A DNA stretch of 64,000 nucleotides from assembly GCF_014931715.1 (NCBI RefSeq), contig NZ_CP063164.1, positions 186,001 to 250,000 on the forward strand, read 5' to 3'. Position numbers and translations under genes: made by a program. The DNA is from Sulfurovum indicum (GTDB taxonomy: Bacteria; Campylobacterota; Campylobacteria; Campylobacterales; Sulfurovaceae). Shown here one piece after another: positions 1 to 64,000 of this stretch. The notes under the pieces were generated by a model. It had not been told where the DNA came from and ran no database searches. It was given only the letters and a program-made list of their open reading frames with translations. The stretch's first letter is position 1, and each line of letters opens with the position of its first letter.

Positions 1-1488
1 AGAAGTGGAGAGGTAAAATTTCTTTATGTGGCACCAGAGCGTTTGACAAACGGCTATTTTCTCAATCTTCTGCATCAACTTGATATCAACTTCTTTGTAA
101 TCGATGAAGCCCACTGTGTGAGTGAGTGGGGGCATGAATTCAGAGAAAATTATCGCCGTCTCTCTTTGCTCAAGGAGCAGTTTGCCACGATACCGATCGC
201 TGCTTTTACTGCAACCGCAACAAAGATGGTCGAAGAGGATATTGCTGCCAATCTTGGATTGAAAGCTCCCAAACGTGTCAGGGGTTCACTTTTCAGAGAG
301 AATTTGACCATTCAGGCAAAACACCGTATCAAAGACGGACGTGAACAACTGTTGGCTTTTTTGAAGCAGCATGAAGGTGAATCAGGCATCATCTACACGC
401 TTTCAAGAAAGTCGACAGAGTCGGTTGCCCACTTTCTGCAGAACCAGGGCCTCGAAGCCAGAGCATATCATGCAGGGCTCTCTACCCAGGAGAAGAACAG
501 TACTTACCAGGATTTTGTTGCAGACAGAGTCCAGATCGTAGTTGCGACCATTGCGTTTGGTATGGGGATCGACAAGAGCAACATTCGTTTTGTCGTACAT
601 ATGACAATGCCAAAGACACTGGAAAATTACTACCAGGAGATCGGCCGTGCAGGGCGTGACGGTCTTGAGTCAGAGACCCTGCTTCTCTTTTCTGCATCCG
701 ATATCGTACAGCAGAAGATGTTTATAGAGGATCTTCCTGAGACACCCTATAAAGAGCATGCATTCAACAAGCTTGAGAGTATGGTACGCTTTGCCAACTC
801 AGAGAATTGCCGTCACCAGAGCGTAGCAGCATATTTTGATGACAGGATAAATGTATGTGGTGATAAATGTGACAACTGTTCAGCACCGGCATCCCAAAAA
901 GTTGACATTACTACAGCTGCACGAAAACTGCTCTCCGCGATTGCCAGAACCGATCAGAAATTCGGTCTGCACTATGTGATCGATATTCTCAGAGGAAGCA
1001 AGGAACAGCGTATTTTACAAAATGGTCATGACAAGTTGACAGTTTACGGTATTGGGGAAGAGTACAGCAAATCCCAGTGGCTGACCATCGGTGACAAACT
1101 GCTTGAGATAGGGGCACTGAGTATCGGAGAGTTTAAAGTCTACAAACTGACATCTTTTGGAGTAGAGGTACTTAAAGGAGAGCATCATGTCTCTCTTAAA
1201 GAGAGTCGGCTCAGTATCCAAAAAGCAGCACCCAAACGCAAGGTGACCTACTTTGATGACTATGACGTGGAAGTGTATGACAAGCTGAGGGATCTGCGTA
1301 CCCGTATCGCTTCGGAGAATGGCATTCCTCCCTATATTATATTTTCAGACAAGACACTGAAAGACCTCAGTGCCAAACAGCCAAAAAGCAGAGAAGAGAT
1401 GCTTGAAGTCCATGGGATCGGTGAAGTAAAATTTGATCGGTACGGGGAAGCGTTTTTGACACTGCTTGCAGAAAAAAGTACAGAATAG
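1..1488 (+). CDS. recQ: ATP-dependent DNA helicase RecQ, 5' end outside window
   Basis: 3'-5' DNA helicase of recombination and repair. The frame is open from base 1, and the first residues RSGEVKFLYVAPERL match the RecQ region just before motif II, so the Walker A part lies outside the window. Visible parts: the DEAH box (IDEAHCVSEWGHEF, about residues 33-46 of the fragment), FTATAT (motif III), the motif VI region IGRAGRDG, a zinc-binding RQC cysteine set (CRHQ...CGDKCDNC), a winged-helix RQC region, and a C-terminal HRDC domain ending in VHGIGEVKFDRYGEAFL. An internal GTG at 28 is not the start. rnhB follows 38 bp downstream on the same strand. Confidence 0.96.
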   Translation, partial: RSGEVKFLYVAPERLTNGYFLNLLHQLDINFFVIDEAHCVSEWGHEFRENYRRLSLLKEQFATIPIAAFTATATKMVEEDIAANLGLKAPKRVRGSLFRENLTIQAKHRIKDGREQLLAFLKQHEGESGIIYTLSRKSTESVAHFLQNQGLEARAYHAGLSTQEKNSTYQDFVADRVQIVVATIAFGMGIDKSNIRFVVHMTMPKTLENYYQEIGRAGRDGLESETLLLFSASDIVQQKMFIEDLPETPYKEHAFNKLESMVRFANSENCRHQSVAAYFDDRINVCGDKCDNCSAPASQKVDITTAARKLLSAIARTDQKFGLHYVIDILRGSKEQRILQNGHDKLTVYGIGEEYSKSQWLTIGDKLLEIGALSIGEFKVYKLTSFGVEVLKGEHHVSLKESRLSIQKAAPKRKVTYFDDYDVEVYDKLRDLRTRIASENGIPPYIIFSDKTLKDLSAKQPKSREEMLEVHGIGEVKFDRYGEAFLTLLAEKSTE

Positions 1489-1526
1489 GAACAGGCCTGC
1501 ATCTGCCTGTGAATGAAAAGGAACAT

Positions 1527-2096
1527 ATGAATAGAGAGTTTCAAAAACGGCTATGCGGCATAGATGAAGCAGGCAGGGGACCTTTGGCCGGTCCGCTTGT
1601 CATGGCTGGGGTGATCCTTACTCTCCCGATTGACGGGCTGATGGACTCCAAAAAGTTGACAGAAAAGAAGCGTGAAGCCCTTTTCCCATTGATCCTTGAG
1701 AATTCCGACTATCATATTGTTACATTTTCAGCCAAGCAGATAGATACAATGGGTATTTCAAAATGTCTTCAAAGCGGACTGCTTTCCATTCAAGAACACC
1801 TGCCGGGTGTTGCGTACCTGTTTGACGGCAACAGCTCCTTCGGTGTTGTGAATATTGAAACCATGATCAAGGCAGATACGAAGGTTCCAGAAGTAAGTGC
1901 TGCAAGTATTTTGGCAAAGGTGACACGGGACAGGGAGATGGTGGAGATGGGCAGGCGCTATCCACAGTATGGCTTTGAAAAGCATAAAGGATATGCGACA
2001 AAAGCCCATTATGAGGCGCTGCTGAAGCATAACCGGTGTGCGATCCACAGAAAGACCTTTCGGGTCAGAGGTTTGGACGAACCGGCTCTTTTTTAA
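1527..2096 (+). CDS. rnhB: ribonuclease HII
   Basis: Type 2 RNase H, which cuts the RNA strand of RNA-DNA hybrids and single ribonucleotides in DNA. Signatures: GIDEAGRGPLAGPLVMAGV (catalytic DE), DSKKL, and SAASILAKVTRD (third acidic residue). A GTG at 1509 gives six more residues, but ATG 1527 has an AAGGA ribosome site at 1518-1522 and gives a normal length of 189 aa. It converges with the 2107-3432 gene with a 10 bp gap. A type 1 enzyme (rnhA) is 3.2 kb away on the other strand. Confidence 0.95.
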   Translation: MNREFQKRLCGIDEAGRGPLAGPLVMAGVILTLPIDGLMDSKKLTEKKREALFPLILENSDYHIVTFSAKQIDTMGISKCLQSGLLSIQEHLPGVAYLFDGNSSFGVVNIETMIKADTKVPEVSAASILAKVTRDREMVEMGRRYPQYGFEKHKGYATKAHYEALLKHNRCAIHRKTFRVRGLDEPALF

Positions 2097-2106
2097 ACAC
2101 TCTCTT

Positions 2107-3432
2107 TTAGAAAGAGATACCGTTTACAGTCGTTTTCCCGTTTCTCATAATGAGCGTATAGCTTTTTCCTCCATTCTCTTCTTTGGGAGGGATAAGCATC
2201 ATCAGCATCATAGCTCTTGGATCCTCTCCGATAACAGAGAGGATCTCATTTGAAACGACTATTTTTGTATGGCTGTCAAGCGCATTGAGAAGTATAAGCG
2301 GGTTCTTGTCCAGCTGGGAAATATCGATATTCGGGTCAAACTTGAAAGAAGAGTTCACTAAAACTCCTCCTAGCTTTTTACCATTTTCAACGATCTTCTG
2401 AATGGAAAAGTTGTTGACAGTGAGAGTGATACCTTTTGAAAGCAGCAATCTGAGCTGCTTTTTGTAAGTCTCTGTCTCTATATCGCTCTTTTGCAGTTTA
2501 TCGAGGGCATCTATATCAATATTCTCTATACTTACATCCCCGTGAAGATCGTTCAGAGAAAAGACTCTGGCTTTGGCTTTGGCCTCCAATACTTTTACAG
2601 TTGTTTTAATATGGCTTTGTAAAAGACCGTTTATAAACTTTTGGGAACTCTTTACCGATACTTCTCTGATCTCTGAGGAGAAGGTATCAGTTTGTCTCAT
2701 ATGAATATGTTCTACTTCGTAGAGAGCATCTACATCATGAATCGTTGTACCGGTCATTTGATGGTGGGATACCATGTTTTGAAGTGTGATCTCTGTGCCG
2801 TTGTTATCCATGATACCCAGTACTTTCAGCTTTTGGTCCAATTGTGTGATACGCTCCTGATCCATTTTTCCGGTAAAGGAAAGGCCTTTGATTTTGATCC
2901 TTACTTCCCTTTTTCCTGTCATGGTCTCATCAATATCCTGCACATAGCCCTGAAAGCCGGAAAGGTTTTTATTGATATCGATATGGATAAGAAGTTTTTT
3001 GTTGTCAAATATTTTCTGTATCTGGGAGAAGAGCGCTTTTTCCTCTTCATTCTCTGCAGTCTCAAGAATCCCGTCAGGCAGTTTTACAGGATAGAGATCA
3101 ATGGAAAGTGCACTGTATATATCTTTCATATAGAAAACATCCGCACCGATCTTCATTCCTTTAAGTAGTGCGATCTCTTCAGGTGTTGTCGGGGTTCCCT
3201 GTGCAGTAAAGTAAGATGCGATCTTGGGAGGATCATCGAAACGGATAATGAAATGCTCTTTTTTGCCACTATTCTTGCGGTTTTCTATGACAAAACCGTT
3301 ATGTTGCAATATGGTCAATTCCTGGTTGAGTTGTTTTTTGGCCTGTATAGTGAGTTCATCATGTCCCAGACTCAGGAAGTAGATGAGTGCTGCGGCAATA
3401 AGACCGAAAATCACTATGCCGGCTTTTTTCAT
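2107..3432 (-). CDS. membrane-anchored protein of unknown function, possibly DUF945/YdgA-like
   Basis: The 441-residue protein begins MKKAGIVIFGLIAAALIYFL, one N-terminal membrane segment or uncleaved signal, and the rest is predicted to lie in the periplasm. The body has alternating beta-like stretches and repeated SIENIDIDALDK / SFKFDPNIDISQLDKNP-type segments that recall DUF945 (YdgA) proteins. That assignment is by appearance only. No catalytic motif is seen. It is the last gene of a minus-strand run and starts 9 bp after aroC ends, so it is probably co-transcribed with aroC. Confidence 0.7.
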   Translation of the reverse strand: MKKAGIVIFGLIAAALIYFLSLGHDELTIQAKKQLNQELTILQHNGFVIENRKNSGKKEHFIIRFDDPPKIASYFTAQGTPTTPEEIALLKGMKIGADVFYMKDIYSALSIDLYPVKLPDGILETAENEEEKALFSQIQKIFDNKKLLIHIDINKNLSGFQGYVQDIDETMTGKREVRIKIKGLSFTGKMDQERITQLDQKLKVLGIMDNNGTEITLQNMVSHHQMTGTTIHDVDALYEVEHIHMRQTDTFSSEIREVSVKSSQKFINGLLQSHIKTTVKVLEAKAKARVFSLNDLHGDVSIENIDIDALDKLQKSDIETETYKKQLRLLLSKGITLTVNNFSIQKIVENGKKLGGVLVNSSFKFDPNIDISQLDKNPLILLNALDSHTKIVVSNEILSVIGEDPRAMMLMMLIPPKEENGGKSYTLIMRNGKTTVNGISF

Positions 3433-3441
3433 AGAGATCCT

Positions 3442-4524
3442 TTAGTTTGAACGGGAGTAGAGAGTTCTGAGGTGCTCCATCTTCCTGCCCATGTTCAGGA
3501 GAGTCATGTCTGCAAGAACCAGTGCCATCATTGCCTCACAGACGACAGCACCGCGAATGGCAACACAGGGGTCATGGCGTCCTTTAAGGTTGCACTTGAC
3601 CGGTTCATTGGCAGTAGTGACTGTATCCTGTTCCTGAAAAATGGAAGGAGTTGGTTTAAAGTGGGTCTTTATAATGATAGAATCTCCATTACTGATACCG
3701 CCAAGCATTCCGCCGGAGTGGTTGCTTTTGAAGCCTTCTGGTGTGATCTCGTCGTTGTTCTCACTGCCTTTAAGGTGTGTACTGGCCACACCGTCACCGA
3801 TCTCCACAGCTTTGGCTGCATTGATTCCCATCATAGCATCTGCAAGAACAGCATCGAGTTTATAATAGAGAGGCTCACCAAGACCGACAGGTACACCTGT
3901 AGCTGTTGTCAAAACCACACCGCCTACGGAATCATGGTTCTCTTTGGCAGTCAGTATTGCCTCCTCCTGTATTTTTTCTTTGTTTGGATCAAGGGCATAG
4001 AGTTTTGAGTTTTTAGCATATTCAAAGTCTATGCTCTCTGCTTTGATACCGTCGACTTCACACAGACCGCTTTGGATCTCGATGCCCAGTTCCCGCAGCA
4101 TTAGTTTGGCGATGGCACCACCGGCCACACGTGCTGCTGTTTCTCTTGCCGAGCTCCGTCCGCCGCCGCGATAGTCACGCAGACCGTATTTGTGAAAGTA
4201 GGTGAAATCTGCATGTCCCGGGCGGAAAAGATTTTTGACATTCTCATAATCTTTGCTCTTCTGATTGGTGTTGAAGATGATCATTGCAATGGGAGTACCT
4301 GTACTCACACCTTCAAAAACTCCGGAGAGTATCTCAACTTTGTCATCCTCTTTACGCCCGGTCTCAAGCTTGCTTTTGCCAGGTTTGCGTCGATTGAGTT
4401 CGGATTGTATAAATGCTTCATCGATCTGGAGTCCTGCCGGTACACCGTCAATAATACACCCGATCGCTTTTCCATGTGACTCGCCAAAAGTGGTCAATGT
4501 CAGTCTCTTTCCAAAGGTATTCAT
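3442..4524 (-). CDS. aroC: chorismate synthase
   Basis: Last step of the shikimate pathway: 5-enolpyruvylshikimate-3-phosphate to chorismate, using reduced FMN. Signatures: N-terminal [21 protein letters not shown], then [38 protein letters not shown], and C-terminal [23 protein letters not shown]. The length of 360 aa is normal. The ATG overlaps the rnc stop by 4 bp (ATGA), so it is translationally coupled to rnc. The rnc-aroC pairing also occurs in Helicobacter (HP0662-HP0663). Confidence 0.98.
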
Positions 4525-5192
4525 GCTTTCAGTGCCTCCAATGCGATCTGTGCAGCTTTCTGCTGTGCCTCTTTTTTGCTTTTTCCTTTTGCCTTGGCGA
4601 TGATCTCATTATTGAGTGTCACAGCGATCTCAAACTCTTTTTTGTGATCAGGGCCGGAAGAACCCAGAAGTTCATATTGCGGGGTGACACCATGGGATGC
4701 CTGTGTCAGTTCCTGAAGGGCGGTTTTGTAATCCTTGGAGAGTGAGTCCAGGTCTATCTTCGGATGTGATGCCTCCAGAAGGGAAATGGAGATCTCTTTT
4801 GCCTTTTCCAGTCCAGCCTCCAGATAGACAGCTCCGATAACTGCTTCAAAGGCATTGGAGAGCAGGGAGGGTTTGTGACGTCCGTTGTTGTTCTCTTCTG
4901 CCGAGGAGAGAAAGATGTACTCACCCAGATCGATAGTCTTTGCCAGAAGGGTAAAGCCGCTTTCATTCACCAGTGACGCACGGATCTTTGAGAGTACCCC
5001 TTCATTGGAGTTTGGGAACTTGTTGAAGAGGTATTCCCCAACAATAAGGTCAAGTACGGCATCGCCCAAAAACTCAAGCCGCTCATTATTGTAAGGCTTT
5101 TTATAACTTTTGTGTGTTAAAGCCTCAATAATCAATTGCTTATCTTTAAATGTATAGTTCAGTCGTTTTTCCAGTTGACTGTAGTCTGTCAT
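4521..5192 (-). CDS. rnc: ribonuclease III
   Basis: Double-strand RNA endonuclease for rRNA and mRNA processing. The N-terminal catalytic domain has the signature [21 protein letters not shown] (about residues 36-56) and a second acidic site near [13 protein letters not shown]. The C-terminal double-stranded RNA-binding domain ([11 protein letters not shown] ... [16 protein letters not shown]) is complete. Length is 223 aa. It overlaps aroC by 4 bp and is separated from rnhA by 103 bp that carry a palindromic element. Confidence 0.98.
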
Positions 5193-5240
5193 TGTAGTAT
5201 CCCTTTATTTTGGTATGTCTGTTGTGCCATTGCGAACCTG

Positions 5241-5286
5241 TGTATCCCAATAGAAGCCTCTTTGGTCTGCAAAGCCCGGGATGACA
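5241..5286. repeat. imperfect palindromic REP-like element between rnhA and rnc
   Basis: The outer arms TGTATCCC (5241-5248) and GGGATGACA (5278-5286) pair with one bulge around an inner GCC...GC-rich core. The arm read on the minus strand, TGTCATCCCGGGC, resembles the extragenic palindromes known in other proteobacteria. Only one copy was recognised here, so the repeat status is a guess. It would form a hairpin in the rnhA-rnc mRNA. Confidence 0.4.
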
Positions 5287-5295
5287 CCCCTGTTA

Positions 5296-5736
5296 TTATC
5301 TATTTTGAAAACGCTCTGCCTCTTCCTTTGCAAGAGCGTCACAGCGTTCGTTCTCCGGATGACCGTTATGTCCGCGTACCCAGGTACCGTGGACATTGTG
5401 CGGTGCAGCAACCTCCAGATACTCTTTCCAGAGATCAATATTTTTGACCTTTTTGAAATCTTTTTTTACCCAGGTATCCAGCCACTCGTTGATCGCTTTG
5501 ACCACATAGGAGCTGTCAGAGATCACTTCCACATCGCAGGGCTCTTTGAGCAGCTTCAATCCCTCGATTACTCCCCTCAGCTCCATACGGTTGTTGGTAG
5601 TGTGTGCTTCCCCGCCACAATACTCTTTTCTGTGCCCATTGTACTCCAGGATACCTCCATAGCCTCCGGGACCGGGGTTGCCCAGACTTGAACCGTCAGA
5701 GTAGAGAGTAATCTGTTTGCGTACTTGCTTTTGCAA
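5296..5736 (-). CDS. rnhA: ribonuclease HI
   Basis: Cuts RNA in RNA-DNA hybrids (R-loops, primers). All four catalytic acids are in place: D in YSDGSSLGNPGPGG, E in NNRMELRGVIEGL, D in VISDSSYVVKAI, and a C-terminal D in NERCDALAKEEA. Length is 146 aa. The start is TTG at 5736 preceded by GAGGAA (minus strand). No ATG is available between it and the first catalytic residue, so the gene overlaps the upstream TPR gene by 41 bp. Confidence 0.96.
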   Translation of the reverse strand: MQKQVRKQITLYSDGSSLGNPGPGGYGGILEYNGHRKEYCGGEAHTTNNRMELRGVIEGLKLLKEPCDVEVISDSSYVVKAINEWLDTWVKKDFKKVKNIDLWKEYLEVAAPHNVHGTWVRGHNGHPENERCDALAKEEAERFQNR

Positions 5737-6739
5737 TCTGTTCCTCGACTTCTACAGAGTTGATCGCCATACAGTTTGGACACCGTTTGAACGAAACAGG
5801 AAAACTCTGTTTACATTTTTTACACAGATAGGAGAACTGCAGATCTCCCTCTTCAAAACCGTTCTCTTTGGCTTTTGCCAGCATATCCAGAGAGAAAATA
5901 CCGCTTTGGGCCATCGGTTTTTGCAGATACCCCTTTGCATAATAGAGTGTACCCAGTTGTGTATTGTTTGAGATTATATCCAAATCGAGTTGTGAATTGG
6001 GTAAGAACCAGAGGATATCAAGTATCTCTCTAATACGTGAAGTATCAATATTTTTCCAGGCAATACGCGTATCCAGCTGAAGCATTGCAGCGATGATCTG
6101 ACGATAGAGACCAGGTTCTTCGTTCAGCAGTTCCTGCAGTGAGAAGAGCTTCTTTTCTGCAGCTATGGAGCGGTTGGCCATCAATTGGGAGAACTCAAGA
6201 AATTTTTGGAGTGTATGGGTGTCCTCTCCAAGCACTTCAAGTGGTTCTATAACCTCTTTTGCCTTATCATACTGCTGCATTATCTCATAAACGACCCCCA
6301 ACTCATAAAGTACTTTTTTATTGCGGGGTTTTTTGCGCAGTATCTCGACATAGATAGTTCTTGCACGCTCCAGAAAGCCGGCATGCAGGTAGGTTGTGCC
6401 CAGCCGTTCCATTAATTCTGTTTTCGCCAGTTCATTGGGTATGTTTTTGATCAGATAGAGATAGATACTGATCGCTTTATGATACTCCCCTGAGTTCTCG
6501 AACGCTTTTGCAAGCAGTGTAAGGGGCTTGAACATATGCTCTTCAAAAGGCATGGAAGCTGTATCGAGTGCACACTCTGCACTGTCAAACTTGTCCAGGA
6601 ACTTCAGCAGGTTTCCGGCTTCTTTTTGCTGTTTATAGACTCCCCATGCATAGGTAGCTACAGCAATAATAAGGCTGATAACAATAATAAGCAGAATACT
6701 GAAAAGCGGATCGTTGTAGGTAGGGAGGATATGCTCCAT
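5696..6739 (-). CDS. LapB/YciM-like tetratricopeptide protein with C-terminal zinc ribbon
   Basis: The 347-residue protein has an N-terminal membrane segment (about residues 12-30, SILLIIVISLIIAVATYAWG), several TPR-type helical pairs (for example the stretch ending LGTTYLHAGFLERARTIYVEIL and the next starting KVLYELGVVYEIMQQYDKA), and a C-terminal rubredoxin-like knuckle CKKC...CPNC. That architecture is the same as E. coli LapB, the heat-shock membrane protein that controls LpxC turnover. The functional match is inferred from architecture. The start has AAGGAG upstream. It heads the minus-strand run LapB-like/rnhA/rnc/aroC. Confidence 0.8.
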   Translation of the reverse strand: MEHILPTYNDPLFSILLIIVISLIIAVATYAWGVYKQQKEAGNLLKFLDKFDSAECALDTASMPFEEHMFKPLTLLAKAFENSGEYHKAISIYLYLIKNIPNELAKTELMERLGTTYLHAGFLERARTIYVEILRKKPRNKKVLYELGVVYEIMQQYDKAKEVIEPLEVLGEDTHTLQKFLEFSQLMANRSIAAEKKLFSLQELLNEEPGLYRQIIAAMLQLDTRIAWKNIDTSRIREILDILWFLPNSQLDLDIISNNTQLGTLYYAKGYLQKPMAQSGIFSLDMLAKAKENGFEEGDLQFSYLCKKCKQSFPVSFKRCPNCMAINSVEVEEQIAKASTQTDYSLL

Positions 6740-6770
6740 TAAGTGCTCCTTTGGGAGTGTTTAATGGAGG

Positions 6771-6803
6771 GTGAAGAGTGAAGAGTGAAGAGTGAAGAGT
6801 GTA
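6771..6803. repeat. tandem heptanucleotide repeat (GTGAAGA)x4.7
   Basis: Four exact GTGAAGA units and a partial fifth run from 6771 to 6803, just upstream of the LapB-like start on the other strand. The same unit (phase GAAGAGT) recurs at 43402-43422. It faces a pyrimidine heptad array at 6853-6903, with a hairpin between them. Confidence 0.9.
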
Positions 6804-6808
6804 GGTAT

Positions 6809-6833
6809 GCACAACACGTTTGTTGTGCTTTTA
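6809..6833 (+). terminator. 8-bp perfect hairpin followed by T-rich run
   Basis: GCACAACA (6809-6816) and TGTTGTGC (6821-6828) pair around CGTT and are followed by TTTTATT. It has the shape of a weak intrinsic terminator, but it lies between divergent genes, so it has no obvious upstream gene to end. It may be the centre of a heptad-flanked element. Confidence 0.5.
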
Positions 6834-6852
6834 TTGGATAGGCAGTTTTGTT

Positions 6853-6903
6853 TTTCACTTTTCATTCCTCAGTTCATCATTCATCATTCATCATTCATCA
6901 TTC
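6853..6903. repeat. tandem heptanucleotide repeat (TTCATCA)x4.4 with degenerate lead-in
   Basis: Exact TTCATCA units start at 6873, 6880, 6887 and 6894, with a partial TTC at 6901. Before them are degenerate heptads (TTTCACT, TTTCATT, CCTCAGT) in the same 7-nt phase. Read on the minus strand it is purine-rich, so it opposes the 6771-6803 array. Confidence 0.9.
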
Positions 6904-6927
6904 TATGTTGGATTATACCAAATTGGA

Positions 6928-6933
6928 TATAAT
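6928..6933 (+). promoter_or_regulatory. -10 box of dnaG promoter
   Basis: A perfect TATAAT ends only 6 nt before the dnaG ATG, so transcription would be expected to begin at or next to the start codon. No purine-rich ribosome site lies between the box and the ATG. Confidence 0.6.
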
Positions 6934-6939
6934 GTTACT

Positions 6940-8595
6940 ATGATAGATAACGCGTCCATTGAATCACTTAAAAATAGTATCGATATTGTTGATGTGATCG
7001 GAAATTATGTTGAGCTGAAAAAGGCGGGAGCCAACTATAAGGCAAACTGTCCGTTCCATGGGGAGAAGACGCCTTCTTTTGTTGTCAGTCCTTCCAAACA
7101 GATCTACCACTGTTTCGGATGTGGTGTCGGAGGGGATGCTATCAAGTTCGTTATGGAGCTGGAAAAACTTGCCTATCCTGAAGCGATCGAGAAACTGGCA
7201 TCAATGTTCAACTTCTCGCTAAACTATACCAAAGGCAGTTCTGACTACTCGGATGCCAAACGGCTGCTTGAGGCGATCCAGCGCTGGTATGTAAAGAATC
7301 TTGAACAAAACAAGACGGCAAAATCCTATTTGCATGACAGGGGAGTATCGCAAAACTCCATCGAGCGTTTTGGTATCGGGTATGTACCTGACGGAAGGTC
7401 AGTGATGCGTTTTCTGGATTCGGCATCGTTGCCGCGTCCCCAGGCTGCTGAGGCAGGGATCATTGCACAGGGAGAAGATGGAGGGTACTATGCCAGACTG
7501 GTTGAGCGTATTACCTTCCCTATCTTCTCGCCCAACGGGGCAGCGGTAGGATTTGGAGGACGTACTATTACAAACCACCCGGCCAAGTATATCAACTCTC
7601 CCCAGACAAAACTCTTTAATAAGTCCCGTCTGCTTTATGGCTATAATCTTGCAAAAGAGAGTATCTACAAAAATAAAAAGCTGATCGTCTGTGAGGGGTA
7701 TCTGGATGTGGTGATGTTCCATCAGGCAGGTTTTACAGAAGCGGTTGCGACCCTTGGTACGGCATTGACACAGGAGCATTTACCGCTGCTTCGTAAAGGG
7801 GAGCCTAAGATCATTTTGGCATATGATGGGGACAAAGCAGGTGTATCTGCTGCACTGAAAGCGGCACAGATGCTTGCTTATGCAGGATTTGACGGTGGAG
7901 TTGTACTCTTCCCGGACGGACAGGATCCAGCTGATCTTATTGCGAAAGGGGAGAGTGAAACAGTTGCGAAACTGCTGCGTGAAGCCAAGTCGATCATTCC
8001 TTTTGTGCTTGAAAAGATCGCAGAGAGTTACGATCTGTACGATCCTCGAGCAAAAGAGACAGCATATGGCGCAATGAAGCAGTTCCTCTCCGGACTCAGC
8101 CAGATCATTAAAGATGCCTATATTCCGATGGCAGCGACTTTGATCGGGGTAGCTCCCGCCATGTTCGGTACCCAGACTCAGCCAAATCGTGCCAGAGAGA
8201 GTTTTTCTCAGCCAAAAAATGATGTCGCAAAGCTGAGTATCCTCAAGACCTTGCTGGAAAAACCGGAGCTGATCGACTTCGTGCTGGATGTGATTGACAT
8301 AAAGATGTTCGGTACGTATGCTTCTCTTTTTGCCTCTGTAGTCAATGGTGAGAAAGAGCACCCTCAGTTGATGGGTCTATCTGTGGACGAAAGTATAAAG
8401 ACCATGACCGAAAAAGAGTTGGAGAGGGCGTTGATACAATTTTTAAAGACATACTACGAAGAGAAGCTAAAGCGTATTCCAAAGGACACTACTATGCCTT
8501 CGTCCCAAAAGGTATATTGGATAAGAAAGATAAAAACCGATATCATACCAAGACTGAAACGGGGTGAACTGGTTGCCTCTGTTACAAACATATAG
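6940..8595 (+). CDS. dnaG: DNA primase
   Basis: Makes RNA primers at the replication fork. The CHC2 zinc finger is at about residues 35-60 (CPFH...CFGC). The TOPRIM catalytic core includes KLIVCEGYLDVVMFHQAGF and ILAYDGDKAG. The C-terminal helicase-binding region follows. Length is 551 aa from ATG 6940. A TTG-started extension to 6820 would translate the heptad repeats and is rejected. MIDNASIESLKNSIDIVDVI aligns with the usual DnaG N-terminus. The ATG lies where a transcript from the TATAAT at 6928 should begin. Confidence 0.97.
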   Translation: MIDNASIESLKNSIDIVDVIGNYVELKKAGANYKANCPFHGEKTPSFVVSPSKQIYHCFGCGVGGDAIKFVMELEKLAYPEAIEKLASMFNFSLNYTKGSSDYSDAKRLLEAIQRWYVKNLEQNKTAKSYLHDRGVSQNSIERFGIGYVPDGRSVMRFLDSASLPRPQAAEAGIIAQGEDGGYYARLVERITFPIFSPNGAAVGFGGRTITNHPAKYINSPQTKLFNKSRLLYGYNLAKESIYKNKKLIVCEGYLDVVMFHQAGFTEAVATLGTALTQEHLPLLRKGEPKIILAYDGDKAGVSAALKAAQMLAYAGFDGGVVLFPDGQDPADLIAKGESETVAKLLREAKSIIPFVLEKIAESYDLYDPRAKETAYGAMKQFLSGLSQIIKDAYIPMAATLIGVAPAMFGTQTQPNRARESFSQPKNDVAKLSILKTLLEKPELIDFVLDVIDIKMFGTYASLFASVVNGEKEHPQLMGLSVDESIKTMTEKELERALIQFLKTYYEEKLKRIPKDTTMPSSQKVYWIRKIKTDIIPRLKRGELVASVTNI

Positions 8596-8615
8596 ATACT
8601 TCCAAAGGAAAAACA

Positions 8616-8897
8616 ATGGCTACAGCAAGTGCAAGACATATTTTGGTAAACGATGAAACGTTCTGTCATGAACTTAAAGCAAAGATCAGCTCCGGAGAGA
8701 TCACGTTTGAAGAAGCGGCAAGAGACCACTCTTTGTGTCCTTCTGGCATTAAAGGGGGAGAATTGGGCAGCTTCAGTCAGGGGCAAATGGTTCCTGAGTT
8801 TGACAAAGTGGTATTCAATGATGAGGTAGGTGTAGTTCACGGTCCGGTAAAAACCCAGTTTGGTTACCACCTTCTGGAAATAACAGAACGCTCATAA
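8616..8897 (+). CDS. parvulin-type peptidyl-prolyl cis-trans isomerase
   Basis: A stand-alone PpiC domain of 93 aa with no signal peptide, so probably cytoplasmic. Parvulin signatures: ASARHILV at the N-terminus, FEEAARDHSLCPSGIKGGELGSF (SxxxGGxLG core), FDKVVF, and the C-terminal TQFGYHLLEI. The ATG has AAAGGA upstream and lies 20 bp after dnaG. The protein resembles E. coli PpiC (Par10) in size and make-up. Confidence 0.93.
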   Translation: MATASARHILVNDETFCHELKAKISSGEITFEEAARDHSLCPSGIKGGELGSFSQGQMVPEFDKVVFNDEVGVVHGPVKTQFGYHLLEITERS

Positions 8898-8902
8898 TTG
8901 TA

Positions 8903-8946
8903 CATAAGATGGGTAATCTTTTATCCATCTTATGCTAAAATCCTTT
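8903..8946 (+). terminator. terminator-like hairpin after parvulin gene
   Basis: CATAAGATGG (8903-8912) and CCATCTTATG (8925-8934) pair perfectly over 10 bp with a 12-nt loop. The T-rich stretch CCTTTTT comes 8 nt later. It would end the dnaG-ppi transcript before the tRNA. Confidence 0.65.
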
Positions 8947-8959
8947 TTATCTAATCTTT

Positions 8960-9035
8960 GGGGGCTTAGCTCAGCTGGGAGAGCGCTTCGCTGGCAGCGA
9001 AGAGGTCGTCGGTTCGATCCCGATAGTCTCCACCA
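8960..9035 (+). tRNA. tRNA-Ala(GGC)
   Basis: The cloverleaf folds fully: acceptor GGGGGCT/AGTCTCC with two G-U pairs, D-arm, anticodon stem CTTCG/CGAAG with loop CTGGCAG (anticodon GGC), and T-loop TTCGATC. The CCA end is encoded at 9033-9035. Confidence 0.96.
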
Positions 9036-9145
9036 CTCTTTTATTTCAATACACTCCACATAGAAATACTTCTTGCCAAATTTACTCTTTTTTCAATCGA
9101 TACTGTTTGTTTTATCAAAATGTTTTAATTTAAAACATATTTAAA

Positions 9146-9171
9146 AGTTCAGTTCATATTTAGTTCATATT
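9146..9171 (+). promoter_or_regulatory. direct repeats upstream of the DUF302 lipoprotein gene
   Basis: AGTTCATATT occurs at 9151-9160 and again at 9162-9171, an 11-nt period (one helical turn). A partial AGTTC lies at 9146-9150. Tandem sites with this spacing are typical of OmpR-type response regulator operators; that reading is inference. The 9036-9214 interval is otherwise AT-rich with no gene. Confidence 0.4.
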
Positions 9172-9214
9172 AATTATATAGAATAAATTATTCTAATAAT
9201 AGGAGACATTAACG

Positions 9215-10447
9215 ATGAAATATTCAAACATACTAGGCTCAGTTGCATTCTCTGCACTTTTACTTATGGGAACCACCGGTTGCAATAGTGAAAATGACAT
9301 ACTTGCGGCAGAGGAAACGGTTTCACCGTATCAACGCGTGGCGGTTATCCCGGGCACATGGGATGATGTGAATGCAATAGCAACCAAAATTGCACAAATG
9401 ACTATATACAGTGATGAAAACCAAACTCTCGGATATCCTACCAACTGGGTTATTGCCGGTGCAAACCTTGCTGGGGGAGAGACAGATGACGGACTGGATG
9501 ACCTGCTGCCGATCCCTGCTATCGGAGGAAAAAGCCGTGTGATAGAGTTCTGTAACAAAGCCTATGCGACCGCAGCTATTGAAACAGGACGGTTCCATGG
9601 TTCTGCACTCCCATGTGAGGTTTCTGTTCACAGTGACGGTACAAATGTCTATGTCGATATGTTGGATGCTGAAGCGATCTTCAATATATTTTTTACAGAT
9701 GCCAAAGACAACTTTACCGATGCGGAGAATGCTGAGTTTGCAAAACTTGCTTCTGCGGTAAAAAGCGAATTACGCGGAATGGTCAAGGCTGCTCTGGAAG
9801 ATGACAACGGGGCAAGCGGATCGGCTGCAGTTGACTATACGGAGTCAACACTGGCAATGGGACCGGTATTCACACAAGAGAAGATCGATAATGAGATCTC
9901 ACTGCGTAACCCGTATATTGTCTACAAGTATACCGGAACCGGCACAGGTGAAGGAGGCAGTTTTACACTGGATGATGCAGATACGCTAGCACGTGAGATC
10001 ATTGCAAAACTGGGAACAGATACGGCAACGGCAGATACAAATGTGCCGGGAGTATCACAAGATTCGGCATGGAGATCGGGAAGACCGGATCCGATCTCTA
10101 TACCAAATGTGAAAGTGGTTGAAGCCTGTTCCCCAAAATATGCAGCAAAAGCAACGGCCTTGGGCAATGAGTATATTACTGCACTGCCATGCGAAATTAC
10201 GGTATATGTTGACGAAACAGATCCGACAGGCCAGACACTGGCTATCAGCTTTTTAAATCCCAATTTTATGTTTGGAACTATGTTTGAAGGCGCTGTGGAA
10301 AAAGCTTACATGGAGGGTACGCTCAGTAAAGCAGATATGATCGAGTACAGTACGCTTGCCGATGTTGTTTTTGCTGATTTGAGACTGATCGTGGATGCAG
10401 CTGTTCAGGGCAGTGTACTGGGATTGGCTGTTCCTCAGTCGCTTTAG
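9215..10447 (+). CDS. lipoprotein with two DUF302-like domains
   Basis: The 410-residue protein starts with a signal peptide ending MGTTGC (Cys23, probable lipidation site). Two related halves follow, about residues 40-190 and 240-400. Each has the core [FA]C(N/S)xxYAxxA ... LPCE(V/I)xV, namely VIEFCNKAYATAAIET...ALPCEVSVHSDG and VVEACSPKYAAKATAL...ALPCEITVYVDE, which resembles DUF302. DUF302 function is unknown. The gene stands alone after tRNA-Ala with direct repeats in its promoter region and ends at a hairpin at 10461. Confidence 0.75.
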   Translation: MKYSNILGSVAFSALLLMGTTGCNSENDILAAEETVSPYQRVAVIPGTWDDVNAIATKIAQMTIYSDENQTLGYPTNWVIAGANLAGGETDDGLDDLLPIPAIGGKSRVIEFCNKAYATAAIETGRFHGSALPCEVSVHSDGTNVYVDMLDAEAIFNIFFTDAKDNFTDAENAEFAKLASAVKSELRGMVKAALEDDNGASGSAAVDYTESTLAMGPVFTQEKIDNEISLRNPYIVYKYTGTGTGEGGSFTLDDADTLAREIIAKLGTDTATADTNVPGVSQDSAWRSGRPDPISIPNVKVVEACSPKYAAKATALGNEYITALPCEITVYVDETDPTGQTLAISFLNPNFMFGTMFEGAVEKAYMEGTLSKADMIEYSTLADVVFADLRLIVDAAVQGSVLGLAVPQSL

Positions 10448-10460
10448 AACCCAATCTTCC

Positions 10461-10483
10461 GATTCCGGATTTCTTCCGGAGTC
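10461..10483 (+). terminator. hairpin after the DUF302 lipoprotein gene
   Basis: GATTCCGGA (10461-10469) pairs with TCCGGAGTC (10475-10483) with one G-U pair. There is no strong T-tract after it, so terminator function is likely but not certain. Confidence 0.45.
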
Positions 10484-10637
10484 ATACTCCCCCATAGACA
10501 CTACATACTATAGAAAGACCAAAAGCTATACTCCTTCTCGTAATATAGTACCGGGATGAAGTTTTATTAGCAAAAGGGATTATAGATTTGAATTGGTGTC
10601 AAGTAAGTTTCAGTTGATATAATTTGAGTAGTTGTAT

Positions 10638-10712
10638 TGGTGACCCCTAGGAGACTCGAACTCCTGTGGCATGGATGAAAACCATGAATCCTAACCGCTA
10701 GATGAAGGGGCC
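10638..10712 (-). tRNA. tRNA-Glu(TTC), copy 1
   Basis: On the minus strand the cloverleaf has acceptor GGCCCCT/AGGGGTC, anticodon stem CATGG/CCATG with loop TTTTCAT (anticodon TTC), and an encoded CCA. The 75-nt gene is identical by eye to the copy at 10749-10823. Confidence 0.96.
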
Positions 10713-10748
10713 GCAATAGTAATGAAAATAGTATAGACAAGAGATAAA

Positions 10749-10823
10749 TGGTGACCCCTAGGAGACTCGAACTCCTGTGGCATGGATGAAAACCATGAAT
10801 CCTAACCGCTAGATGAAGGGGCC
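10749..10823 (-). tRNA. tRNA-Glu(TTC), copy 2
   Basis: Same sequence, fold and encoded CCA as the copy 111 bp away. The two are probably transcribed together toward lower coordinates from a promoter with TATAAT at 10844-10849 on the minus strand. Confidence 0.96.
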
Positions 10824-10843
10824 ATTTACAACTTGTGGACGGA

Positions 10844-10849
10844 ATTATA
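10844..10849 (-). promoter_or_regulatory. -10 box for the tRNA-Glu pair
   Basis: ATTATA on the plus strand reads TATAAT on the minus strand, 20 bp before the first tRNA-Glu. No good -35 box was found, as is usual for Campylobacterota sigma-70 promoters. Confidence 0.5.
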
Positions 10850-10883
10850 TAAACTGAATGCTTAAAAAACTCTTAAAATAGGG

Positions 10884-10889
10884 TATAAT
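10884..10889 (+). promoter_or_regulatory. -10 box for the small lipoprotein gene
   Basis: TATAAT preceded by an A/T-rich tract lies 26 bp before the ATG at 10916. It faces away from the tRNA-Glu promoter, so this 70-bp interval serves both directions. Confidence 0.5.
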
Positions 10890-10915
10890 TTTATTAAAAA
10901 TCCAAAGAGGTCTTG

Positions 10916-11407
10916 ATGAAAGCAAAAATCTCTCTGCTGTCTTTGTTGTTGATGTTGTTTTTGCAGGCATGCAGCACACAACCCTATCTGCAGCAGAACA
11001 GTGCCTTTATTGTATTCAGAACACCAACAATGAAATATGCGGACCAGGGGTTTGTCTATATGAACAGGGAGGAGATTAAAGCAGAGGTCTATGGAAGCGG
11101 CCAGGCACTCTTCTCTCTGAAGATCAATAAAGACTCTGTCTGTACCGGCCGATTTTCCTGTTTAAGCCGAAGAGCTTTTACCGATAAAGTTCTCTCTCCT
11201 TATTATCCGGATGATACGATAGAACAGATATTTCGTTCTGTTCCGGTCTTTAACGGGGAAAAGGTTTGGAAAAAACGTAACGGCTTTACACAAAAACTTA
11301 TCAAACCGAATAAATATCATATTGACTATAGTGTTTTAAATAATGAAACAATTTTTCGTGATACAATCAATCATATTGTGATCAAGATCAAACGGATGAG
11401 AGGTTAA
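10916..11407 (+). CDS. small putative lipoprotein of unknown function
   Basis: The 163-residue protein has a signal peptide with lipobox LFLQAC, so a lipid-anchored periplasmic or outer membrane location is expected. The mature part has two cysteines close together (VCTGRFSC) and a lysine-rich C-terminus (YHIDYSV ... VIKIKRMRG). No family was recognised. A TTG at 10913 is in frame, but ATG 10916 fits the AGAGG ribosome site better. nfo starts 1 bp after its stop, so the two are co-transcribed. Confidence 0.75.
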
Positions 11408-11408
11408 A

Positions 11409-12299
11409 ATGAAATTTGTCGGAGCACACGTCAGTGCCAGTGGCGGAGTAGAAAATGCACCGCTTAATGCTATGAAGATAGGTGCAAAAGCTTTTGCACT
11501 TTTTACCAAGAATCAGCGTCAATGGGTGGCTAAACCGTTGGAGTCCAAGAGTATTGATGCTTTTCAGAAAAATCTTGAACTCTCCGGGATATTGCCAAAA
11601 CATGTACTTCCCCACGACTCCTATCTGATCAACCTGGGACATCCCGAAGCAGACAAGCTGGAAAAATCGCGCAATGCGTTCATTGATGAGCTGGAACGTT
11701 GTCGTATTTTAGGGTTGGACAAGCTTAATTTTCATCCCGGGTCACACTTGGTAAAGATTCCCAAAAAAGATCCTTTGTATGAAGAGAAGATGATGGAGGC
11801 GGAACTGCATTGTCTGGATGTGATTGCCGAGTCGATGAACCGTGCCATCGATGCGACAGCAAATTCCAATGTCAAACTGATTATCGAGAATACGGCAGGA
11901 CAGGGAAGCAACCTCGGTTACAGATTCGAGCATTTGGCACACTTGATCGACAAGGTTGAAGACAAAAGCCGCGTAGGTGTCTGTCTTGACACCTGTCACA
12001 CCTTCACTGCAGGTTACGATTTGCGTACAAAAGAAGCCTATGATGAGACAATGGAGGCATTTGACCGTATTGTCGGAGCTGAATATCTGATGGGTATGCA
12101 CATTAATGACTCCAAACCGCCGCTTGGTTCCAGGGTTGACAGGCATCACTCTCTGGGCTTGGGAGAGATAGGCTGGGATGCCTTCAGGTTCATTATGAAT
12201 GATACACGTATGGATGATATCCCATTGATCCTTGAGACGATCAATGAGGAAATCTGGGCAGAGGAGATCAAAGCACTGTATGCATTGACAGAGAGCTGA
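11409..12299 (+). CDS. nfo: endonuclease IV (apurinic/apyrimidinic endonuclease)
   Basis: Base-excision repair AP endonuclease with three metal ions. Typical start [17 protein letters not shown]. Metal ligand motifs: [63 protein letters not shown] and the C-terminal IPLILETI. Length of 296 aa is slightly longer than E. coli Nfo. It follows the small lipoprotein gene with 1 bp between them. Confidence 0.98.
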
Positions 12300-12316
12300 T
12301 GCATACATCTGTTTGG

Positions 12317-12370
12317 ACTTGACTCAGGATCTTGAGGGAAAGGTCCTGAGTCAAGTTCAGTGCAACTGAA
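12317..12370 (+). terminator. long inverted repeat plus second hairpin after nfo
   Basis: ACTTGACTCAGGATC (12317-12331) pairs with GGTCCTGAGTCAAGT (12342-12356) with one mismatch or G-U pair. TTCAG (12356-12360) and CTGAA (12366-12370) form a second small stem. There is no T-tract, and the AAGGAGGA ribosome site of the lipase gene follows at once. It may terminate, or may act in the lipase leader. Confidence 0.5.
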
Positions 12371-12389
12371 CATTTAAAGGAGGAGAATG

Positions 12390-13640
12390 ATGAAATACAG
12401 TATGACAAAAGCTCTATTGGCAATGTCGGTTGTTTTTTTCGTAGGGTGCGGCGGAGGCAGTCTGGAGCAACCTGCAAACGAAACAGTGGTCGGAGGTGAA
12501 GTTGTTGTTGATCTTGATGGAGAGACGATCAAGCAGAGTTTACTGCAGGCAGGGACACCGGGAGTAGATGCCTCTACAACCGTTTATGGGTACAAAGCCT
12601 ATAAAATTCCCTATAAAACAACGGATGAAGAGGGGAATATTGTTGATGTATCCGGTTTGATGGTTGTTCCAACAGGTGTACCGGAAGCTATGACCGCAGC
12701 AGGTTTCTCTCTTGTCAGTGATTCTCATGGTACTATTTTTGCCAACTGGGAGGCACCGACAGAAATTGCATCGCTGACCAACGCTCCAGACGGAGCCCCT
12801 GTTATTCTGACATCACTGGCAGCATTTGTAACGCTCCAGGCGGACTATATAGGGTTTGGTGATTCGGTCGACCATTATCATCCGTTTGTTCTGAAAAAGT
12901 CCTTGGCTAATGCAACAGTTGACTTTATCAAGGCGGCAAAAGAGTTTGCATCCAACAACAATATTCCTTTGAACGGGCAACTCTTTTTAACGGGATACAG
13001 TGAGGGCGGGTATGCATCCGTGGCTGCGTTGGAAAAGATTGAAAATGAGGGTGAGTTGCAAGTGACAGTTGCCGCGCCGATGGCTGGTCCGTATATTATG
13101 GATGGTCTGGCCGCTCAGGTTTTGTCTCTCGATACACTGAGTGTTCCCTCTTTTATGGCAGATGTTGCATATGCATATACAAAAGCCTATGGACAAGAGA
13201 TCACTTCTGTACTCAATGAACCTTATGCCTCCAAACTCGATGGACTGTTCGACGGGACAAAAACACGTTTGGAGATTGATCCGGAGTTGACAACGGTAAC
13301 TACAGGACCTGACGGTCTTTTTACGGAAAGCTTTGTTAGCGGATTTTTTTCCGGAAACTGGTTTACACTGGCTGCGAACGAAAACAATGTACATACCTGG
13401 GGACCAAGTACACCTGTAAAGTTGCTGCACTGTAAAGGTGATGATGTAATTCCTTATGATATTTCTGTATATACACAGCAGACTATGGTCGGATACGGCG
13501 CACAAAGTGTTGAGCTTATTCCTGTCGAGGATACACTGGGACTGGGTACTACGGTAGGTCATGCTGAGTGTGCGCTTCTTGCCTATGGTATAGCGGCAAA
13601 TATTTTTGCTCAAACACGTCAGGCAACAATAGGATATTAG
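12390..13640 (+). CDS. lipase/esterase lipoprotein (alpha/beta hydrolase)
   Basis: The protein has a signal peptide with lipobox VFFVGC, then an alpha/beta hydrolase of about 390 aa. The nucleophile elbow is GYSEGG (about residue 208), preceded by LNGQLFLT. A candidate acid/His end is DDVIPYDISVY...VGHAECALLAYG (His in GHAEC). It resembles secreted lipases, so exported lipid or ester hydrolysis is the likely role. ATG 12390 is preferred over 12387 for spacing from AAGGAGGA. It is the first of a three-gene operon with the FadL-type porin and the acyl-CoA ligase. Confidence 0.8.
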   Translation: MKYSMTKALLAMSVVFFVGCGGGSLEQPANETVVGGEVVVDLDGETIKQSLLQAGTPGVDASTTVYGYKAYKIPYKTTDEEGNIVDVSGLMVVPTGVPEAMTAAGFSLVSDSHGTIFANWEAPTEIASLTNAPDGAPVILTSLAAFVTLQADYIGFGDSVDHYHPFVLKKSLANATVDFIKAAKEFASNNNIPLNGQLFLTGYSEGGYASVAALEKIENEGELQVTVAAPMAGPYIMDGLAAQVLSLDTLSVPSFMADVAYAYTKAYGQEITSVLNEPYASKLDGLFDGTKTRLEIDPELTTVTTGPDGLFTESFVSGFFSGNWFTLAANENNVHTWGPSTPVKLLHCKGDDVIPYDISVYTQQTMVGYGAQSVELIPVEDTLGLGTTVGHAECALLAYGIAANIFAQTRQATIGY

Positions 13641-13650
13641 GAGAAAATCA

Positions 13651-14874
13651 ATGAAAAAGATAATCGTACTTTCAACATTGGCCGGCAGCCTGCTGTTAGG
13701 CGGAGCCTACAAACTACCGGAACAGTCACTGAACTCTATGGCACTTGGTGCAGCATATGTGGCACATACAACTGAGGCGGATACTGCATACTTTAACCCG
13801 GCAAATATGGCATTCATGGGAGACAAACAGTATATTGACGGAGCGGTAACCTTGATTCGTCTGCCGTCGAATGTCTATACACTGATAGACCCTTATTCCG
13901 GTGAATCGAAAACAGAAAATATAGTTGTACCTACAATACACTATGTTGCTGCACCTGCAGGTGATTTCAGGTGGGGGGTCAGTATAGCAGTTCCAGGCGG
14001 TTTGACAAAGAGGTGGGACTCTGCCTATCAAAAACTCTATGCAGAAGAGTTTACTCTGAAAAATGTGGAAGTCAACCCTGTAGTATCATATAAGATCAAT
14101 GAGAAGTTTGCAGTAGGTGGAGGGGTTCGCCTTGTTTACAGCGAAGGTGTTGTCAAAAGTGACGGTAGGGAAACTACTCCGTATCCTATTGCAAGAGAGA
14201 TGGAAGGGAATACGATTGAGTTCGGATATAATCTTGCCGTGACCTACCGCCCGACAGATGATATCTCTATGGCAGTGACCTACCGCTCCAACATTGATCT
14301 GAATGAAGAGGGTGAAGCAAATCTTTATTTTGGCGGCGTAGGAGAGCAGTATGATGCTGAGGTTTCAGTTCCTCTTCCTGCAGCACTCAATATAGCAGTA
14401 TCCAAAACATGGAATAATAGATTCACACTCGAGTTTGTTTATGAACGAACCTACTGGTCTGCCTATAAAAGCCTCGACTTTAATTACGACCAGGATATTT
14501 TGAATCCTGTGCTTGAGGAAGCATTTAATACGCCTATTCCCAAAAACTGGAAGGATACCAACACTTTCAGGGTCGGTGCGACCATAGAAATGGATAAAAT
14601 AACGATGATGATGGGATTTGCGATCGACGAAACGCCTGTGCCGGAAGAGACACTCGGGTTTGAGCTTCCTGACAGTGATGCCAAGGTCTTCTCTATGGGA
14701 TTCCGTTATCAGCAGACTGAGAGTCTCTCCTGGGGAGCTGCTTTTTTGTATGACAGCAAAGAGAGTCGATCTATAACGCCGGGGGTTAATTCCAACGAGG
14801 TTCTTGCCAATGGGGGAAGTTTCCACGAAGGAGGTGCATACTTGACAACAATAGGTGTATCATACGAGTATTAA
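13651..14874 (+). CDS. FadL-family outer membrane transporter
   Basis: Long-chain fatty acid or hydrophobic compound channel. Signal peptide to about residue 19 (LLLGGA), then the FadL/TodX start KLPEQSLNSMALGAAYVAHTTEADTAYFNPANMAF; the NPAN motif is typical. The rest shows beta-strand alternation and ends in an aromatic strand (TTIGVSYEY). Length is 407 aa. It follows the lipase by 10 bp and precedes the acyl-CoA ligase by 1 bp. Substrate is inferred from that context. Confidence 0.9.
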   Translation: MKKIIVLSTLAGSLLLGGAYKLPEQSLNSMALGAAYVAHTTEADTAYFNPANMAFMGDKQYIDGAVTLIRLPSNVYTLIDPYSGESKTENIVVPTIHYVAAPAGDFRWGVSIAVPGGLTKRWDSAYQKLYAEEFTLKNVEVNPVVSYKINEKFAVGGGVRLVYSEGVVKSDGRETTPYPIAREMEGNTIEFGYNLAVTYRPTDDISMAVTYRSNIDLNEEGEANLYFGGVGEQYDAEVSVPLPAALNIAVSKTWNNRFTLEFVYERTYWSAYKSLDFNYDQDILNPVLEEAFNTPIPKNWKDTNTFRVGATIEMDKITMMMGFAIDETPVPEETLGFELPDSDAKVFSMGFRYQQTESLSWGAAFLYDSKESRSITPGVNSNEVLANGGSFHEGGAYLTTIGVSYEY

Positions 14875-14875
14875 T

Positions 14876-16426
14876 ATGAGCTATCAGTTTAACAATTTTT
14901 ATGAACTCATTGTATACCATGCAAAAAAGCGAAAGAACAAAACAGCACTTTTTGTGGATAATGAGAAGATATCTTACGGTGAACTTCTCTCAAAGGCAGA
15001 CAGGCTTGCAGGGTTTTTGGCAGAGAAAGGGGTGAAAGAGGGTGACAGGGTCGCACTCTTCTTGCGAAATTCCCCAGAGTTTATCTATACAGTTTTTGCG
15101 GCTTCCAAACTGGGAGCTATTCTGGTTCCTGTAAATACTTTTTTAAAAGAGGAAGAGCTCAGCTATATTCTTGAAGACAGCGGCAGTTCCGTATTGGTAG
15201 CTTCTGCTATACATGACAAAGTAGTCAACTACAGCCAGGCAAGCAGGCTTTGCAGGTTCATTCTCTGGGAAGGTGATGTGCTGGTCGAAGGTGAACAGCA
15301 TCACTATTTTGAAGAAGCGTTTAGGTCGGATAAAACGACAGAACATATACAGAGAGGACTTGAAGAGACAGCAGTTATTATTTATACTTCAGGAACTACA
15401 GGTAAGCCCAAAGGGGCTATGTTAAGCAATAAAAACATACTGTCAAATGCAGACTCCGGAAGAAGAACCATTAATGTAACGGCAAAAGACAGAGGGATAG
15501 TTTTTTTACCCATGTTCCACTCCTTTACCTTCTCTATCGGTGTCATCCTGCCTTTATATGTAGGAGCAAGTATCGTGATCATCAAATCACTTCAGCCCTT
15601 CTCCAATATCTTTAAACAGACACTGCTGAAGCAGGTTACAATTTTCTTTGGTATTCCTGATGTTTACAATGCTCTGGCAAAAGCAAAGCTTCCGTGGTAC
15701 TTTATGTGGTTCAACCGGATTCGTGCATTTATTTCCGGTGCTGCAGCACTGCAGCCTAAAACACTTGAGGCCATGGCAAACAAGTTTAAGCGTGCTACGC
15801 TGCTTGAAGGATACGGTTTGAGTGAAGCGAGTCCGGCTGTCTGTATGAATACATTCAAAAAACAAAAAGCCGGCTCGGTCGGGACGGCACTCTACAGTTA
15901 TGAGATGAAGATCGTTGACGAGAATATGAAGGAACTTCTGCACGGGGAGATCGGGGATATTATCGTCAAGGGAGACAATGTGATGCAGGGGTACTGGAAA
16001 CGCCCCGAAGCGACAGCAGAAACTATCGTAAACGGATGGTTGTTGACAGGCGATATGGGCTATATGGATGAAGAGGGATTTCTTTTTATTGTGGACAGAA
16101 AAAAAGACCTTATTATCTCCAAAGGGATCAATATCTACCCGCGTGAGATAGAAGAGGTGATTGATGCGTTTGCCGGGGTAAAAGCATCGGCAGTAGTTGG
16201 TGTTTTCGATGAGAAACACGGGGAGATCCCTGTCGTTTATATTGAACTTGAAGAAGGGACTGAATCACTGGATGAAGCAGGACTGAAAAAGTATCTGCGC
16301 GAACAACTGGCCAATTATAAAGTACCGAAGCAGATTCATGTTATTGATGAACTTCCGAAGAATGCCACAGGTAAAGTACTTAAGCGTGTGCTGAAAGAGA
16401 AGCTGAAGCAATCGAAAGAAGCATAG
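14876..16426 (+). CDS. AMP-dependent fatty acyl-CoA synthetase
   Basis: Activates a carboxylic acid, probably a fatty acid, to its CoA thioester using ATP. Motifs: P-loop IIYTSGTTGKPKGAML, GYGLSEASPAVC (A5), WLLTGDMGYMDEEGFLFIVDRKKD (A7-A8 with the hinge), and the C-terminal Lys region LPKNATGKVLKR. Length is 516 aa from ATG 14876, which sits 1 bp after the fadL-like stop; the ATG-less extension to 14855 overlaps that gene and is rejected. No beta-oxidation genes are visible, so the product may feed lipid synthesis. Confidence 0.92.
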   Translation: MSYQFNNFYELIVYHAKKRKNKTALFVDNEKISYGELLSKADRLAGFLAEKGVKEGDRVALFLRNSPEFIYTVFAASKLGAILVPVNTFLKEEELSYILEDSGSSVLVASAIHDKVVNYSQASRLCRFILWEGDVLVEGEQHHYFEEAFRSDKTTEHIQRGLEETAVIIYTSGTTGKPKGAMLSNKNILSNADSGRRTINVTAKDRGIVFLPMFHSFTFSIGVILPLYVGASIVIIKSLQPFSNIFKQTLLKQVTIFFGIPDVYNALAKAKLPWYFMWFNRIRAFISGAAALQPKTLEAMANKFKRATLLEGYGLSEASPAVCMNTFKKQKAGSVGTALYSYEMKIVDENMKELLHGEIGDIIVKGDNVMQGYWKRPEATAETIVNGWLLTGDMGYMDEEGFLFIVDRKKDLIISKGINIYPREIEEVIDAFAGVKASAVVGVFDEKHGEIPVVYIELEEGTESLDEAGLKKYLREQLANYKVPKQIHVIDELPKNATGKVLKRVLKEKLKQSKEA

Positions 16427-16475
16427 GTCGGGTTATCCGCCTAAAGATGATTTAAGACTCTGCAAGGGAGAAGAG

Positions 16476-17606
16476 ATCAAAGCAATAACAAATGCAAAAC
16501 TCATTATAGGGACTGAGATCATCGAAGGGTTGACACTGCTGTTGGATGAAAAGATCAGAGCTGTTGACAGGCATGTCAACATTGATGGTGCTTCTATTAT
16601 CGATGCACAAGGCTGTTTTGTAAGCCCGGGATTCATCGATCTTCATATCCACGGAAGCGGTGGTGCAGATGTGATGGATGCTACACACGAGGCACTTGAA
16701 ACCATCTCCCAGACACTTTTACAAACAGGTACAACAGCCTTTCTTGCTACAACTATGACAATGTCCCGGGAGCGGATCGATGCGGCTTTGGAGAATATCA
16801 GAGAGTACAGTGCCGGTGTGTCTGGGGCACAGATCATCGGTGTACATATGGAGGGACCGTTCATTAACCCTCTCAGGCATGGAGCACAGGATGTCAAATA
16901 TGTGGCAAAGCCGGTACTGGAAGCAGTAGAACCTCATACAGATATCGTCAAAATGATCACACTTGCACCGGAAGTGGAGGGTGGAGAGCTTTTTGTCAAG
17001 CTGTTGACAGAACATTTTCCTCATATTATTCTAAGTATTGGCCATTCCGAAGCAAACTATCATGAGACAAAAGAGAGTTTTGGGTGGGGGATCTCACATG
17101 CAACCCATCTTTTCAATGCTATGCCCCCTTATCATCACCGTGATCCCGGACTTGTCGGTGCAGTGCTTGAAAGCGATGTTACCTGTGACGTAATCGCCGA
17201 TCTGCTTCATTTGCATCCTGCCGTACTGAGACTGGTACACAGGATGAAAGAGGACAAACTCATCCTCATTACAGATGCAATGCGTGCAGGATGTATGAAG
17301 TGCGGTACCTACGAACTGGGCGGACAGGAGGTTTTGGTAAAGGATGGGAAAGCGACACTCCAAGATGGTACACTCGCAGGCAGTGTACTGAAGATGAATG
17401 AAGCACTCCGGCATATGGTAGATCATACAGCTATGTCGCTGCCACAGGCGGTATTCAGTGTAACAGAGGCACCTTCAAAGAAACTGCGACTGAACAAAGG
17501 CTGCCTGAAAGAGGGCTACGATGCCGATATTGTGATCTTTGATGAAGATTTCAGTATCATATCGACTATTGTTGCAGGTGAAGTGAAATACCAAAGGAGA
17601 ATGTAA
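16476..17606 (+). CDS. nagA: N-acetylglucosamine-6-phosphate deacetylase, apparent AUC start
   Basis: Removes acetate from GlcNAc-6-phosphate after PTS uptake. Amidohydrolase motifs: SPGFIDLHIHGSGG, HMEGPFINPLRHGAQ, SIGHSEANY, SHATHLFNAMPPYHHRDPG, LITDAMRAG. The first canonical start, TTG 16530, would remove the first beta strand. The frame is open upstream and reads (ATC)KAITNAKLIIGTEIIEG, a typical NagA N-terminus, with AAGGGAG at 16464-16470 and ATC at 16476 where ATG is expected. This gives 376 aa. Either AUC initiates, or the base is an error. crr follows after 1 bp. Confidence 0.9.
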   Translation: MKAITNAKLIIGTEIIEGLTLLLDEKIRAVDRHVNIDGASIIDAQGCFVSPGFIDLHIHGSGGADVMDATHEALETISQTLLQTGTTAFLATTMTMSRERIDAALENIREYSAGVSGAQIIGVHMEGPFINPLRHGAQDVKYVAKPVLEAVEPHTDIVKMITLAPEVEGGELFVKLLTEHFPHIILSIGHSEANYHETKESFGWGISHATHLFNAMPPYHHRDPGLVGAVLESDVTCDVIADLLHLHPAVLRLVHRMKEDKLILITDAMRAGCMKCGTYELGGQEVLVKDGKATLQDGTLAGSVLKMNEALRHMVDHTAMSLPQAVFSVTEAPSKKLRLNKGCLKEGYDADIVIFDEDFSIISTIVAGEVKYQRRM

Positions 17607-17607
17607 T

Positions 17608-18078
17608 ATGTTCGGATTTTTAAAACGCAAACAAAGAGAGATCTTCTCCCCCGCTGATGGGCAGCTTATTGATATCACAGAGGTTCCCGATACAGTCTTT
17701 TCCCAAAAAATGGTAGGTGACGGGGTTGCCCTCAAACCTGTGGGAGATACCTTCTGCGCTCCCATCGATGGAGTTATCAGTAAGATTTTTCCCACTAACC
17801 ATGCCTTTAGCATTAAAAGTGACAAGGACATGGAGGTGATGGTGCATATCGGTCTGGAGACGGTCGCATTGGAAGGGAAAGGTTTCGAACGCCTTGCCGG
17901 TGAAGGTGACAAAGTATCGGTCGGTGATCCCATCATCAAGGTCGATCTGAACTACATTGCCGAGCATGCGAAAGATACTATCACCCCCATCATCGTTTCT
18001 GAAGAGAGCGATGTCAAAAGTATTGAGAAGAAACTGCGTATTGTCAAGTGTGGTGATCTCATTATGGAGGTGAACTGA
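17608..18078 (+). CDS. crr: PTS glucose-type EIIA component
   Basis: Phosphocarrier from HPr to the EIIB domain. The family signature is clear: IFSPADGQLIDI at the start, NHAFSI (His65) and the phosphorylated His80 in VMVHIGLETVALEGKGF, followed by LAGEGDKVSVGDPII. It is a free-standing 156-aa EIIA. The nagE product (EIIC-EIIB, no EIIA) lacks exactly this domain, so the two should work together. It overlaps the next small gene by 1 bp (TGATG). Confidence 0.95.
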   Translation: MFGFLKRKQREIFSPADGQLIDITEVPDTVFSQKMVGDGVALKPVGDTFCAPIDGVISKIFPTNHAFSIKSDKDMEVMVHIGLETVALEGKGFERLAGEGDKVSVGDPIIKVDLNYIAEHAKDTITPIIVSEESDVKSIEKKLRIVKCGDLIMEVN

Positions 18079-18173
18079 TGCCTCAGCACTCAAATGATGT
18101 AGTTACCTATATCCTTTATGCAGTGATCATTGTGGTGACGATCGTTATATTGAAGATGCCAAAGAAGAAGTGA
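18078..18173 (+). CDS. 31-residue single-span membrane protein in the PTS locus
   Basis: The frame ATG 18078 to TGA 18173 encodes MPQHSNDVVTYILY followed by a hydrophobic stretch (AVIIVVTIVIL) and a basic end KMPKKK. One transmembrane helix with a positive cytoplasmic end is predicted. Its ATG overlaps the crr TGA, so it should be translated by coupling, and GGAGG lies 10 bp upstream inside crr. No known family was recognised. It may be an accessory peptide of the NagE permease. Confidence 0.6.
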   Translation: MPQHSNDVVTYILYAVIIVVTIVILKMPKKK

Positions 18174-18199
18174 TGTTATTGCGGGTTTGATCCGGGATT

Positions 18200-19594
18200 T
18201 CAAAACTTCTTTTTGCTCATTGCATTTCTAATGCTCTCCGCGACACTTTCCGCTTTTGTACCAAGTACGATCTGTATGGAGTGCCTGTCAGGTCTTATGA
18301 CACCTTTGGCACCCAGTGCTGCAAACTCTTCATCTTTCAGGGATCCGCTCTCTTTGAGAGTGATACGAAGTCTGGTAATACAGGCATCGACAGTCACGAT
18401 ATTCTCTTTCCCGCCCAGTGCTGCGATGAATGCAGTACTTTCGTTGGAGGCACAGTTATTGCGGTTATTCTCTTCAGAAAGTTCTGACTCAAAGATTGTA
18501 AGTTTGAAAAACTTGATCGTGTAGTAGCTGACTATAAAGTAGATCAGTGCGAAGAGCGCTCCAAGAGGCAGTATGCGGAGGGGATTTGTTGCCAGTTTGT
18601 AGTTGATGACATAGTCGATGAATCCTGCTGAGAACCCAAAGCCGGCATGAACGTCAAGTGCCTGTGCTGCGGCGAGAGCAAATCCTGTCAACAAGGCATG
18701 GATGACAAAGAGCAGCGGAGCGACAAAAAGAAAGAGAAACTCCAGAGGTTCAGTGATGCCCGTCAGAAAAGAGGTAAAAGCTGCTCCTGCCAGAATGGCA
18801 CCTGCTTTTTTCCGGTAAGCCTCAGGTGTGTTCAGGTAAATGGCATAGGCCATAGCCGGCAGTCCGAACATCATGACAATATAGAAACCGGACATATAGA
18901 TGCCTGCGCTTTTGTCTCCGGCAAAGAAACGGTGCAAGTCTCCGTTTGCAATAACCTCTACCCCGTCTTTGAGGTAGGTGTACTCTCCAAGCTGGAACCA
19001 GAAGAGCGAGTTGAGAATGTGGTGCAGTCCCAGAGGGATGAGCAGCCGGTTGAGTGTACCGTAGATAAAGGTACCTGTTTCACCCAGCCCGATAATGGTA
19101 TTGGAGAAGGAGTCGATACCATTTTGGGCATAGTGCCAGAAGTATCCTGCCAATACACCAACAAAGATAGCTGCAAGAGCTGTGATGATAGGTACAAAAC
19201 GTTTGCCTCCAAAAAACCCAAGGAACTCCGGGACTTTTATGGTATGGTAGCGGTTGTAGAGCGTTCCGGCGATCACACCGATAATGATTCCTACAAAGAC
19301 ACCCATGTTGACATCTTTGTCAATACTGATGTAAACAGCTTTTGCAATGAGCACACCGATGGCACCGCTCAGCGCGGCGGCTCCGTCATTATTTTTCGCC
19401 AGGCCATAGGCGATACCAATACCAAAGAGCAGGTCGAGGTTGGCGAAAACTGCTTCTCCGGCACTTTTCATAATGACAGCGATCTGGCCGTCAAAGATGT
19501 CTCCAAAACCTAAACGCAAGAGCAGTGCTGCAATAGGAAGTACCGCAATAGGGGTCATTAATGCCTTGCCGATCTTTTGTAAAAGATTAAACAT
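18200..19594 (-). CDS. nagE: PTS N-acetylglucosamine-specific EIICB permease
   Basis: Imports and phosphorylates GlcNAc. Residues 1-370 form the membrane EIIC domain, starting LLQKIGKALMTPIAVLPIAALLLRLG, with GLHHILNSLFWFQLGEY and TGITEPLEFLFLF typical of the Glc/GlcNAc group. The C-terminal EIIB domain (about 385-464) has the phosphorylated Cys405 in TVDACITRLRI. The sugar choice is inferred from sequence type and from nagA nearby. It converges with the nagA-crr operon, 26 bp from the small ORF. Confidence 0.93.
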   Translation of the reverse strand: MFNLLQKIGKALMTPIAVLPIAALLLRLGFGDIFDGQIAVIMKSAGEAVFANLDLLFGIGIAYGLAKNNDGAAALSGAIGVLIAKAVYISIDKDVNMGVFVGIIIGVIAGTLYNRYHTIKVPEFLGFFGGKRFVPIITALAAIFVGVLAGYFWHYAQNGIDSFSNTIIGLGETGTFIYGTLNRLLIPLGLHHILNSLFWFQLGEYTYLKDGVEVIANGDLHRFFAGDKSAGIYMSGFYIVMMFGLPAMAYAIYLNTPEAYRKKAGAILAGAAFTSFLTGITEPLEFLFLFVAPLLFVIHALLTGFALAAAQALDVHAGFGFSAGFIDYVINYKLATNPLRILPLGALFALIYFIVSYYTIKFFKLTIFESELSEENNRNNCASNESTAFIAALGGKENIVTVDACITRLRITLKESGSLKDEEFAALGAKGVIRPDRHSIQIVLGTKAESVAESIRNAMSKKKF

Positions 19595-19680
19595 GTAACA
19601 GCCTTTTTTCTCTGGTTGTATATGGGTCTTTGTATGTATGGTTCTGAGTCTGTTCCGTCAAGTTTGGAAGGAGTACGTAT

Positions 19681-21510
19681 TCAAACATTCCGAATGGTCT
19701 CCTTGGTCTGTGCAATATTTCTGGCTGAAACACTGAGTCTTCTCACTCCGATCTCAATGAGCTTTCCGATCGCTTTGGTATCTCCGGCAAGTTCTCCGCA
19801 TATGCTGATGGGTTTCTCTGCTTCATCCACGATCTTTTTGATGGCAGCAAAGAGCGCTTCTGAACGCGGATCAAGTTTAAGTGTAGCATGGGTACGTTCA
19901 GTGGCGAAAAGATACTGGTTAAGGTCATTTGTTCCAATGGAGTAGAAGTCGACAACATCATTGAAGTGTGTGATCAAAAAGAGTACAGAAGGTACTTCGA
20001 CCATAATACCAAACTCTATATGGTCAAGGTTGAGGTGATACTTTTTTGCCACATCAAGCGCAAATGCTTTAGCCTCTTCAAACTCTTTGACTGTGCTTAT
20101 CATGGGGAACATTATTTTGACAGATTTTCCTTTAGCCGCAGTAAAAATGGCATACATCTGTTCTTCAAGGAGTTCGGGATGGGTTTTTAGGAGTCTGACC
20201 CCTCGGATACCAAGGAACGGGTTGCTTTCCGGTGGCAGGGTGATATATGGCAGTGCTTTGTCCCCTCCTATATCGAGTGTGCGTACAGTGACCTCTTCAA
20301 AGAGAGAAAAGATCGATCTATATGCTTCAACCTGTGCTTCAAAAGTTGGTTTCTCCTCCTTGAAGAGGAACTCGGTACGTAAAAGGCCGATTCCTTCGGC
20401 TCCCTCTTCCCTGGCAAGCTGTGCTGAGGTAACATCTGTGACGTTCGCCAACACTTTAATTGTATCACCGGAGGTGGTCACAGCACTTTCAAAACGTCTG
20501 CTTTGTGCAGTTTGTTCATTTTTCCTGTCGTTCTCTATGCGTATTTTTGCCTGATGTATATCTGCCGGTGTCGGATCAATGACAACGATACCTCTATGTC
20601 CGTCCAGAATGATCTCATCGGGCTCTTTACCTTTCATAGAAAAGGTATTGATGATTAATGAGGGGATACCGGAAGCTCGAAGGAGGATAGCTGTGTGGGA
20701 GGTCAGTGAAGTATTGCGCAGGATCACTCCGGCAGTGTTCTGTGGCAGTGTCTCTATCCGGGAGGGAAGAAGATCATCAGCCAGAAGGATGAAAGGTCTC
20801 TGTGGATATGCTGTAACAGTCGTATACCCCAAGTGCATTTTGACCCGCTGCAGAATATCCCTGTAGTCATCGTGCCTGGTTTCAAGTATACCTCCTTTCA
20901 GTTCCCTCCCCGCTTTCTCAACTGCTTCCTCAAGCATTTCAAGAGAGGTTACGTTTTGCTGCAGGGAGGCAAGCAGCTCTTTTTGTGCCAGGTATATTCC
21001 GCTGTCGGCATCAGTTTTATGTGCTTTATATATCTGCTCCAGTTCACTGATACTTTTTGCTACCGCTTCTGTAAAGCTGGTAGTGCTTTGGGTTCGGATG
21101 GTCTCTTCTGTGTAGTGCCAGAGGGGTGAAAGTGCCATACCGCCGGAGATGATCTCCCCTTCAATACTTTCTCCTTCATATGCTCCTGTCTCTTTATCGA
21201 TTCTTACTGCTTCATGGTCATTGGACATCAGTATATCAAATTTTCTGCTAAGCGTCTCCAGCGCTTCCCGGGAATCTTTCCCTTTACAGGTAAGTTCAAA
21301 ATGGTCTCCTTTTTCAAGATTCAAAGAGAGAAGGGCATTAAGACTTTTTGCATTGATACTCCTCCCGTGCGTTCTTGCTTCGATCACAGCAGCGAACTTT
21401 TTGGCTTCTGCTGCAAATGCAGCAGCGGGACGAAGATGAAAACCATTGCCTGAAGTAATGTGAAGCACAGTACTGAAGCTTTTGGAAAAGAGTCTGTCAA
21501 AAAAAGGCAT
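19681..21510 (-). CDS. fused HPr-enzyme I of the phosphotransferase system
   Basis: Supplies phosphate from PEP to the sugar PTS. Residues 1-95 are an HPr domain with the active His25 in SGNGFHLRPAAAFA. Residues about 115-609 are enzyme I: phosphohistidine His272 in SLTSHTAILLRASGIPSLI, then EGIGLLRTEFLF, DIGGDKALPYI, YSIGTNDLNQYLFATER and the C-terminal ICGELAGD. No separate ptsH is present, so this fusion covers both general proteins. It lies 86 bp downstream of nagE on the same strand... transcription order is ptsHI fusion then nagE. Confidence 0.93.
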   Translation of the reverse strand: MPFFDRLFSKSFSTVLHITSGNGFHLRPAAAFAAEAKKFAAVIEARTHGRSINAKSLNALLSLNLEKGDHFELTCKGKDSREALETLSRKFDILMSNDHEAVRIDKETGAYEGESIEGEIISGGMALSPLWHYTEETIRTQSTTSFTEAVAKSISELEQIYKAHKTDADSGIYLAQKELLASLQQNVTSLEMLEEAVEKAGRELKGGILETRHDDYRDILQRVKMHLGYTTVTAYPQRPFILLADDLLPSRIETLPQNTAGVILRNTSLTSHTAILLRASGIPSLIINTFSMKGKEPDEIILDGHRGIVVIDPTPADIHQAKIRIENDRKNEQTAQSRRFESAVTTSGDTIKVLANVTDVTSAQLAREEGAEGIGLLRTEFLFKEEKPTFEAQVEAYRSIFSLFEEVTVRTLDIGGDKALPYITLPPESNPFLGIRGVRLLKTHPELLEEQMYAIFTAAKGKSVKIMFPMISTVKEFEEAKAFALDVAKKYHLNLDHIEFGIMVEVPSVLFLITHFNDVVDFYSIGTNDLNQYLFATERTHATLKLDPRSEALFAAIKKIVDEAEKPISICGELAGDTKAIGKLIEIGVRRLSVSARNIAQTKETIRNV

Positions 21511-21513
21511 TGT

Positions 21514-21594
21514 TTACTTCATCTCCATGACGATGGCAGCTTCAGCAGGAAGCAGTGCAGAGGAAAGCATCAGTAACAGAGTGGTTTTAAGCAT
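21514..21594 (-). CDS. 26-codon leader-like ORF upstream of the HPr-EI gene
   Basis: ATG 21594 to TAA 21514 encodes a hydrophobic peptide, MLKTTLLLMLSSALLPAEAA plus IVMEMK. It has AAAAGGG upstream and its stop is 3 nt before the HPr-EI ATG. It looks like an isolated signal peptide; it could be a leader peptide coupled to HPr-EI translation, or a relic of a secreted-protein gene. Being so short, it may be chance. Confidence 0.35.
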   Translation of the reverse strand: MLKTTLLLMLSSALLPAEAAIVMEMK

Positions 21595-21687
21595 TGCAGC
21601 CCTTTTTTCATTTTGTGTTTGATAGGAGTAGTATATCAAATCATATCAAAACTTTGCTATACTGAAAAGAAAAACAGGAAATCGATA

Positions 21688-23421
21688 TTGAAATATCTTA
21701 TAGAATTTATTGAAGCCAAAGATGTAAAGAAAAGTTCCATTTTCACTCACTTGAAGTGTACAGAAACTGAAGCAAAACTGGTACAGTATGTCTGTCTCCG
21801 CTATGTCAGAGGACTGGAAGAGGTTCCTGTCCTTGAAATGCTGCAGGAGAATTTTCAGGGGGAGCCTTATCTTTATCTGAAAAAACTGCCGCTTGTAAAA
21901 AACCTGCTTGATCTTGGCTGGTTCATTCAGGTCAGTTTCGGACAGGTAAAAGCACATGATTCCTCACAGTTGGAGCTGATCAATACTTCTATTACACCAA
22001 GCATGTCTCTGCTGCGCCTGCTGGAGGAGGGTTCCCTGGAGATATTTCTTCCCGAGGTCAAACCCTATACTGACCATCTGGAGTATCTTCAAGACCAGTT
22101 TGATATGGTTACGCTGCTTCATAAGATCGCTACTTTCAAACAGGGATTTGCAGACAACTCCCTGAGCATCGGAAGGCTGAAGAACAAACTTACACTGCTT
22201 ACCAAGCGTATTGAAGAGCGTGTCAAGATCACTGAGACACCGATTGTTGTAGAAGAGTTCTTCAAAGAAAAACAGCTTGACGAGAAAGAGCAGCGTATTT
22301 TTCTTGCCCTGCTAAAAGAGGAGTACAGCGGTGGAGAGGGGCAGTTTAGAGATATGAACACACTCATTGAACTGATCTCTTTTGATGAGTATGAGAAGAT
22401 CAAGAACCGTGCGTTACTCGAAGACGGGGCCAAGCTTATTACCGAGGGGATTATCGATTATGAAGAGATCCTCAACATGTTTGGAGGAGTGAGTCGTTCT
22501 TTTTATCTGCAGGAAGAGGTGATGCAGCGTATTATCCATCCAAAAAAGAATAAAAAAGTGACCAAGCTTAAGCTTGATGCACTCGTCAAAGAGCAGGATA
22601 TTTTTGAGTATCTCAAACCTGAAACCACGCTTGATGATGTAGTACTGCACCCCAAAACAAGAGAGACACTGAACAATGTGGTCAAACAGGTGGACAAAGA
22701 GGTCTTTAAAAAGCTTCGTGAATGGGGTATTAAAGACAAGCGTAAGAGTATCGATGCACGTATCATTTTTTATGGACCTGCAGGAACAGGAAAGACTATG
22801 ACAGCGATGAGTCTTGCCAAAACACTCAAAAAACCGATCCTCTCCTTTGACTGTTCAAAGATCCTCTCTATGTATGTGGGAGAGAGTGAAAAGAATGTGA
22901 GACGTATTTTCGATGATTTCAAGGAGCTTAGTGCCAAAGCGAAGGTGGAGCCCATACTGCTGCTGAATGAAGCCGACCAGTTCCTGAGTGCCAGAAGTGA
23001 GGGGCACGGAAGTTCGGCTGACAAAATGCATAATCAGATGCAGAACATCTTCCTTGAACAGATCGAGAGGTTCGAAGGTATTCTTATTGCCACGACCAAC
23101 CTGCTTGGCAATATTGACAAGGCCTTTTCAAGACGTTTCAATTACAAGATAGAGTTTAAGAAACCGGGTAAGAAACAGCGTCTGCGCCTATGGCAGTTCA
23201 TGCTTCCCGAAAAAGCGGATTACGCTGAAGATTTTGATGTGGAGGCGCTTGCAAAATATGAACTCACCGGCGGACAGATCAATCTTATTATCAGGAACAC
23301 AGCCTATAAAGTCGCTGTACGTGATGAGAGTGTCTTCAGCCATCAGGATTTTTTGGAAGAGATCGAAAAAGAGCTGGGTTCCAGTTTCGAAGGTACCAAA
23401 AGCATGGGCTTTAAGGTATGA
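21688..23421 (+). CDS. AAA+ ATPase of unknown target
   Basis: The 577-residue protein (from TTG 21688 with AGGAA upstream; a longer TTG start at 21613 is possible) has a helical N-terminal half with no recognised domain and a C-terminal AAA module. Walker A is FYGPAGTGKTMTA, Walker B is PILLLNEADQFL with Asn in place of the usual first Asp, and the sensor/Arg-finger region is IATTNL...AFSRRFNYKIEF. The C-terminal lid (ALAKYELTGGQINLIIRN) is typical of FtsH/katanin-type ATPases. It stands alone; its stop abuts the rhodanese stop. Confidence 0.85.
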   Translation: MKYLIEFIEAKDVKKSSIFTHLKCTETEAKLVQYVCLRYVRGLEEVPVLEMLQENFQGEPYLYLKKLPLVKNLLDLGWFIQVSFGQVKAHDSSQLELINTSITPSMSLLRLLEEGSLEIFLPEVKPYTDHLEYLQDQFDMVTLLHKIATFKQGFADNSLSIGRLKNKLTLLTKRIEERVKITETPIVVEEFFKEKQLDEKEQRIFLALLKEEYSGGEGQFRDMNTLIELISFDEYEKIKNRALLEDGAKLITEGIIDYEEILNMFGGVSRSFYLQEEVMQRIIHPKKNKKVTKLKLDALVKEQDIFEYLKPETTLDDVVLHPKTRETLNNVVKQVDKEVFKKLREWGIKDKRKSIDARIIFYGPAGTGKTMTAMSLAKTLKKPILSFDCSKILSMYVGESEKNVRRIFDDFKELSAKAKVEPILLLNEADQFLSARSEGHGSSADKMHNQMQNIFLEQIERFEGILIATTNLLGNIDKAFSRRFNYKIEFKKPGKKQRLRLWQFMLPEKADYAEDFDVEALAKYELTGGQINLIIRNTAYKVAVRDESVFSHQDFLEEIEKELGSSFEGTKSMGFKV

Positions 23422-23826
23422 TCACTGTGTCAGCTCTATTTTCGCACCCATCAATCCGATGATACCATTCTTCACATTCAGCGGGGTGAACCCGTTTTTT
23501 TCCAAAATGCGTGAAGCACTTACGCTTCTGTTGCCGCTCCGGCAGTAGACAATGATCTTTTTGTTCTTGAATGGTGAGAGTTTGTCCAGATTGCTTTCAA
23601 GCTTTTCCAGGGGAATGAGTGTCGCACCTCTGAGGTGTCCGGTTCTGAATTCTTCAGGAGTACGGACATCCAGCAAGGTGACATTTTCATCATTTTCAAG
23701 CAGTATCTTTGCCTGCTGAGGGGTGATCGTTTCAAAATTTGCCAGTATCCAGCCTTTGGAGTATGCAAACCAGAAAAGAAGACCGATCATTGCTATATAA
23801 TAAAGAAGGTTTGTCAAGTTTTTCAT
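23422..23826 (-). CDS. membrane-anchored rhodanese-like sulfurtransferase
   Basis: One N-terminal membrane segment (LLYYIAMIGLLFWFAY) then a single rhodanese domain with VTLLDVRTPEEFRTGHLRGATLIPL and the active-site loop VYCRSGNRSVSAS (Cys nucleophile). Length 134 aa. It would carry sulfane sulfur at the membrane face. It converges with the AAA+ gene, and the two stops share the palindrome TGATCA at 23419-23424. Confidence 0.9.
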   Translation of the reverse strand: MKNLTNLLYYIAMIGLLFWFAYSKGWILANFETITPQQAKILLENDENVTLLDVRTPEEFRTGHLRGATLIPLEKLESNLDKLSPFKNKKIIVYCRSGNRSVSASRILEKNGFTPLNVKNGIIGLMGAKIELTQ

Positions 23827-24016
23827 TTTATTCTCTTTTTTGACCGTATTTTACCACTTTAGTCTTGTTTCACATAGTTACAATAGTTCTGATCTGTTTT
23901 CGAATGAAAAAAGAGTTCAAGTAGTTTAATCATCTTTTGGTTAATATAGAAGCACTATTCTGAGAATACTCTCGTGGCAACACGCGGGAAGAATTAAACT
24001 TAGCTAAGGAATTACT
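23827..24016 (+). promoter_or_regulatory. nuo operon upstream region
   Basis: This 190-bp AT-rich interval divides the rhodanese start from nuoA. A small hairpin CGTG-GCAA-CACG near 23973-23985 has a GNRA tetraloop, and TAAGGA lies just before the nuoA ATG. A -10 box could not be fixed with confidence. Confidence 0.4.
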
Positions 24017-24406
24017 ATGACTCATGTAATTACGCAACATCCGTACTATGGTGTGTTCATACTGTTTGCACTGACCACCATTGCATTTACTGCAACACTG
24101 TTTCTGGCTCGTTTTGTCAGTAGAAAACTCGCCAAACTAGATACTGAAAAGCTCAAGCTGACGATCTATGAGTGTGGACCTGAAGTAACCAAACAACCCA
24201 ATACTATCTCTGCGCAGTTCTATCTGATTGCGCTTCTGTTCATTCTGTTCGATGTGGAAATCATCTTTATGTTCCCATGGGCGATCGACTTTAAGCTGCT
24301 TGGCTGGTTCGGTTTTGCGGAAATGATACTGTTTATTTTACTACTTGCGATTGGTTTCGTATATGCATGGAAGAAAGGAGCACTTGAATGGCACAGCATC
24401 AAGTAA
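24017..24406 (+). CDS. nuoA: NADH-quinone oxidoreductase (complex I) subunit A
   Basis: Small membrane subunit with three helices. The family loop is [12 protein letters not shown] (about residues 54-65), followed by [21 protein letters not shown]. Length 129 aa. It opens the operon and overlaps nuoB by 19 bp. Confidence 0.97.
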
Positions 24407-24906
24407 ATTATGCCAGCTCAGCTGGATTGCCGATAGCATTGACTTCGGTAGACAAACTCGTTAACTGGGGGAGAAGTAACTCTCTTTGGCCTCTGACTTA
24501 CGGACTCGCATGTTGTGCGATCGAAATGATGGCATCGGGTGCGTCCCGTTATGACTTTGACCGTATGGGTACGATCTTTAGAGCCTCTCCAAGACAGGCT
24601 GATGTTATGATCCTTGCAGGAACTCTCTCCAAGAAGCATGCTGAATTCGCCAGACGTCTTTATGACCAGATGACAGAGCCAAAATGGGTCATCTCGATGG
24701 GATCATGTGCGAATACCGGTGGTATGTTCAATACTTACGCGACTGTTCAGGGGGTTGACCGTATTGTTCCTGTTGATATTTATCTGCCTGGATGTGCGCC
24801 GAGGCCTGAAACACTGCAGTATGCACTGATGATGCTTCAGAAAAAGATCAGACGTGAGTCGGCGGACATGAAGAAGAACACAAAACAGAATTTGAGGTTA
24901 GTGTAA
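24388..24906 (+). CDS. nuoB: complex I subunit B
   Basis: Carries cluster N2, the last iron-sulfur centre before the quinone. Cysteine motifs: [18 protein letters not shown] and [10 protein letters not shown]. Length 172 aa. Overlaps nuoA, and its stop overlaps the nuoC ATG (TAATG). Confidence 0.98.
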
Positions 24907-25691
24907 TGAGAAAGTATACACCAAAAGACAATGTACAGGCAAAGTCCTACTATACGGACAGATACTGGGTAGCACCGCGTGTTCCTAGAGAAGCGGTTGA
25001 AGAGGGAAGTCACTTTGCCGAGGTAGTGAAGGCGATGAAGGACTTCAGCAAAGAGTCATATGTTGAAGTAGGGCAGCTTGTTATCCACATTGATGCACAA
25101 GAGAATTTTGAAGCGATAAAAACACTTAAAGAAGTTTGCGGATATACACAGTGTTCGGAGCAGAGTGCGGTGGATTATCTTGCTCAGGACGGCGAGTTCG
25201 AACTTTTCTACCAGTTCCTCAATGTCAATGAAGCAAAAAGAGTACGTATAGTCTGCCGTATCAAGAAAGGTGAAGCGATCGAGTCGATTGTACCGCTTTT
25301 CAATTCAGCAAATTTTGCAGAACGTGAAATGTACGATATGTTTGGAATCAAGGTGAATAACCATCCGTTTCTCAAGCGTATCATTATGCCTGATGACTGG
25401 GAAGGACATCCGCTGCTTAAGACCTATCCTCTGCATGGTGATGAGTTCGCATCATGGTATGAGGTTGACAAGATCTTCGGTAAAGAGTATCGTGATATTA
25501 TCGGACCGGAGAACAGGGACCCTGCGCGGATCGACAGATATGATACGAAGCGCTTCTCCAGAGTCGGTTATGAAGTACCGTTTGGAGAAGATATCTCTCA
25601 GGGTGAAAAAGAGAATCCGATTGAATACAGTGAGACACTGCTGGTTGACTACAACAACAAGTCCGGTAAACAACTGGATCAGAGAAAGTAA
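24906..25691 (+). CDS. nuoC: complex I subunit C
   Basis: Peripheral arm 30-kDa subunit. The signature is [23 protein letters not shown] and [17 protein letters not shown] (about 138-180). An N-terminal extension of about 60 residues and an acidic C-terminal tail make it 261 aa, longer than free-standing NuoC in E. coli relatives. It is separate from nuoD, not fused. Confidence 0.97.
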
Positions 25692-25702
25692 GGGGAGAGA
25701 GT

Positions 25703-26932
25703 ATGCAACAGCCTAATAAATTAACACCATTTTTCGAAAACCTCAATTTTGAGCGTGATGACAATACAATGGTGATCAACTTCGGTCCTCAGCACCCTTC
25801 TGCACACGGACAGCTTAGACTGGTACTTGAGCTTGACGGTGAACAGGTCGTGAAAGCTTATCCTGATATAGGTTATCTTCACAGGGGTATCGAGAAGATG
25901 GCAGAGAATATGACTTACAATGAGTTCCTGCCGACGACAGACAGACTTGATTATATTGCAGCAACTTCCAACAACTATGCCTATGCATTGGCTGTAGAGA
26001 AACTGCTTGGTATTGAAGCACCAAGACGTGCACAGGTGATAAGAACGATGCTGCTTGAGATCAACCGTATTATCTCTCACCTCTTCTTCATCGCAACACA
26101 TGCGCTTGATGTCGGTGCGATGTCGGTGTTCCTCTATGCTTTCCGTGAACGGGAGTTCGGTATGGACCTGATGGAGGATTACTGCGGGGCAAGACTGACA
26201 CACTCTGCTGTACGTATCGGTGGAGTACCTTTGGACCTTCCTGAAGGATTCATCGAGAATATGATCGCATGGTGTGACAAGGTAGATCATGAAGTGAAGA
26301 ACACTTATGAAGCACTACTTACAGAGAACCGTATCTGGAAAATGCGTCTGGAAGATGTAGGGGTGATCTCCGCAGAAGATGCACTCAACTGGGGATGTAC
26401 CGGACCGATGCTCAGAGGCTCCGGTGTGAAATATGATATTAGAAAAGAGGAGCCGTACGAGCTCTACAGTGAACTTGATTTCGATATTCCGGTCAGTGAC
26501 AGATGTGATTCTTACGGACGTTATCGTCTTTATATGGAAGAGATATATCAGTCTACCAGAATCCTTAGACAGCTTGTACATATGTATAAAGAGAGCGAGC
26601 CGCAGCTGATGGCACATGCACCACAGTACATCTCTGCACCTAAAGAGGAGATCATGACACAGAACTATGCGCTGATGCAGCACTTTGTTCTGGTTACACA
26701 GGGGATGAGACCGCCAAAAGGTGAAGTCTATGTGCCGACAGAGTCTCCAAAAGGTGAGCTTGGCTTTTATATAAAATCAGAGGGAGAGCCGTATGCTTAC
26801 CGTTTGAAGTGTAGAGCACCAAGCTTCTTCCATACAGGACTTTTACAGGATATTCTTGTAGGTACATACATTGCAGATGTCGTTACGATCATTGGTTCTA
26901 CCAATATCGTATTCGGTGAAGTTGACAGATGA
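25703..26932 (+). CDS. nuoD: complex I subunit D
   Basis: 49-kDa subunit that forms the quinone site with NuoB. Motifs: [53 protein letters not shown], and the C-terminal end [24 protein letters not shown]. Length 409 aa. Its stop overlaps the start of a 33-codon ORF (ATGA). Confidence 0.98.
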
Positions 26933-27030
26933 GAACCGTTAGAAAAGGTGAAGTGTTTCACCTTTCCAGGTTTGAAACCGAAGCGGTCGGAACAAAGTGC
27001 AGCCGCGTAGGCAGGAGGACAAATATATAA
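26929..27030 (+). CDS. 33-codon ORF tiled between nuoD and the nuoE-position gene
   Basis: The ATG overlaps the nuoD stop (ATGA) and the TAA at 27028-27030 overlaps the next ATG (TAATG), so all three frames join without a gap. It would encode [15 protein letters not shown] followed by [18 protein letters not shown], a very basic peptide with no recognised family. The tiling favours a real coupled gene, but the ribosome site of the next gene (GGAGG, 27014-27018) lies inside it, so it may be only spacer. Confidence 0.4.
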
Positions 27031-27551
27031 TGAAAAGATATGATTTAAGACATTTACATGATGATTTTTATGACAGAATGGTCGAACTTATCGATAAAGG
27101 GCTGAAAGTTGGTGAAGTAGGGATCTTTCTGTTTGAGGTAGGTGATTTTTCCTCTATCCAGAAGAGTGCTGATGTAATCAAAGCTGCCGGACATGATCTC
27201 ATGAACTCATTGAAGTTTAATGAGGTGGACTGGACCATTGTGGTTAAAAAAGTCGATGAAGAGACTAGAAAAGCCAGAGCTGAAGAGATCGAAGCAGCAA
27301 GAATAGAAGAAGAGAAGAGAGCTGCAGAAGCGGCAGCAGCAGCTGAAGAGAAAGCAAAAGCTGAAGCGAAAGCCAAGGAAGAAGCTGAAAAAGCAGCAGC
27401 CAAGGCAAAAGAAGAGGCTGAAAAAGCTGAATCAGGGAAAGAAGAGAGTGCTCCGGCGGATAAATCTGCAGCGAAAAATGCATCGGCGAAGAAAACAGCA
27501 GCAAAACCGGCAGGAAAGAAGACGCCGGCAAGCAAAACAAAGGCTAAATAA
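27030..27551 (+). CDS. HP1264-like complex I accessory protein (nuoE position) with Lys/Ala/Glu tail
   Basis: Residues 1-75 (KRYDLRHLHDDFYDRMVELI ... EVGIFLFEVGDFSSIQKSADVIK ... NEVDWTIVV) resemble the small protein that replaces NuoE in Helicobacter (HP1264) and Campylobacter; there are no [2Fe-2S] cysteines. Residues about 82-173 are low complexity: long Ala/Glu/Lys repeats then a Lys/Ala/Pro end like histone H1, a likely coiled coil plus a basic tail. ATG 27030 has AGGAGGA upstream; the extension to 26997 is rejected. It overlaps the next gene by 1 bp. Confidence 0.85.
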   Translation: MKRYDLRHLHDDFYDRMVELIDKGLKVGEVGIFLFEVGDFSSIQKSADVIKAAGHDLMNSLKFNEVDWTIVVKKVDEETRKARAEEIEAARIEEEKRAAEAAAAAEEKAKAEAKAKEEAEKAAAKAKEEAEKAESGKEESAPADKSAAKNASAKKTAAKPAGKKTPASKTKAK

Positions 27552-29560
27552 TGTCACGTGTTGTATTCTCTACTTGGAGAGACGAGTTTATCGATAACCG
27601 CGGTAAGCTCTCTGATGAGTGGAGTGAATCTGGATTTAAACTGCCAGAGACCTACCATGGTGATACCAAGTCCAAAGCTTTTATCGGCTGGGATGGTGTG
27701 GCTATCTTCGATGAAGATATCGATGCAGTGGAACTGGCTTCCCAGTATGCTGCACAGTATCAGGAGTACTCTGAGGCTTGCGGACGTTGTGCACCGGGTA
27801 GGTGGGGCGGAAGGATCCTTTATGATTTGCTTGATAAAATAGCCCGTGGTGAAGGAACACATGATGATGTGGCTCATCTTAAGGAGATATCCCAAACGAT
27901 GATGACCACATCCAAGTGTGAGATCGGAAAAACTGTACCGAAGCCGATTCTGGATCTGATGGAACATTATAAGGATCAGTTCGATACCTGTATTGATGCC
28001 AAACAGCCATCCAAGCATTACGGAGGGGATACCTCCTATATTGCAAAAGTGACGGCTCCATGTACCGATATGTGTCCGGCACATGTCGATATCCCTGCAT
28101 ATATTGAAGGTGTCAGGGATATGGTCTTTACCGATTCACTGGCTGCAACACGTCAGACAATGCCTCTGGCACATACTTGTGGACGTGTCTGCCCTCATCC
28201 ATGTGAAGATGCCTGCCGCCGTGCAAACCTTGATGAACCGATATCTATTATGGAGCTTAAGCGTATCGGTGCAGATTATGAGACGGACCATGAAGTACCC
28301 TGGCTGCACCCGAGAGAACCCAAACCGCCGAGAAATGACGGAAAGAAAGTGGCGATTATTGGTGCAGGACCGGCAGGACTTACGGCTGCCTACTACCTTG
28401 CACTGGAAGGTATTCAGGTTGACATTTTTGAAGAGCTTCCTGTCAATGGCGGTGAGGTAGCTGTCGGTGTACCTGAATACAGAATGCCGGTGGACAAGTA
28501 TAATAAAGATATACAGTTCGTACTTGATATGCCTACAGTCAGCATTACCAACAACCATCGTGTAGATGCTGAGCGCCTTAAAGAGATCGATGCAGAGTAT
28601 GATGCGACACTGTTGGCATTTGGTACACGTCTCTCCAAAAAAGTACGTGCAACCAATGAAAACCCTAAAATGGGTGGATATTGGGGTGCGATCTCGATGC
28701 TTGACAAGGTGAACCTGTGGAACAAGTACGGTATTGGATCTCCAGCTTCTAATGAGCTCAAAGATAAGGTTGTTGTCTGTGTCGGTGGAGGATTTACTTC
28801 TATGGACGTTGTAAGATGTTCCATCCGTGAAGGTGCGAAGAAGGTGATCATGCTCTATCGTCGTGATGAGAAGACGATCATCAGAAACACAACCTATGAA
28901 GAGTACCATGAAGCAGTCGAAGAGGGAGTTGAGTTCATCTTTCACTCTGCCATTGAAGAGATCTTTGATGATGGAGAGAAGATCACTAAACTCAAGGTTA
29001 ACCGTTTTGAACTGGTCCCTGATCCAGAGGGTGGTAGACCACAGCTTCAAAAGATCGAAGGTGCGGATTTTGAGATTGAATGTGATTTCCTTATTCCTGC
29101 GGTTTCCCAGGCAGCAGACCTTCAGATACTGCCGGAAGAGTGGAACATAGAACTGACTTCGTGGAATACGATCCTTACCAACGGACGAGACTTTATGAGC
29201 TCGCGTCCGGGACTTTTTGCCGCGGGAGATTGTGAGTATGGTCCTATGACAATTGTGAATGCAGTTGGTCAGGCAAGACGAGCCGCATCAGTGATTAGCC
29301 GTTATATCTATGACGGAAAATGCACATTGACTGATGATGAGATTATGGAAGATCATCTCAATAAACTCAAAGTTTATGACAAGAATGAGAAGATCACCGG
29401 TTGGATGCCAGGACTTCCGCGTGCTGTAAGTGAAAAGCTTGGTGTTGATGAGCGTAAAGACAACAACAAAGAGGTTAATCTCGGATTTACCGGGGAAGAG
29501 GCAATTGCTGAAGCAGAACGTTGTATGCGTTGTTACTACATCTCTATGGTAGCAGTGTAA
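27551..29560 (+). CDS. GltD-like FAD/NAD(P) oxidoreductase with NuoF-like cluster site, in the nuoF position
   Basis: The 669-residue protein takes the place of NADH-binding NuoF. N-terminal part: EACGRCAPGRWGG (Cys77, Cys80), like the NuoF N3-cluster loop SCGxCxPCR, and a further Cys near 121. Middle: glutamate synthase small-chain (GltD/AegA) cysteines CTDMCPAHVDIPAYIEGV and HTCGRVCPHPCEDACRR. Then FAD site VAIIGAGPAGLTAAYYLA (about 267), NAD(P) site VVCVGGGFTSMDVVRCS (about 413), FAD C-terminal site GLFAAGDCEYGPMTIVNAVGQARRAA and a terminal CMRC. There is no NuoF FMN/NADH domain. It probably feeds electrons into complex I from NADPH or a ferredoxin, or runs in reverse. Confidence 0.9.
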   Translation: MSRVVFSTWRDEFIDNRGKLSDEWSESGFKLPETYHGDTKSKAFIGWDGVAIFDEDIDAVELASQYAAQYQEYSEACGRCAPGRWGGRILYDLLDKIARGEGTHDDVAHLKEISQTMMTTSKCEIGKTVPKPILDLMEHYKDQFDTCIDAKQPSKHYGGDTSYIAKVTAPCTDMCPAHVDIPAYIEGVRDMVFTDSLAATRQTMPLAHTCGRVCPHPCEDACRRANLDEPISIMELKRIGADYETDHEVPWLHPREPKPPRNDGKKVAIIGAGPAGLTAAYYLALEGIQVDIFEELPVNGGEVAVGVPEYRMPVDKYNKDIQFVLDMPTVSITNNHRVDAERLKEIDAEYDATLLAFGTRLSKKVRATNENPKMGGYWGAISMLDKVNLWNKYGIGSPASNELKDKVVVCVGGGFTSMDVVRCSIREGAKKVIMLYRRDEKTIIRNTTYEEYHEAVEEGVEFIFHSAIEEIFDDGEKITKLKVNRFELVPDPEGGRPQLQKIEGADFEIECDFLIPAVSQAADLQILPEEWNIELTSWNTILTNGRDFMSSRPGLFAAGDCEYGPMTIVNAVGQARRAASVISRYIYDGKCTLTDDEIMEDHLNKLKVYDKNEKITGWMPGLPRAVSEKLGVDERKDNNKEVNLGFTGEEAIAEAERCMRCYYISMVAV

Positions 29561-29576
29561 TGGAAGGTGGTGCAAG

Positions 29577-31859
29577 ATGAGTGTACATAATTCAATGAAT
29601 ACAGGAAAGCCGATCAGCATCACTATCGATGGAAAAGTGTGTAAAAGTACGTTTGGCAAAACCATTCTGGAGATTGCCAGAGAAAATGATATTTACATTC
29701 CAACGATGTGTTACCTTACCAAAGTGCAGCCTATAGCTTCGTGTCGTATGTGTGTGGTGAATGTCGAGGGTGTTGAGGGAATGATCCTCTCTTGTCAGGA
29801 GAAGGCAGTTGATGGTGCAGTGATCACGACCAACAACAGAGAGCTTTATCAGGAGCGACAGAATATCATGAAGCTCTATAATGTCAACCATCCGCTGGAG
29901 TGTGGGGTGTGTGACAAAAGCGGTGAGTGCGATCTGCAGAACAAAACAATGGAGTTCAATGTTGACCAACAGCATTTTACCGCCCGTGATCAGCACAGAC
30001 CGGTTGAGAACTGGGGACATGTCTCCTATGACCCGGCACTGTGTATCATGTGCGAAAAGTGCGTTCGTGTTTCAACCGAGATAACCGGTGATGAAGCACT
30101 GAAGGTGAAATTCGGCGGATACAGTTCGACTATCATCAATGTCAAACAGGAGAAGAACTACGCATCGCTTGGTGAAGCAGCAGCTGTCTGTCCGGTGGGG
30201 GCTTTGGTCAGTACAGATTTCAAGTATACATCCAATGCATGGGAACTTACAAAGATCCCGTCTGCCTGTCCGCATTGCGGCGGCGGATGCCAGATGTATT
30301 ATGAAGTCAAACATGACCGGATATACCGTGTAACGAACACTTTTGAATTCTCAAATCTCTGTGGGGCAGGACGCTTTGGATTTGACTATGCCAATGAAGG
30401 AGCTGTGAAAGATCCAAAAGTATTTGAAAGAGCCGTAGAAGCTTTCAGGAAAGCTGATTCTGTGATCTTTTCAAACCAGACCTCCAACGAAGAGGCTCTG
30501 ATCCTTCAGAAGCTCAAGGAAAAATTCGGGTTTAAGCTTGTTTCCCATGAAGCAAGAGCATATCAGAGGTTTATGAATGCTTATGCTCAAATTACAGGGA
30601 AACACCTCTATGGAGGCGATCTGAAAACACTTTCTCAATCCACTGCGGTCATTATTTTCGGAAGCCGTATCAACAATGATTCGCCAACAGTCAAGTATCA
30701 TATCAATATGGCAAGCAAGTGGCATCGGGCAAGAGTAATCTATATGCACCCTATGGAAGATGCAGAGATTAAAAATATCGTGACACAGTTCATTAAGTAT
30801 GAAGTAGGGAGTGAAGAGGGTGCTGCTGCACTGCTTGCACATGCACTGCTCGAAGATGCCGAACTGCCAAAAACACTGCGTGCATCACTTGATGATCTTG
30901 ATATCGGCAATCTCAGCGCAGAGAGCAATATCGGTGAAGAGGAGCTTGAAGCATTGAAGAAATCTTTGCTGAAAAAGCATGGTTTCTCACTGGTTGTCGG
31001 AAGCGATCTCTATACGCATCCAAGAGCGGAGCAGATTGCCAAGCTGGTAGCACTGCTTGAACAGTACGCAGGATTCAATGTGATCTGTGTACCGCCGGCA
31101 GGCAATGCAATGGGTATCTCTCTTGTTTGCGATCTTGATGATGAGACGGAAGGGTATACAGTAGGTTATAATGCCCAGGCGGACTTTACTCTTTCAGCAT
31201 TGGGGGACGGAGATATTGATATGCCTGCAATGAACCAGCAGGAAGGGACCTTGACAACGGTAGACAAACGTGTTGTACCGATGAACGTGGCACTCCCGTA
31301 TGGGGGATATGTCCTTAATGACATTGCCAATGCATTAGGAGAGAGAGCAGAGTATACGATCGACTATACGAAGGTACTTCCTGAAGAGAAAGGGTTTAAA
31401 GCTGTTGAATTCGATGCGCTTGAGGATTACTTTGATACTGTAGGAAATGAGCATCGAGGGTATCTTTTGAAAGTGCAGAAAGTTTCTGTCAGGCGTGCAC
31501 TTGAAGAGGTTGAAGAGCTTCAGGCTTACGATGGGGCTGTGATCTACCGATGTGATCCGGTTGAGCAGTTCTCACCGTTTACGGCCAAATCAAGGCTGCT
31601 CAAAGATGAAGCGATGCTTTTAGGTTCACAGCAGTTTGCAACTGTTACAAAACTGCAGGAGGGTGATGTGATCGAGTTCGAGGTGGATGGTGTCAGCTTC
31701 CGCCGTGTGTTTAAGATCGATACATCTATGAAAGGAACGATTGCGCTTAACCCAACATTTGACATGGGATTAAGTGCATCTTTGCTATCCTCTTACAGAT
31801 TTAGCAGACTGGTTCACAAGAAAACCAATAATGAGAATATAGGAAACAACGATGAGTGA
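29577..31859 (+). CDS. nuoG: complex I subunit G, first paralogue
   Basis: Large iron-sulfur subunit of the peripheral arm. N-terminal [2Fe-2S] domain (MCYLTKVQPIASCRMCVV), His-type [4Fe-4S] motif HPLECGVCDKSGECDLQ, ferredoxin-like CIMCEKCVRVS with CPVGAL, and CPHCGGGC...CGAGR as in N7. The C-terminal half is a molybdopterin-oxidoreductase-type fold without cofactor motifs that could be judged here. Length 760 aa. Overlaps the second nuoG by 8 bp. Confidence 0.95.
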   Translation: MSVHNSMNTGKPISITIDGKVCKSTFGKTILEIARENDIYIPTMCYLTKVQPIASCRMCVVNVEGVEGMILSCQEKAVDGAVITTNNRELYQERQNIMKLYNVNHPLECGVCDKSGECDLQNKTMEFNVDQQHFTARDQHRPVENWGHVSYDPALCIMCEKCVRVSTEITGDEALKVKFGGYSSTIINVKQEKNYASLGEAAAVCPVGALVSTDFKYTSNAWELTKIPSACPHCGGGCQMYYEVKHDRIYRVTNTFEFSNLCGAGRFGFDYANEGAVKDPKVFERAVEAFRKADSVIFSNQTSNEEALILQKLKEKFGFKLVSHEARAYQRFMNAYAQITGKHLYGGDLKTLSQSTAVIIFGSRINNDSPTVKYHINMASKWHRARVIYMHPMEDAEIKNIVTQFIKYEVGSEEGAAALLAHALLEDAELPKTLRASLDDLDIGNLSAESNIGEEELEALKKSLLKKHGFSLVVGSDLYTHPRAEQIAKLVALLEQYAGFNVICVPPAGNAMGISLVCDLDDETEGYTVGYNAQADFTLSALGDGDIDMPAMNQQEGTLTTVDKRVVPMNVALPYGGYVLNDIANALGERAEYTIDYTKVLPEEKGFKAVEFDALEDYFDTVGNEHRGYLLKVQKVSVRRALEEVEELQAYDGAVIYRCDPVEQFSPFTAKSRLLKDEAMLLGSQQFATVTKLQEGDVIEFEVDGVSFRRVFKIDTSMKGTIALNPTFDMGLSASLLSSYRFSRLVHKKTNNENIGNNDE

Positions 31860-34329
31860 AGTAAAAACAGTAGAAAATATGGTTACCATCACCATTGACG
31901 GTAAGACATATCATGCCAAAGAGGGTGAGTATATCCTCAATGCGGCACGTGCAAATGATGTATTCATCCCGGCTATCTGTTATTTGACACGATGTTCGCC
32001 GACTTTGGCGTGTCGTCTCTGTCTGGTCGAAGCAGACGGCAAACAGGTCTATGCCTGTAATGCTAAGGTCAAAGAGGGAATGGAGATTACGGTAGATACG
32101 CCGAATATTCTTGAAGAACGCCGTGCTATTATGGAAGTATATGATGTTAATCATCCGCTTCAATGTGGTGTTTGTGACAAGAGTGGAGAGTGTGAACTTC
32201 AAAATTATACTTTGGAGTTGGCAGTTGATTCGCAGTCTTATTCTATTCCTGATACGAAGAGGGAAGTGAAGAACTGGAGTACGGTACTTCATTATGATGC
32301 CGGTCTCTGTATTGTGTGCGAAAGATGTACGACTGTGTGTAAAGATATGATCGGTGATTCAGCGATCACTACGACAAAAAGAGGCGGAGAAGCACTGGAC
32401 AAGTCATACAAAGAGTCTATGCCAAAAGATGCCTATGCTATGTGGAACAAACTGCAAAAATCGATCATTGCACCAAGTAACGGAACAGACTTTACTGATT
32501 GTTCCGACTGTGGTGAATGTACGGCAGTCTGTCCTGTAGGTGCATTGACTGGTAGAGATTTTGTTTATACCACCAATGCATGGGAGTTGAAACGTATTCC
32601 CGCAACATGTGCACACTGCAGTTCCGGATGTCAGATCTATTATGAAACAAAACACACCTCTGTCTCTGACAGAACAGAGAAGATCTACCGTGTGACCAAT
32701 GAGTGGAATTATGTATCGCTCTGTGGTGCCGGTCGTTACGGATATGACTTTGAGAACAGGGTAGAAGGGAAAGACAAAGATGCATTTGATGCTGCAGTCG
32801 AAGCATTTAAGAAGGCAGAAACAATCCGTTTCAACTCAGTGATCACGAATGAAGAAGCCTTGATGCTTCAAACGCTTAAAGAGAAGATGGGTATAAAGCT
32901 GATCAATCCTGATGCACGTGCATTCCAAAAATTCCTAACGGCATACAGTAAAGCAGCCGGCCAGTCACTTTACACTTATGATTTTAAAGAGGTGATGGCA
33001 ACTGATTTTGTTATGAGCGTAGGAGCTTCACTCAGAAACGATAATCCGAATGCACGCTATGCATTCAATAATGTTCAGAAGATGAACAAAGGTGCGGGGC
33101 TCTATTTCCATCCGGTAGGCGATACATTGGTACCGACCTTCGGAAAAAACGTTGAAGTATTTACCCATAAAGTGGGACTTGAAGAGGCTGCACTCTATTT
33201 GATTCTTGATCTTTTCGCTGATAAAGAGAAGCTTCCTTCAGATGTGAAAGAGTATCTGGAGAGTTTCAAGTCGACTGCTACGAAAACAGTGAAAGAGAAG
33301 GTGATGAAGAGTGTTACCGAGACTGTGATCGATGAAGAGACAGGTGAAGAGAAAGAGGTAACCAAAAAGGTACCTGAAATGGTAGAAAAAGAAGTGGCAG
33401 TTGAGAAGAACGGACTGGTTGAACTGCTTGGCAAGGAGAGTGACAAGTTTACTGAAGCATTTGAGAAGATGATGAAGAAAAAAGAGAGCTTCTCACTTAT
33501 TATCGGTGAAGATCTTTACTTCAATGACAGAGCAGAGAACCTCGCTAAACTGATAGCACTGATTGAACAGACTTCACCGGTACGCGTAGCAATGATTCCT
33601 CCTAAGACGAACTCTCTGGGTGTAGCGCTTATCTGTGAACTTGATGATGAGGCGACGGGATATACTATCGGATATAACGAGAACGGAGATTTCAGACTTT
33701 CTGCACTTGGTGACGGAGATCTTGATATGCCTGCGATGAATCAGCAGGAAGGAACACTGACCAATATGCATAAGCGTGTGACACCGACCAATGCAGCACT
33801 TGAGTATAAAGGGTATGAACTTAATGACCTGATGAAGGTACTTGTCGGTGCACCGGAATTGACAATAGACTGGACAGAGAAACTGCCGACAGAGAAAGGA
33901 TTTAAGGCTGTCGAGTTTGATTCACTTCCTAACGGATACCTTAATGACGGAACAGAGAACAGAGGATATGCATTGAATCTCTCTACCTTTGATAGAGAAG
34001 AGATCAAAGTTGAGAAGATCGATGAATCCAAAGTACTTGAGGGTGATATCGTTTACCGATGCAATCCTCAGAGACAGTTCAATGACTTCACAGACAAAGC
34101 GCATGAGATCTTTGAAAGCTTCGGTCTTTATGCCTCTCCTGCAAAAGCTGAAATGCTTGGTGAGAAAGTAGAAATCGATTTCGGAGAAAAAAGTATCACA
34201 GTCGATGTCATTGTGGATGACCGTATGGAGGGTGAGATTACTGCTCTTACAGATTTCAAGAGCAGCCAGGATGTCTATAGCCTCTTTGGTGAGTCCCGAT
34301 ATCAAACAGTAACAATGAGAAAGGTGTAA
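31852..34329 (+). CDS. complex I subunit G, second paralogue
   Basis: The same architecture as the first NuoG: CYLTRCSPTLACRLCLV, HPLQCGVCDKSGECELQ, CIVCERCTTVC with CPVGAL, and CAHCSSGC. It has an additional CSDCGECTAVC in a region where the first copy has only the later cysteines. A charged low-complexity insertion lies at about residues 474-520. Length 825 aa. Clearly homologous to the upstream gene yet well diverged, so the duplication is old. It overlaps the first copy by 8 bp. Confidence 0.95.
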   Translation: MSEVKTVENMVTITIDGKTYHAKEGEYILNAARANDVFIPAICYLTRCSPTLACRLCLVEADGKQVYACNAKVKEGMEITVDTPNILEERRAIMEVYDVNHPLQCGVCDKSGECELQNYTLELAVDSQSYSIPDTKREVKNWSTVLHYDAGLCIVCERCTTVCKDMIGDSAITTTKRGGEALDKSYKESMPKDAYAMWNKLQKSIIAPSNGTDFTDCSDCGECTAVCPVGALTGRDFVYTTNAWELKRIPATCAHCSSGCQIYYETKHTSVSDRTEKIYRVTNEWNYVSLCGAGRYGYDFENRVEGKDKDAFDAAVEAFKKAETIRFNSVITNEEALMLQTLKEKMGIKLINPDARAFQKFLTAYSKAAGQSLYTYDFKEVMATDFVMSVGASLRNDNPNARYAFNNVQKMNKGAGLYFHPVGDTLVPTFGKNVEVFTHKVGLEEAALYLILDLFADKEKLPSDVKEYLESFKSTATKTVKEKVMKSVTETVIDEETGEEKEVTKKVPEMVEKEVAVEKNGLVELLGKESDKFTEAFEKMMKKKESFSLIIGEDLYFNDRAENLAKLIALIEQTSPVRVAMIPPKTNSLGVALICELDDEATGYTIGYNENGDFRLSALGDGDLDMPAMNQQEGTLTNMHKRVTPTNAALEYKGYELNDLMKVLVGAPELTIDWTEKLPTEKGFKAVEFDSLPNGYLNDGTENRGYALNLSTFDREEIKVEKIDESKVLEGDIVYRCNPQRQFNDFTDKAHEIFESFGLYASPAKAEMLGEKVEIDFGEKSITVDVIVDDRMEGEITALTDFKSSQDVYSLFGESRYQTVTMRKV

Positions 34330-34330
34330 T

Positions 34331-35362
34331 ATGGAAACAACACTCGCACACAATTTACCGGAAGTAACGGCAGCAGGAGTCTGGATAAAAGCTATAATTA
34401 TTTTGGCTGTTATCTCTGCTATCGCGGGATTTGGTACCTTTATTGAAAGAAAGGTACTGGCATTTATGCAGCGAAGACTTGGACCGATGCACGTAGGTCC
34501 CTACGGACTCCTGCAGTTGATTGCCGATGGTATCAAACTTTTTACCAAAGAGGATATCGTACCGCAAAATGCAAATAAACTGATCTTTATGGTCGCCCCG
34601 ATTATCACAGCTGCAACAGCATTTATTGCCCTTGCAGCAGTACCGGTATTCCCTGACTTTACTATCCCTGAGTGGATACCGCTTCTTGGGGGTACTTTTG
34701 TTCCGTCGATAGCGGCAGATCTTAATATTGGGATTCTTTTTGTTCTGGGAATGATGGCTGCAGGGCTTTACGGTCCTTTGCTGGCAGGTATGGCACAGGC
34801 GAACAAGTGGGGTATCATAGGTGCAGCGCGTACTGCGATCCAGTTCCTCTCTTATGAAGTAGTAACAGGATTGTCTATCCTGGCACCGATAATGCTGGTC
34901 GGATCTCTTTCTTTTGTAGACTTCAACAATGCCCAGGCAGGCGGCATCAGTAATTGGCTCATCTGGCAGCAGCCGGTAGCTTTCGTACTTTTCCTTATCG
35001 CAGGATTTGCAGAAACGAACAGAACACCGTTTGACCTGCTTGAGCATGAAGCAGAGGTTGTTTCCGGGTATGCAACAGAGTATTCTGGAATGAGATGGGG
35101 GATGTTCTTCATCGGCGAGTATGCGAACATGATCACAATCTCGATCATTGCAGCGATTGTTTTTCTTGGCGGATACAGTGCAGATGGACTGGGTTGGCTG
35201 GCCATTATCTTGAAAGTAGCCTTCTTCTTTTTCTTGATGTTATGGGTAAGAGCGGCGTGGCCGCACGTGAGACCGGATCAGTTGATGTGGCTGTGCTGGA
35301 AAGTCTTGATGCCGATAGCGGTGATCAATGTGGTCATCACCGGTATTGTGATGATGGTATAA
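34331..35362 (+). CDS. nuoH: complex I subunit H
   Basis: Membrane subunit next to the quinone tunnel. Signatures: FGTFIERKVLAFMQRRLGPMHVGPYGLLQLIADGIKLFTKED and AETNRTPFDLLEHEAEVVSGYATEYSGMRWGMFF. Length 343 aa with eight or nine helices. Starts 1 bp after the second nuoG stop. Confidence 0.98.
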   Translation: METTLAHNLPEVTAAGVWIKAIIILAVISAIAGFGTFIERKVLAFMQRRLGPMHVGPYGLLQLIADGIKLFTKEDIVPQNANKLIFMVAPIITAATAFIALAAVPVFPDFTIPEWIPLLGGTFVPSIAADLNIGILFVLGMMAAGLYGPLLAGMAQANKWGIIGAARTAIQFLSYEVVTGLSILAPIMLVGSLSFVDFNNAQAGGISNWLIWQQPVAFVLFLIAGFAETNRTPFDLLEHEAEVVSGYATEYSGMRWGMFFIGEYANMITISIIAAIVFLGGYSADGLGWLAIILKVAFFFFLMLWVRAAWPHVRPDQLMWLCWKVLMPIAVINVVITGIVMMV

Positions 35363-35371
35363 GGAGTGAGT

Positions 35372-35995
35372 ATGGGTTTAGAACAATTTAAAAACAGAAA
35401 TGTCGGAGAGCAGAACTACGTCATGCTTGACCTTGGTCAGTCACCGACAAAAGGAATGGATAAATTCACCCAGGTCGTCAAGAGAACCTTCAAGGGGGAA
35501 CTCTTTGTCGGTCTCTGGGTTACAATGAGAGAGATGATCAATGCGCTTTTTAAAGGACAGATGCATACGGTCAAGTACCCGTTCGAGAAGCTGCCTATCT
35601 CTCCGCGTTACAGAGCGATCCATGATATGCTCCGGCTGCTGGAGAGCGGACACTACAGATGTATAGGTTGTGGTCTGTGTGAGAAGATATGTATCTCCAA
35701 CTGTATTACGATGGATACCCGTTATGACGAGAATCAGCGTAAAGAGGTGAGTGAATATACCATCAACTTCGGCCGCTGTATCTTCTGTGGATACTGTGCA
35801 GAAGTGTGTCCGGAGCTGGCGATCGTACATGGCCCGCGTTACGAAACAGCATCAGAGCAGAGAGCGAGTTTCTCCCTCTTTGAAGATATGCTTACGCCGA
35901 TCGACAAACTTAATCTGCAGCAAGAGTACGACGGCTTTGGTGCAGTCTCGCCGAATGCGGATGAGAATATTAAGAAAACGCCGTTAGCGTATTAA
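35372..35995 (+). CDS. nuoI: complex I subunit I
   Basis: Carries clusters N6a and N6b: CIGCGLCEKICISNCI and CIFCGYCAEVCPELAI. The 207-aa length includes an N-terminal amphipathic part. A GTG at 35366 is in frame, but AAGGAG at 35361-35366 sets ATG 35372 as the start. Confidence 0.97.
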   Translation: MGLEQFKNRNVGEQNYVMLDLGQSPTKGMDKFTQVVKRTFKGELFVGLWVTMREMINALFKGQMHTVKYPFEKLPISPRYRAIHDMLRLLESGHYRCIGCGLCEKICISNCITMDTRYDENQRKEVSEYTINFGRCIFCGYCAEVCPELAIVHGPRYETASEQRASFSLFEDMLTPIDKLNLQQEYDGFGAVSPNADENIKKTPLAY

Positions 35996-36004
35996 GGAGA
36001 GAAG

Positions 36005-36568
36005 ATGTATGAAGTAGTAGCCTTTTACCTATTTTCGGCTTTAACAATAGGATTGTTTCTCATTACAGTGATGAGCAAGAACGTACTTTATGCGATGACA
36101 GCATTGGCATCGGGTATGGTTCTTATTTCCGGGTTCTTCTTTATCCTTGGAGCGGATTTCCTCGGAGTGGTGCAACTGATCGTATATGTAGGTGCGGTTA
36201 TGGCACTCTACTCATTTGCAATGATGTTCTTTGATGCAACAAGAGATATTAAAGAGAAAAACACACCGGCACCGCTTATCTTCCTGCTGGGGGGTGTAAG
36301 CGCATTGGTACTTGTGCTAATGTTTGCCGGACCGATCCACTCTGAAGCGATTCAGGCACTCTATCCGATGCATGAGGGTGTAGGGAATGCACAGGATGTA
36401 GGTATTGTACTCTTTACCAAGTATCTCGTACCTTTCGAAGTAGCAGCTGTAATGCTGCTTGTGGCTATGATCGCAGGGATTATCCTTGCCGGTAGGAAGA
36501 TGGAACAGAGTCTTACTGAAGATCAAAGTGCAGATGATGAAATATTACAACAAAAGGATGCAAAATGA
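36005..36568 (+). CDS. nuoJ: complex I subunit J
   Basis: Five-helix membrane subunit with the family stretch GADFLGVVQLIVYVGAVMALYSFAMMF, including the pi-bulge helix. Length 187 aa. Overlaps nuoK by 4 bp (ATGA). Confidence 0.97.
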   Translation: MYEVVAFYLFSALTIGLFLITVMSKNVLYAMTALASGMVLISGFFFILGADFLGVVQLIVYVGAVMALYSFAMMFFDATRDIKEKNTPAPLIFLLGGVSALVLVLMFAGPIHSEAIQALYPMHEGVGNAQDVGIVLFTKYLVPFEVAAVMLLVAMIAGIILAGRKMEQSLTEDQSADDEILQQKDAK

Positions 36569-36867
36569 TAGGTCTATCACACTACCTTATCGTATCGGCA
36601 ATCCTCTTCTCAATTGGGTTGATGGGTGTGCTTAGAAGAAGAAATCTGTTGATGCTTTTCTTCGCGACAGAGGTCATGCTCAATGCAGTTAATATTGCAT
36701 TTGCAGCGATCTCACACTATTACAACGATCTTACAGGTCAAATGTTTGCATTCTTTATTATTGCGATCGCAGCGAGTGAAGTGGCAGTAGGACTTGGTAT
36801 ATTGATTGTATTGTATAAAAAACACGGCAGTCTGGATCTTGATGATCTTGCAAGTATGAGGGGGTAA
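36565..36867 (+). CDS. nuoK: complex I subunit K
   Basis: Three-helix proton-channel subunit, 100 aa. Core: GVLRRRNLLMLFFATEVMLNAVNIAF with the conserved membrane Glu, and IIAIAASEVAVGLGILIVLYK with the second Glu. Confidence 0.98.
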   Translation: MIGLSHYLIVSAILFSIGLMGVLRRRNLLMLFFATEVMLNAVNIAFAAISHYYNDLTGQMFAFFIIAIAASEVAVGLGILIVLYKKHGSLDLDDLASMRG

Positions 36868-36869
36868 GT

Positions 36870-38768
36870 ATGGAAGGTTTAGTATATATAGCACTCTTTG
36901 CTCCGTTTGCAAGTTCACTATTTGCAGCGCTGTTCGGAATGAGTGAAAGAAAGATTTTTGTCGGAATCGTGGCTTCAGTGCTGCTGGCAGTCTCATTCAT
37001 TGCTTCTGCGATGTTGGCATTCTATGTCTACACTACAGGAGATGCAGTTCATGTTACGATGATGGACTGGATCAATGCAGGTGATCTTCGTATCCCGTTC
37101 GGCTTCGTGGTTGACCAGGTCTCTGTAACAATGATGACTGTAGTTACACTGGTTTCAACAATTGTTCACATCTACTCTATCGGGTATATGGATCATGACA
37201 AGAGTTTCAACAGATTCTTCTCCTATCTGTCAGCCTTCGTTTTCTCAATGATGGTACTTGTAATGAGTGACAACTTTGCAGGTCTGTTCATCGGCTGGGA
37301 AGGGGTTGGTGTCTGTTCATGGCTGCTTGTCGGATTCTGGTACCACAAGCCTGATCAGTCAAGAGAGGAAAACCCGTCCATCTCTCCTTCATGGGCAGCA
37401 AATGAAGCGTTCATTATGAACCGTATTGCTGACCTTGGGATGCTTATCGGGATTTTCATTATCTACTGGAATGTCGGAAGCCTTCAGTATGATGTGGTTT
37501 TTGCCGCACTTCCTAACCTTAGTGGTTCTATCCTGAATGCGGCTGCTATTGCGCTCTTTATCGGTGCGATGGGTAAATCTGCACAGTTCCCTCTGCATAC
37601 ATGGCTTACAGATGCAATGGAAGGTCCTACTCCGGTTTCTGCGCTGATCCACGCAGCGACAATGGTTACTGCAGGGGTCTTCCTTGTTATCCGTGCAAAT
37701 CCGCTCTTTAGTATGACGCCGGAAGTAAGTTACTTTATTGCGTCATTGGGTACTTTTGTTGCTTTTTTTGCTGCATCTATGGCTTTGGTCAACAGAGATC
37801 TGAAGAGAATTATTGCATTCTCCACCCTTTCACAGCTTGGGTATATGTTCGCAGCAGCAGGCCTTGGGGCTTATTGGATCGCACTTTTTCACCTGGCAGC
37901 GCATGCCTTCTTTAAGGCACTCCTCTTCCTTGGAGCCGGTAACGTAATGCACGCAATGCATGACGAGCTTGACATCTTTAAGATGGGTGGATTGAAAAAA
38001 GTGATGAAGTGGAGTTATATCTATATGGGACTGGCTTCATTGGCACTTGCAGGTATTCCGTTCTTTGCAGGATTCTTCTCAAAAGATGCGATTATTGAAA
38101 CAGCATGGAATGAGGGGACAATCGTACTATGGGCAATTCTTGTTGTAACAGCAGGAATGACAGCATTCTACAGCTTTAGACAGGTCTTCCTTACCTTCCA
38201 TGGAGATGAGAGATACAAAGCCTTTGGTATCCATCCTCATGAGATGTACAAATTCGTATTGATCGCGATGTCACCGCTTGCTGTACTTGCTGTCGTAGCA
38301 GGTTTCGGAATGGGTGGCTTTGAGCACTTTGTGACCAAGCTTCTTCCGGAGTATCACATGAGCGAACATACACACCATATTGCATGGATCCTTGGCCTTG
38401 TTGTGCTTGTATTCGCTGTCGGCGGTATTGCATTGGCATATAAAAAATATGCAAACGGTCTCAAAAGAGATGAGAAGCTCGAATCAAGCTGGTATTACAA
38501 GCTTCTTGCCAACCAGTATTATATTCCAAATCTCTATGAAGAGTTCATTTCCAAACCATATGCAATGATCTCGGAGATGATGTGGAGTAAGGTCGATATG
38601 AAAATTGTTGACGCAACGGTAGACGGTATTGCAAAAATCCTCTACAAAACAGGTGATGGTTCAAGAAAAATGCAAACGGGTAACCTTTCAAACTATCTGA
38701 ACTGGATGGCTGTAGGTGCAGTATTACTTTTGGTTGTCGCAGCCATCTCAGCAGCGATGTTAGGTTAA
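36870..38768 (+). CDS. nuoL: complex I subunit L
   Basis: Antiporter-like proton pump with C-terminal lateral helix, 632 aa. Motifs: FVDQVSVTMM region, GWEGVGVCSWLLVGFWY, AMGKSAQFPLHTWLTDAMEGPTPVSALIHAATMVTAGVFL, and FSTLSQLGYMFAAAG. Confidence 0.98.
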   Translation: MEGLVYIALFAPFASSLFAALFGMSERKIFVGIVASVLLAVSFIASAMLAFYVYTTGDAVHVTMMDWINAGDLRIPFGFVVDQVSVTMMTVVTLVSTIVHIYSIGYMDHDKSFNRFFSYLSAFVFSMMVLVMSDNFAGLFIGWEGVGVCSWLLVGFWYHKPDQSREENPSISPSWAANEAFIMNRIADLGMLIGIFIIYWNVGSLQYDVVFAALPNLSGSILNAAAIALFIGAMGKSAQFPLHTWLTDAMEGPTPVSALIHAATMVTAGVFLVIRANPLFSMTPEVSYFIASLGTFVAFFAASMALVNRDLKRIIAFSTLSQLGYMFAAAGLGAYWIALFHLAAHAFFKALLFLGAGNVMHAMHDELDIFKMGGLKKVMKWSYIYMGLASLALAGIPFFAGFFSKDAIIETAWNEGTIVLWAILVVTAGMTAFYSFRQVFLTFHGDERYKAFGIHPHEMYKFVLIAMSPLAVLAVVAGFGMGGFEHFVTKLLPEYHMSEHTHHIAWILGLVVLVFAVGGIALAYKKYANGLKRDEKLESSWYYKLLANQYYIPNLYEEFISKPYAMISEMMWSKVDMKIVDATVDGIAKILYKTGDGSRKMQTGNLSNYLNWMAVGAVLLLVVAAISAAMLG

Positions 38769-38778
38769 GGAGAGATAA

Positions 38779-40314
38779 ATGGATAATATTTTAAGTGTAT
38801 TAGTATTTTTCCCTGCGATCGCTGGATTGCTCGGATTTGTAGTTGATAAAGAGAGTGCAAGATCGTACGGTATCACGGTTGCTGCGATCGAGTTCCTGCT
38901 CTCTTTATGGTTGTGGTTAAGTTTTGACACCGCTAATGCAGGAATGCAGTTTGTGGAGATGATCCCGCTTATTCCTGACATGGGAGTGAACTATTACCTT
39001 GGTGTAGATGGTATTTCTCTTTTCATTATCATTATGGCAACACTGATGACACTGATCGGTATGATGAGTATGAGTGTAGAGACAAATGTAAAAAATATGA
39101 TCATTACATTGCTCTTTTTGGAGATGACAATGGTCGGTGTTTTCGTAGCACTTGATGCGATCATTTTCTATCTTTTCTGGGAACTTTCACTTGTACCGAT
39201 GCTTTATATCATCGGTGCATGGGGGGGACCGCTTCGTGTGTATGCATCGGTCAAGTTCTTTCTGTATACATTCATGGGATCACTTGTAATGCTTGTAGGT
39301 ATGCTGTTTGTTGCCTATGTATACCATAACCTGACAGGAGTATGGAGTTTTGCGATTACAGACTGGTATGCTCTGGTGCTGCCTGTTGATTATCAGCTTT
39401 GGCTTTTTGCAGCATTCTTCCTTGGGTTTGCCATCAAGGTACCGATGTTCCCGTTCCACACCTGGTTGCCGTATGCGCACGGTCAGGCACCGACTATCGG
39501 TTCGGTTATTCTTGCTGCAGTACTCCTTAAAATGGGTACGTACGGGTTTGTAAGATTCTCGCTTCCGATGTTTCCTGATGCATCAGTATTGATGATCACA
39601 CCGATCGCTGTACTTTCTATCATTATGATCATCTATACAGCAATGGTGGCTTATGCACAAAAAGATATCAAGCAGGTTATTGCATATTCATCTGTTTCTC
39701 ACATGGGTATTATTATGATCGGTGTCTTTGCAATGAACAGTGAAGGTATTGGTGGTTCTGTCTTCCAGATGCTTTCCCACGGTATCGTATCTGGGGCACT
39801 CTTTATGTTGGTAGGGGTGATTTATGACAGAAGACATACAAAGCTGATGAGTGAGTTCGGTGGACTTGCATCGGTCATGCCTAAGTTTGCAGTGATCTTT
39901 GGAATTATGCTGATGGCATCAGTTGGACTGCCGCTTACAATAGGGTTTGTCGGTGAATTCCTTGTATTACTTGGATTCTATGAGATCTCTCCGGTTATGA
40001 CAGTATTGGCAGGGACATCTATTATTCTGGGTGCAGTCTATATGCTCTCAGTCTTTAAAAAGAGTTTCTTTGGTCCAGTGACCAAAGAGGAGAACAGAAC
40101 ATTGAAAGATCTTACACCGAAAGAGACATGGTCATTGGTACCGTTGGTCGCAATCGTAATCTGGCTTGGAGTCTACCCCAAACCAATTCTTGATCCGATC
40201 AACAACTCAGTCAATGCAATGTTGGTGTTTATGGATGAGAAAGCGATTACAGCCGAGGCGAAGGATATTATCAAAGTACCGCAGTCGGTGATTAAAACAG
40301 GGGAGGTGAAGTAA
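38779..40314 (+). CDS. nuoM: complex I subunit M
   Basis: Antiporter-like pump, 511 aa. Motifs: LGVDGISLFIIIMATL, FWELSLVPMLYIIGAWGG, GFAIKVPMFPFHTWLPYAHGQAPTIGSVILA and YSSVSHMGIIMIG. Its stop overlaps the nuoN ATG by 1 bp (TAATG). Confidence 0.98.
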   Translation: MDNILSVLVFFPAIAGLLGFVVDKESARSYGITVAAIEFLLSLWLWLSFDTANAGMQFVEMIPLIPDMGVNYYLGVDGISLFIIIMATLMTLIGMMSMSVETNVKNMIITLLFLEMTMVGVFVALDAIIFYLFWELSLVPMLYIIGAWGGPLRVYASVKFFLYTFMGSLVMLVGMLFVAYVYHNLTGVWSFAITDWYALVLPVDYQLWLFAAFFLGFAIKVPMFPFHTWLPYAHGQAPTIGSVILAAVLLKMGTYGFVRFSLPMFPDASVLMITPIAVLSIIMIIYTAMVAYAQKDIKQVIAYSSVSHMGIIMIGVFAMNSEGIGGSVFQMLSHGIVSGALFMLVGVIYDRRHTKLMSEFGGLASVMPKFAVIFGIMLMASVGLPLTIGFVGEFLVLLGFYEISPVMTVLAGTSIILGAVYMLSVFKKSFFGPVTKEENRTLKDLTPKETWSLVPLVAIVIWLGVYPKPILDPINNSVNAMLVFMDEKAITAEAKDIIKVPQSVIKTGEVK

Positions 40315-41804
40315 TGTTGGAACCAATAAAAGTAAGTTTGGAGAGTCTGAACCTCATTACCCTGGCACCGATGCTGCTTGCTATTGCAGGTGGTTTGGTT
40401 ATTTTGATTCTTGACCTTGTCAATGACAAGTTGCATAAGTCGCTTTATGTAATGCTGACGATTCTTATTCTGATCGTGGATTTTGGTGCAACGGTAGGAC
40501 TGAATGTCAATGAGCGTGGTTTCTTCGATGTAATGCTGATAGACGGTATCTCGATCATTTCGCAGTTATTGATCATTGTAGCATCGATTCTCTTTACACC
40601 GCTTGCATTGACATCTAAGCGTTTTCATGAGTACTCATACCCTGAGTTCTTTGCCTTGTTCCTGTTCATGGTAGCCGGATTCCAGTTTATGGTAGCAAGT
40701 GACAACCTGATCCTGATCTTCGTCGGTCTTGAGACAGCGTCACTTTCCCTCTATACTCTGATTGCCCTGCATAACAGAAGCAATTCGTATGAAGCAGCTG
40801 TGAAATACTTTACCATGGGTGCATTGGCAGCCGGTTTCTTTGCGATGGGATCTGCGGTAGTATATGCATTAACTGGTTCTATCGAACTCTACCAGGTGGC
40901 ACAGATACTCTCTACACGTCTGCATGAGACAGGGATCATGATGGCTGTATTCGGCTCATCGGTACTCTTGATGGTCGCGATGGCGTTCAAGCTTTCGCTC
41001 TTCCCGTTCCATACCTGGGCACCGGATGTCTATGAAGGTGCTTCTGCGCCGTTGGCCGGTTATATGGCGATTGTACCAAAGATCGCGGCATTGGTCGTAT
41101 CGGTCAGAATTTTTGGTATGTATATCGATCTTGGTGTCGAATGGGTAAGAGTAATGATTCTGGTACTTGCTGTAGTTACTATGACCCTTGCAAACCTCAT
41201 GGCACTTGTACAGGAAGATGTGAAACGTATGTTGGCTTACTCATCTATATCACATGCCGGTTTCATCATGGCGGCATTGGCACTGGACACAACAGAGGGA
41301 ACGACAAGTATCTTCCTCTACTATGCGCTCTTTATGTTTACCAACCTTGGTGCCTTTACAATGCTTTGGATCTCGCGCCACAAAGTGAGACGTTTCAATG
41401 CGCGTTATGACCATCCATATGAGAAGTTTGCCGGTTTGATCCATATTATGCCTATCGGTGCTGTGATCATGGCACTCTTTATGCTTTCATTGGCAGGGGT
41501 TCCTCCGTTCTCTGTCTTCTGGGGCAAGATCTATGTGATGCAGGCGGCGGTGAATGCAGGGTTTGTATGGCTTGCGATCGTGATGGGACTCAACTCAGCG
41601 ATCTCTGCCTACTACTATTTGAAGCTGATCGTCTATATGTTCCTCAAGGAACCGGTGAAAGATACTGATACTGTCTACTATAACCTTTCAAGACCATTGA
41701 TGGCAGTGATCGGGTTTGCTACTGTTGCAACCATTACAGCGATCTTCTATGTTCAGCCACTGGTATCTTACCTCTACTATATGATCAGTGCGAGCGGGTA
41801 TTAA
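40314..41804 (+). CDS. nuoN: complex I subunit N
   Basis: Antiporter-like pump, 496 aa. Motifs: GLETASLSLYTLIALH, MAFKLSLFPFHTWAPDVYEGA, LAYSSISHAGFIMAALAL and LAGVPPFSVFWGKIYV. Last gene of the operon; a hairpin made of heptads follows at 41812. Confidence 0.98.
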   Translation: MLEPIKVSLESLNLITLAPMLLAIAGGLVILILDLVNDKLHKSLYVMLTILILIVDFGATVGLNVNERGFFDVMLIDGISIISQLLIIVASILFTPLALTSKRFHEYSYPEFFALFLFMVAGFQFMVASDNLILIFVGLETASLSLYTLIALHNRSNSYEAAVKYFTMGALAAGFFAMGSAVVYALTGSIELYQVAQILSTRLHETGIMMAVFGSSVLLMVAMAFKLSLFPFHTWAPDVYEGASAPLAGYMAIVPKIAALVVSVRIFGMYIDLGVEWVRVMILVLAVVTMTLANLMALVQEDVKRMLAYSSISHAGFIMAALALDTTEGTTSIFLYYALFMFTNLGAFTMLWISRHKVRRFNARYDHPYEKFAGLIHIMPIGAVIMALFMLSLAGVPPFSVFWGKIYVMQAAVNAGFVWLAIVMGLNSAISAYYYLKLIVYMFLKEPVKDTDTVYYNLSRPLMAVIGFATVATITAIFYVQPLVSYLYYMISASGY

Positions 41805-41811
41805 TTTAAAG

Positions 41812-41839
41812 CGTTCAGCGTTTAGCGCTGAGCGTTGAA
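41812..41839 (+). terminator. heptad-built hairpin ending the nuo operon
   Basis: Four degenerate 7-nt units (AGCGTTC, AGCGTTT, AGCGCTG, AGCGTTG) run here. They also fold: CGTTCAGCG (41812-41820) pairs with CGCTGAGCG (41826-41834) with one G-U pair. It lies between convergent nuoN and miaA and may end transcription on either strand. Confidence 0.55.
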
Positions 41840-41870
41840 ATTTGTCTCAAAACCATCTATGTAGACACAC

Positions 41871-42764
41871 CTACAAAAGCATATTTTCCAAATCTTCCAA
41901 ACTTCCCTTAATCACATTTTTAAACTGAGAATTGTTGAATGTCACTTGTCTTTTTGCAAGTCTTCCCGTATTGACCGCGATCTTTTCAATGAGCATTTTT
42001 TTGTTATAAATCCCGTCAAGATACATCAGTGTCTCTTTGATACCGATGGCTTTCATACAGTTTGGAGAACGGGTGTACTTCCTCTCCAAGGTGATGATCT
42101 CATCAATGAGCCCATCATTGAGCATTTGCTCCGTACGCAGCCATATACGCTCTCTAAGTCTCTGCCTGTCCCAGATGATCTCATAGACGGGCAGGGACTC
42201 TGTAATGACAGGTTGTGGAGGATTGTTTTCAAAATAACTGCCGGGCTTCTCGTTTGTTGCCAAATATATCTCCAGAGCCTTTTGAATGCGATAAGTGTCC
42301 CCGGTTTCGATCTTTTGCATGTATGCAGGGTCGACCTTTTTCAGCAGCCTATATACTTTGTCCGGATCTTTCATCTGTTGTGCTACATTATGCAGATGTT
42401 CTTTTGAAAGTTCAGGTCGTTTGGATATACCCTCAAGCAGCATTTTCAGATAGAAGCTTGTTCCACCTACAATAACGAGGTTTTTACCTTCATCTTGACA
42501 CCTCTTTTTTACACTCTTGTAAAGGTCAATGTATGTAGTGACATCGAAAGGTTCATCCGGAAAAAGGTAGTCGATCCCATAGTGTGTGACACCCTGACGT
42601 TCTTCATGGTTTGGCTTGGCAGAGACAATATCTATCTCCTTGTAGATGGAGAGTGAGTCAAGTGAGAGAATCTGGGCATTCATTTTTTGTGCAACTTTAA
42701 CAGCAAGTGATGTTTTGCCTGAAGCAGTAGGACCGATAAGTGCGAGTTGTCTGAAGTTATTCAT
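41871..42764 (-). CDS. miaA: tRNA dimethylallyltransferase
   Basis: Adds the dimethylallyl group to A37 of tRNAs, the step before MiaB. P-loop LIGPTASGKTSLAVKVAQ, DSLSIYKEIDIVSAKP, VGGTSFYLKMLLEGIS, and C-terminal KAIGIKETLMYLDG / NTGRLAKRQVTF. Length 297 aa. miaB is in the same window at 55430. Confidence 0.97.
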   Translation of the reverse strand: MNNFRQLALIGPTASGKTSLAVKVAQKMNAQILSLDSLSIYKEIDIVSAKPNHEERQGVTHYGIDYLFPDEPFDVTTYIDLYKSVKKRCQDEGKNLVIVGGTSFYLKMLLEGISKRPELSKEHLHNVAQQMKDPDKVYRLLKKVDPAYMQKIETGDTYRIQKALEIYLATNEKPGSYFENNPPQPVITESLPVYEIIWDRQRLRERIWLRTEQMLNDGLIDEIITLERKYTRSPNCMKAIGIKETLMYLDGIYNKKMLIEKIAVNTGRLAKRQVTFNNSQFKNVIKGSLEDLENMLL

Positions 42765-42835
42765 AGTGTAATCATAACATAGAGAGTGTTAAGTGCCAAG
42801 AGGGTAAAATTGTATATTCTTATTTTGGAGCGTAC

Positions 42836-43396
42836 ATGGATCTGTTTGAGAAGGAGAACCGTTTTAATATTGCCAATCTTATTACTTTTGGGAATATTGC
42901 ATGTGGTGTGGCAGCAATGTACCTGATACAGCAGAACAATTTTTTTATAGCAATTATATTTGCCTGGATCGCCGGTGCACTTGATATTGCTGATGGTAAA
43001 GTAGCACGAAAGTTTGGACTCTCTACAGAGTTCGGCATTCAGCTTGACAGTTTTGCTGACTTCCTCTCCTTTGTCGTAATGCCGGCATTTTTGCTTTTTT
43101 ATGCAGTGAGGCACTATGCAATGATCAGCGGTCTGGAAGAGTTGGTACTGGGGATTGTCTTTATCTGGTATATCATTTCCGGGCTTAGACGTCTTGTGGA
43201 GTTCAATCTGAAGGTAGATGCAGGTGAAGTGGCGAAGTATTTTGAGGGGGTACCTACACCACTGGGTGCGATATTGTTGTGGTTTGTCTATCTGTTGACA
43301 GCATACGGTGTATTGGCAAGCGGATACACAGTGGCTTTGCTGGTGCTGGTGATCGCATGGTCGCTGAACAGCAAGTTAAAAATTCCACACCCATAA
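42836..43396 (+). CDS. pssA: CDP-diacylglycerol-serine O-phosphatidyltransferase
   Basis: Makes phosphatidylserine, the precursor of phosphatidylethanolamine. The CDP-alcohol phosphotransferase motif DGxxARxxxxxxxxGxxxDxxxD is complete (ADGKVARKFGLSTEFGIQLDSFAD region, about 46-68). Several membrane segments. 186 aa. PssA is preferred over PgsA on the N-terminal IANLITFGNIACGVAA; this is a fairly safe but not absolute choice. Its stop overlaps the heptad repeat before mqnP. Confidence 0.88.
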   Translation: MDLFEKENRFNIANLITFGNIACGVAAMYLIQQNNFFIAIIFAWIAGALDIADGKVARKFGLSTEFGIQLDSFADFLSFVVMPAFLLFYAVRHYAMISGLEELVLGIVFIWYIISGLRRLVEFNLKVDAGEVAKYFEGVPTPLGAILLWFVYLLTAYGVLASGYTVALLVLVIAWSLNSKLKIPHP

Positions 43397-43429
43397 AAAG
43401 TGAAGGGTGAAGAGTGAAGAGTGAAGAGA
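43395..43429. repeat. tandem heptad repeat overlapping the mqnP start
   Basis: Units in phase: AAAAAGT, GAAGGGT, GAAGAGT, GAAGAGT, GAAGAGA. The unit is the same as at 6771. It supplies both the ribosome site (AAGGG, 43403-43407) and the GTG start (43414) of the next gene. Confidence 0.85.
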
Positions 43430-44304
43430 TAAAAGAGAATGCGTTTTTCAAAAAGCTGAATGATTTTTCGGAACTGGTGATGTTTAAGCACTCTGTGTTT
43501 TCTCTCCCGTTTATTTTTATTGCAATGCTTGTTGCCTCCTATTTGGAGAGTGGCTCAGGCTGGTTTGGCTGGAAATTGTTGTTCCTCGGTACACTGGCAG
43601 CAGTAAGTGCACGCAACTTTGCCATGGGAGTCAATCGATACCTTGACAGAGACATTGATGTGCTCAACCCACGGACAAAGAACAGACCTTCGGTGGATGG
43701 CAGGGTATCGACAACACAGATGGTCGGGTTTATATTTGCCAATGCACTCTTTTTCATTGTTGTTGCCTATTTTGTCAATGATCTTGCATTTAGGCTTTCC
43801 GTCCCGATATTGGCAGTTTTGGGTGCCTATACCCTTTTTAAGCGTTTCTCTGCCCTGGCCCATCTGATCCTGGGTATCAGCCTTGGCTTGGCACCGATCG
43901 CAGGTGTGGTGGCAGTTTCAGGTGAGATCACACTCTGGTCTGTTTATCTGGCCATCGGAGTCATGTTCTGGGTAGCAGGGTTTGATCTGCTTTATTCCCT
44001 GCAGGATATGGAGTTTGACAAAGCAAATAATCTGCACTCCATTCCCTCAAAGTTCGGTGCACAAAATACAATGTATATTGCCAGAGTTTTTCATCTGATG
44101 ACTGTTGTATTCTGGTTCTGGTTCGTCAGCAGTGCAGGACTTGGGGTATGGGCACAGACTGCAGTAGTTTTTGCAGCCGTAATGCTGGGTTATGAACACT
44201 ACCTTGTTAAGAAAGATTTTACAAAAATTGACAAAGCCTTTTTTACAGTGAACGGCTATCTCGGATTTGTCTTTCTGCTTTTTATCATACTGGAGGTGAT
44301 GTAG
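43414..44304 (+). CDS. mqnP: UbiA-family prenyltransferase, probably menaquinone MqnP
   Basis: Attaches the polyprenyl chain in quinone synthesis, in the membrane. First Asp-rich motif NRYLDRDID (about residue 70), second DLLYSLQDMEFD (about 190). The start FSELVMFKHSVFSLPF resembles MqnP of the futalosine route used by Campylobacterota. GTG 43414 lies inside the heptad repeat with AAGGG 6 nt upstream; no ATG occurs before the first membrane helix except one at M23. 296 aa. Next gene starts directly after the stop. Confidence 0.88.
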   Translation: MKSEEIKENAFFKKLNDFSELVMFKHSVFSLPFIFIAMLVASYLESGSGWFGWKLLFLGTLAAVSARNFAMGVNRYLDRDIDVLNPRTKNRPSVDGRVSTTQMVGFIFANALFFIVVAYFVNDLAFRLSVPILAVLGAYTLFKRFSALAHLILGISLGLAPIAGVVAVSGEITLWSVYLAIGVMFWVAGFDLLYSLQDMEFDKANNLHSIPSKFGAQNTMYIARVFHLMTVVFWFWFVSSAGLGVWAQTAVVFAAVMLGYEHYLVKKDFTKIDKAFFTVNGYLGFVFLLFIILEVM

Positions 44305-44631
44305 ATGGTATTATGGATTCTGATCGCAACGATCGTAGTGCTGCTGACAGTGCTGATGCTTTGCTGCAGCAGCAACAAAAAGCTTAAAGAAGAGAAACGT
44401 GTACTTGAAGAGATCATTGAGGCCAAAGAAAAGACCATAGAAAACCTGCAGGCCTCCCGTGTTGCAGTGAAAGATGTTATTGAGAACTTCTCCAATCATG
44501 CTGAGGTTATGATGTTGATAGAAGCAGGAGAGAGCAGGGAAGAGGTTTCCCGCAAGCTTGGAATCCCTCTTAACAAGATAGAACTTATTATCAAATTTGA
44601 CAAGATCAAAAAAGAAAATGCCTCATCATAG
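44305..44631 (+). CDS. membrane-anchored coiled-coil protein of unknown function
   Basis: One N-terminal membrane helix (VLWILIATIVVLLTVLML), a charged coiled coil (about 25-55, KKLKEEKRVLEEIIEAKEK), and a C-terminal part EAGESREEVSRKLGIPLNKIELIIKF that looks like a small helix-turn-helix as in DUF6115/swarming-motility-type proteins. 108 aa. Abuts mqnP and overlaps the UDG gene by 14 bp. Confidence 0.7.
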   Translation: MVLWILIATIVVLLTVLMLCCSSNKKLKEEKRVLEEIIEAKEKTIENLQASRVAVKDVIENFSNHAEVMMLIEAGESREEVSRKLGIPLNKIELIIKFDKIKKENASS

Positions 44632-45319
44632 CTGGAAAGAGATACTGGAGAGGGCATACGGGCAGCTTGATCCGGAGTATAGAATATTTTTGGAAAAAGA
44701 CAACACTTTTTTTCCTACCCGTGAGAACTATCTCAATGCTTTCAGGACTTTGCCGAAAGACGAAGTGAAATATGTTCTTTTTGGACAGGATCCTTATCCC
44801 AGAAGAGAGAGTGCAGGAGGATATGCTTTCATTGATGAAAAAGTCAAAACACTTTTTTCTGACAAAGGTTTGAGCAAAGAGGTCAACCGGGCAACCAGCC
44901 TGCGTAATTTTATCAAGATGGCGCTGCTTGCAAGAGGAGACATTACTGTAGATGATACTTCACAGACAGCGATCAGCAGAATAGACAGGACAGCCCTTAT
45001 AGAGTCGATTTGCCAATTGCGTATCAACTTTGAAAAGAACGGGGTACTACTGCTTAATACCTCTTTGATATTTACCGATAAAAAGAGTTCTTCCAGACAT
45101 GTCAAGTCCTGGCGCCCGTTTATGCACTCTTTGTTGAATGACCTGAGGGTAAATGCACCGAAGCTGATTCTTTTTGGTACACATGCGCAGGCTCTGAAAA
45201 AGTCTTTGCCGCTGGAGAGCTTTGAGACTATAGAGGTAGAGCATCCCTACAATCATACATTTATTTGCAATGAAAAAGTACTAAATCTTTTCAGACCGAT
45301 GAATCTACTTGAAAAATAA
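44618..45319 (+). CDS. uracil-DNA glycosylase family protein
   Basis: Base-excision repair glycosylase. Motif A VLFGQDPYPRRESAGGYAF keeps the water-activating Asp but ends in Pro where Ung has His. VLLLNTSLIF fits the family's NxxLT region, and LILFGTHAQ follows. The second motif is EHPYNHTF in place of HPSPLS, keeping the His. Start ATG 44618 (233 aa); the extension to 44597 is rejected. It may be a divergent Ung. Confidence 0.85.
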   Translation: MPHHSWKEILERAYGQLDPEYRIFLEKDNTFFPTRENYLNAFRTLPKDEVKYVLFGQDPYPRRESAGGYAFIDEKVKTLFSDKGLSKEVNRATSLRNFIKMALLARGDITVDDTSQTAISRIDRTALIESICQLRINFEKNGVLLLNTSLIFTDKKSSSRHVKSWRPFMHSLLNDLRVNAPKLILFGTHAQALKKSLPLESFETIEVEHPYNHTFICNEKVLNLFRPMNLLEK

Positions 45320-45370
45320 AGAAAAATTCGCTACAATTCGCTCACCAAATATCGCAGTAGACTACAAAGT

Positions 45371-45447
45371 GCACTCATAGCTTAGCTGGATAGAGCATCG
45401 GTTTGCGGTACCGAAGGTCACAGGTTCGAATCCTGTTGAGTGTACCA
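45371..45447 (+). tRNA. tRNA-Arg(GCG)
   Basis: Acceptor GCACTCA/TGAGTGT, D-arm GCTT/GAGC, anticodon stem TCGGT/ACCGA with loop TTGCGGT (anticodon GCG), T-arm ACAGG/CCTGT, and encoded CCA at 45445-45447. The Arg identity bases A20 and C35 are present. GCG instead of the usual ACG for the CGN box is unusual. Confidence 0.92.
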
Positions 45448-45622
45448 CCTTTTAAATACTCACAAATCATCGCCGAACCTACGGGTGCGACTCAAATTTT
45501 ACGTAAACCCCACGAATACGAGCATAACGCAAATTCAAAGAATCCTATTTTGAGATTTGGGTCAAATTTCTATCTAACCACATTTATCATATAATAGTAT
45601 CAATCTATTATGGAGCTATTGT

Positions 45623-46465
45623 ATGAATATCCTGTTGATCAATACCAATCCGGTCGTTTCCCGTCTGGTTTCACTCTGTATGCGCGATACGTCCATCACC
45701 TTTGAAGAGGTGGATCTTATTGCCGAGGTAAGCGGAACGTATTATGACATTGTTTTTGTTGATGATGCTTCCTATCATGATGAGGTGGCAGCTTTTTTAA
45801 GTGCGATCGATATTGCCAAGGTTGTTTTTCTCTCAAGCCGTGATACAGGTGAAGAGATAGGAAGTATGTTCGACACAGTGATCAAAAAACCTTTCCTGCC
45901 TTCCCAAATACAGGCAGTACTCGACAGTTTCAAGAATGAAGAAACGGACCTTCTTTCAAAAAAAGAAAATGAAGCAGAAGAGAGTTTTATCTTTCCGCTT
46001 TCTTCTGATGAAGAGATCTCAGAAGAGGAGGGAAAAATCATAAAGGAGAATGCAGAAACATCTGTAGAGGAAGAAAAGGGGAAAGCCCCCAAAGTTTTGG
46101 ACAGCAGAGATATCGAGCAGATAAAGGCGCTGCTTGAAGAGGACGAAGATGAGGTGTTGCCTCTGATCGATCTTGAAGATGAGGCTGAGTATGAAGCACG
46201 CAAGGTAGAGGTGATCACGCAGAAACTCGAAGAGGACGGGCTTGAGATTGTTAGAGAAGACGAGATCATAAAAGCACTGAGCCAAAAACCTAAAAAGAAA
46301 AAAGAGAAATCAAAAAAGATCGGAAAAAAGAAGAAAAAAGAGGAAGCTTATACCTTTGAAGAAGCACTGCTTGCTGCGATAGAAGGCATGAAGCCCAAAA
46401 AGATCAAAAAACTCCTTCGCGGTGCCGAAGTGACGATCAAGATCCGTTTTAAGGATGAAGAGTAG
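45623..46465 (+). CDS. degenerate receiver-domain protein with charged C-terminal region
   Basis: Residues 1-110 look like a CheY-type receiver: YYDIVFVDDAS (phospho-Asp position), VVFLSSRD, and the Lys in VIKKPFLPSQIQAVL. The N-terminal acidic pair is replaced (INTNP), so phosphorylation may be lost. The middle is very acidic, and the end is Lys-rich (KKKKEKSKKIGKKKKKEEA) followed by FEEALLAAIEGMKPKKIKKLL. 280 aa. gmk starts at the next base after its stop. Function unknown. Confidence 0.75.
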   Translation: MNILLINTNPVVSRLVSLCMRDTSITFEEVDLIAEVSGTYYDIVFVDDASYHDEVAAFLSAIDIAKVVFLSSRDTGEEIGSMFDTVIKKPFLPSQIQAVLDSFKNEETDLLSKKENEAEESFIFPLSSDEEISEEEGKIIKENAETSVEEEKGKAPKVLDSRDIEQIKALLEEDEDEVLPLIDLEDEAEYEARKVEVITQKLEEDGLEIVREDEIIKALSQKPKKKKEKSKKIGKKKKKEEAYTFEEALLAAIEGMKPKKIKKLLRGAEVTIKIRFKDEE

Positions 46466-47086
46466 ATGGAGAGAGTAAAAAAAGGTGCTATTTTGGTACT
46501 TTCCGGACCAAGTGGCGCGGGAAAGAGTACGATTATCAATGCTGCTTCGGGAGAGATAGGAGAGTTCTATTTCTCCATCTCAACCACGACACGGAAACCC
46601 AGAGAGGGTGAAAAACACGGAAGAGAGTACTTCTTTGTAAGTAAAGAGGAGTTCGAAGAGGATATCAAGGCAGGAAATTTTCTGGAGTATGCAGAGGTAC
46701 ATGGAAATTATTACGGAACCTCCCTCAAACCGGTACGGGAAGCATTGAATAGCGGAAAACTGGTGATCTTCGATATCGATGTGCAGGGACACCGCCTGGT
46801 ACGTGCAAAAATGAATGATATTACAACTTCCGCATTTATTACACCACCTACTCTCAAGGAGCTTGAAAAACGTTTACGTGATCGCAGTACTGACAGTGAA
46901 GAGGTGATAAAACGCCGTATTGAGAATGCCAAAGAAGAGATTCTGGCAGTAGGTGAATATGACTTTACTATCATCAATGATACTGTTGACGAAGCGGCGC
47001 GGGAGTTTGTCATAGTTGCCAAGGCAGCCCGTCTGAAACAGAGCAGAGAGGATGAAGAGGCATTTATTGCACACTGGCTGGGATAA
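46466..47086 (+). CDS. gmk: guanylate kinase
   Basis: GMP to GDP. P-loop LSGPSGAGKSTII, then TTTRKPREGEKHGREYFFVSKEEFE, YGTSLKPVREAL, and DIDVQGHRLVRA. 206 aa. Transcribed with the receiver-like gene. Confidence 0.97.
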   Translation: MERVKKGAILVLSGPSGAGKSTIINAASGEIGEFYFSISTTTRKPREGEKHGREYFFVSKEEFEEDIKAGNFLEYAEVHGNYYGTSLKPVREALNSGKLVIFDIDVQGHRLVRAKMNDITTSAFITPPTLKELEKRLRDRSTDSEEVIKRRIENAKEEILAVGEYDFTIINDTVDEAAREFVIVAKAARLKQSREDEEAFIAHWLG

Positions 47087-47115
47087 GATTAGAGCTTCCC
47101 TTAAACTAATTTAAG

Positions 47116-47121
47116 TATAAT
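47116..47121 (+). promoter_or_regulatory. -10 box upstream of tatA
   Basis: TATAAT lies 46 bp before the tatA ATG, with a small ACTC-GAGT inverted repeat in the leader. Confidence 0.5.
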
Positions 47122-47167
47122 TATTCAAATTTAACATTACACTCGATTTGAGTTTAAAGGATTGACT

Positions 47168-47392
47168 ATGGGTATGCCAAGTATGCCGGAACTACTGATC
47201 GTTTTGGCGATCGTTGTACTACTGTTCGGAGCGAAGAAAATTCCAGATCTTGCAAAAGGTATGGGTAAAGGGATCAAAGATTTCAAAAAAGCGATCAAAG
47301 AAGATGATGAAGATGATGTAAAAGAGATCGCCAAAAAAGAAGAGACGAAAGTCGAAGAGAAAATCGAAGAGAAAAAGAGCGAGAACGCCTAA
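47168..47392 (+). CDS. tatA: Sec-independent protein translocase TatA
   Basis: Pore-forming Tat subunit. N-terminal membrane helix [16 protein letters not shown], hinge [21 protein letters not shown], and a charged C-terminus rich in Glu/Lys. ATG 47168 (74 aa) is preferred over TTG 47162. A hairpin GAACGC-GCGTTC spans its stop (47383-47401). Confidence 0.96.
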
Positions 47393-47434
47393 TAAGCGTT
47401 CAGCACTCAGTACCACAAGGGCATTTCTCCCTTT
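47383..47434 (+). terminator. hairpins and degenerate heptads after tatA
   Basis: GAACGC (47383-47388) pairs with GCGTTC (47396-47401). Degenerate heptads AGCGTTC, AGCACTC, AGTACCA follow (47395-47415). A second stem AAGGG (47417-47421)/CCCTT (47429-47433) comes next. Likely the tatA terminator region. Confidence 0.45.
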
Positions 47435-47522
47435 GGTCGGGCATGCGTAGCGTTAAGATTACTCTACAAGTGTACCGCACTTATTATCTACAACCCCACA
47501 CTATTATTTACGGAATATTTTC

Positions 47523-49220
47523 ATGAGACTAAAAGAAGAAGTTAACAAAGTTATACAGGCAGCATTTAGCAGGGCCGGCATAGAAGAAACGCCTATTTCT
47601 GTTTCCGAAGCGACCAAACCGGAGTTCGGAGATTATCAGTTCAATGGTGCAATGGCACTGGCGAAAGTGCTGAAGAAGAATCCCAGGGAGATTGCAGGTA
47701 TGATTGCTGACAGCCTTGATCTGTCAGGTATTGTCAGCAAGGCAGAGATCGCAGGTCCGGGTTTCATTAATCTCTGGCTGAATCCTGAGCGGATTGCAAG
47801 TTTTTGTGAAAAAGCAGATAAGGACAGCCGTCTTGATATAAGCAAGCGTGAAAAACCTGTTAAAGCGGTGGTGGACTATTCCGGTCCTAATATGGCAAAA
47901 CAGATGCATGTGGGGCATCTGCGTTCTACGATCATCGGTGATACACTGGCAAATCTGTTGGAGTTTCTTGGAGATGAGGTGATCCGCCAGAACCATATCG
48001 GTGACTGGGGAACGCAGTTTGGGATGCTCATCGCCTACCTTGAAGAGATAGATGAAGACGGCACCACATCACTTAAAGATCTTGAACAGTTTTACAAAGA
48101 TGCCAAGGGACGATTTGATGAAGATGAAAACTTTGCTAATAAAGCCAGAGAGTATGTGGTCAAGATACAAAGTGGAGACAGCCATTGTTTGAAGCTCTGG
48201 CAGAAATTCATTGATATTTCTTTGGGGCATTGTGAAGAGGTCTATGAAAAACTTGATGTCAACCTGACACGCGATGATGTACGTGCTGAGAGCTTTTACA
48301 ATGAGTCACTGGCCAAAGTGATCACTGATCTTGAGAAAGTCGGTATGCTTAAAGAGAGTGACGGTGCCCAGTGTGTTTTTTTGGAAGGTGAAGATATTCC
48401 GGTGATCGTACAAAAAGGTGATGGTGGCTATCTCTATGCAACTACCGATCTTGCAGCACTCTATTACCGTGCCAATGTACTGGGGGCCAAGCGTATCTCC
48501 TATGTGGTTGATGCACGTCAGAGCGAGCATTTCAAGCAGGTTTTCCGTGTAGCTAAAGAGGCCGGTTTTGTGCCTGAAGATGTGAAGCTTGAACATATTG
48601 CATTTGGCACGATGATGGATACCAACGGCAAACCGTTCAAGACACGGGAAGGGGGGACAGTTAAACTGATAGAACTGCTTGATGAAGCAGTTACCCGTGC
48701 AAAAGAAGCAATTACCGCTAAAGATGATTATTCAGAAGAGGAACTGGAAAGGCTTGCAAAGATTGTGGGTATCGGTGCAGTCAAGTATGCCGATCTTGCG
48801 ATAAACCGTGAGTCAAACTATATCTTTAACTGGGATAAGATGCTTTCGTTTGACGGTAACACCTCACTCTATATGCAGTATGCCTATGCACGTATACAGA
48901 GTATCCTGAGAAAGTACGGCAGAGAAGTGGAAGGAAAGATCATTATAAGTGATGAACTGGAGCACCGGTTGGCAGTGATGCTGCTTCGTTTTGAAGATGT
49001 ATTGGAAAAAGCTGCAGAAGATGCAGCGCCAAACCAGATTACAGGTTACCTCTATGATGTGGTGACACTCTTTATGCGTTTTTATGAGAGAAACCCTATT
49101 CTGAAAGAGGGTGTAGATGAAGAGACAAGAGTATCGCGTCTGCTGCTTGCGGATCTGACTGCAAAGACCATTAAGCAGGGCCTGGCTATACTGGGTATTC
49201 AGGTGGTAGACAAGTTGTAG
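47523..49220 (+). CDS. argS: arginyl-tRNA synthetase
   Basis: Class I synthetase. HIGH-type motif in NMAKQMHVGHLRSTIIGD, HIGDWGTQFGMLIAYL, and the KMSKS-like position FKTREGGTVKL; C-terminal DALR domain with YLYDVVTLFMRFYE. 565 aa. The N-terminal ArgRS additional domain (about 1-90) is complete. Confidence 0.98.
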   Translation: MRLKEEVNKVIQAAFSRAGIEETPISVSEATKPEFGDYQFNGAMALAKVLKKNPREIAGMIADSLDLSGIVSKAEIAGPGFINLWLNPERIASFCEKADKDSRLDISKREKPVKAVVDYSGPNMAKQMHVGHLRSTIIGDTLANLLEFLGDEVIRQNHIGDWGTQFGMLIAYLEEIDEDGTTSLKDLEQFYKDAKGRFDEDENFANKAREYVVKIQSGDSHCLKLWQKFIDISLGHCEEVYEKLDVNLTRDDVRAESFYNESLAKVITDLEKVGMLKESDGAQCVFLEGEDIPVIVQKGDGGYLYATTDLAALYYRANVLGAKRISYVVDARQSEHFKQVFRVAKEAGFVPEDVKLEHIAFGTMMDTNGKPFKTREGGTVKLIELLDEAVTRAKEAITAKDDYSEEELERLAKIVGIGAVKYADLAINRESNYIFNWDKMLSFDGNTSLYMQYAYARIQSILRKYGREVEGKIIISDELEHRLAVMLLRFEDVLEKAAEDAAPNQITGYLYDVVTLFMRFYERNPILKEGVDEETRVSRLLLADLTAKTIKQGLAILGIQVVDKL

Positions 49221-49225
49221 TGACC

Positions 49226-49252
49226 CTGCAGATCGGAGGTGCTGATCTGCAG
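49226..49252 (+). terminator. hairpin after argS
   Basis: CTGCAGATC (49226-49234) and GATCTGCAG (49244-49252) pair perfectly over 9 bp. No T-tract follows. Confidence 0.5.
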
Positions 49253-49286
49253 TTCAGTCATTGTGGTTGAGAAAAGGAGTGATCCT

Positions 49287-49628
49287 GTGAAAGCACTTAT
49301 CATTATTGGCATACTTGTAACATTTGGGCTTATCTTTGTGCTCTATAGTCGCAATAAAGAGATAAAGAGACTTTTGGCTGCGCTGGCCAGCTTTGCACTT
49401 ATCCTCTCTTTGGGAATTATGGGAAATGTTGCAAGACCGATTATTCCGCTGTTTCTGATGCATATACTGCTGACTCTTTTTGCATGGGGAGGGCTGCTCT
49501 ACTATCTGGTCAGGGGGAGGTATGTCTGGTGGGTGATCTTCTCTCCGGTTATTACGATCATTCTGTTTATACTATTGTCTCTGCTGGAGGGGTCACGCTA
49601 TGAGGATACATGGGGGCAACTGTTTTAG
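49287..49628 (+). CDS. small membrane protein of unknown function
   Basis: GTG 49287 with AAAAGGAG at 49272 gives 113 aa; an ATG-less extension to 49239 has no ribosome site. Four hydrophobic segments are visible (ALIIIGILVTFGLIFVLY; LLAALASFALILSLGIM; IIPLFLMHILLTLFAW; WVIFSPVITIILFILLSL). No family recognised. Confidence 0.65.
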   Translation: MKALIIIGILVTFGLIFVLYSRNKEIKRLLAALASFALILSLGIMGNVARPIIPLFLMHILLTLFAWGGLLYYLVRGRYVWWVIFSPVITIILFILLSLLEGSRYEDTWGQLF

Positions 49629-49686
49629 GCAGGTCCGGCTATTGCCAGAGGATCTATAGAAGGTAGTGTCGGGTAGAGAATTCAAC

Positions 49687-50040
49687 CTACACATCTTCTT
49701 TGTTGGATCTTTTCTGATTCTCTACCAGTTCGCTTAAAAAAGTTTCAAGTGAATAGCGTTGACGATACTCCGGGATCATGATGTGTACCAAAATATCTCC
49801 AAGGTCCGCTACAACCCATTCATCACTCGTATCTGCGTGGAGGAAAGTCTCTCCTTCTGGTTTCAGTGCCTCTTTGAGCTGTTCAAAAAGTGCCTGTGTG
49901 TGTTTTAGGTTGAGTGAGTTGGCAATGACCACACGGTCTGCAATATAGTCTGCATCATCAAGGTTGAATACTTCAATCTCTTCTGCTTTTTTCTCATCAA
50001 GTACTTTAACGATATTTTCTATTCTCTCTTCTATTGTCAT
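49687..50040 (-). CDS. rsfS: ribosomal silencing factor RsfS
   Basis: Binds ribosomal protein L14 and blocks subunit joining in starvation. Core DADYIADRVVIANSLNLKHTQAL and DEWVVADLGDILVHIMIPEYRQRYSLETF. 117 aa. Follows nadD by 6 bp, the usual pairing. Confidence 0.96.
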   Translation of the reverse strand: MTIEERIENIVKVLDEKKAEEIEVFNLDDADYIADRVVIANSLNLKHTQALFEQLKEALKPEGETFLHADTSDEWVVADLGDILVHIMIPEYRQRYSLETFLSELVENQKRSNKEDV

Positions 50041-50046
50041 TAAGGT

Positions 50047-50604
50047 TTATCCTTTTAATGTATTTTTGACTGAGTCTTTAATTTTACTGTCAACATGTTC
50101 AAGCTGCTTCTTTTTGCGTATACGTGTTGAACTTACAGGTGTGTCAAGTGTAAGTACTCTCCATGAATGCAGTACACTCGTATCCAGCTCATACCCCCTG
50201 CGTGTAACGATCACCCATGTGATCGTCTTGTTAAGCCATTCAAACTCATGCCATTCTGTCAATGTTGACAAATTGTCAGCACCGATGATGAGATACTTGA
50301 CTTCATAGGTATCACTGAAATGTTTCACGCTCTGTGATGTTCTGATACTTTTCCCTTGCCTGATCTCGTAATCATCCACGATCACATTGGGGGTCTCATC
50401 AAAAAGCTGATGACACCAGGCAAGCCGTTGTTCTGCACTCGCCAGAGAAGATGATTTGAACGGGTTCAGGTAGGCAGGCAGCACAAGCAGCTTATCGATA
50501 TCAAGACTTTCCAGTGCTTTTTGGACAATCTCCTGGTGCCCTCTGTGAGGGGGGTCGAAACTCCCTCCGAATATCGCGACTGCCGGCTTGGGTCTATTAA
50601 CCAA
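50047..50604 (-). CDS. nadD: nicotinate-nucleotide adenylyltransferase
   Basis: NAD synthesis: nicotinate mononucleotide plus ATP to deamido-NAD. FGGSFDPPHRGHQEIV with the HxGH motif, LIIGADNLSTLTEWHEFEWL, and C-terminal TPVSSTRIRKK. 185 aa. Divergent from gap; same neighbourhood as in Campylobacter jejuni. Confidence 0.97.
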   Translation of the reverse strand: MVNRPKPAVAIFGGSFDPPHRGHQEIVQKALESLDIDKLLVLPAYLNPFKSSSLASAEQRLAWCHQLFDETPNVIVDDYEIRQGKSIRTSQSVKHFSDTYEVKYLIIGADNLSTLTEWHEFEWLNKTITWVIVTRRGYELDTSVLHSWRVLTLDTPVSSTRIRKKKQLEHVDSKIKDSVKNTLKG

Positions 50605-50686
50605 ATGCTAACCTCATTTACTGTAAAATTGCGTACTATTTAATGTGACGTTTTTGGAGCAAAGCCCAAAACAACCATACTGACGC

Positions 50687-50725
50687 GGGACAACTGAAAC
50701 AGTTGTCCCATGCGGCTAGTCGCAT
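50687..50725 (+). promoter_or_regulatory. double hairpin upstream of gap
   Basis: GGGACAACTG (50687-50696) pairs perfectly with CAGTTGTCCC (50700-50709) over 10 bp with an AAA loop. ATGCG (50710-50714) and CGCAT (50721-50725) form a second stem followed by TTTTAG. It lies between divergent nadD and gap, so it is either in the gap leader or the end of a short RNA. Confidence 0.55.
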
Positions 50726-50764
50726 TTTAGCATATTACACCACAAGGCTTATTGAAGGATTTAT

Positions 50765-51760
50765 ATGGCGGTAAAAGTAGCGATAAACGGATTGGGTAGG
50801 ATCGGAAGATGTGTGGCACGTATCATCGCAGACAGAGATGATATTGAACTGGTTGCGGTCAATGCCAGCGGTACACATGAAATGATCGAATATAATGTCA
50901 AGTATGACTCTGTACACGGTACGCGCAGTGATGTCGTGGTAAGTGACGGATATTTACAGATAGGAAAAGAGAAAGCAAAGATCCTTTCAGAAAGAGATCC
51001 CGCCAAACTGAACTTTGCAGACTTTGGTGCAGAGCTTGTACTGGAGTGTACAGGAGCATTCCTGACACAGGAGAGTGTAAAGCCTTATCTTGACAACGGC
51101 ATTGGGAAAGTCGTCTTTTCTGCACCGGCAAAAGATGATACACCGACGTTTGTTATTGGTGCCAATGCTGAAACCTATGCAGGAGAGCCGGTTGTTTCCA
51201 ATGCATCCTGTACAACTAACGGATTGGCACCTGTGGCAAAAGTACTTGATGATGCATTTGGTATTGAAGCGGGCTTGATGACAACGATCCACTCTTATAC
51301 CTCTTCTCAACCAATTCTGGACAGTAAGCATAAAAAAGATCCTCGTAAGGGACGGTCAGGTGCGACCAACCTTGTTCCGACTACTACAGGTGCTGCAAAA
51401 GCTATTTCCAAGGTATTGCCAAATCTTGCAGGCAAACTCAACGGCCAGGCGATCCGTGTACCGACACCGGATGTCTCTATGGTCGATCTTACCGTCACAC
51501 TGAAGCAGAGAGTAACGGTTGAAGTAGTGCAGACAGCCTTTAAAATGGCTGCGGAAGGATCACACAAGGGGATTCTGGGTGTTGATGAAGAGTACAGGGT
51601 TTCCCAGGATTTTGTCGGAGAGGAGCTCAGCACGGTCGTAGCACTTGATACGATTCAGGTGATCGGTGACAAGATGGTCAAGGTACTTTCATGGTATGAC
51701 AATGAGTGGGGATACTCCTGCCGTTTGGTAGATATGGCACTTTTGGTAAGCAAAAAATAA
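50765..51760 (+). CDS. gap: glyceraldehyde-3-phosphate dehydrogenase
   Basis: Glycolysis/gluconeogenesis, NAD(P)-dependent. Rossmann start VAINGLGRIGRCVARI, catalytic Cys in SNASCTTNGLAPVAKVL, and the GATNLVPTTTGAAKAI stretch. 331 aa. First of gap-pgk-tpiA. Confidence 0.98.
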   Translation: MAVKVAINGLGRIGRCVARIIADRDDIELVAVNASGTHEMIEYNVKYDSVHGTRSDVVVSDGYLQIGKEKAKILSERDPAKLNFADFGAELVLECTGAFLTQESVKPYLDNGIGKVVFSAPAKDDTPTFVIGANAETYAGEPVVSNASCTTNGLAPVAKVLDDAFGIEAGLMTTIHSYTSSQPILDSKHKKDPRKGRSGATNLVPTTTGAAKAISKVLPNLAGKLNGQAIRVPTPDVSMVDLTVTLKQRVTVEVVQTAFKMAAEGSHKGILGVDEEYRVSQDFVGEELSTVVALDTIQVIGDKMVKVLSWYDNEWGYSCRLVDMALLVSKK

Positions 51761-51773
51761 AGGTTGAAGGTAG

Positions 51774-52970
51774 ATGAGAACATTGAAAGATATCAATATT
51801 GACGGTAAAAGAGTATTTATAAGATGTGACTTCAACGTCCCCAAAGATGAGTTCGGCAATATCACTGATGACAGACGTATCCGTTCTGCACTGCAGACAA
51901 TCCGCTACTGTATTGACAGAGACTGCAGGATCGTGCTTGCATCGCACTATGAGCGTCCCGAACCGGGGAAGTATGAAGAGAAATATTCACTCAAGCCAGT
52001 TGCCAAACGCCTGCATACGCTTTTGAAGATCAAAAATGAGATATTGATGGCCGAAGATGTGGTAGGTCCCGATGCCAAAGCAAAAGCAGCACAGCTTGAA
52101 GCAGGAGATATACTTCTGCTTGAAAATCTCCGTTTTGAAGCGGGCGAGACACAGAATGATGAAGCGTTTGCCAAAGAGCTGGCATCTTTTGCCGATATCT
52201 ATGTGAATGATGCTTTTGGTGCCTGTCACAGAAAACATGCTTCTATTCATGCGATCGCAAAATTCTTTGACAGAGAGCACAAAGCAGCAGGTTTTCTGAT
52301 GGGGAAAGAGGTTAACTTCTTTGGGAAGGTGCTTGAAAACCCCGTACGTCCGTTCGTAGCCGTTGTAGGAGGATCAAAAGTATCCGGAAAACTTCAGGCA
52401 CTGACCAATCTTGTCAACAAGGTTGACAAAGTGATCATCGGCGGGGGAATGGCATTTACTTTTTTGAAAGCACAGGGATATGAAATCGGTAAATCCCTGG
52501 TAGAAGACGATCTGCTGGATGAAGCGAACAAAATTATGGAAAAGGCATATAAACTGGGAGTAAAGTTCTATCTGCCTGTCGATTTTGTGGTTGCACCTGA
52601 GTTTTCAGAGAATACGGCAGTGAAGTACCTTCCTTCCCAGGAGATCCCAAAAGAGTGGATGGGGCTTGATACCGGACCGGCATCCTCCAGACTCTTCAGG
52701 GAAGTGCTGAATGATGCACAGACGATTATCTGGAATGGACCGATGGGCGTCTATGAGATGGATAAGTTCTCAAAAGGAAGTATCATGATGTCACACCATA
52801 TTGCAGAGACACATGCTACGACGATTGTAGGAGGCGGGGATACCGCAGATGTTGCTCAGCGTGCAGGTGATGTAGATGAAATGACCTTTGTAAGTACCGG
52901 TGGAGGTGCAAGCCTGAAGCTTATTGAGGGAGAAGAACTTCCTGGACTTACAGCACTTGAACTGGACTAG
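51774..52970 (+). CDS. pgk: phosphoglycerate kinase
   Basis: Start [25 protein letters not shown], then [22 protein letters not shown], and C-terminal [10 protein letters not shown] / [18 protein letters not shown]. 398 aa. 13 bp after gap. Confidence 0.98.
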
Positions 52971-53040
52971 TCGAACATATAGAAATTGAAAAGTGAAAGC
53001 GGCAGGCTTTTCCTGTCATCTTTCTACAAAGGAAAACAAA

Positions 53041-53730
53041 ATGATCTTTGCTGCAAATTTCAAGACAAACCATACCAGGGCATCAACAAGAACCTACTTG
53101 AAAGTATTGTCGGAAAAACTCTCTGCAAAAAGAACTGGGGATCGTGTCATGGTCTTTCCTCCTGCAACAGCACTGGACAGCTATAAGGGCAGTTTTACTA
53201 TAGGTGCCCAAAATGCCTATCCTGCACAAAATGGTGCTTTTACGGGAGAGATAGGAGTGGAGCAGCTTGAAGAGTTCGGCATCAAGAGTATTCTGATCGG
53301 TCACAGTGAACGTCGTGAGTATATGAAAGAAGATCAGGAAACAGTTGCTGCGAAGTACAGCTTTTTTATGGAACAGGGCTTTGAGATCGTTTACTGTATC
53401 GGTGAACCTCTTGAAGTACGTGAAGCCGGAGAGAAAGCTGTTGCAGATTATCTGCTGGCTCAGTTTGAAGGAATTGATACGGCATATGAAAAGCTTATAG
53501 TCGCCTATGAGCCCGTATGGGCGATCGGTACTGGACGTTCTGCAACGGTTGAAGAGATCTCTTCTACTCACGCAGTGCTCAAACAACATGTAAAGAGGCC
53601 ACTTCTTTACGGAGGATCCGTGAAGCCTGCCAATATTAGAGAGATCATCTCTATTGACGGTGTAGATGGTGTGTTGGTTGGTTCTGCATCACTTGATGTA
53701 GAGAGTTTTTCTGAAATGATCTTAAGTTAG
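53041..53730 (+). CDS. tpiA: triosephosphate isomerase
   Basis: Active-site residues: Lys in NFKTNHT, His in LIGHSERREY, Glu in VAYEPVWAIGTGR, and the phosphate loop LYGGSVKPANI. ATG 53041 with AAAGGA upstream gives 229 aa; an extension to 52993 is rejected. Slightly short, as in Campylobacterota homologues. Confidence 0.97.
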   Translation: MIFAANFKTNHTRASTRTYLKVLSEKLSAKRTGDRVMVFPPATALDSYKGSFTIGAQNAYPAQNGAFTGEIGVEQLEEFGIKSILIGHSERREYMKEDQETVAAKYSFFMEQGFEIVYCIGEPLEVREAGEKAVADYLLAQFEGIDTAYEKLIVAYEPVWAIGTGRSATVEEISSTHAVLKQHVKRPLLYGGSVKPANIREIISIDGVDGVLVGSASLDVESFSEMILS

Positions 53731-53776
53731 GCAGGGAGTAATAAGCCCGACCTATTGTTTATTATGACTACTATGT

Positions 53777-54910
53777 TTACTTAAAGAGATCTTCCAGTGC
53801 AGAAGTATCGGTTGTTTTGTTTGTCTCTATAGTATCACCGTTGCTGTCTGTCTGTCTTTCTGTTACCCCTTCAACTTCATTCAGCTCTATGGTATAACCT
53901 GTCAGCATTGATGCAAGACGGATATTGATACCGCTTTTTCCGATGGCTTTGGCTTTCTGGTCACCGGTAATATTAATGATGGCTTTTTTCTCGTTCTGAT
54001 CAACCTTGATACTTTGTGTGATCGCAGGAGAGAGTGCTCTGGTGATAAATATCTCAGGGATCGGAGAGTATTCGATACAGTCAATATTCTCTCCGTTTAG
54101 TTCTTCACTGACAGCATTTATCCGTACCCCTTTGACACCTACGGCTGCACCAATCGGGTCAACGTTCATCTGTTCTGTTTTCAGGGCTATTTTTGCTCTT
54201 TCTCCCGGGATCCTTGCTGCAGCAACAATCTCTACGATACCATCCGCGATCTCAGGTACTTCATTGGCCATTAATGCTTCAAGGAATTTTGGCGATGTGC
54301 GTGTCAGCTCCAGAAAAAGCCCAATCTGCGGGTCAACACTGACATAACGCAGCAGTGCTCTGATGGTATCACCGCGTTTGTATGTTTCACCCTTGATACG
54401 GTTTCGGCGTGTCAGTATACCTTTGAGCTCTCCTATTTCAACATGTGTATTGTCATCTGCATCGATACGGTTGACTGTTCCAAGCATGACCGTGCCTACT
54501 TTTTCTCTGTATTTTTCAAAGAGATCCTGCTCAATACGTCTTTGGACATGGTACTCAAGTTCCTTAAAAAGATTGGCTGAAGCGGTACGACCATGATCTT
54601 CAAGTATAAACTCCTCTTTGAGCTGATCTCCGATCTCAATGGAGTTGTCAAACTCTTTGGCTTCTGAAAGAGGAATGTAACTATCCGGCTCTTCTTCCAG
54701 TTTCTCATCATCATCGGCAACGACTGTGATTACTTTATTGATACTATAGGTTTTTGTATCATTGTCGATGATGGCTTCAAAGGTGCTGGTCTGGCTTGTC
54801 AGTTTTTTTGCTGTATTGATCAATGCCTCTTTAAAGGCCTCTACAGCACTCTCTTTGGAGATATTTTTTTCATGTGCGATCGCTTCAATAATATCTAATA
54901 TTTTTTCCAT
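53777..54910 (-). CDS. nusA: transcription termination/antitermination factor NusA
   Basis: N-terminal RNA polymerase-binding domain, S1 domain (GTVMLGTVNRIDADDNTHVEIGELKGILTRRN), then two KH domains (IPGERAKIALKT...GVKGVRINAV and AIGKSGINIRLASMLTGY). 377 aa; like others in the phylum it lacks the long E. coli acidic repeats. A TATAAT at 55005-55010 (minus) may be its promoter. Confidence 0.97.
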   Translation of the reverse strand: MEKILDIIEAIAHEKNISKESAVEAFKEALINTAKKLTSQTSTFEAIIDNDTKTYSINKVITVVADDDEKLEEEPDSYIPLSEAKEFDNSIEIGDQLKEEFILEDHGRTASANLFKELEYHVQRRIEQDLFEKYREKVGTVMLGTVNRIDADDNTHVEIGELKGILTRRNRIKGETYKRGDTIRALLRYVSVDPQIGLFLELTRTSPKFLEALMANEVPEIADGIVEIVAAARIPGERAKIALKTEQMNVDPIGAAVGVKGVRINAVSEELNGENIDCIEYSPIPEIFITRALSPAITQSIKVDQNEKKAIINITGDQKAKAIGKSGINIRLASMLTGYTIELNEVEGVTERQTDSNGDTIETNKTTDTSALEDLFK

Positions 54911-55004
54911 AAAAATCCTTTACTATAACGCTTCAATATATCGCTACAAGAGGTAACATAACAGTGTTAAGAACGTCTGGGAGGCGTGTTTTTTGAAGTA
55001 AGGA

Positions 55005-55044
55005 ATTATAGCTAATCAAACCTTTACTGAAAATAAAGTATAAT
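55005..55044. promoter_or_regulatory. divergent -10 boxes between nusA and the HP0268-like gene
   Basis: ATTATA at 55005-55010 is TATAAT on the minus strand for nusA. TATAAT at 55039-55044 faces the plus-strand gene, 51 bp before its ATG. Confidence 0.5.
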
Positions 55045-55094
55045 AAAACCAATACGTATGCCTGTATAGATAAAAAGAATTAAAGGAAATATAG

Positions 55095-55334
55095 ATGAAA
55101 TTGAAACTGGCTAGAACCACCCTGAAAGCAAAACCAAAAACCATAGAGTTGAAAAAACTCGAAGAGGAACTAGCAAACAGATCTATATTTTACTTTGACA
55201 AGGACAATTCACACAAAGAGTTGAAAGAGCTTATCGAATATTTCGAAGAGAAGGGATATTCTGTATATATGAGAGAAGTGAAATATGGCCTGGACGATAA
55301 TGAATATATCTATGAGGTACATATTATCGCCTAA
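55095..55334 (+). CDS. HP0268-family small protein
   Basis: 79 aa with RSIFYFDKDNSHKELKELIEYF and a C-terminal EYIYEVHIIA, close in pattern to Helicobacter pylori HP0268, a small nicking nuclease/RNase-like protein. In H. pylori the same gene also precedes miaB (HP0269) and the DUF374 gene (HP0270), which supports the call. Confidence 0.85.
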   Translation: MKLKLARTTLKAKPKTIELKKLEEELANRSIFYFDKDNSHKELKELIEYFEEKGYSVYMREVKYGLDDNEYIYEVHIIA

Positions 55335-55429
55335 AGAAGAGCGCGTAGTGTGTAGCTACGGTCGTCTCAAATCTCTACCCAAATCCGCTTCCTTCTACCC
55401 ACTACAATAATATAATGAGCAGATAACAT

Positions 55430-56734
55430 ATGAGTAAAAAACTATTTATTGAAACGCTTGGATGTGCGATGAATGTACGTGATACTGAGCACATGATCGC
55501 AGAACTGAACCAAAAAGAGCCTTACGAGCTTACTGAGGAGCTTTCCCAGGCAGACCTGATCATCATCAATACCTGTTCGGTACGAGAAAAACCGGTGGCA
55601 AAACTTTTTTCCGAGATTGGTCTTTTCAACAAACATAAAAAAGAAGGGGCTAAGATCGGTGTGGCAGGGTGTACGGCGAGTCACCTTGGAGAAGAGATCA
55701 TCAAGCGTGCACCCTCCGTTGATTTTGTACTGGGGGCACGAAATGTCTCCAAGATCACACAGGTGGTCGACAAAAAACATGCCGTTGAGGTCAGTACGGA
55801 CTACGATGAGAGTACCTACGCTTTTGGAGAGTACAGGACAAACCCCTTCAAGGCAATGGTGAACATCTCCATCGGCTGTGACAAATCATGTACCTTCTGT
55901 ATCGTTCCGCATACCCGTGGCGATGAGATCTCCATCCCCAGTGACCTGCTGGTACAGGAGATTACCAAAGCAGTTGACAGCGGAGCCAAAGAGGTGATGC
56001 TTTTGGGACAGAACGTCAATAATTACGGCAGACGTTTTGGCAGCAGTGATGAGAAGATAGATTTTACCGGTCTGCTGCAGAAGATCTCAAAGATAGAAGG
56101 GCTGGAACGTATCCGCTTCACATCACCTCACCCTCTGCATATGGATGATGCTTTTTTGGAAGAATTTGCTTCAAACCCCAAGATCTGCAAACAGATACAT
56201 GTACCGCTCCAAAGCGGTTCAACTGCTCTGCTGAAGGCCATGAAGCGCGGTTATAGCAAAGAGTGGTTCCTCAATCGTTGTGAAAAGATACGGACACTTT
56301 GCCCGGAAGCAACCATTTCTACAGATATCATTGTAGGGTTCCCGGGTGAGAGTGAATCCGATTTTGAAGATACGATGGATGTTCTTGAGAAGGTACGGTT
56401 TGAGCAGATGTTCTCTTTCAAGTACTCTCCGAGACCCTACACAGAAGCTGCAGAGTTTGAGAACCAGATAGATGACGCCATAGCCGGTGAACGCCTGAGT
56501 CGCCTTCAGAAACGTCATACACAGATACTCGATGAGATCATGGATGCACAGCTTGGTGTGGTACATAAAGTCTATTTTGATGAGCTCAAACCAGGTAACC
56601 GTGCAGCCGGACGCAGTGATGACGGGAAACTTGTTTTTGTAGAAGGCAGTGAGGAGCTGCTTGGAAAGATCGTTGATGTGCAGATCACCAAGACATCACG
56701 CGGTGCCCTTGACGGGGTAGTGATAACGGAATAG
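55430..56734 (+). CDS. miaB: tRNA-2-methylthio-N6-dimethylallyladenosine synthase
   Basis: Radical SAM methylthiotransferase for A37. N-terminal cluster cysteines [23 protein letters not shown] and GVAGCTASH; radical SAM motif [17 protein letters not shown]-terminal TRAM domain ([18 protein letters not shown]). 434 aa. Acts after MiaA. Confidence 0.98.
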
Positions 56735-56740
56735 ACAGAA

Positions 56741-57361
56741 ATGAGAGATCTCTTCAGGCAGGCAGGTATCATTGTGATCCCTGTGCTTGTCTATGTTATC
56801 ATGCGGTTACTATGGGTGACCTGCCGCAAGCGCTTCCACAATCTTTCCGAGATAGATGAATCACAGCATGTCTGTGTCTGTTGGCATGGTGAACTGTTAA
56901 TGAGTCCACAGGCATATAGAAAGATCCACCCTGAGCACAAAGCTTCCGCTATTATCTCCTCGCATTTTGATGGATCCCTGATTGCAGGTACTCTGCGTTT
57001 TTTAAAGATAAGACCTCTCCGCGGATCGACCAAAAAAGGTGCCAGACAGGTACTTTTGCAGGCGTTTAAAAGTATTAAAGCGGGTGAAGAGGTGCTGATT
57101 ACCCCAGACGGTCCAAGAGGTCCCAGACACTCTATGAGTGACGGAGCCATTGGGATCGCACTCAAAAGCAGGCTGCCTATTTTTGTGATGAATTACCAGC
57201 CATCATCCTACTGGCAGCTTGGCAGCTGGGACAGGTTTGTCATTCCCAAACCTTTCTGCCGCATTGACTTCTACATACAGAGTCTCTCTCTGGAAGGGAT
57301 GGAGATAGAAGAGGCAAAAGAGTATCTGAAAGAGAAGATGCTGGAACACACGGTAATTTAA
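56741..57361 (+). CDS. DUF374 lysophospholipid acyltransferase-like protein
   Basis: 206 aa with N-terminal membrane segment and the DUF374 motifs WHGELLMSP, SSHFDGSLIAGTLRFL, RGSTKKGARQVL, ITPDGPRGPRHSMSDGAIGIA. Likely acyl transfer in membrane lipid or lipid A modification. The stop overlaps the recombinase ATG by 1 bp. Confidence 0.93.
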   Translation: MRDLFRQAGIIVIPVLVYVIMRLLWVTCRKRFHNLSEIDESQHVCVCWHGELLMSPQAYRKIHPEHKASAIISSHFDGSLIAGTLRFLKIRPLRGSTKKGARQVLLQAFKSIKAGEEVLITPDGPRGPRHSMSDGAIGIALKSRLPIFVMNYQPSSYWQLGSWDRFVIPKPFCRIDFYIQSLSLEGMEIEEAKEYLKEKMLEHTVI

Positions 57362-58218
57362 TGAGCAATAAGCAACTGAGAGAGTATATTGAGGAATTTC
57401 TCGATTACCTTTTGAGTGTGCGCGGCTATTCCGAAGCGACGGTAGAGACTTATGAGATAGCGTTGCGGCAGATGGAGGAGGTGAGTCACTTTTATGAAGA
57501 GGATGGTGTATGGGTGCTCGATATTACACCTTTTCGTTTCAAGATCGTCAAGAACAGTAAAAAGACTATTGTTAAAAAGCTCTCTGCTGTACGTTCACTG
57601 GTCAAATACCTGGAAGATCAGTGTGATTTTGCAGTCAGGGTGATCTCCGATGAGTCCATAAAGGTACCTCAGTCTCTTCCCAAGCCAATAGAAGAGAGGC
57701 ATATAGATGAGGTCTTAAGGAAGGCAACGATCGAAGAGAAAGTGCTTGTAGCGATGCTTTACGGTCTTGGTCTGCGTATTTCGGAGTTGAGCAGACTGAA
57801 ACTGGATGATATTAAAGAGGGATGGGTCATGGTTCACGGAAAAGGGAACAAAGTACGTCAACTCCCTCTGCTGGATTCACTGCAGAAACTTCTACAGGTT
57901 TATTTGGCAAATACCCAGCCTGAAACGTATCTTTTTGAAAAAGGAAATGCTCCGCTCAATAGCGCACAGCTGCGCTACAGACTGACAAAACTCTTTAGGG
58001 AGCATGGGCTTCAAGCTACACCGCACCAGCTTCGGCACTCTTTTGCCACCCATTTGCTCAACCATGGAGCACGTATTGCTGATGTAAGTGAACTGCTGGG
58101 GCATGAAACGATGGCAACAACACAAGTCTATACCAAACTTGGTTCTGCAAGGAAGATGCAGGAGTATATGAAGGCGCACCCTTTGGCTGATGCCAGGCAT
58201 CAGCCAGATGAGGAGTGA
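57361..58218 (+). CDS. Xer-type tyrosine recombinase
   Basis: Site-specific recombinase of the XerC/XerD type. N-terminal SAM-like core-binding domain (SVRGYSEATVETYE). Catalytic set: Arg in GLGLRISELSRLKL, Lys in HGKGNKVRQLPL, HQLRHSFATHLL, LGHE and Tyr in TQVYTKLG. 285 aa. It is shorter than the XerH of Helicobacter/Campylobacter. No dif site was located. Heptads (GATGAGG, AGTGAGG, AGTCAGG; 58207-58227) span its stop. Confidence 0.92.
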   Translation: MSNKQLREYIEEFLDYLLSVRGYSEATVETYEIALRQMEEVSHFYEEDGVWVLDITPFRFKIVKNSKKTIVKKLSAVRSLVKYLEDQCDFAVRVISDESIKVPQSLPKPIEERHIDEVLRKATIEEKVLVAMLYGLGLRISELSRLKLDDIKEGWVMVHGKGNKVRQLPLLDSLQKLLQVYLANTQPETYLFEKGNAPLNSAQLRYRLTKLFREHGLQATPHQLRHSFATHLLNHGARIADVSELLGHETMATTQVYTKLGSARKMQEYMKAHPLADARHQPDEE

Positions 58219-58227
58219 GGAGTCAGG
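58207..58227. repeat. degenerate heptad repeat between convergent recombinase and tilS
   Basis: Three 7-nt units, GATGAGG, AGTGAGG and AGTCAGG, cover the 3' ends of both convergent genes, which are 4 bp apart. Confidence 0.6.
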
Positions 58228-59233
58228 ATCGGTATGTATTGCTTTGCAATGCGTTGATCTCCTGGAGGTCTATCTCTTTTGTGAAGAGATAGGGGCGTAT
58301 TTTTGATGGGATCTTTGCAACACGGCACACCTCTTTAAATTTCTTTGGCATCTCAGTTGTAATATAGGGGGCAATATAGAGCAGGTCATCCTTGAGTTCT
58401 ACTGCCCATGCTCCACCAATGACAAGGCTTTGTTTATTCTCTATCTCCTGACGTTGTGATGCAGAGAGGAGATATCCCAGTGTTTTAAGGGTCATGTCGG
58501 CTGCTTTGCTTTTGGCATTTGCTCTGTAGAGTTTAATGATCCTTAGTTTTTCATAGCTGTAGATGAGACTATATCCGCTCTCAAGCACTTTTTTGTCTCT
58601 TCTGAGGTATGCAAAACTGCGTTTGATCCCCTCTTTGTATTTTGACAGCAGAGGATCGGAGAACTGTTTTCTAAATCTGTTTCTCTCATATTTTTCATCG
58701 CTGTTGCTTGTGTCTGTGAAGTAGGGATGACCATGCTCTTTCAGGTAAGCAAGTAACTCTTCCTTACTGTATTCGAGCAGAGGACGTACCACTGTATAGT
58801 TCTCTCTTTTGCTTAGAGGTTCAAGTCCAAGTAGCTCAGAAGTGCCGGCACCTTTTGTAAGGCGCATCAGCAGCCACTCCAGCTGATCATTGAGTTGATG
58901 GGCGGTAAGCAGATTGTCATAACCGTGTGCTTTGATAAGTCTCTCAAAAAAATCATAGCGGAATATTCTGGCATTTGCTTCAAAGTGTGAGCTAAAATGT
59001 GGTGCCATTGCTGTATGACACTTCAGGTTGTACTGTTGTGCCAAGGCTTTGGCATGTGCTACTTCTTTTTTACTCTCTTCTCTTACACCATAATCAACAA
59101 TAGCAATATCAAATTTGATGTTGTTTTCTATGAGTAGAAAAAAAAGAGCGGAAGAGTCTACTCCTGCAGAAAAAGCGAGAAGATTTCTTTTTTCAAGTAG
59201 GAAGTAGGAAGTAGGAAGTAGAAGTGATTTCAT
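58223..59233 (-). CDS. tilS: tRNA(Ile)-lysidine synthase
   Basis: Converts C34 of tRNA-Ile(CAU) to lysidine. The PP-loop is LAFSAGVDSSALFF (usual SGGxDS; Ala replaces the second Gly), then DYGVREESKKE, DNLLTAHQLNDQLEWLLMRLTKGAGTSELLGL, RPLLEYSKEELLAYL. 336 aa. ATG 59233 overlaps the upstream stop (ATGA). Residues 4-13 are encoded by an AAGTAGG heptad repeat. Confidence 0.95.
   Translation of the reverse strand: MKSLLLPTSYFLLEKRNLLAFSAGVDSSALFFLLIENNIKFDIAIVDYGVREESKKEVAHAKALAQQYNLKCHTAMAPHFSSHFEANARIFRYDFFERLIKAHGYDNLLTAHQLNDQLEWLLMRLTKGAGTSELLGLEPLSKRENYTVVRPLLEYSKEELLAYLKEHGHPYFTDTSNSDEKYERNRFRKQFSDPLLSKYKEGIKRSFAYLRRDKKVLESGYSLIYSYEKLRIIKLYRANAKSKAADMTLKTLGYLLSASQRQEIENKQSLVIGGAWAVELKDDLLYIAPYITTEMPKKFKEVCRVAKIPSKIRPYLFTKEIDLQEINALQSNTYRS
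59195..59222. repeat. heptad repeat (AAGTAGG)x4 inside the tilS start region
   Basis: AAGTAGG at 59195, 59202 and 59209, then AAGTAGA at 59216. It encodes LLPTSYFLL-type residues of TilS on the minus strand. The unit length is not a multiple of three. Confidence 0.9.
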
Positions 59234-59586
59234 TTTAGATTTTCTTTTATCTTTTTCGTACTAGAGATAAGAAGTTTGAGCAGTTCATCAATTTCAGGTT
59301 GAATACTTTGGAGCATTTTATCATTTAGATATCCAGACTCTTTCAATAGTAAGAGCCAATATTCGGTTTCGTTAGCTTCTTTTAGAGCAATAGTGAGCTT
59401 ATGTAAAAAGTCAGCTTTAGATTGGGCATATTGTGCTTCACGTATCAACGCTCCGATGGATGTGCCGCTACGAATAATCTGTTTCGATAAAATATATTCT
59501 TTATGCTCTGTTTGTAAGTATTGAGAGAGCTTGATGATTCGCAATGCAAAGGCAAAGCTTTTTTCTCGTAACAGATCCTTTTTCAT
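59230..59586 (-). CDS. four-helix bundle protein (23S rRNA intervening-sequence protein family)
   Basis: 118 aa, all helical. The family pattern is clear: SFAFALRIIKLSQYL, KQIIRSGTSIGALIREAQYAQSKADFLHKLTIALKEANETEYWLLLL. Such genes occur in rRNA insertions, in diversity-generating retroelements (Avd) and as orphans. Here it sits between rimO and tilS, overlapping tilS by 4 bp, with heptad repeats on both sides. Function unknown. Confidence 0.9.
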   Translation of the reverse strand: MKKDLLREKSFAFALRIIKLSQYLQTEHKEYILSKQIIRSGTSIGALIREAQYAQSKADFLHKLTIALKEANETEYWLLLLKESGYLNDKMLQSIQPEIDELLKLLISSTKKIKENLK

Positions 59587-59610
59587 TCCTACTTTCTACT
59601 TTCTACTTCC
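59583..59610. repeat. heptad repeat across the rimO stop and the four-helix start
   Basis: TCATTCC, TACTTTC, TACTTTC, TACTTCC in phase on the plus strand. On the minus strand they are purine-rich (GAAAGTA) and encode the last residues VESRK of RimO, its stop and the ribosome site and start of the next gene. Inverted relative to 59195-59222. Confidence 0.8.
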
Positions 59611-60917
59611 TCATTAATAAGTGTTGCGAGAAGTTGTTCCCCCACCAGTTCTGTCACTTTTGCCTCATATATCTTTCCATATTCTACACTTATGTCGTTT
59701 GTATCGTTGATGAGGATCTCTCCATCGATGTCAATGGCCCACTGCAGCGGTCTTGCCGAGAGAAGGAATTCATGTTCATCACTCTCTCCGTCAATAACAA
59801 GTTCAACAGTTTTGCCTACCATTTTTTCAAGAGATCTGACTGTACATGCCTGGGCGATCTCACCTAGAATCGCGGTTCTCTCTTCAATGAGCTCTTTAGG
59901 CAGCTGCTCCATTTCATAGGCAGCAGTGCTCTCTTCATTGGAGTAGGCAAAGACATTGAATCGGTCAAATCCGAAATCTTCCATGAAAGAGCAGAGCTTT
60001 TCAAAACTTTCACTGTTCTCCCCCGGATGCCCGGCAATGACTGAAGTGCGCAGGAAGGCGTTTGGTTTGCTTTTCATGTATTCGAGCAGTTCAATGGTCT
60101 TCTCTTCCCCAAAACCTCGTTTCATTGTTTTAAGCACACGGTCATCGATATGCTGAACAGGCATATCGTAGTAGGTCTGGAAGATTGCTGAGTCGGCGAT
60201 GGTATCGATGAGTGCAAAAGTAGTAGTACTGGGATAGAGGTAAAGAATGCGTGCACTCTTGACACCTTCTATCTTTTCTACTGCTTTGATGAGGTCTCTA
60301 AGCCCATCCTTGAGCCCCATGTCGCGTCCGTAGCTTGAGGAGTCCTGGGAGATGAAAGAGAAGTCGTAAAAACCCTGTGCAGCAAGGCTGCTTACCTCTT
60401 TGACGATCGATTCGAGTGAGCGTGAGTGGAGTTTACCTTTAAAGCTTGGAATGGCACAGAAAGAACAGGTTTGGTTGCATCCCTCGGCGATCTTGATATA
60501 GGCATGGTAGTTTGAACCGGTAATGACCCTTCCGCTTGACTCTGTAGCCAGATAGACTTCCGGAGAGAAAGAGCTCTGTTTCTGGGCAATGAGCTGGTCT
60601 ATCTTTTCATAGTCTCCTACCCCGGTAAAGATATCGATCTCCGGGAGCTCCTGCATGAGCTCTTCTTTGTAGCGCTCACTGAGACAGCCACTCATGACAA
60701 GAATAGAGTCTTTTTTTCGTTCATCATGCAGATTGAGGAGTGTATTGATACTCTCTTCTTTGGCTGCATCGATGAAGCCGCAGGTATTGACGATGATGAC
60801 ATCAGCAGCAGTATTGTCATCGGTGATCTCATACTCTTTGAGACGACCAAGCATCACTTCGCTGTCGACAAGGTTTTTGGTACAGCCGAGGCTGACGAGG
60901 TGTAGTTTTTTGGACAT
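59589..60917 (-). CDS. rimO: ribosomal protein S12 methylthiotransferase
   Basis: Radical SAM enzyme that methylthiolates Asp88/89 of S12. N-terminal KLHLVSLGCTKNLVDSEVMLGRL, NTCGFIDAAKEESIN, MSGCLSERY; radical SAM motif GCNQTCSFCAIPSFKGKLHSR; C-terminal TRAM region. 442 aa from ATG 60917; a 20-residue extension is rejected. A paralogue of MiaB, 3 kb away. Confidence 0.98.
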   Translation of the reverse strand: MSKKLHLVSLGCTKNLVDSEVMLGRLKEYEITDDNTAADVIIVNTCGFIDAAKEESINTLLNLHDERKKDSILVMSGCLSERYKEELMQELPEIDIFTGVGDYEKIDQLIAQKQSSFSPEVYLATESSGRVITGSNYHAYIKIAEGCNQTCSFCAIPSFKGKLHSRSLESIVKEVSSLAAQGFYDFSFISQDSSSYGRDMGLKDGLRDLIKAVEKIEGVKSARILYLYPSTTTFALIDTIADSAIFQTYYDMPVQHIDDRVLKTMKRGFGEEKTIELLEYMKSKPNAFLRTSVIAGHPGENSESFEKLCSFMEDFGFDRFNVFAYSNEESTAAYEMEQLPKELIEERTAILGEIAQACTVRSLEKMVGKTVELVIDGESDEHEFLLSARPLQWAIDIDGEILINDTNDISVEYGKIYEAKVTELVGEQLLATLINEEVESRK

Positions 60918-61222
60918 GTTGTATTCTTTTTTTTGTGGATTATAGCATATTTTGTAGTTTTGATGAAAATGTATCATATTAATGTTACGCTACATCAATC
61001 TCTACGGAATAAAGTTTCAAGTATGTAGGGGCAGGATCCCTGTGTTCCCATAGGAGATGCCCGTAGGATGCATGACAAGGTATGGGGATATGGATAACGT
61101 ATATGTAAAAATTGTTTTGAGTATGGTATGAATGGTATGAAAACTGGAAAGAGTAAAAAAAGAAAGGTTAGAGCCAGACCGAAGTCTGACTCCTAAGAGG
61201 TTGTAACTTTAAGAAGTGATTC
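60918..61222. other. intergenic region between rimO and first porin
   Basis: No gene is seen in these 305 bp. The right end holds the porin terminator and the first copy of a 93-bp repeat (61145-61237). The rest has direct ATGGTATGAA-like repeats near 61120-61140 with no clear role. Confidence 0.6.
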
Positions 61223-61237
61223 TTAGAAGTTGTATCT
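61145..61237. repeat. 93-bp direct repeat, copy 1 (end of first porin gene and terminator)
   Basis: Identical by eye to 62739-62831. It covers the terminator, the 3' spacer and the last codons of each porin gene. Confidence 0.9.
61153..61196 (-). terminator. intrinsic terminator of the first porin gene
   Basis: On the minus strand GAGTCAGAC and GTCTGGCTC pair around a TTCG tetraloop (hairpin core 61171-61192) and are followed by CTTTCTTTTTTTAC. Strong Rho-independent form. Confidence 0.85.
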
Positions 61238-62542
61238 TGCCCAGAAACGAAGAACATTTTGGTCATACTCATCTATTGGTGCCCAGTAAGCACTATCTAC
61301 ATCCAAAGTTCGATAAATGTATCCGGCAAATACAGTTGTAGTGTCATTAAATACTTTAGTTTTGTAAGTAAGATCTAATTCTTGATATGTTCCCTCATCA
61401 TCGCCGGCAAATCTATTACTTCCTAAATAATAGTTTACAGAGTTAGTTGCTAATCCATAATCACTGTAGTTATAGGCTAAACCAAGTTTACCACCTAATG
61501 CTTTTACACCAACTCTTGCAACAAAAGTATCAGAATCTATTTTAATGAAGTCTTGGTTGAGTATCATTTGTGTGTAAAGAGGTGTTTTTACACCACCGGT
61601 ATTAAATACACCAACTGCGCTGTTATTTACGTTTGAATATGCTAAAGAAAGATCAAACATACCTACTTTTCCACCGATTTTAGCACCAAATGCACCTGTA
61701 TCTTCAGCTCCGTTTGTATCTAACCATACTGCACCACCTTGAAGTGATACATAGAAAGAATCTGCATTGTATTTAGCATCACCCCAAAGAATGTTGGTGT
61801 CACCAGAAGCTACTCCAAGAGTATTTGAAACAAGATCAGGTGCATAATACCAAGAACCTGTCAAAGTCAAGTTGCTAAAAGACTTGTTTTGGGCAGTTAG
61901 CATATGAATACCGTCATTATCATTGAAGTCATTGAAATCAGTTACATTTCCTACACTCGAATTACCGCCATATACCCATGCATATACCAAAGTTGTATTT
62001 TCGATGTCAGTATTCACTGCAAGTACAGCATCGAATGTATTTTTAAATACGTTCCAACCTTCAGAGAAAGCAAACGGAGAGAGTGCTTTTGGAAGTTCCT
62101 GACGACCTGCTTTGAAGCTAGTGTTGTCAACACTGTATGTTAAATACATTTGAGAGATCCAGCCTCCATCTGTCATATCATCAATATCTCCACTGCCAGT
62201 ACCTTGCATAACACCAGAAACCACGGAGTTTTCAAGATTAAGGGTAGAAAGACCGCTTACTTCCACACCGACACCGACACCGGCAAAAAGATCTTTATTT
62301 ACTGCTCTTAGTTGAATACCGGCATCTGCTACAGAACCTTCTTGGCTAAACAGATCAGTCTCAGCGTAAACATCACTTGCTGTAGAATCGACTGTTTGGT
62401 AATAAAGTACCGCCTGTCCGCTAAAGTCCCAACCGGATGTTTCTGCTATCGGTGCTTCTACTTCTGGCTCTACTGGAGCGATATCTCCACCTGCCATGAT
62501 CATTGTTGACGCTATTACTGAAAGTAATAATGTTTTCTTCAT
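61223..62542 (-). CDS. outer membrane porin, major OMP type
   Basis: 439 aa with a signal peptide (KKTLLLSVIASTMIMAGG), then an acidic/Pro start (DIAPVEPEVEAPIAE) and a beta-barrel pattern ending in aromatic FWARYNF, the usual C-terminal insertion signal. Resembles Campylobacterota OprD/MOMP-like porins. It has GGGGGAT upstream and a consensus promoter. Paralogue of the next gene. Confidence 0.88.
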   Translation of the reverse strand: MKKTLLLSVIASTMIMAGGDIAPVEPEVEAPIAETSGWDFSGQAVLYYQTVDSTASDVYAETDLFSQEGSVADAGIQLRAVNKDLFAGVGVGVEVSGLSTLNLENSVVSGVMQGTGSGDIDDMTDGGWISQMYLTYSVDNTSFKAGRQELPKALSPFAFSEGWNVFKNTFDAVLAVNTDIENTTLVYAWVYGGNSSVGNVTDFNDFNDNDGIHMLTAQNKSFSNLTLTGSWYYAPDLVSNTLGVASGDTNILWGDAKYNADSFYVSLQGGAVWLDTNGAEDTGAFGAKIGGKVGMFDLSLAYSNVNNSAVGVFNTGGVKTPLYTQMILNQDFIKIDSDTFVARVGVKALGGKLGLAYNYSDYGLATNSVNYYLGSNRFAGDDEGTYQELDLTYKTKVFNDTTTVFAGYIYRTLDVDSAYWAPIDEYDQNVLRFWARYNF

Positions 62543-62572
62543 TGTAATCCCCCTGTTTTTTTAATATAGATG

Positions 62573-62602
62573 ATTATAGCAAGTATGATAAGATAATGTC
62601 AA
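62573..62602 (-). promoter_or_regulatory. consensus sigma-70 promoter of the first porin gene
   Basis: On the minus strand TTGACA (62602-62597) and TATAAT (62578-62573) match both consensus boxes exactly with an 18-nt spacer, 31 bp before the ATG. Confidence 0.8.
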
Positions 62603-62738
62603 TAAAGTTAATAAAAAGTTAATAAACTTACAAAAACTACGCAAATTAAAGAAGGGTTGCTTTTAAAAAACAATACTCTTCTTAAGAGTTTTCTAAAGAA
62701 GTTGTTGATAAATTGAAGTAAAAATAATATAACAAATG

Positions 62739-62831
62739 TGGAAAGAGTAAAAAAAGAAAGGTTAGAGCCAGACCGAAGTCTGACTCCTAAGAGGTTGTAA
62801 CTTTAAGAAGTGATTCTTAGAAGTTGTATCT
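62739..62831. repeat. 93-bp direct repeat, copy 2
   Basis: Second copy of 61145-61237. Contains the terminator hairpin at 62765-62786 with its T-tract (minus strand) and the last codons of the second porin. Confidence 0.9.
62747..62790 (-). terminator. intrinsic terminator of the second porin gene
   Basis: The same UUCG-capped hairpin and T-tract as at 61153-61196. Confidence 0.85.
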
Positions 62832-64000
62832 ACCCCAGAGACGAATATTATTTTGACTTTCAGCCCATGCATCAGCATCTTGGTAGATGTATCCAGCAAA
62901 GAGTGTTGTAGAGTCGTTAAATACTTTTGTTTTATAGACAAGGTCAAGTTCTTGGTAATCATTGTTAGCAGCTGAGTTGTCAGATGTAGTATCATATGCC
63001 AGGGCAATTTTACCGCCAAGTGCTTTTACTGCAGCTCTTGCAACGAAAGTATCATTGTCTGATGCGATAAAACCTTGGTTAAGGATCATTTGAGTATAGA
63101 GAGGTGTTTTAACACCACCAACGTTAAAGACACCAGTATCGCCATCATCTACATTAGAGTAAGACAAAGAAAGATCGAACATATCGATTTTTCCACCGAT
63201 CTTAGCACCAAATGCTCTTGTATCATTAAGGAATGCATCACTCATTACTGAACCACCCTGAAGTGCAACATTTAGACCGGCAAGACCAAATTTAGCATCA
63301 CCCCAAAGAATGTTGATATCATCAGTTACAGCCATATCTGAACCAAAATACCATGAACCAGTTAAAGTTACACCTTCAAAAGATTTGTTTTGGACAGTTA
63401 GCATGTGAACACCGTCATCATCGTTGAGAGCATTAAAATCAGTTAGGTTACTGCCGAGCGCACCTAGACCATTGCTGTTTCCACCATATACCCATGCATA
63501 TACCAAAGTTGTATCTTTGATATCAGTATTTACAACAAGAAGAGCATCGAATGTATTTTTAAATACATTCCACCCTTCAGAGAAAGCAAACGGAGAGAGT
63601 GATTTTGGAAGTTCCTGACGACCTGCTTTGAAGCTAGTGTTGTCAATAGCGTATGTTAAGTACATTTGAGAGATCCAACCACCATCGGTCATATCATCAA
63701 GATCACCATTACCGACACCTTGCATTACGTCAGATACTATACTGTTCTCAAGATTCAGTGTAGAAAGGCCAGTTACTTCTACACCAGCACCGATACCTGC
63801 AACAACATCTTTGTTTACCGCTCTAAGTTGAAGACCAAAGTCAGCTCTTGAACCATCTTGATCAAAAAGATCTGCATCTACTGCTCCTGATGGAGCTGTA
63901 GCATAATCACCTGTTTGATAATAAACTACCGCTTGTCCGCTAAAGTCCCAGCCAGATACTGCGGCAGGTGCCTCTACTACTGGCTCAACTGGAGCGATAT
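62817..64000 (-). CDS. outer membrane porin, paralogue of the preceding gene, 5' end outside window
   Basis: The reading frame is open to base 64000 (reading IAPVEPVVEAPAAVSGWDFSGQAVVYYQ at the edge), so the start and signal peptide are beyond the window; the internal ATG at 63725 is not the start. It is close to the first porin along its whole length (SGWDFSGQAV, GLSTLNLENS, DDMTDGGWISQMYLTY, KAGRQELPK, RYNF end) with differences in the loop regions. At least 394 aa are present. Confidence 0.88.
   Translation of the reverse strand, partial: IAPVEPVVEAPAAVSGWDFSGQAVVYYQTGDYATAPSGAVDADLFDQDGSRADFGLQLRAVNKDVVAGIGAGVEVTGLSTLNLENSIVSDVMQGVGNGDLDDMTDGGWISQMYLTYAIDNTSFKAGRQELPKSLSPFAFSEGWNVFKNTFDALLVVNTDIKDTTLVYAWVYGGNSNGLGALGSNLTDFNALNDDDGVHMLTVQNKSFEGVTLTGSWYFGSDMAVTDDINILWGDAKFGLAGLNVALQGGSVMSDAFLNDTRAFGAKIGGKIDMFDLSLSYSNVDDGDTGVFNVGGVKTPLYTQMILNQGFIASDNDTFVARAAVKALGGKIALAYDTTSDNSAANNDYQELDLVYKTKVFNDSTTLFAGYIYQDADAWAESQNNIRLWGRYNF

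Follow-up and report, generated by a model that had tools for sequence, protein, structure and literature searches.

A GlcNAc-type phosphotransferase locus of Sulfurovum indicum and its probable role in cell-wall sugar salvage

Genes and protein features of the locus

In the window, that is, the whole 64,000-nucleotide stretch of the Sulfurovum indicum genome that was analysed, the genes of a sugar phosphotransferase system (PTS) lie in two convergent units. The plus-strand unit has the order fadL-fadD-nagA-EIIA-microprotein. Its first gene, fadL (13651–14874), encodes a FadL/Toluene_X outer-membrane transporter (PF03349, 182.9 bits; syntenic in the genus), and fadD (14855–16426) encodes a FadD-like long-chain acyl-CoA ligase that scores 576.9 bits with PRK06187 against a cut-off of 476. 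The GlcNAc-6-P deacetylase gene nagA follows at 16476–17606; its product scores 357 bits with TIGR00221, above the equivalog cut-off of 225.65, and the metal-site motifs HMEGPF, GHS and THLFNAMP are present (all motifs of these proteins were read in the translations). The stand-alone EIIA of the glucose/GlcNAc type (17608–18078; PF00358, 160 bits; TIGR00830, 147.2 bits) has the motifs TNHAFSI and VHIGL, and the unit ends with a membrane microprotein of 31 aa (18078–18173). The minus-strand unit consists of EIICB (18200–19594) and an HPr-EI fusion with a compact EI (19681–21510). A sequence-only reading of this DNA had placed nagA, EIIA, EIICB and the HPr-EI fusion within about 5 kb in two convergent units, and all four lie exactly there; it had passed over the 31-codon gene and the ATC at the nagA start. 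The flanking core genes are nfo, fadL and fadD on the left and an AAA ATPase gene, a rhodanese gene and the nuo operon on the right, and the GC content of the PTS stretch matches that of its surroundings. A 26-codon, signal-peptide-like ORF (21514–21594, minus strand) starts at position 21594 and is probably the remnant of a secreted Lcl_C-domain gene; Lcl_C proteins of about 135 aa occur in several relatives, the gene ending 3 bp before HPr-EI.

For EIICB, the GlcNAc model TIGR01998 is the best match at 521.7 bits (glucose model, 418.7 bits), but this score is below the curated equivalog cut-off of 553.2. Both domains are recognised (PF02378, 236.6 bits; PF00367, 48.5 bits), the EIIC part carries the GITE motif as GITEPLEF, and the EIIB part carries the phosphorylatable Cys in DACITRLR. 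The predicted substrate is GlcNAc, and the complete genome has no second EIIC. The phosphotransfer residues are intact across HPr-EI, EIIA and EIICB. The assignment of a full PEP-to-sugar relay of the GlcNAc type, already proposed from the sequence, is supported.

The HPr-EI fusion (PF00381, PF00391 and PF02896, the last being the PEP-binding domain at 268.3 bits) has the HPr motif GFHLRP and the EI motifs TSHTAI and SICGELAGD, and scores 315.2 bits with TIGR01417, below the curated full-length cut-off of 341.7. Set against the separate full-length EI of Haliovirga, the fusion is missing about 28 residues in the HPr-docking helical subdomain of its EI part, and its C terminus is about 32 residues shorter; despite these deletions, His25, the catalytic His272, the PEP-site Cys571 and the PEP-site motifs are retained. 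In an AlphaFold2 model (mean pLDDT 68.5, pTM 0.47, from a shallow alignment of 5 sequences), the shortened subdomain keeps four short helices, at residues 146-163, 171-183, 190-203 and 210-226. The tethering of HPr might explain the shortening of the docking subdomain. A contig scan of named genomes gave relatives of the fusion in five MAGs, all of Sulfurovum, and no published two-part HPr-EI protein came up in a limited literature search.

The nagA start and the membrane microprotein

At 16476, where ATG stands in many relatives, nagA has ATC, preceded by AAGGGAGAAGAG, and there is no in-frame ATG, GTG or TTG between the preceding stop codon and codon 19. The same ATC is found in L051, L055, G479, G459, G469 and G451, and ATT is found in L168; none of these seven has a canonical start upstream of it. 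The first internal canonical codon is codon 5 in G451, 9 in L051 and L055, 11 in L168, 20 in G469 and 30 in G459, and lies beyond codon 30 in G479. From these comparisons, AUC at 16476 is the probable start codon. The fadD frame extends over the nagA start in L051 and L055, and G364, G446 and G481 have the two genes fused in a single open frame. Taken together, the ATC or ATT at a conserved start and the fadD-nagA overlaps and fusions suggest that translation may start at AUC/AUU and be coupled to fadD termination.

The ATG of the microprotein overlaps the TGA of EIIA, and its 31 codons specify one membrane span and the C-terminal sequence LKMPKKK (membrane spans and signal peptides were judged by eye throughout). 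Across an alignment of 16 relatives, M1, Y14, K26, P28, K29 and K30 are invariant, and the pairwise pN/pS values of 0.09-0.34 indicate that the microprotein is under purifying selection. It has no convincing Pfam or NCBIfam match. Profile searches detected it in 72 of the 135 genomes of the family (E<1e-5), and in G204 gave no match better than E 0.7. In most genera it is an operon member. It also lies directly downstream of nfo in G315 and G499 and of fadD in G461, and ahead of ffh in the six g7 genomes examined (g numbers denote genera, and f1 the family of the Sulfurovum group, presumably Sulfurovaceae given the named relatives of HPr-EI). A role as a PTS regulator was rejected because the microprotein persists at these three kinds of site; it occurs independently of the PTS and survives its loss. 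The AUC start, recurring in several species, and the conserved, unnamed microprotein are side findings that can be tested directly.

Distribution and history within the phylum

The sampled genomes (397 from the phylum and 135 from f1, both samples of larger groups) include many drafts in f1, in which absences are weaker. PF02378 is above its cut-off in 36 of the 397 phylum genomes, and strong matches (E below 1e-68) are restricted to 18, all in f1; the rarity of sugar PTS in this phylum is supported in this sample. NagA is above its curated cut-off in exactly the same 18 genomes, including those where the two genes lie far from each other or on separate contigs. Among the 135 f1 genomes, those of g1, g4, g6 and g7 commonly have a well-matched HPr-EI fusion, and one g70 genome has it too; g2 and g3 have only PEP-synthase-like matches, mostly of about 800 aa, and among the matches listed there is none in g5, g8, g69 or g71.

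In g1, the order of FadL-FadD-NagA-EIIA-microprotein against EIICB-HPr-EI is conserved, with EIICB-HPr-EI adjoining the AAA gene and a few kb sometimes inserted between the convergent units. In the EIICB tree, whose outgroups come from plasmid records only, all f1 proteins except that of G283 group in a single clade (100/100, stem 1.07) that lies outside the PtsG clade (100/100); the grouping of this clade with NagE is weaker (88/64). The sequence-only reading had called the locus an island. A recent horizontal island was rejected because of the synteny, the matching GC content and the single EIICB clade; judged by gene order and phylogeny, the locus is a syntenic core in the genus and an old family trait. 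Vertical descent, which had been raised for the phylum as a whole, holds within one family (EIICB clade and synteny) and not phylum-wide, and the most economical history would be a single entry into f1, then inheritance with several losses.

The exception, G283 (g6, one of the 18 NagA-plus genomes), has an EIICB that is PtsG-type by its tree position and adjoins an OprB-like porin gene (by eye). Simple contamination was dropped as an explanation because G431, G436 and G441, also of g6, have similar EIIA-HPr-EI proteins of 850-866 aa.

GlcNAc salvage, competing readings and known systems

A single 2.21 Mb contig, the genome is 99.98% complete, which gives weight to absences from it; several of them rest on family profiles, by which divergent enzymes can be missed. 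The sequence-only reading had reported nagB missing from the window and had proposed a genome-wide search for nagB, chitinase and other EII genes. By profile search, the complete genome has no protein of the NagB/Pgl family (PF01182) and no GH18 chitinase, and EIICB is its only EIIC protein; PF01182 is also absent from 17 of the 18 NagA-plus genomes, G283 alone having one. GlmS, which carries its glutaminase domain, and a CBS-containing KdsD-type protein are the only proteins with an SIS domain, and a NagB-II is therefore not evident. In addition, GlmM is present (531 bits), and there is one GH3 protein (361 aa) bearing the NagZ motif KHFPGHG, whose N terminus, MFKKIVVGLGVCSTVLFADV, looks by eye like a signal peptide; most NagZ N termini inspected elsewhere in the phylum also look exported by eye, one as a lipoprotein. 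NagZ was rejected as a linked PTS partner, since it is not linked and occurs in 172 of the 397 phylum genomes. Many of these are without a PTS, and NagZ is therefore compatible with salvage but no proof of it.

The importer is thus complete while a recognisable GlcNAc-burning enzyme is lacking, and the genes probably recycle the sugar into new cell wall. We consider it likely, with appreciable room for doubt, that this is a core, inherited GlcNAc PTS of the Sulfurovum lineage that serves salvage and not the supply of carbon. GlcNAc would be released in the periplasm by the exported NagZ, or would come from outside, its arrival at the transporter being an assumption of the model. EIICB would import it while phosphate from PEP, relayed by HPr-EI and EIIA, converts it to GlcNAc-6-P, from which NagA would remove the acetyl group. 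The resulting GlcN-6-P would be converted by GlmM, and then presumably GlmU, to UDP-GlcNAc, which would feed peptidoglycan and lipid A. Substrate specificity, the direction of flux and the use in recycling are what we infer from these parts. The inheritance of NagA with EIICB, the enzymes present and absent, the position of EIICB outside PtsG and the lack of any GntR/NagC-type regulator gene in the locus (gene calls and family profiles) all argue for salvage, as does the GlcNAc PTS-NagA-GlmM route described in Caulobacter (PMC13046382). Against it stand the EIICB score below the curated Nag cut-off, the G392 EIICB adjoining glgA and the wide occurrence of NagZ in PTS-minus genomes; a GlcN-6-P deaminase of another, unrecognised family may also exist. 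Recycling of the cell wall, which the earlier reading had offered beside chitin use, remains a good reading with GlmM and an apparently exported NagZ at hand, and the GlcNAc-6-P pathway it presupposed exists as a route from NagA to GlmM, with the catabolic branch missing.

If such a deaminase, or GlmS running in reverse, burned GlcNAc from chitin or detritus, the locus would be catabolic, as PTS and NagA usually are elsewhere with nagB adjoining (Priestia, Klebsiella). The missing NagB family, here and in nearly all NagA-plus genomes, the want of a NagB-II-like SIS protein and the missing GH18 make this unlikely, and on the same evidence the suggestion of chitin or carbon use is not supported. 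It is slightly more improbable still that EIICB carries glucose and that NagA, though adjacent, serves a role of its own: EIICB does belong to the glucose/GlcNAc superfamily, falls short of the Nag cut-off and in G392 adjoins both glgA and a probable glgB, which hints at glucose, but it scores best with the GlcNAc model, lies outside PtsG in the tree and accompanies NagA in the 18 genomes even when unlinked. Finally, EIIA and HPr-EI might mainly signal PEP status, with sugar transport secondary. That EIIA stands alone, and in g4 belongs to a different operon from EIICB and HPr-EI, would fit such a role; EIICB and NagA, however, keep their catalytic residues and are inherited together, and a microprotein that persists without EIIA gives no evidence for an EIIA signalling partner, so we regard this reading as very improbable.

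Returning to salvage, a more elaborate form of it is put forward tentatively, as possible rather than expected: a non-catabolic PTS solely recapturing the cell's own periplasmic GlcNAc through a compact HPr-EI, with FadL-FadD-NagA-EIIA as an envelope-salvage operon, an AUC-started nagA translationally tied to fadD, and at its end a new family of membrane microproteins of independent function. The Sulfurovum-type lineage is known mainly for sulfur-oxidising chemolithoautotrophs, and a search of titles and abstracts gave nothing relevant on a PTS or on GlcNAc in Sulfurovum. Sugar PTS genes are usually read to mean that an organism feeds on sugar; in this lineage, a complete Nag PTS is inherited with no recognisable sugar-burning enzyme, which points to cell-wall economy and advises caution in equating PTS genes in vent metagenomes with heterotrophy.

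Compared to known systems, the locus shares a GlcNAc-type EIICB, NagA and PEP-driven import to GlcNAc-6-P with the enterobacterial NagE-NagBA system (Klebsiella). There, NagE is a fused EIICBA, and nagB and a nagC-type repressor gene adjoin, whereas in Sulfurovum EIIA is a protein of its own, HPr and EI are fused, and neither nagB nor a regulator is present. The four PTS functions are also clustered in Haliovirga, where EIIA likewise stands alone and EIICB is short, but HPr and EI are separate genes, EI is of full length, and nagA is not found within the compared stretch. In Caulobacter, as proposed for Sulfurovum, PTS import and NagA are followed by GlmM into peptidoglycan, NagB forming a catabolic branch that Sulfurovum lacks; Caulobacter also has TonB-dependent uptake and GntR-type regulators (PMC13046382). 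Three-part EIIA-HPr-EI polyproteins of the FruB type similarly hold HPr and EI in one polypeptide (PMC11837500), and some g6 relatives have a separate, longer protein of this kind. Unlike these, the Sulfurovum fusion has no EIIA domain, and its EI is shortened in the helical subdomain and at the C terminus.

A conserved membrane microprotein behind EIIA

Directly behind EIIA, the plus strand encodes a 31-aa membrane microprotein (18078-18173), whose start overlaps the EIIA stop and whose sequence, MPQHSNDVVTYILYAVIIVVTIVILKMPKKK, is predicted by eye to contain one membrane span. The gene is present in 72 of the 135 family genomes (profile search, E<1e-5) and, judging from sequence, is under purifying selection; searches of Pfam and NCBIfam returned no convincing match to any known family. 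Where the PTS genes are absent, the microprotein is still kept: it follows nfo or fadD, or lies upstream of ffh.

Start, fusion and probable remnant frames around the PTS genes

The conserved start position of nagA in the window is an ATC codon (16476, plus strand), and no in-frame ATG, GTG or TTG was found before codon 19. The same position is occupied by ATC in at least six other Sulfurovum genomes and by ATT in one related genome. In three genomes (loci L047, L192 and L193, from G364, G446 and G481, respectively), fadD and nagA form a single continuous open frame, which is predicted to encode a natural acyl-CoA ligase/GlcNAc-6-P deacetylase fusion. On the minus strand, a 26-codon ORF upstream of HPr-EI (21514-21594; MLKTTLLLMLSSALLPAEAAIVMEMK) looks like the remnant of a deleted Lcl_C-domain gene, because at this place relatives have a gene for a secreted protein with an Lcl_C domain, roughly 135 aa long.

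Related PTS genes elsewhere

In genus g6 of the family, G283 carries a PtsG-type EIICB together with an OprB-like porin and a polyprotein of the EIIA-HPr-EI kind (L031, 7307-12951), a set that resembles a separate glucose-type PTS; other g6 genomes encode comparable polyproteins of 850-866 aa. In G392 (genus g7), a lone EIICB adjoins glgA and a probable glgB (L032, 3215-7922), a neighbourhood that possibly hints at glucose for this genus. Outside the family, an IncF-type conjugative plasmid from E. coli of chickens harbours an EIICB gene that is not annotated in the record (L150, 3001-4368); a GntR regulator gene and one for a HAD-type hydrolase lie beside it, and its product shares 48% identity with the Sulfurovum EIICB.
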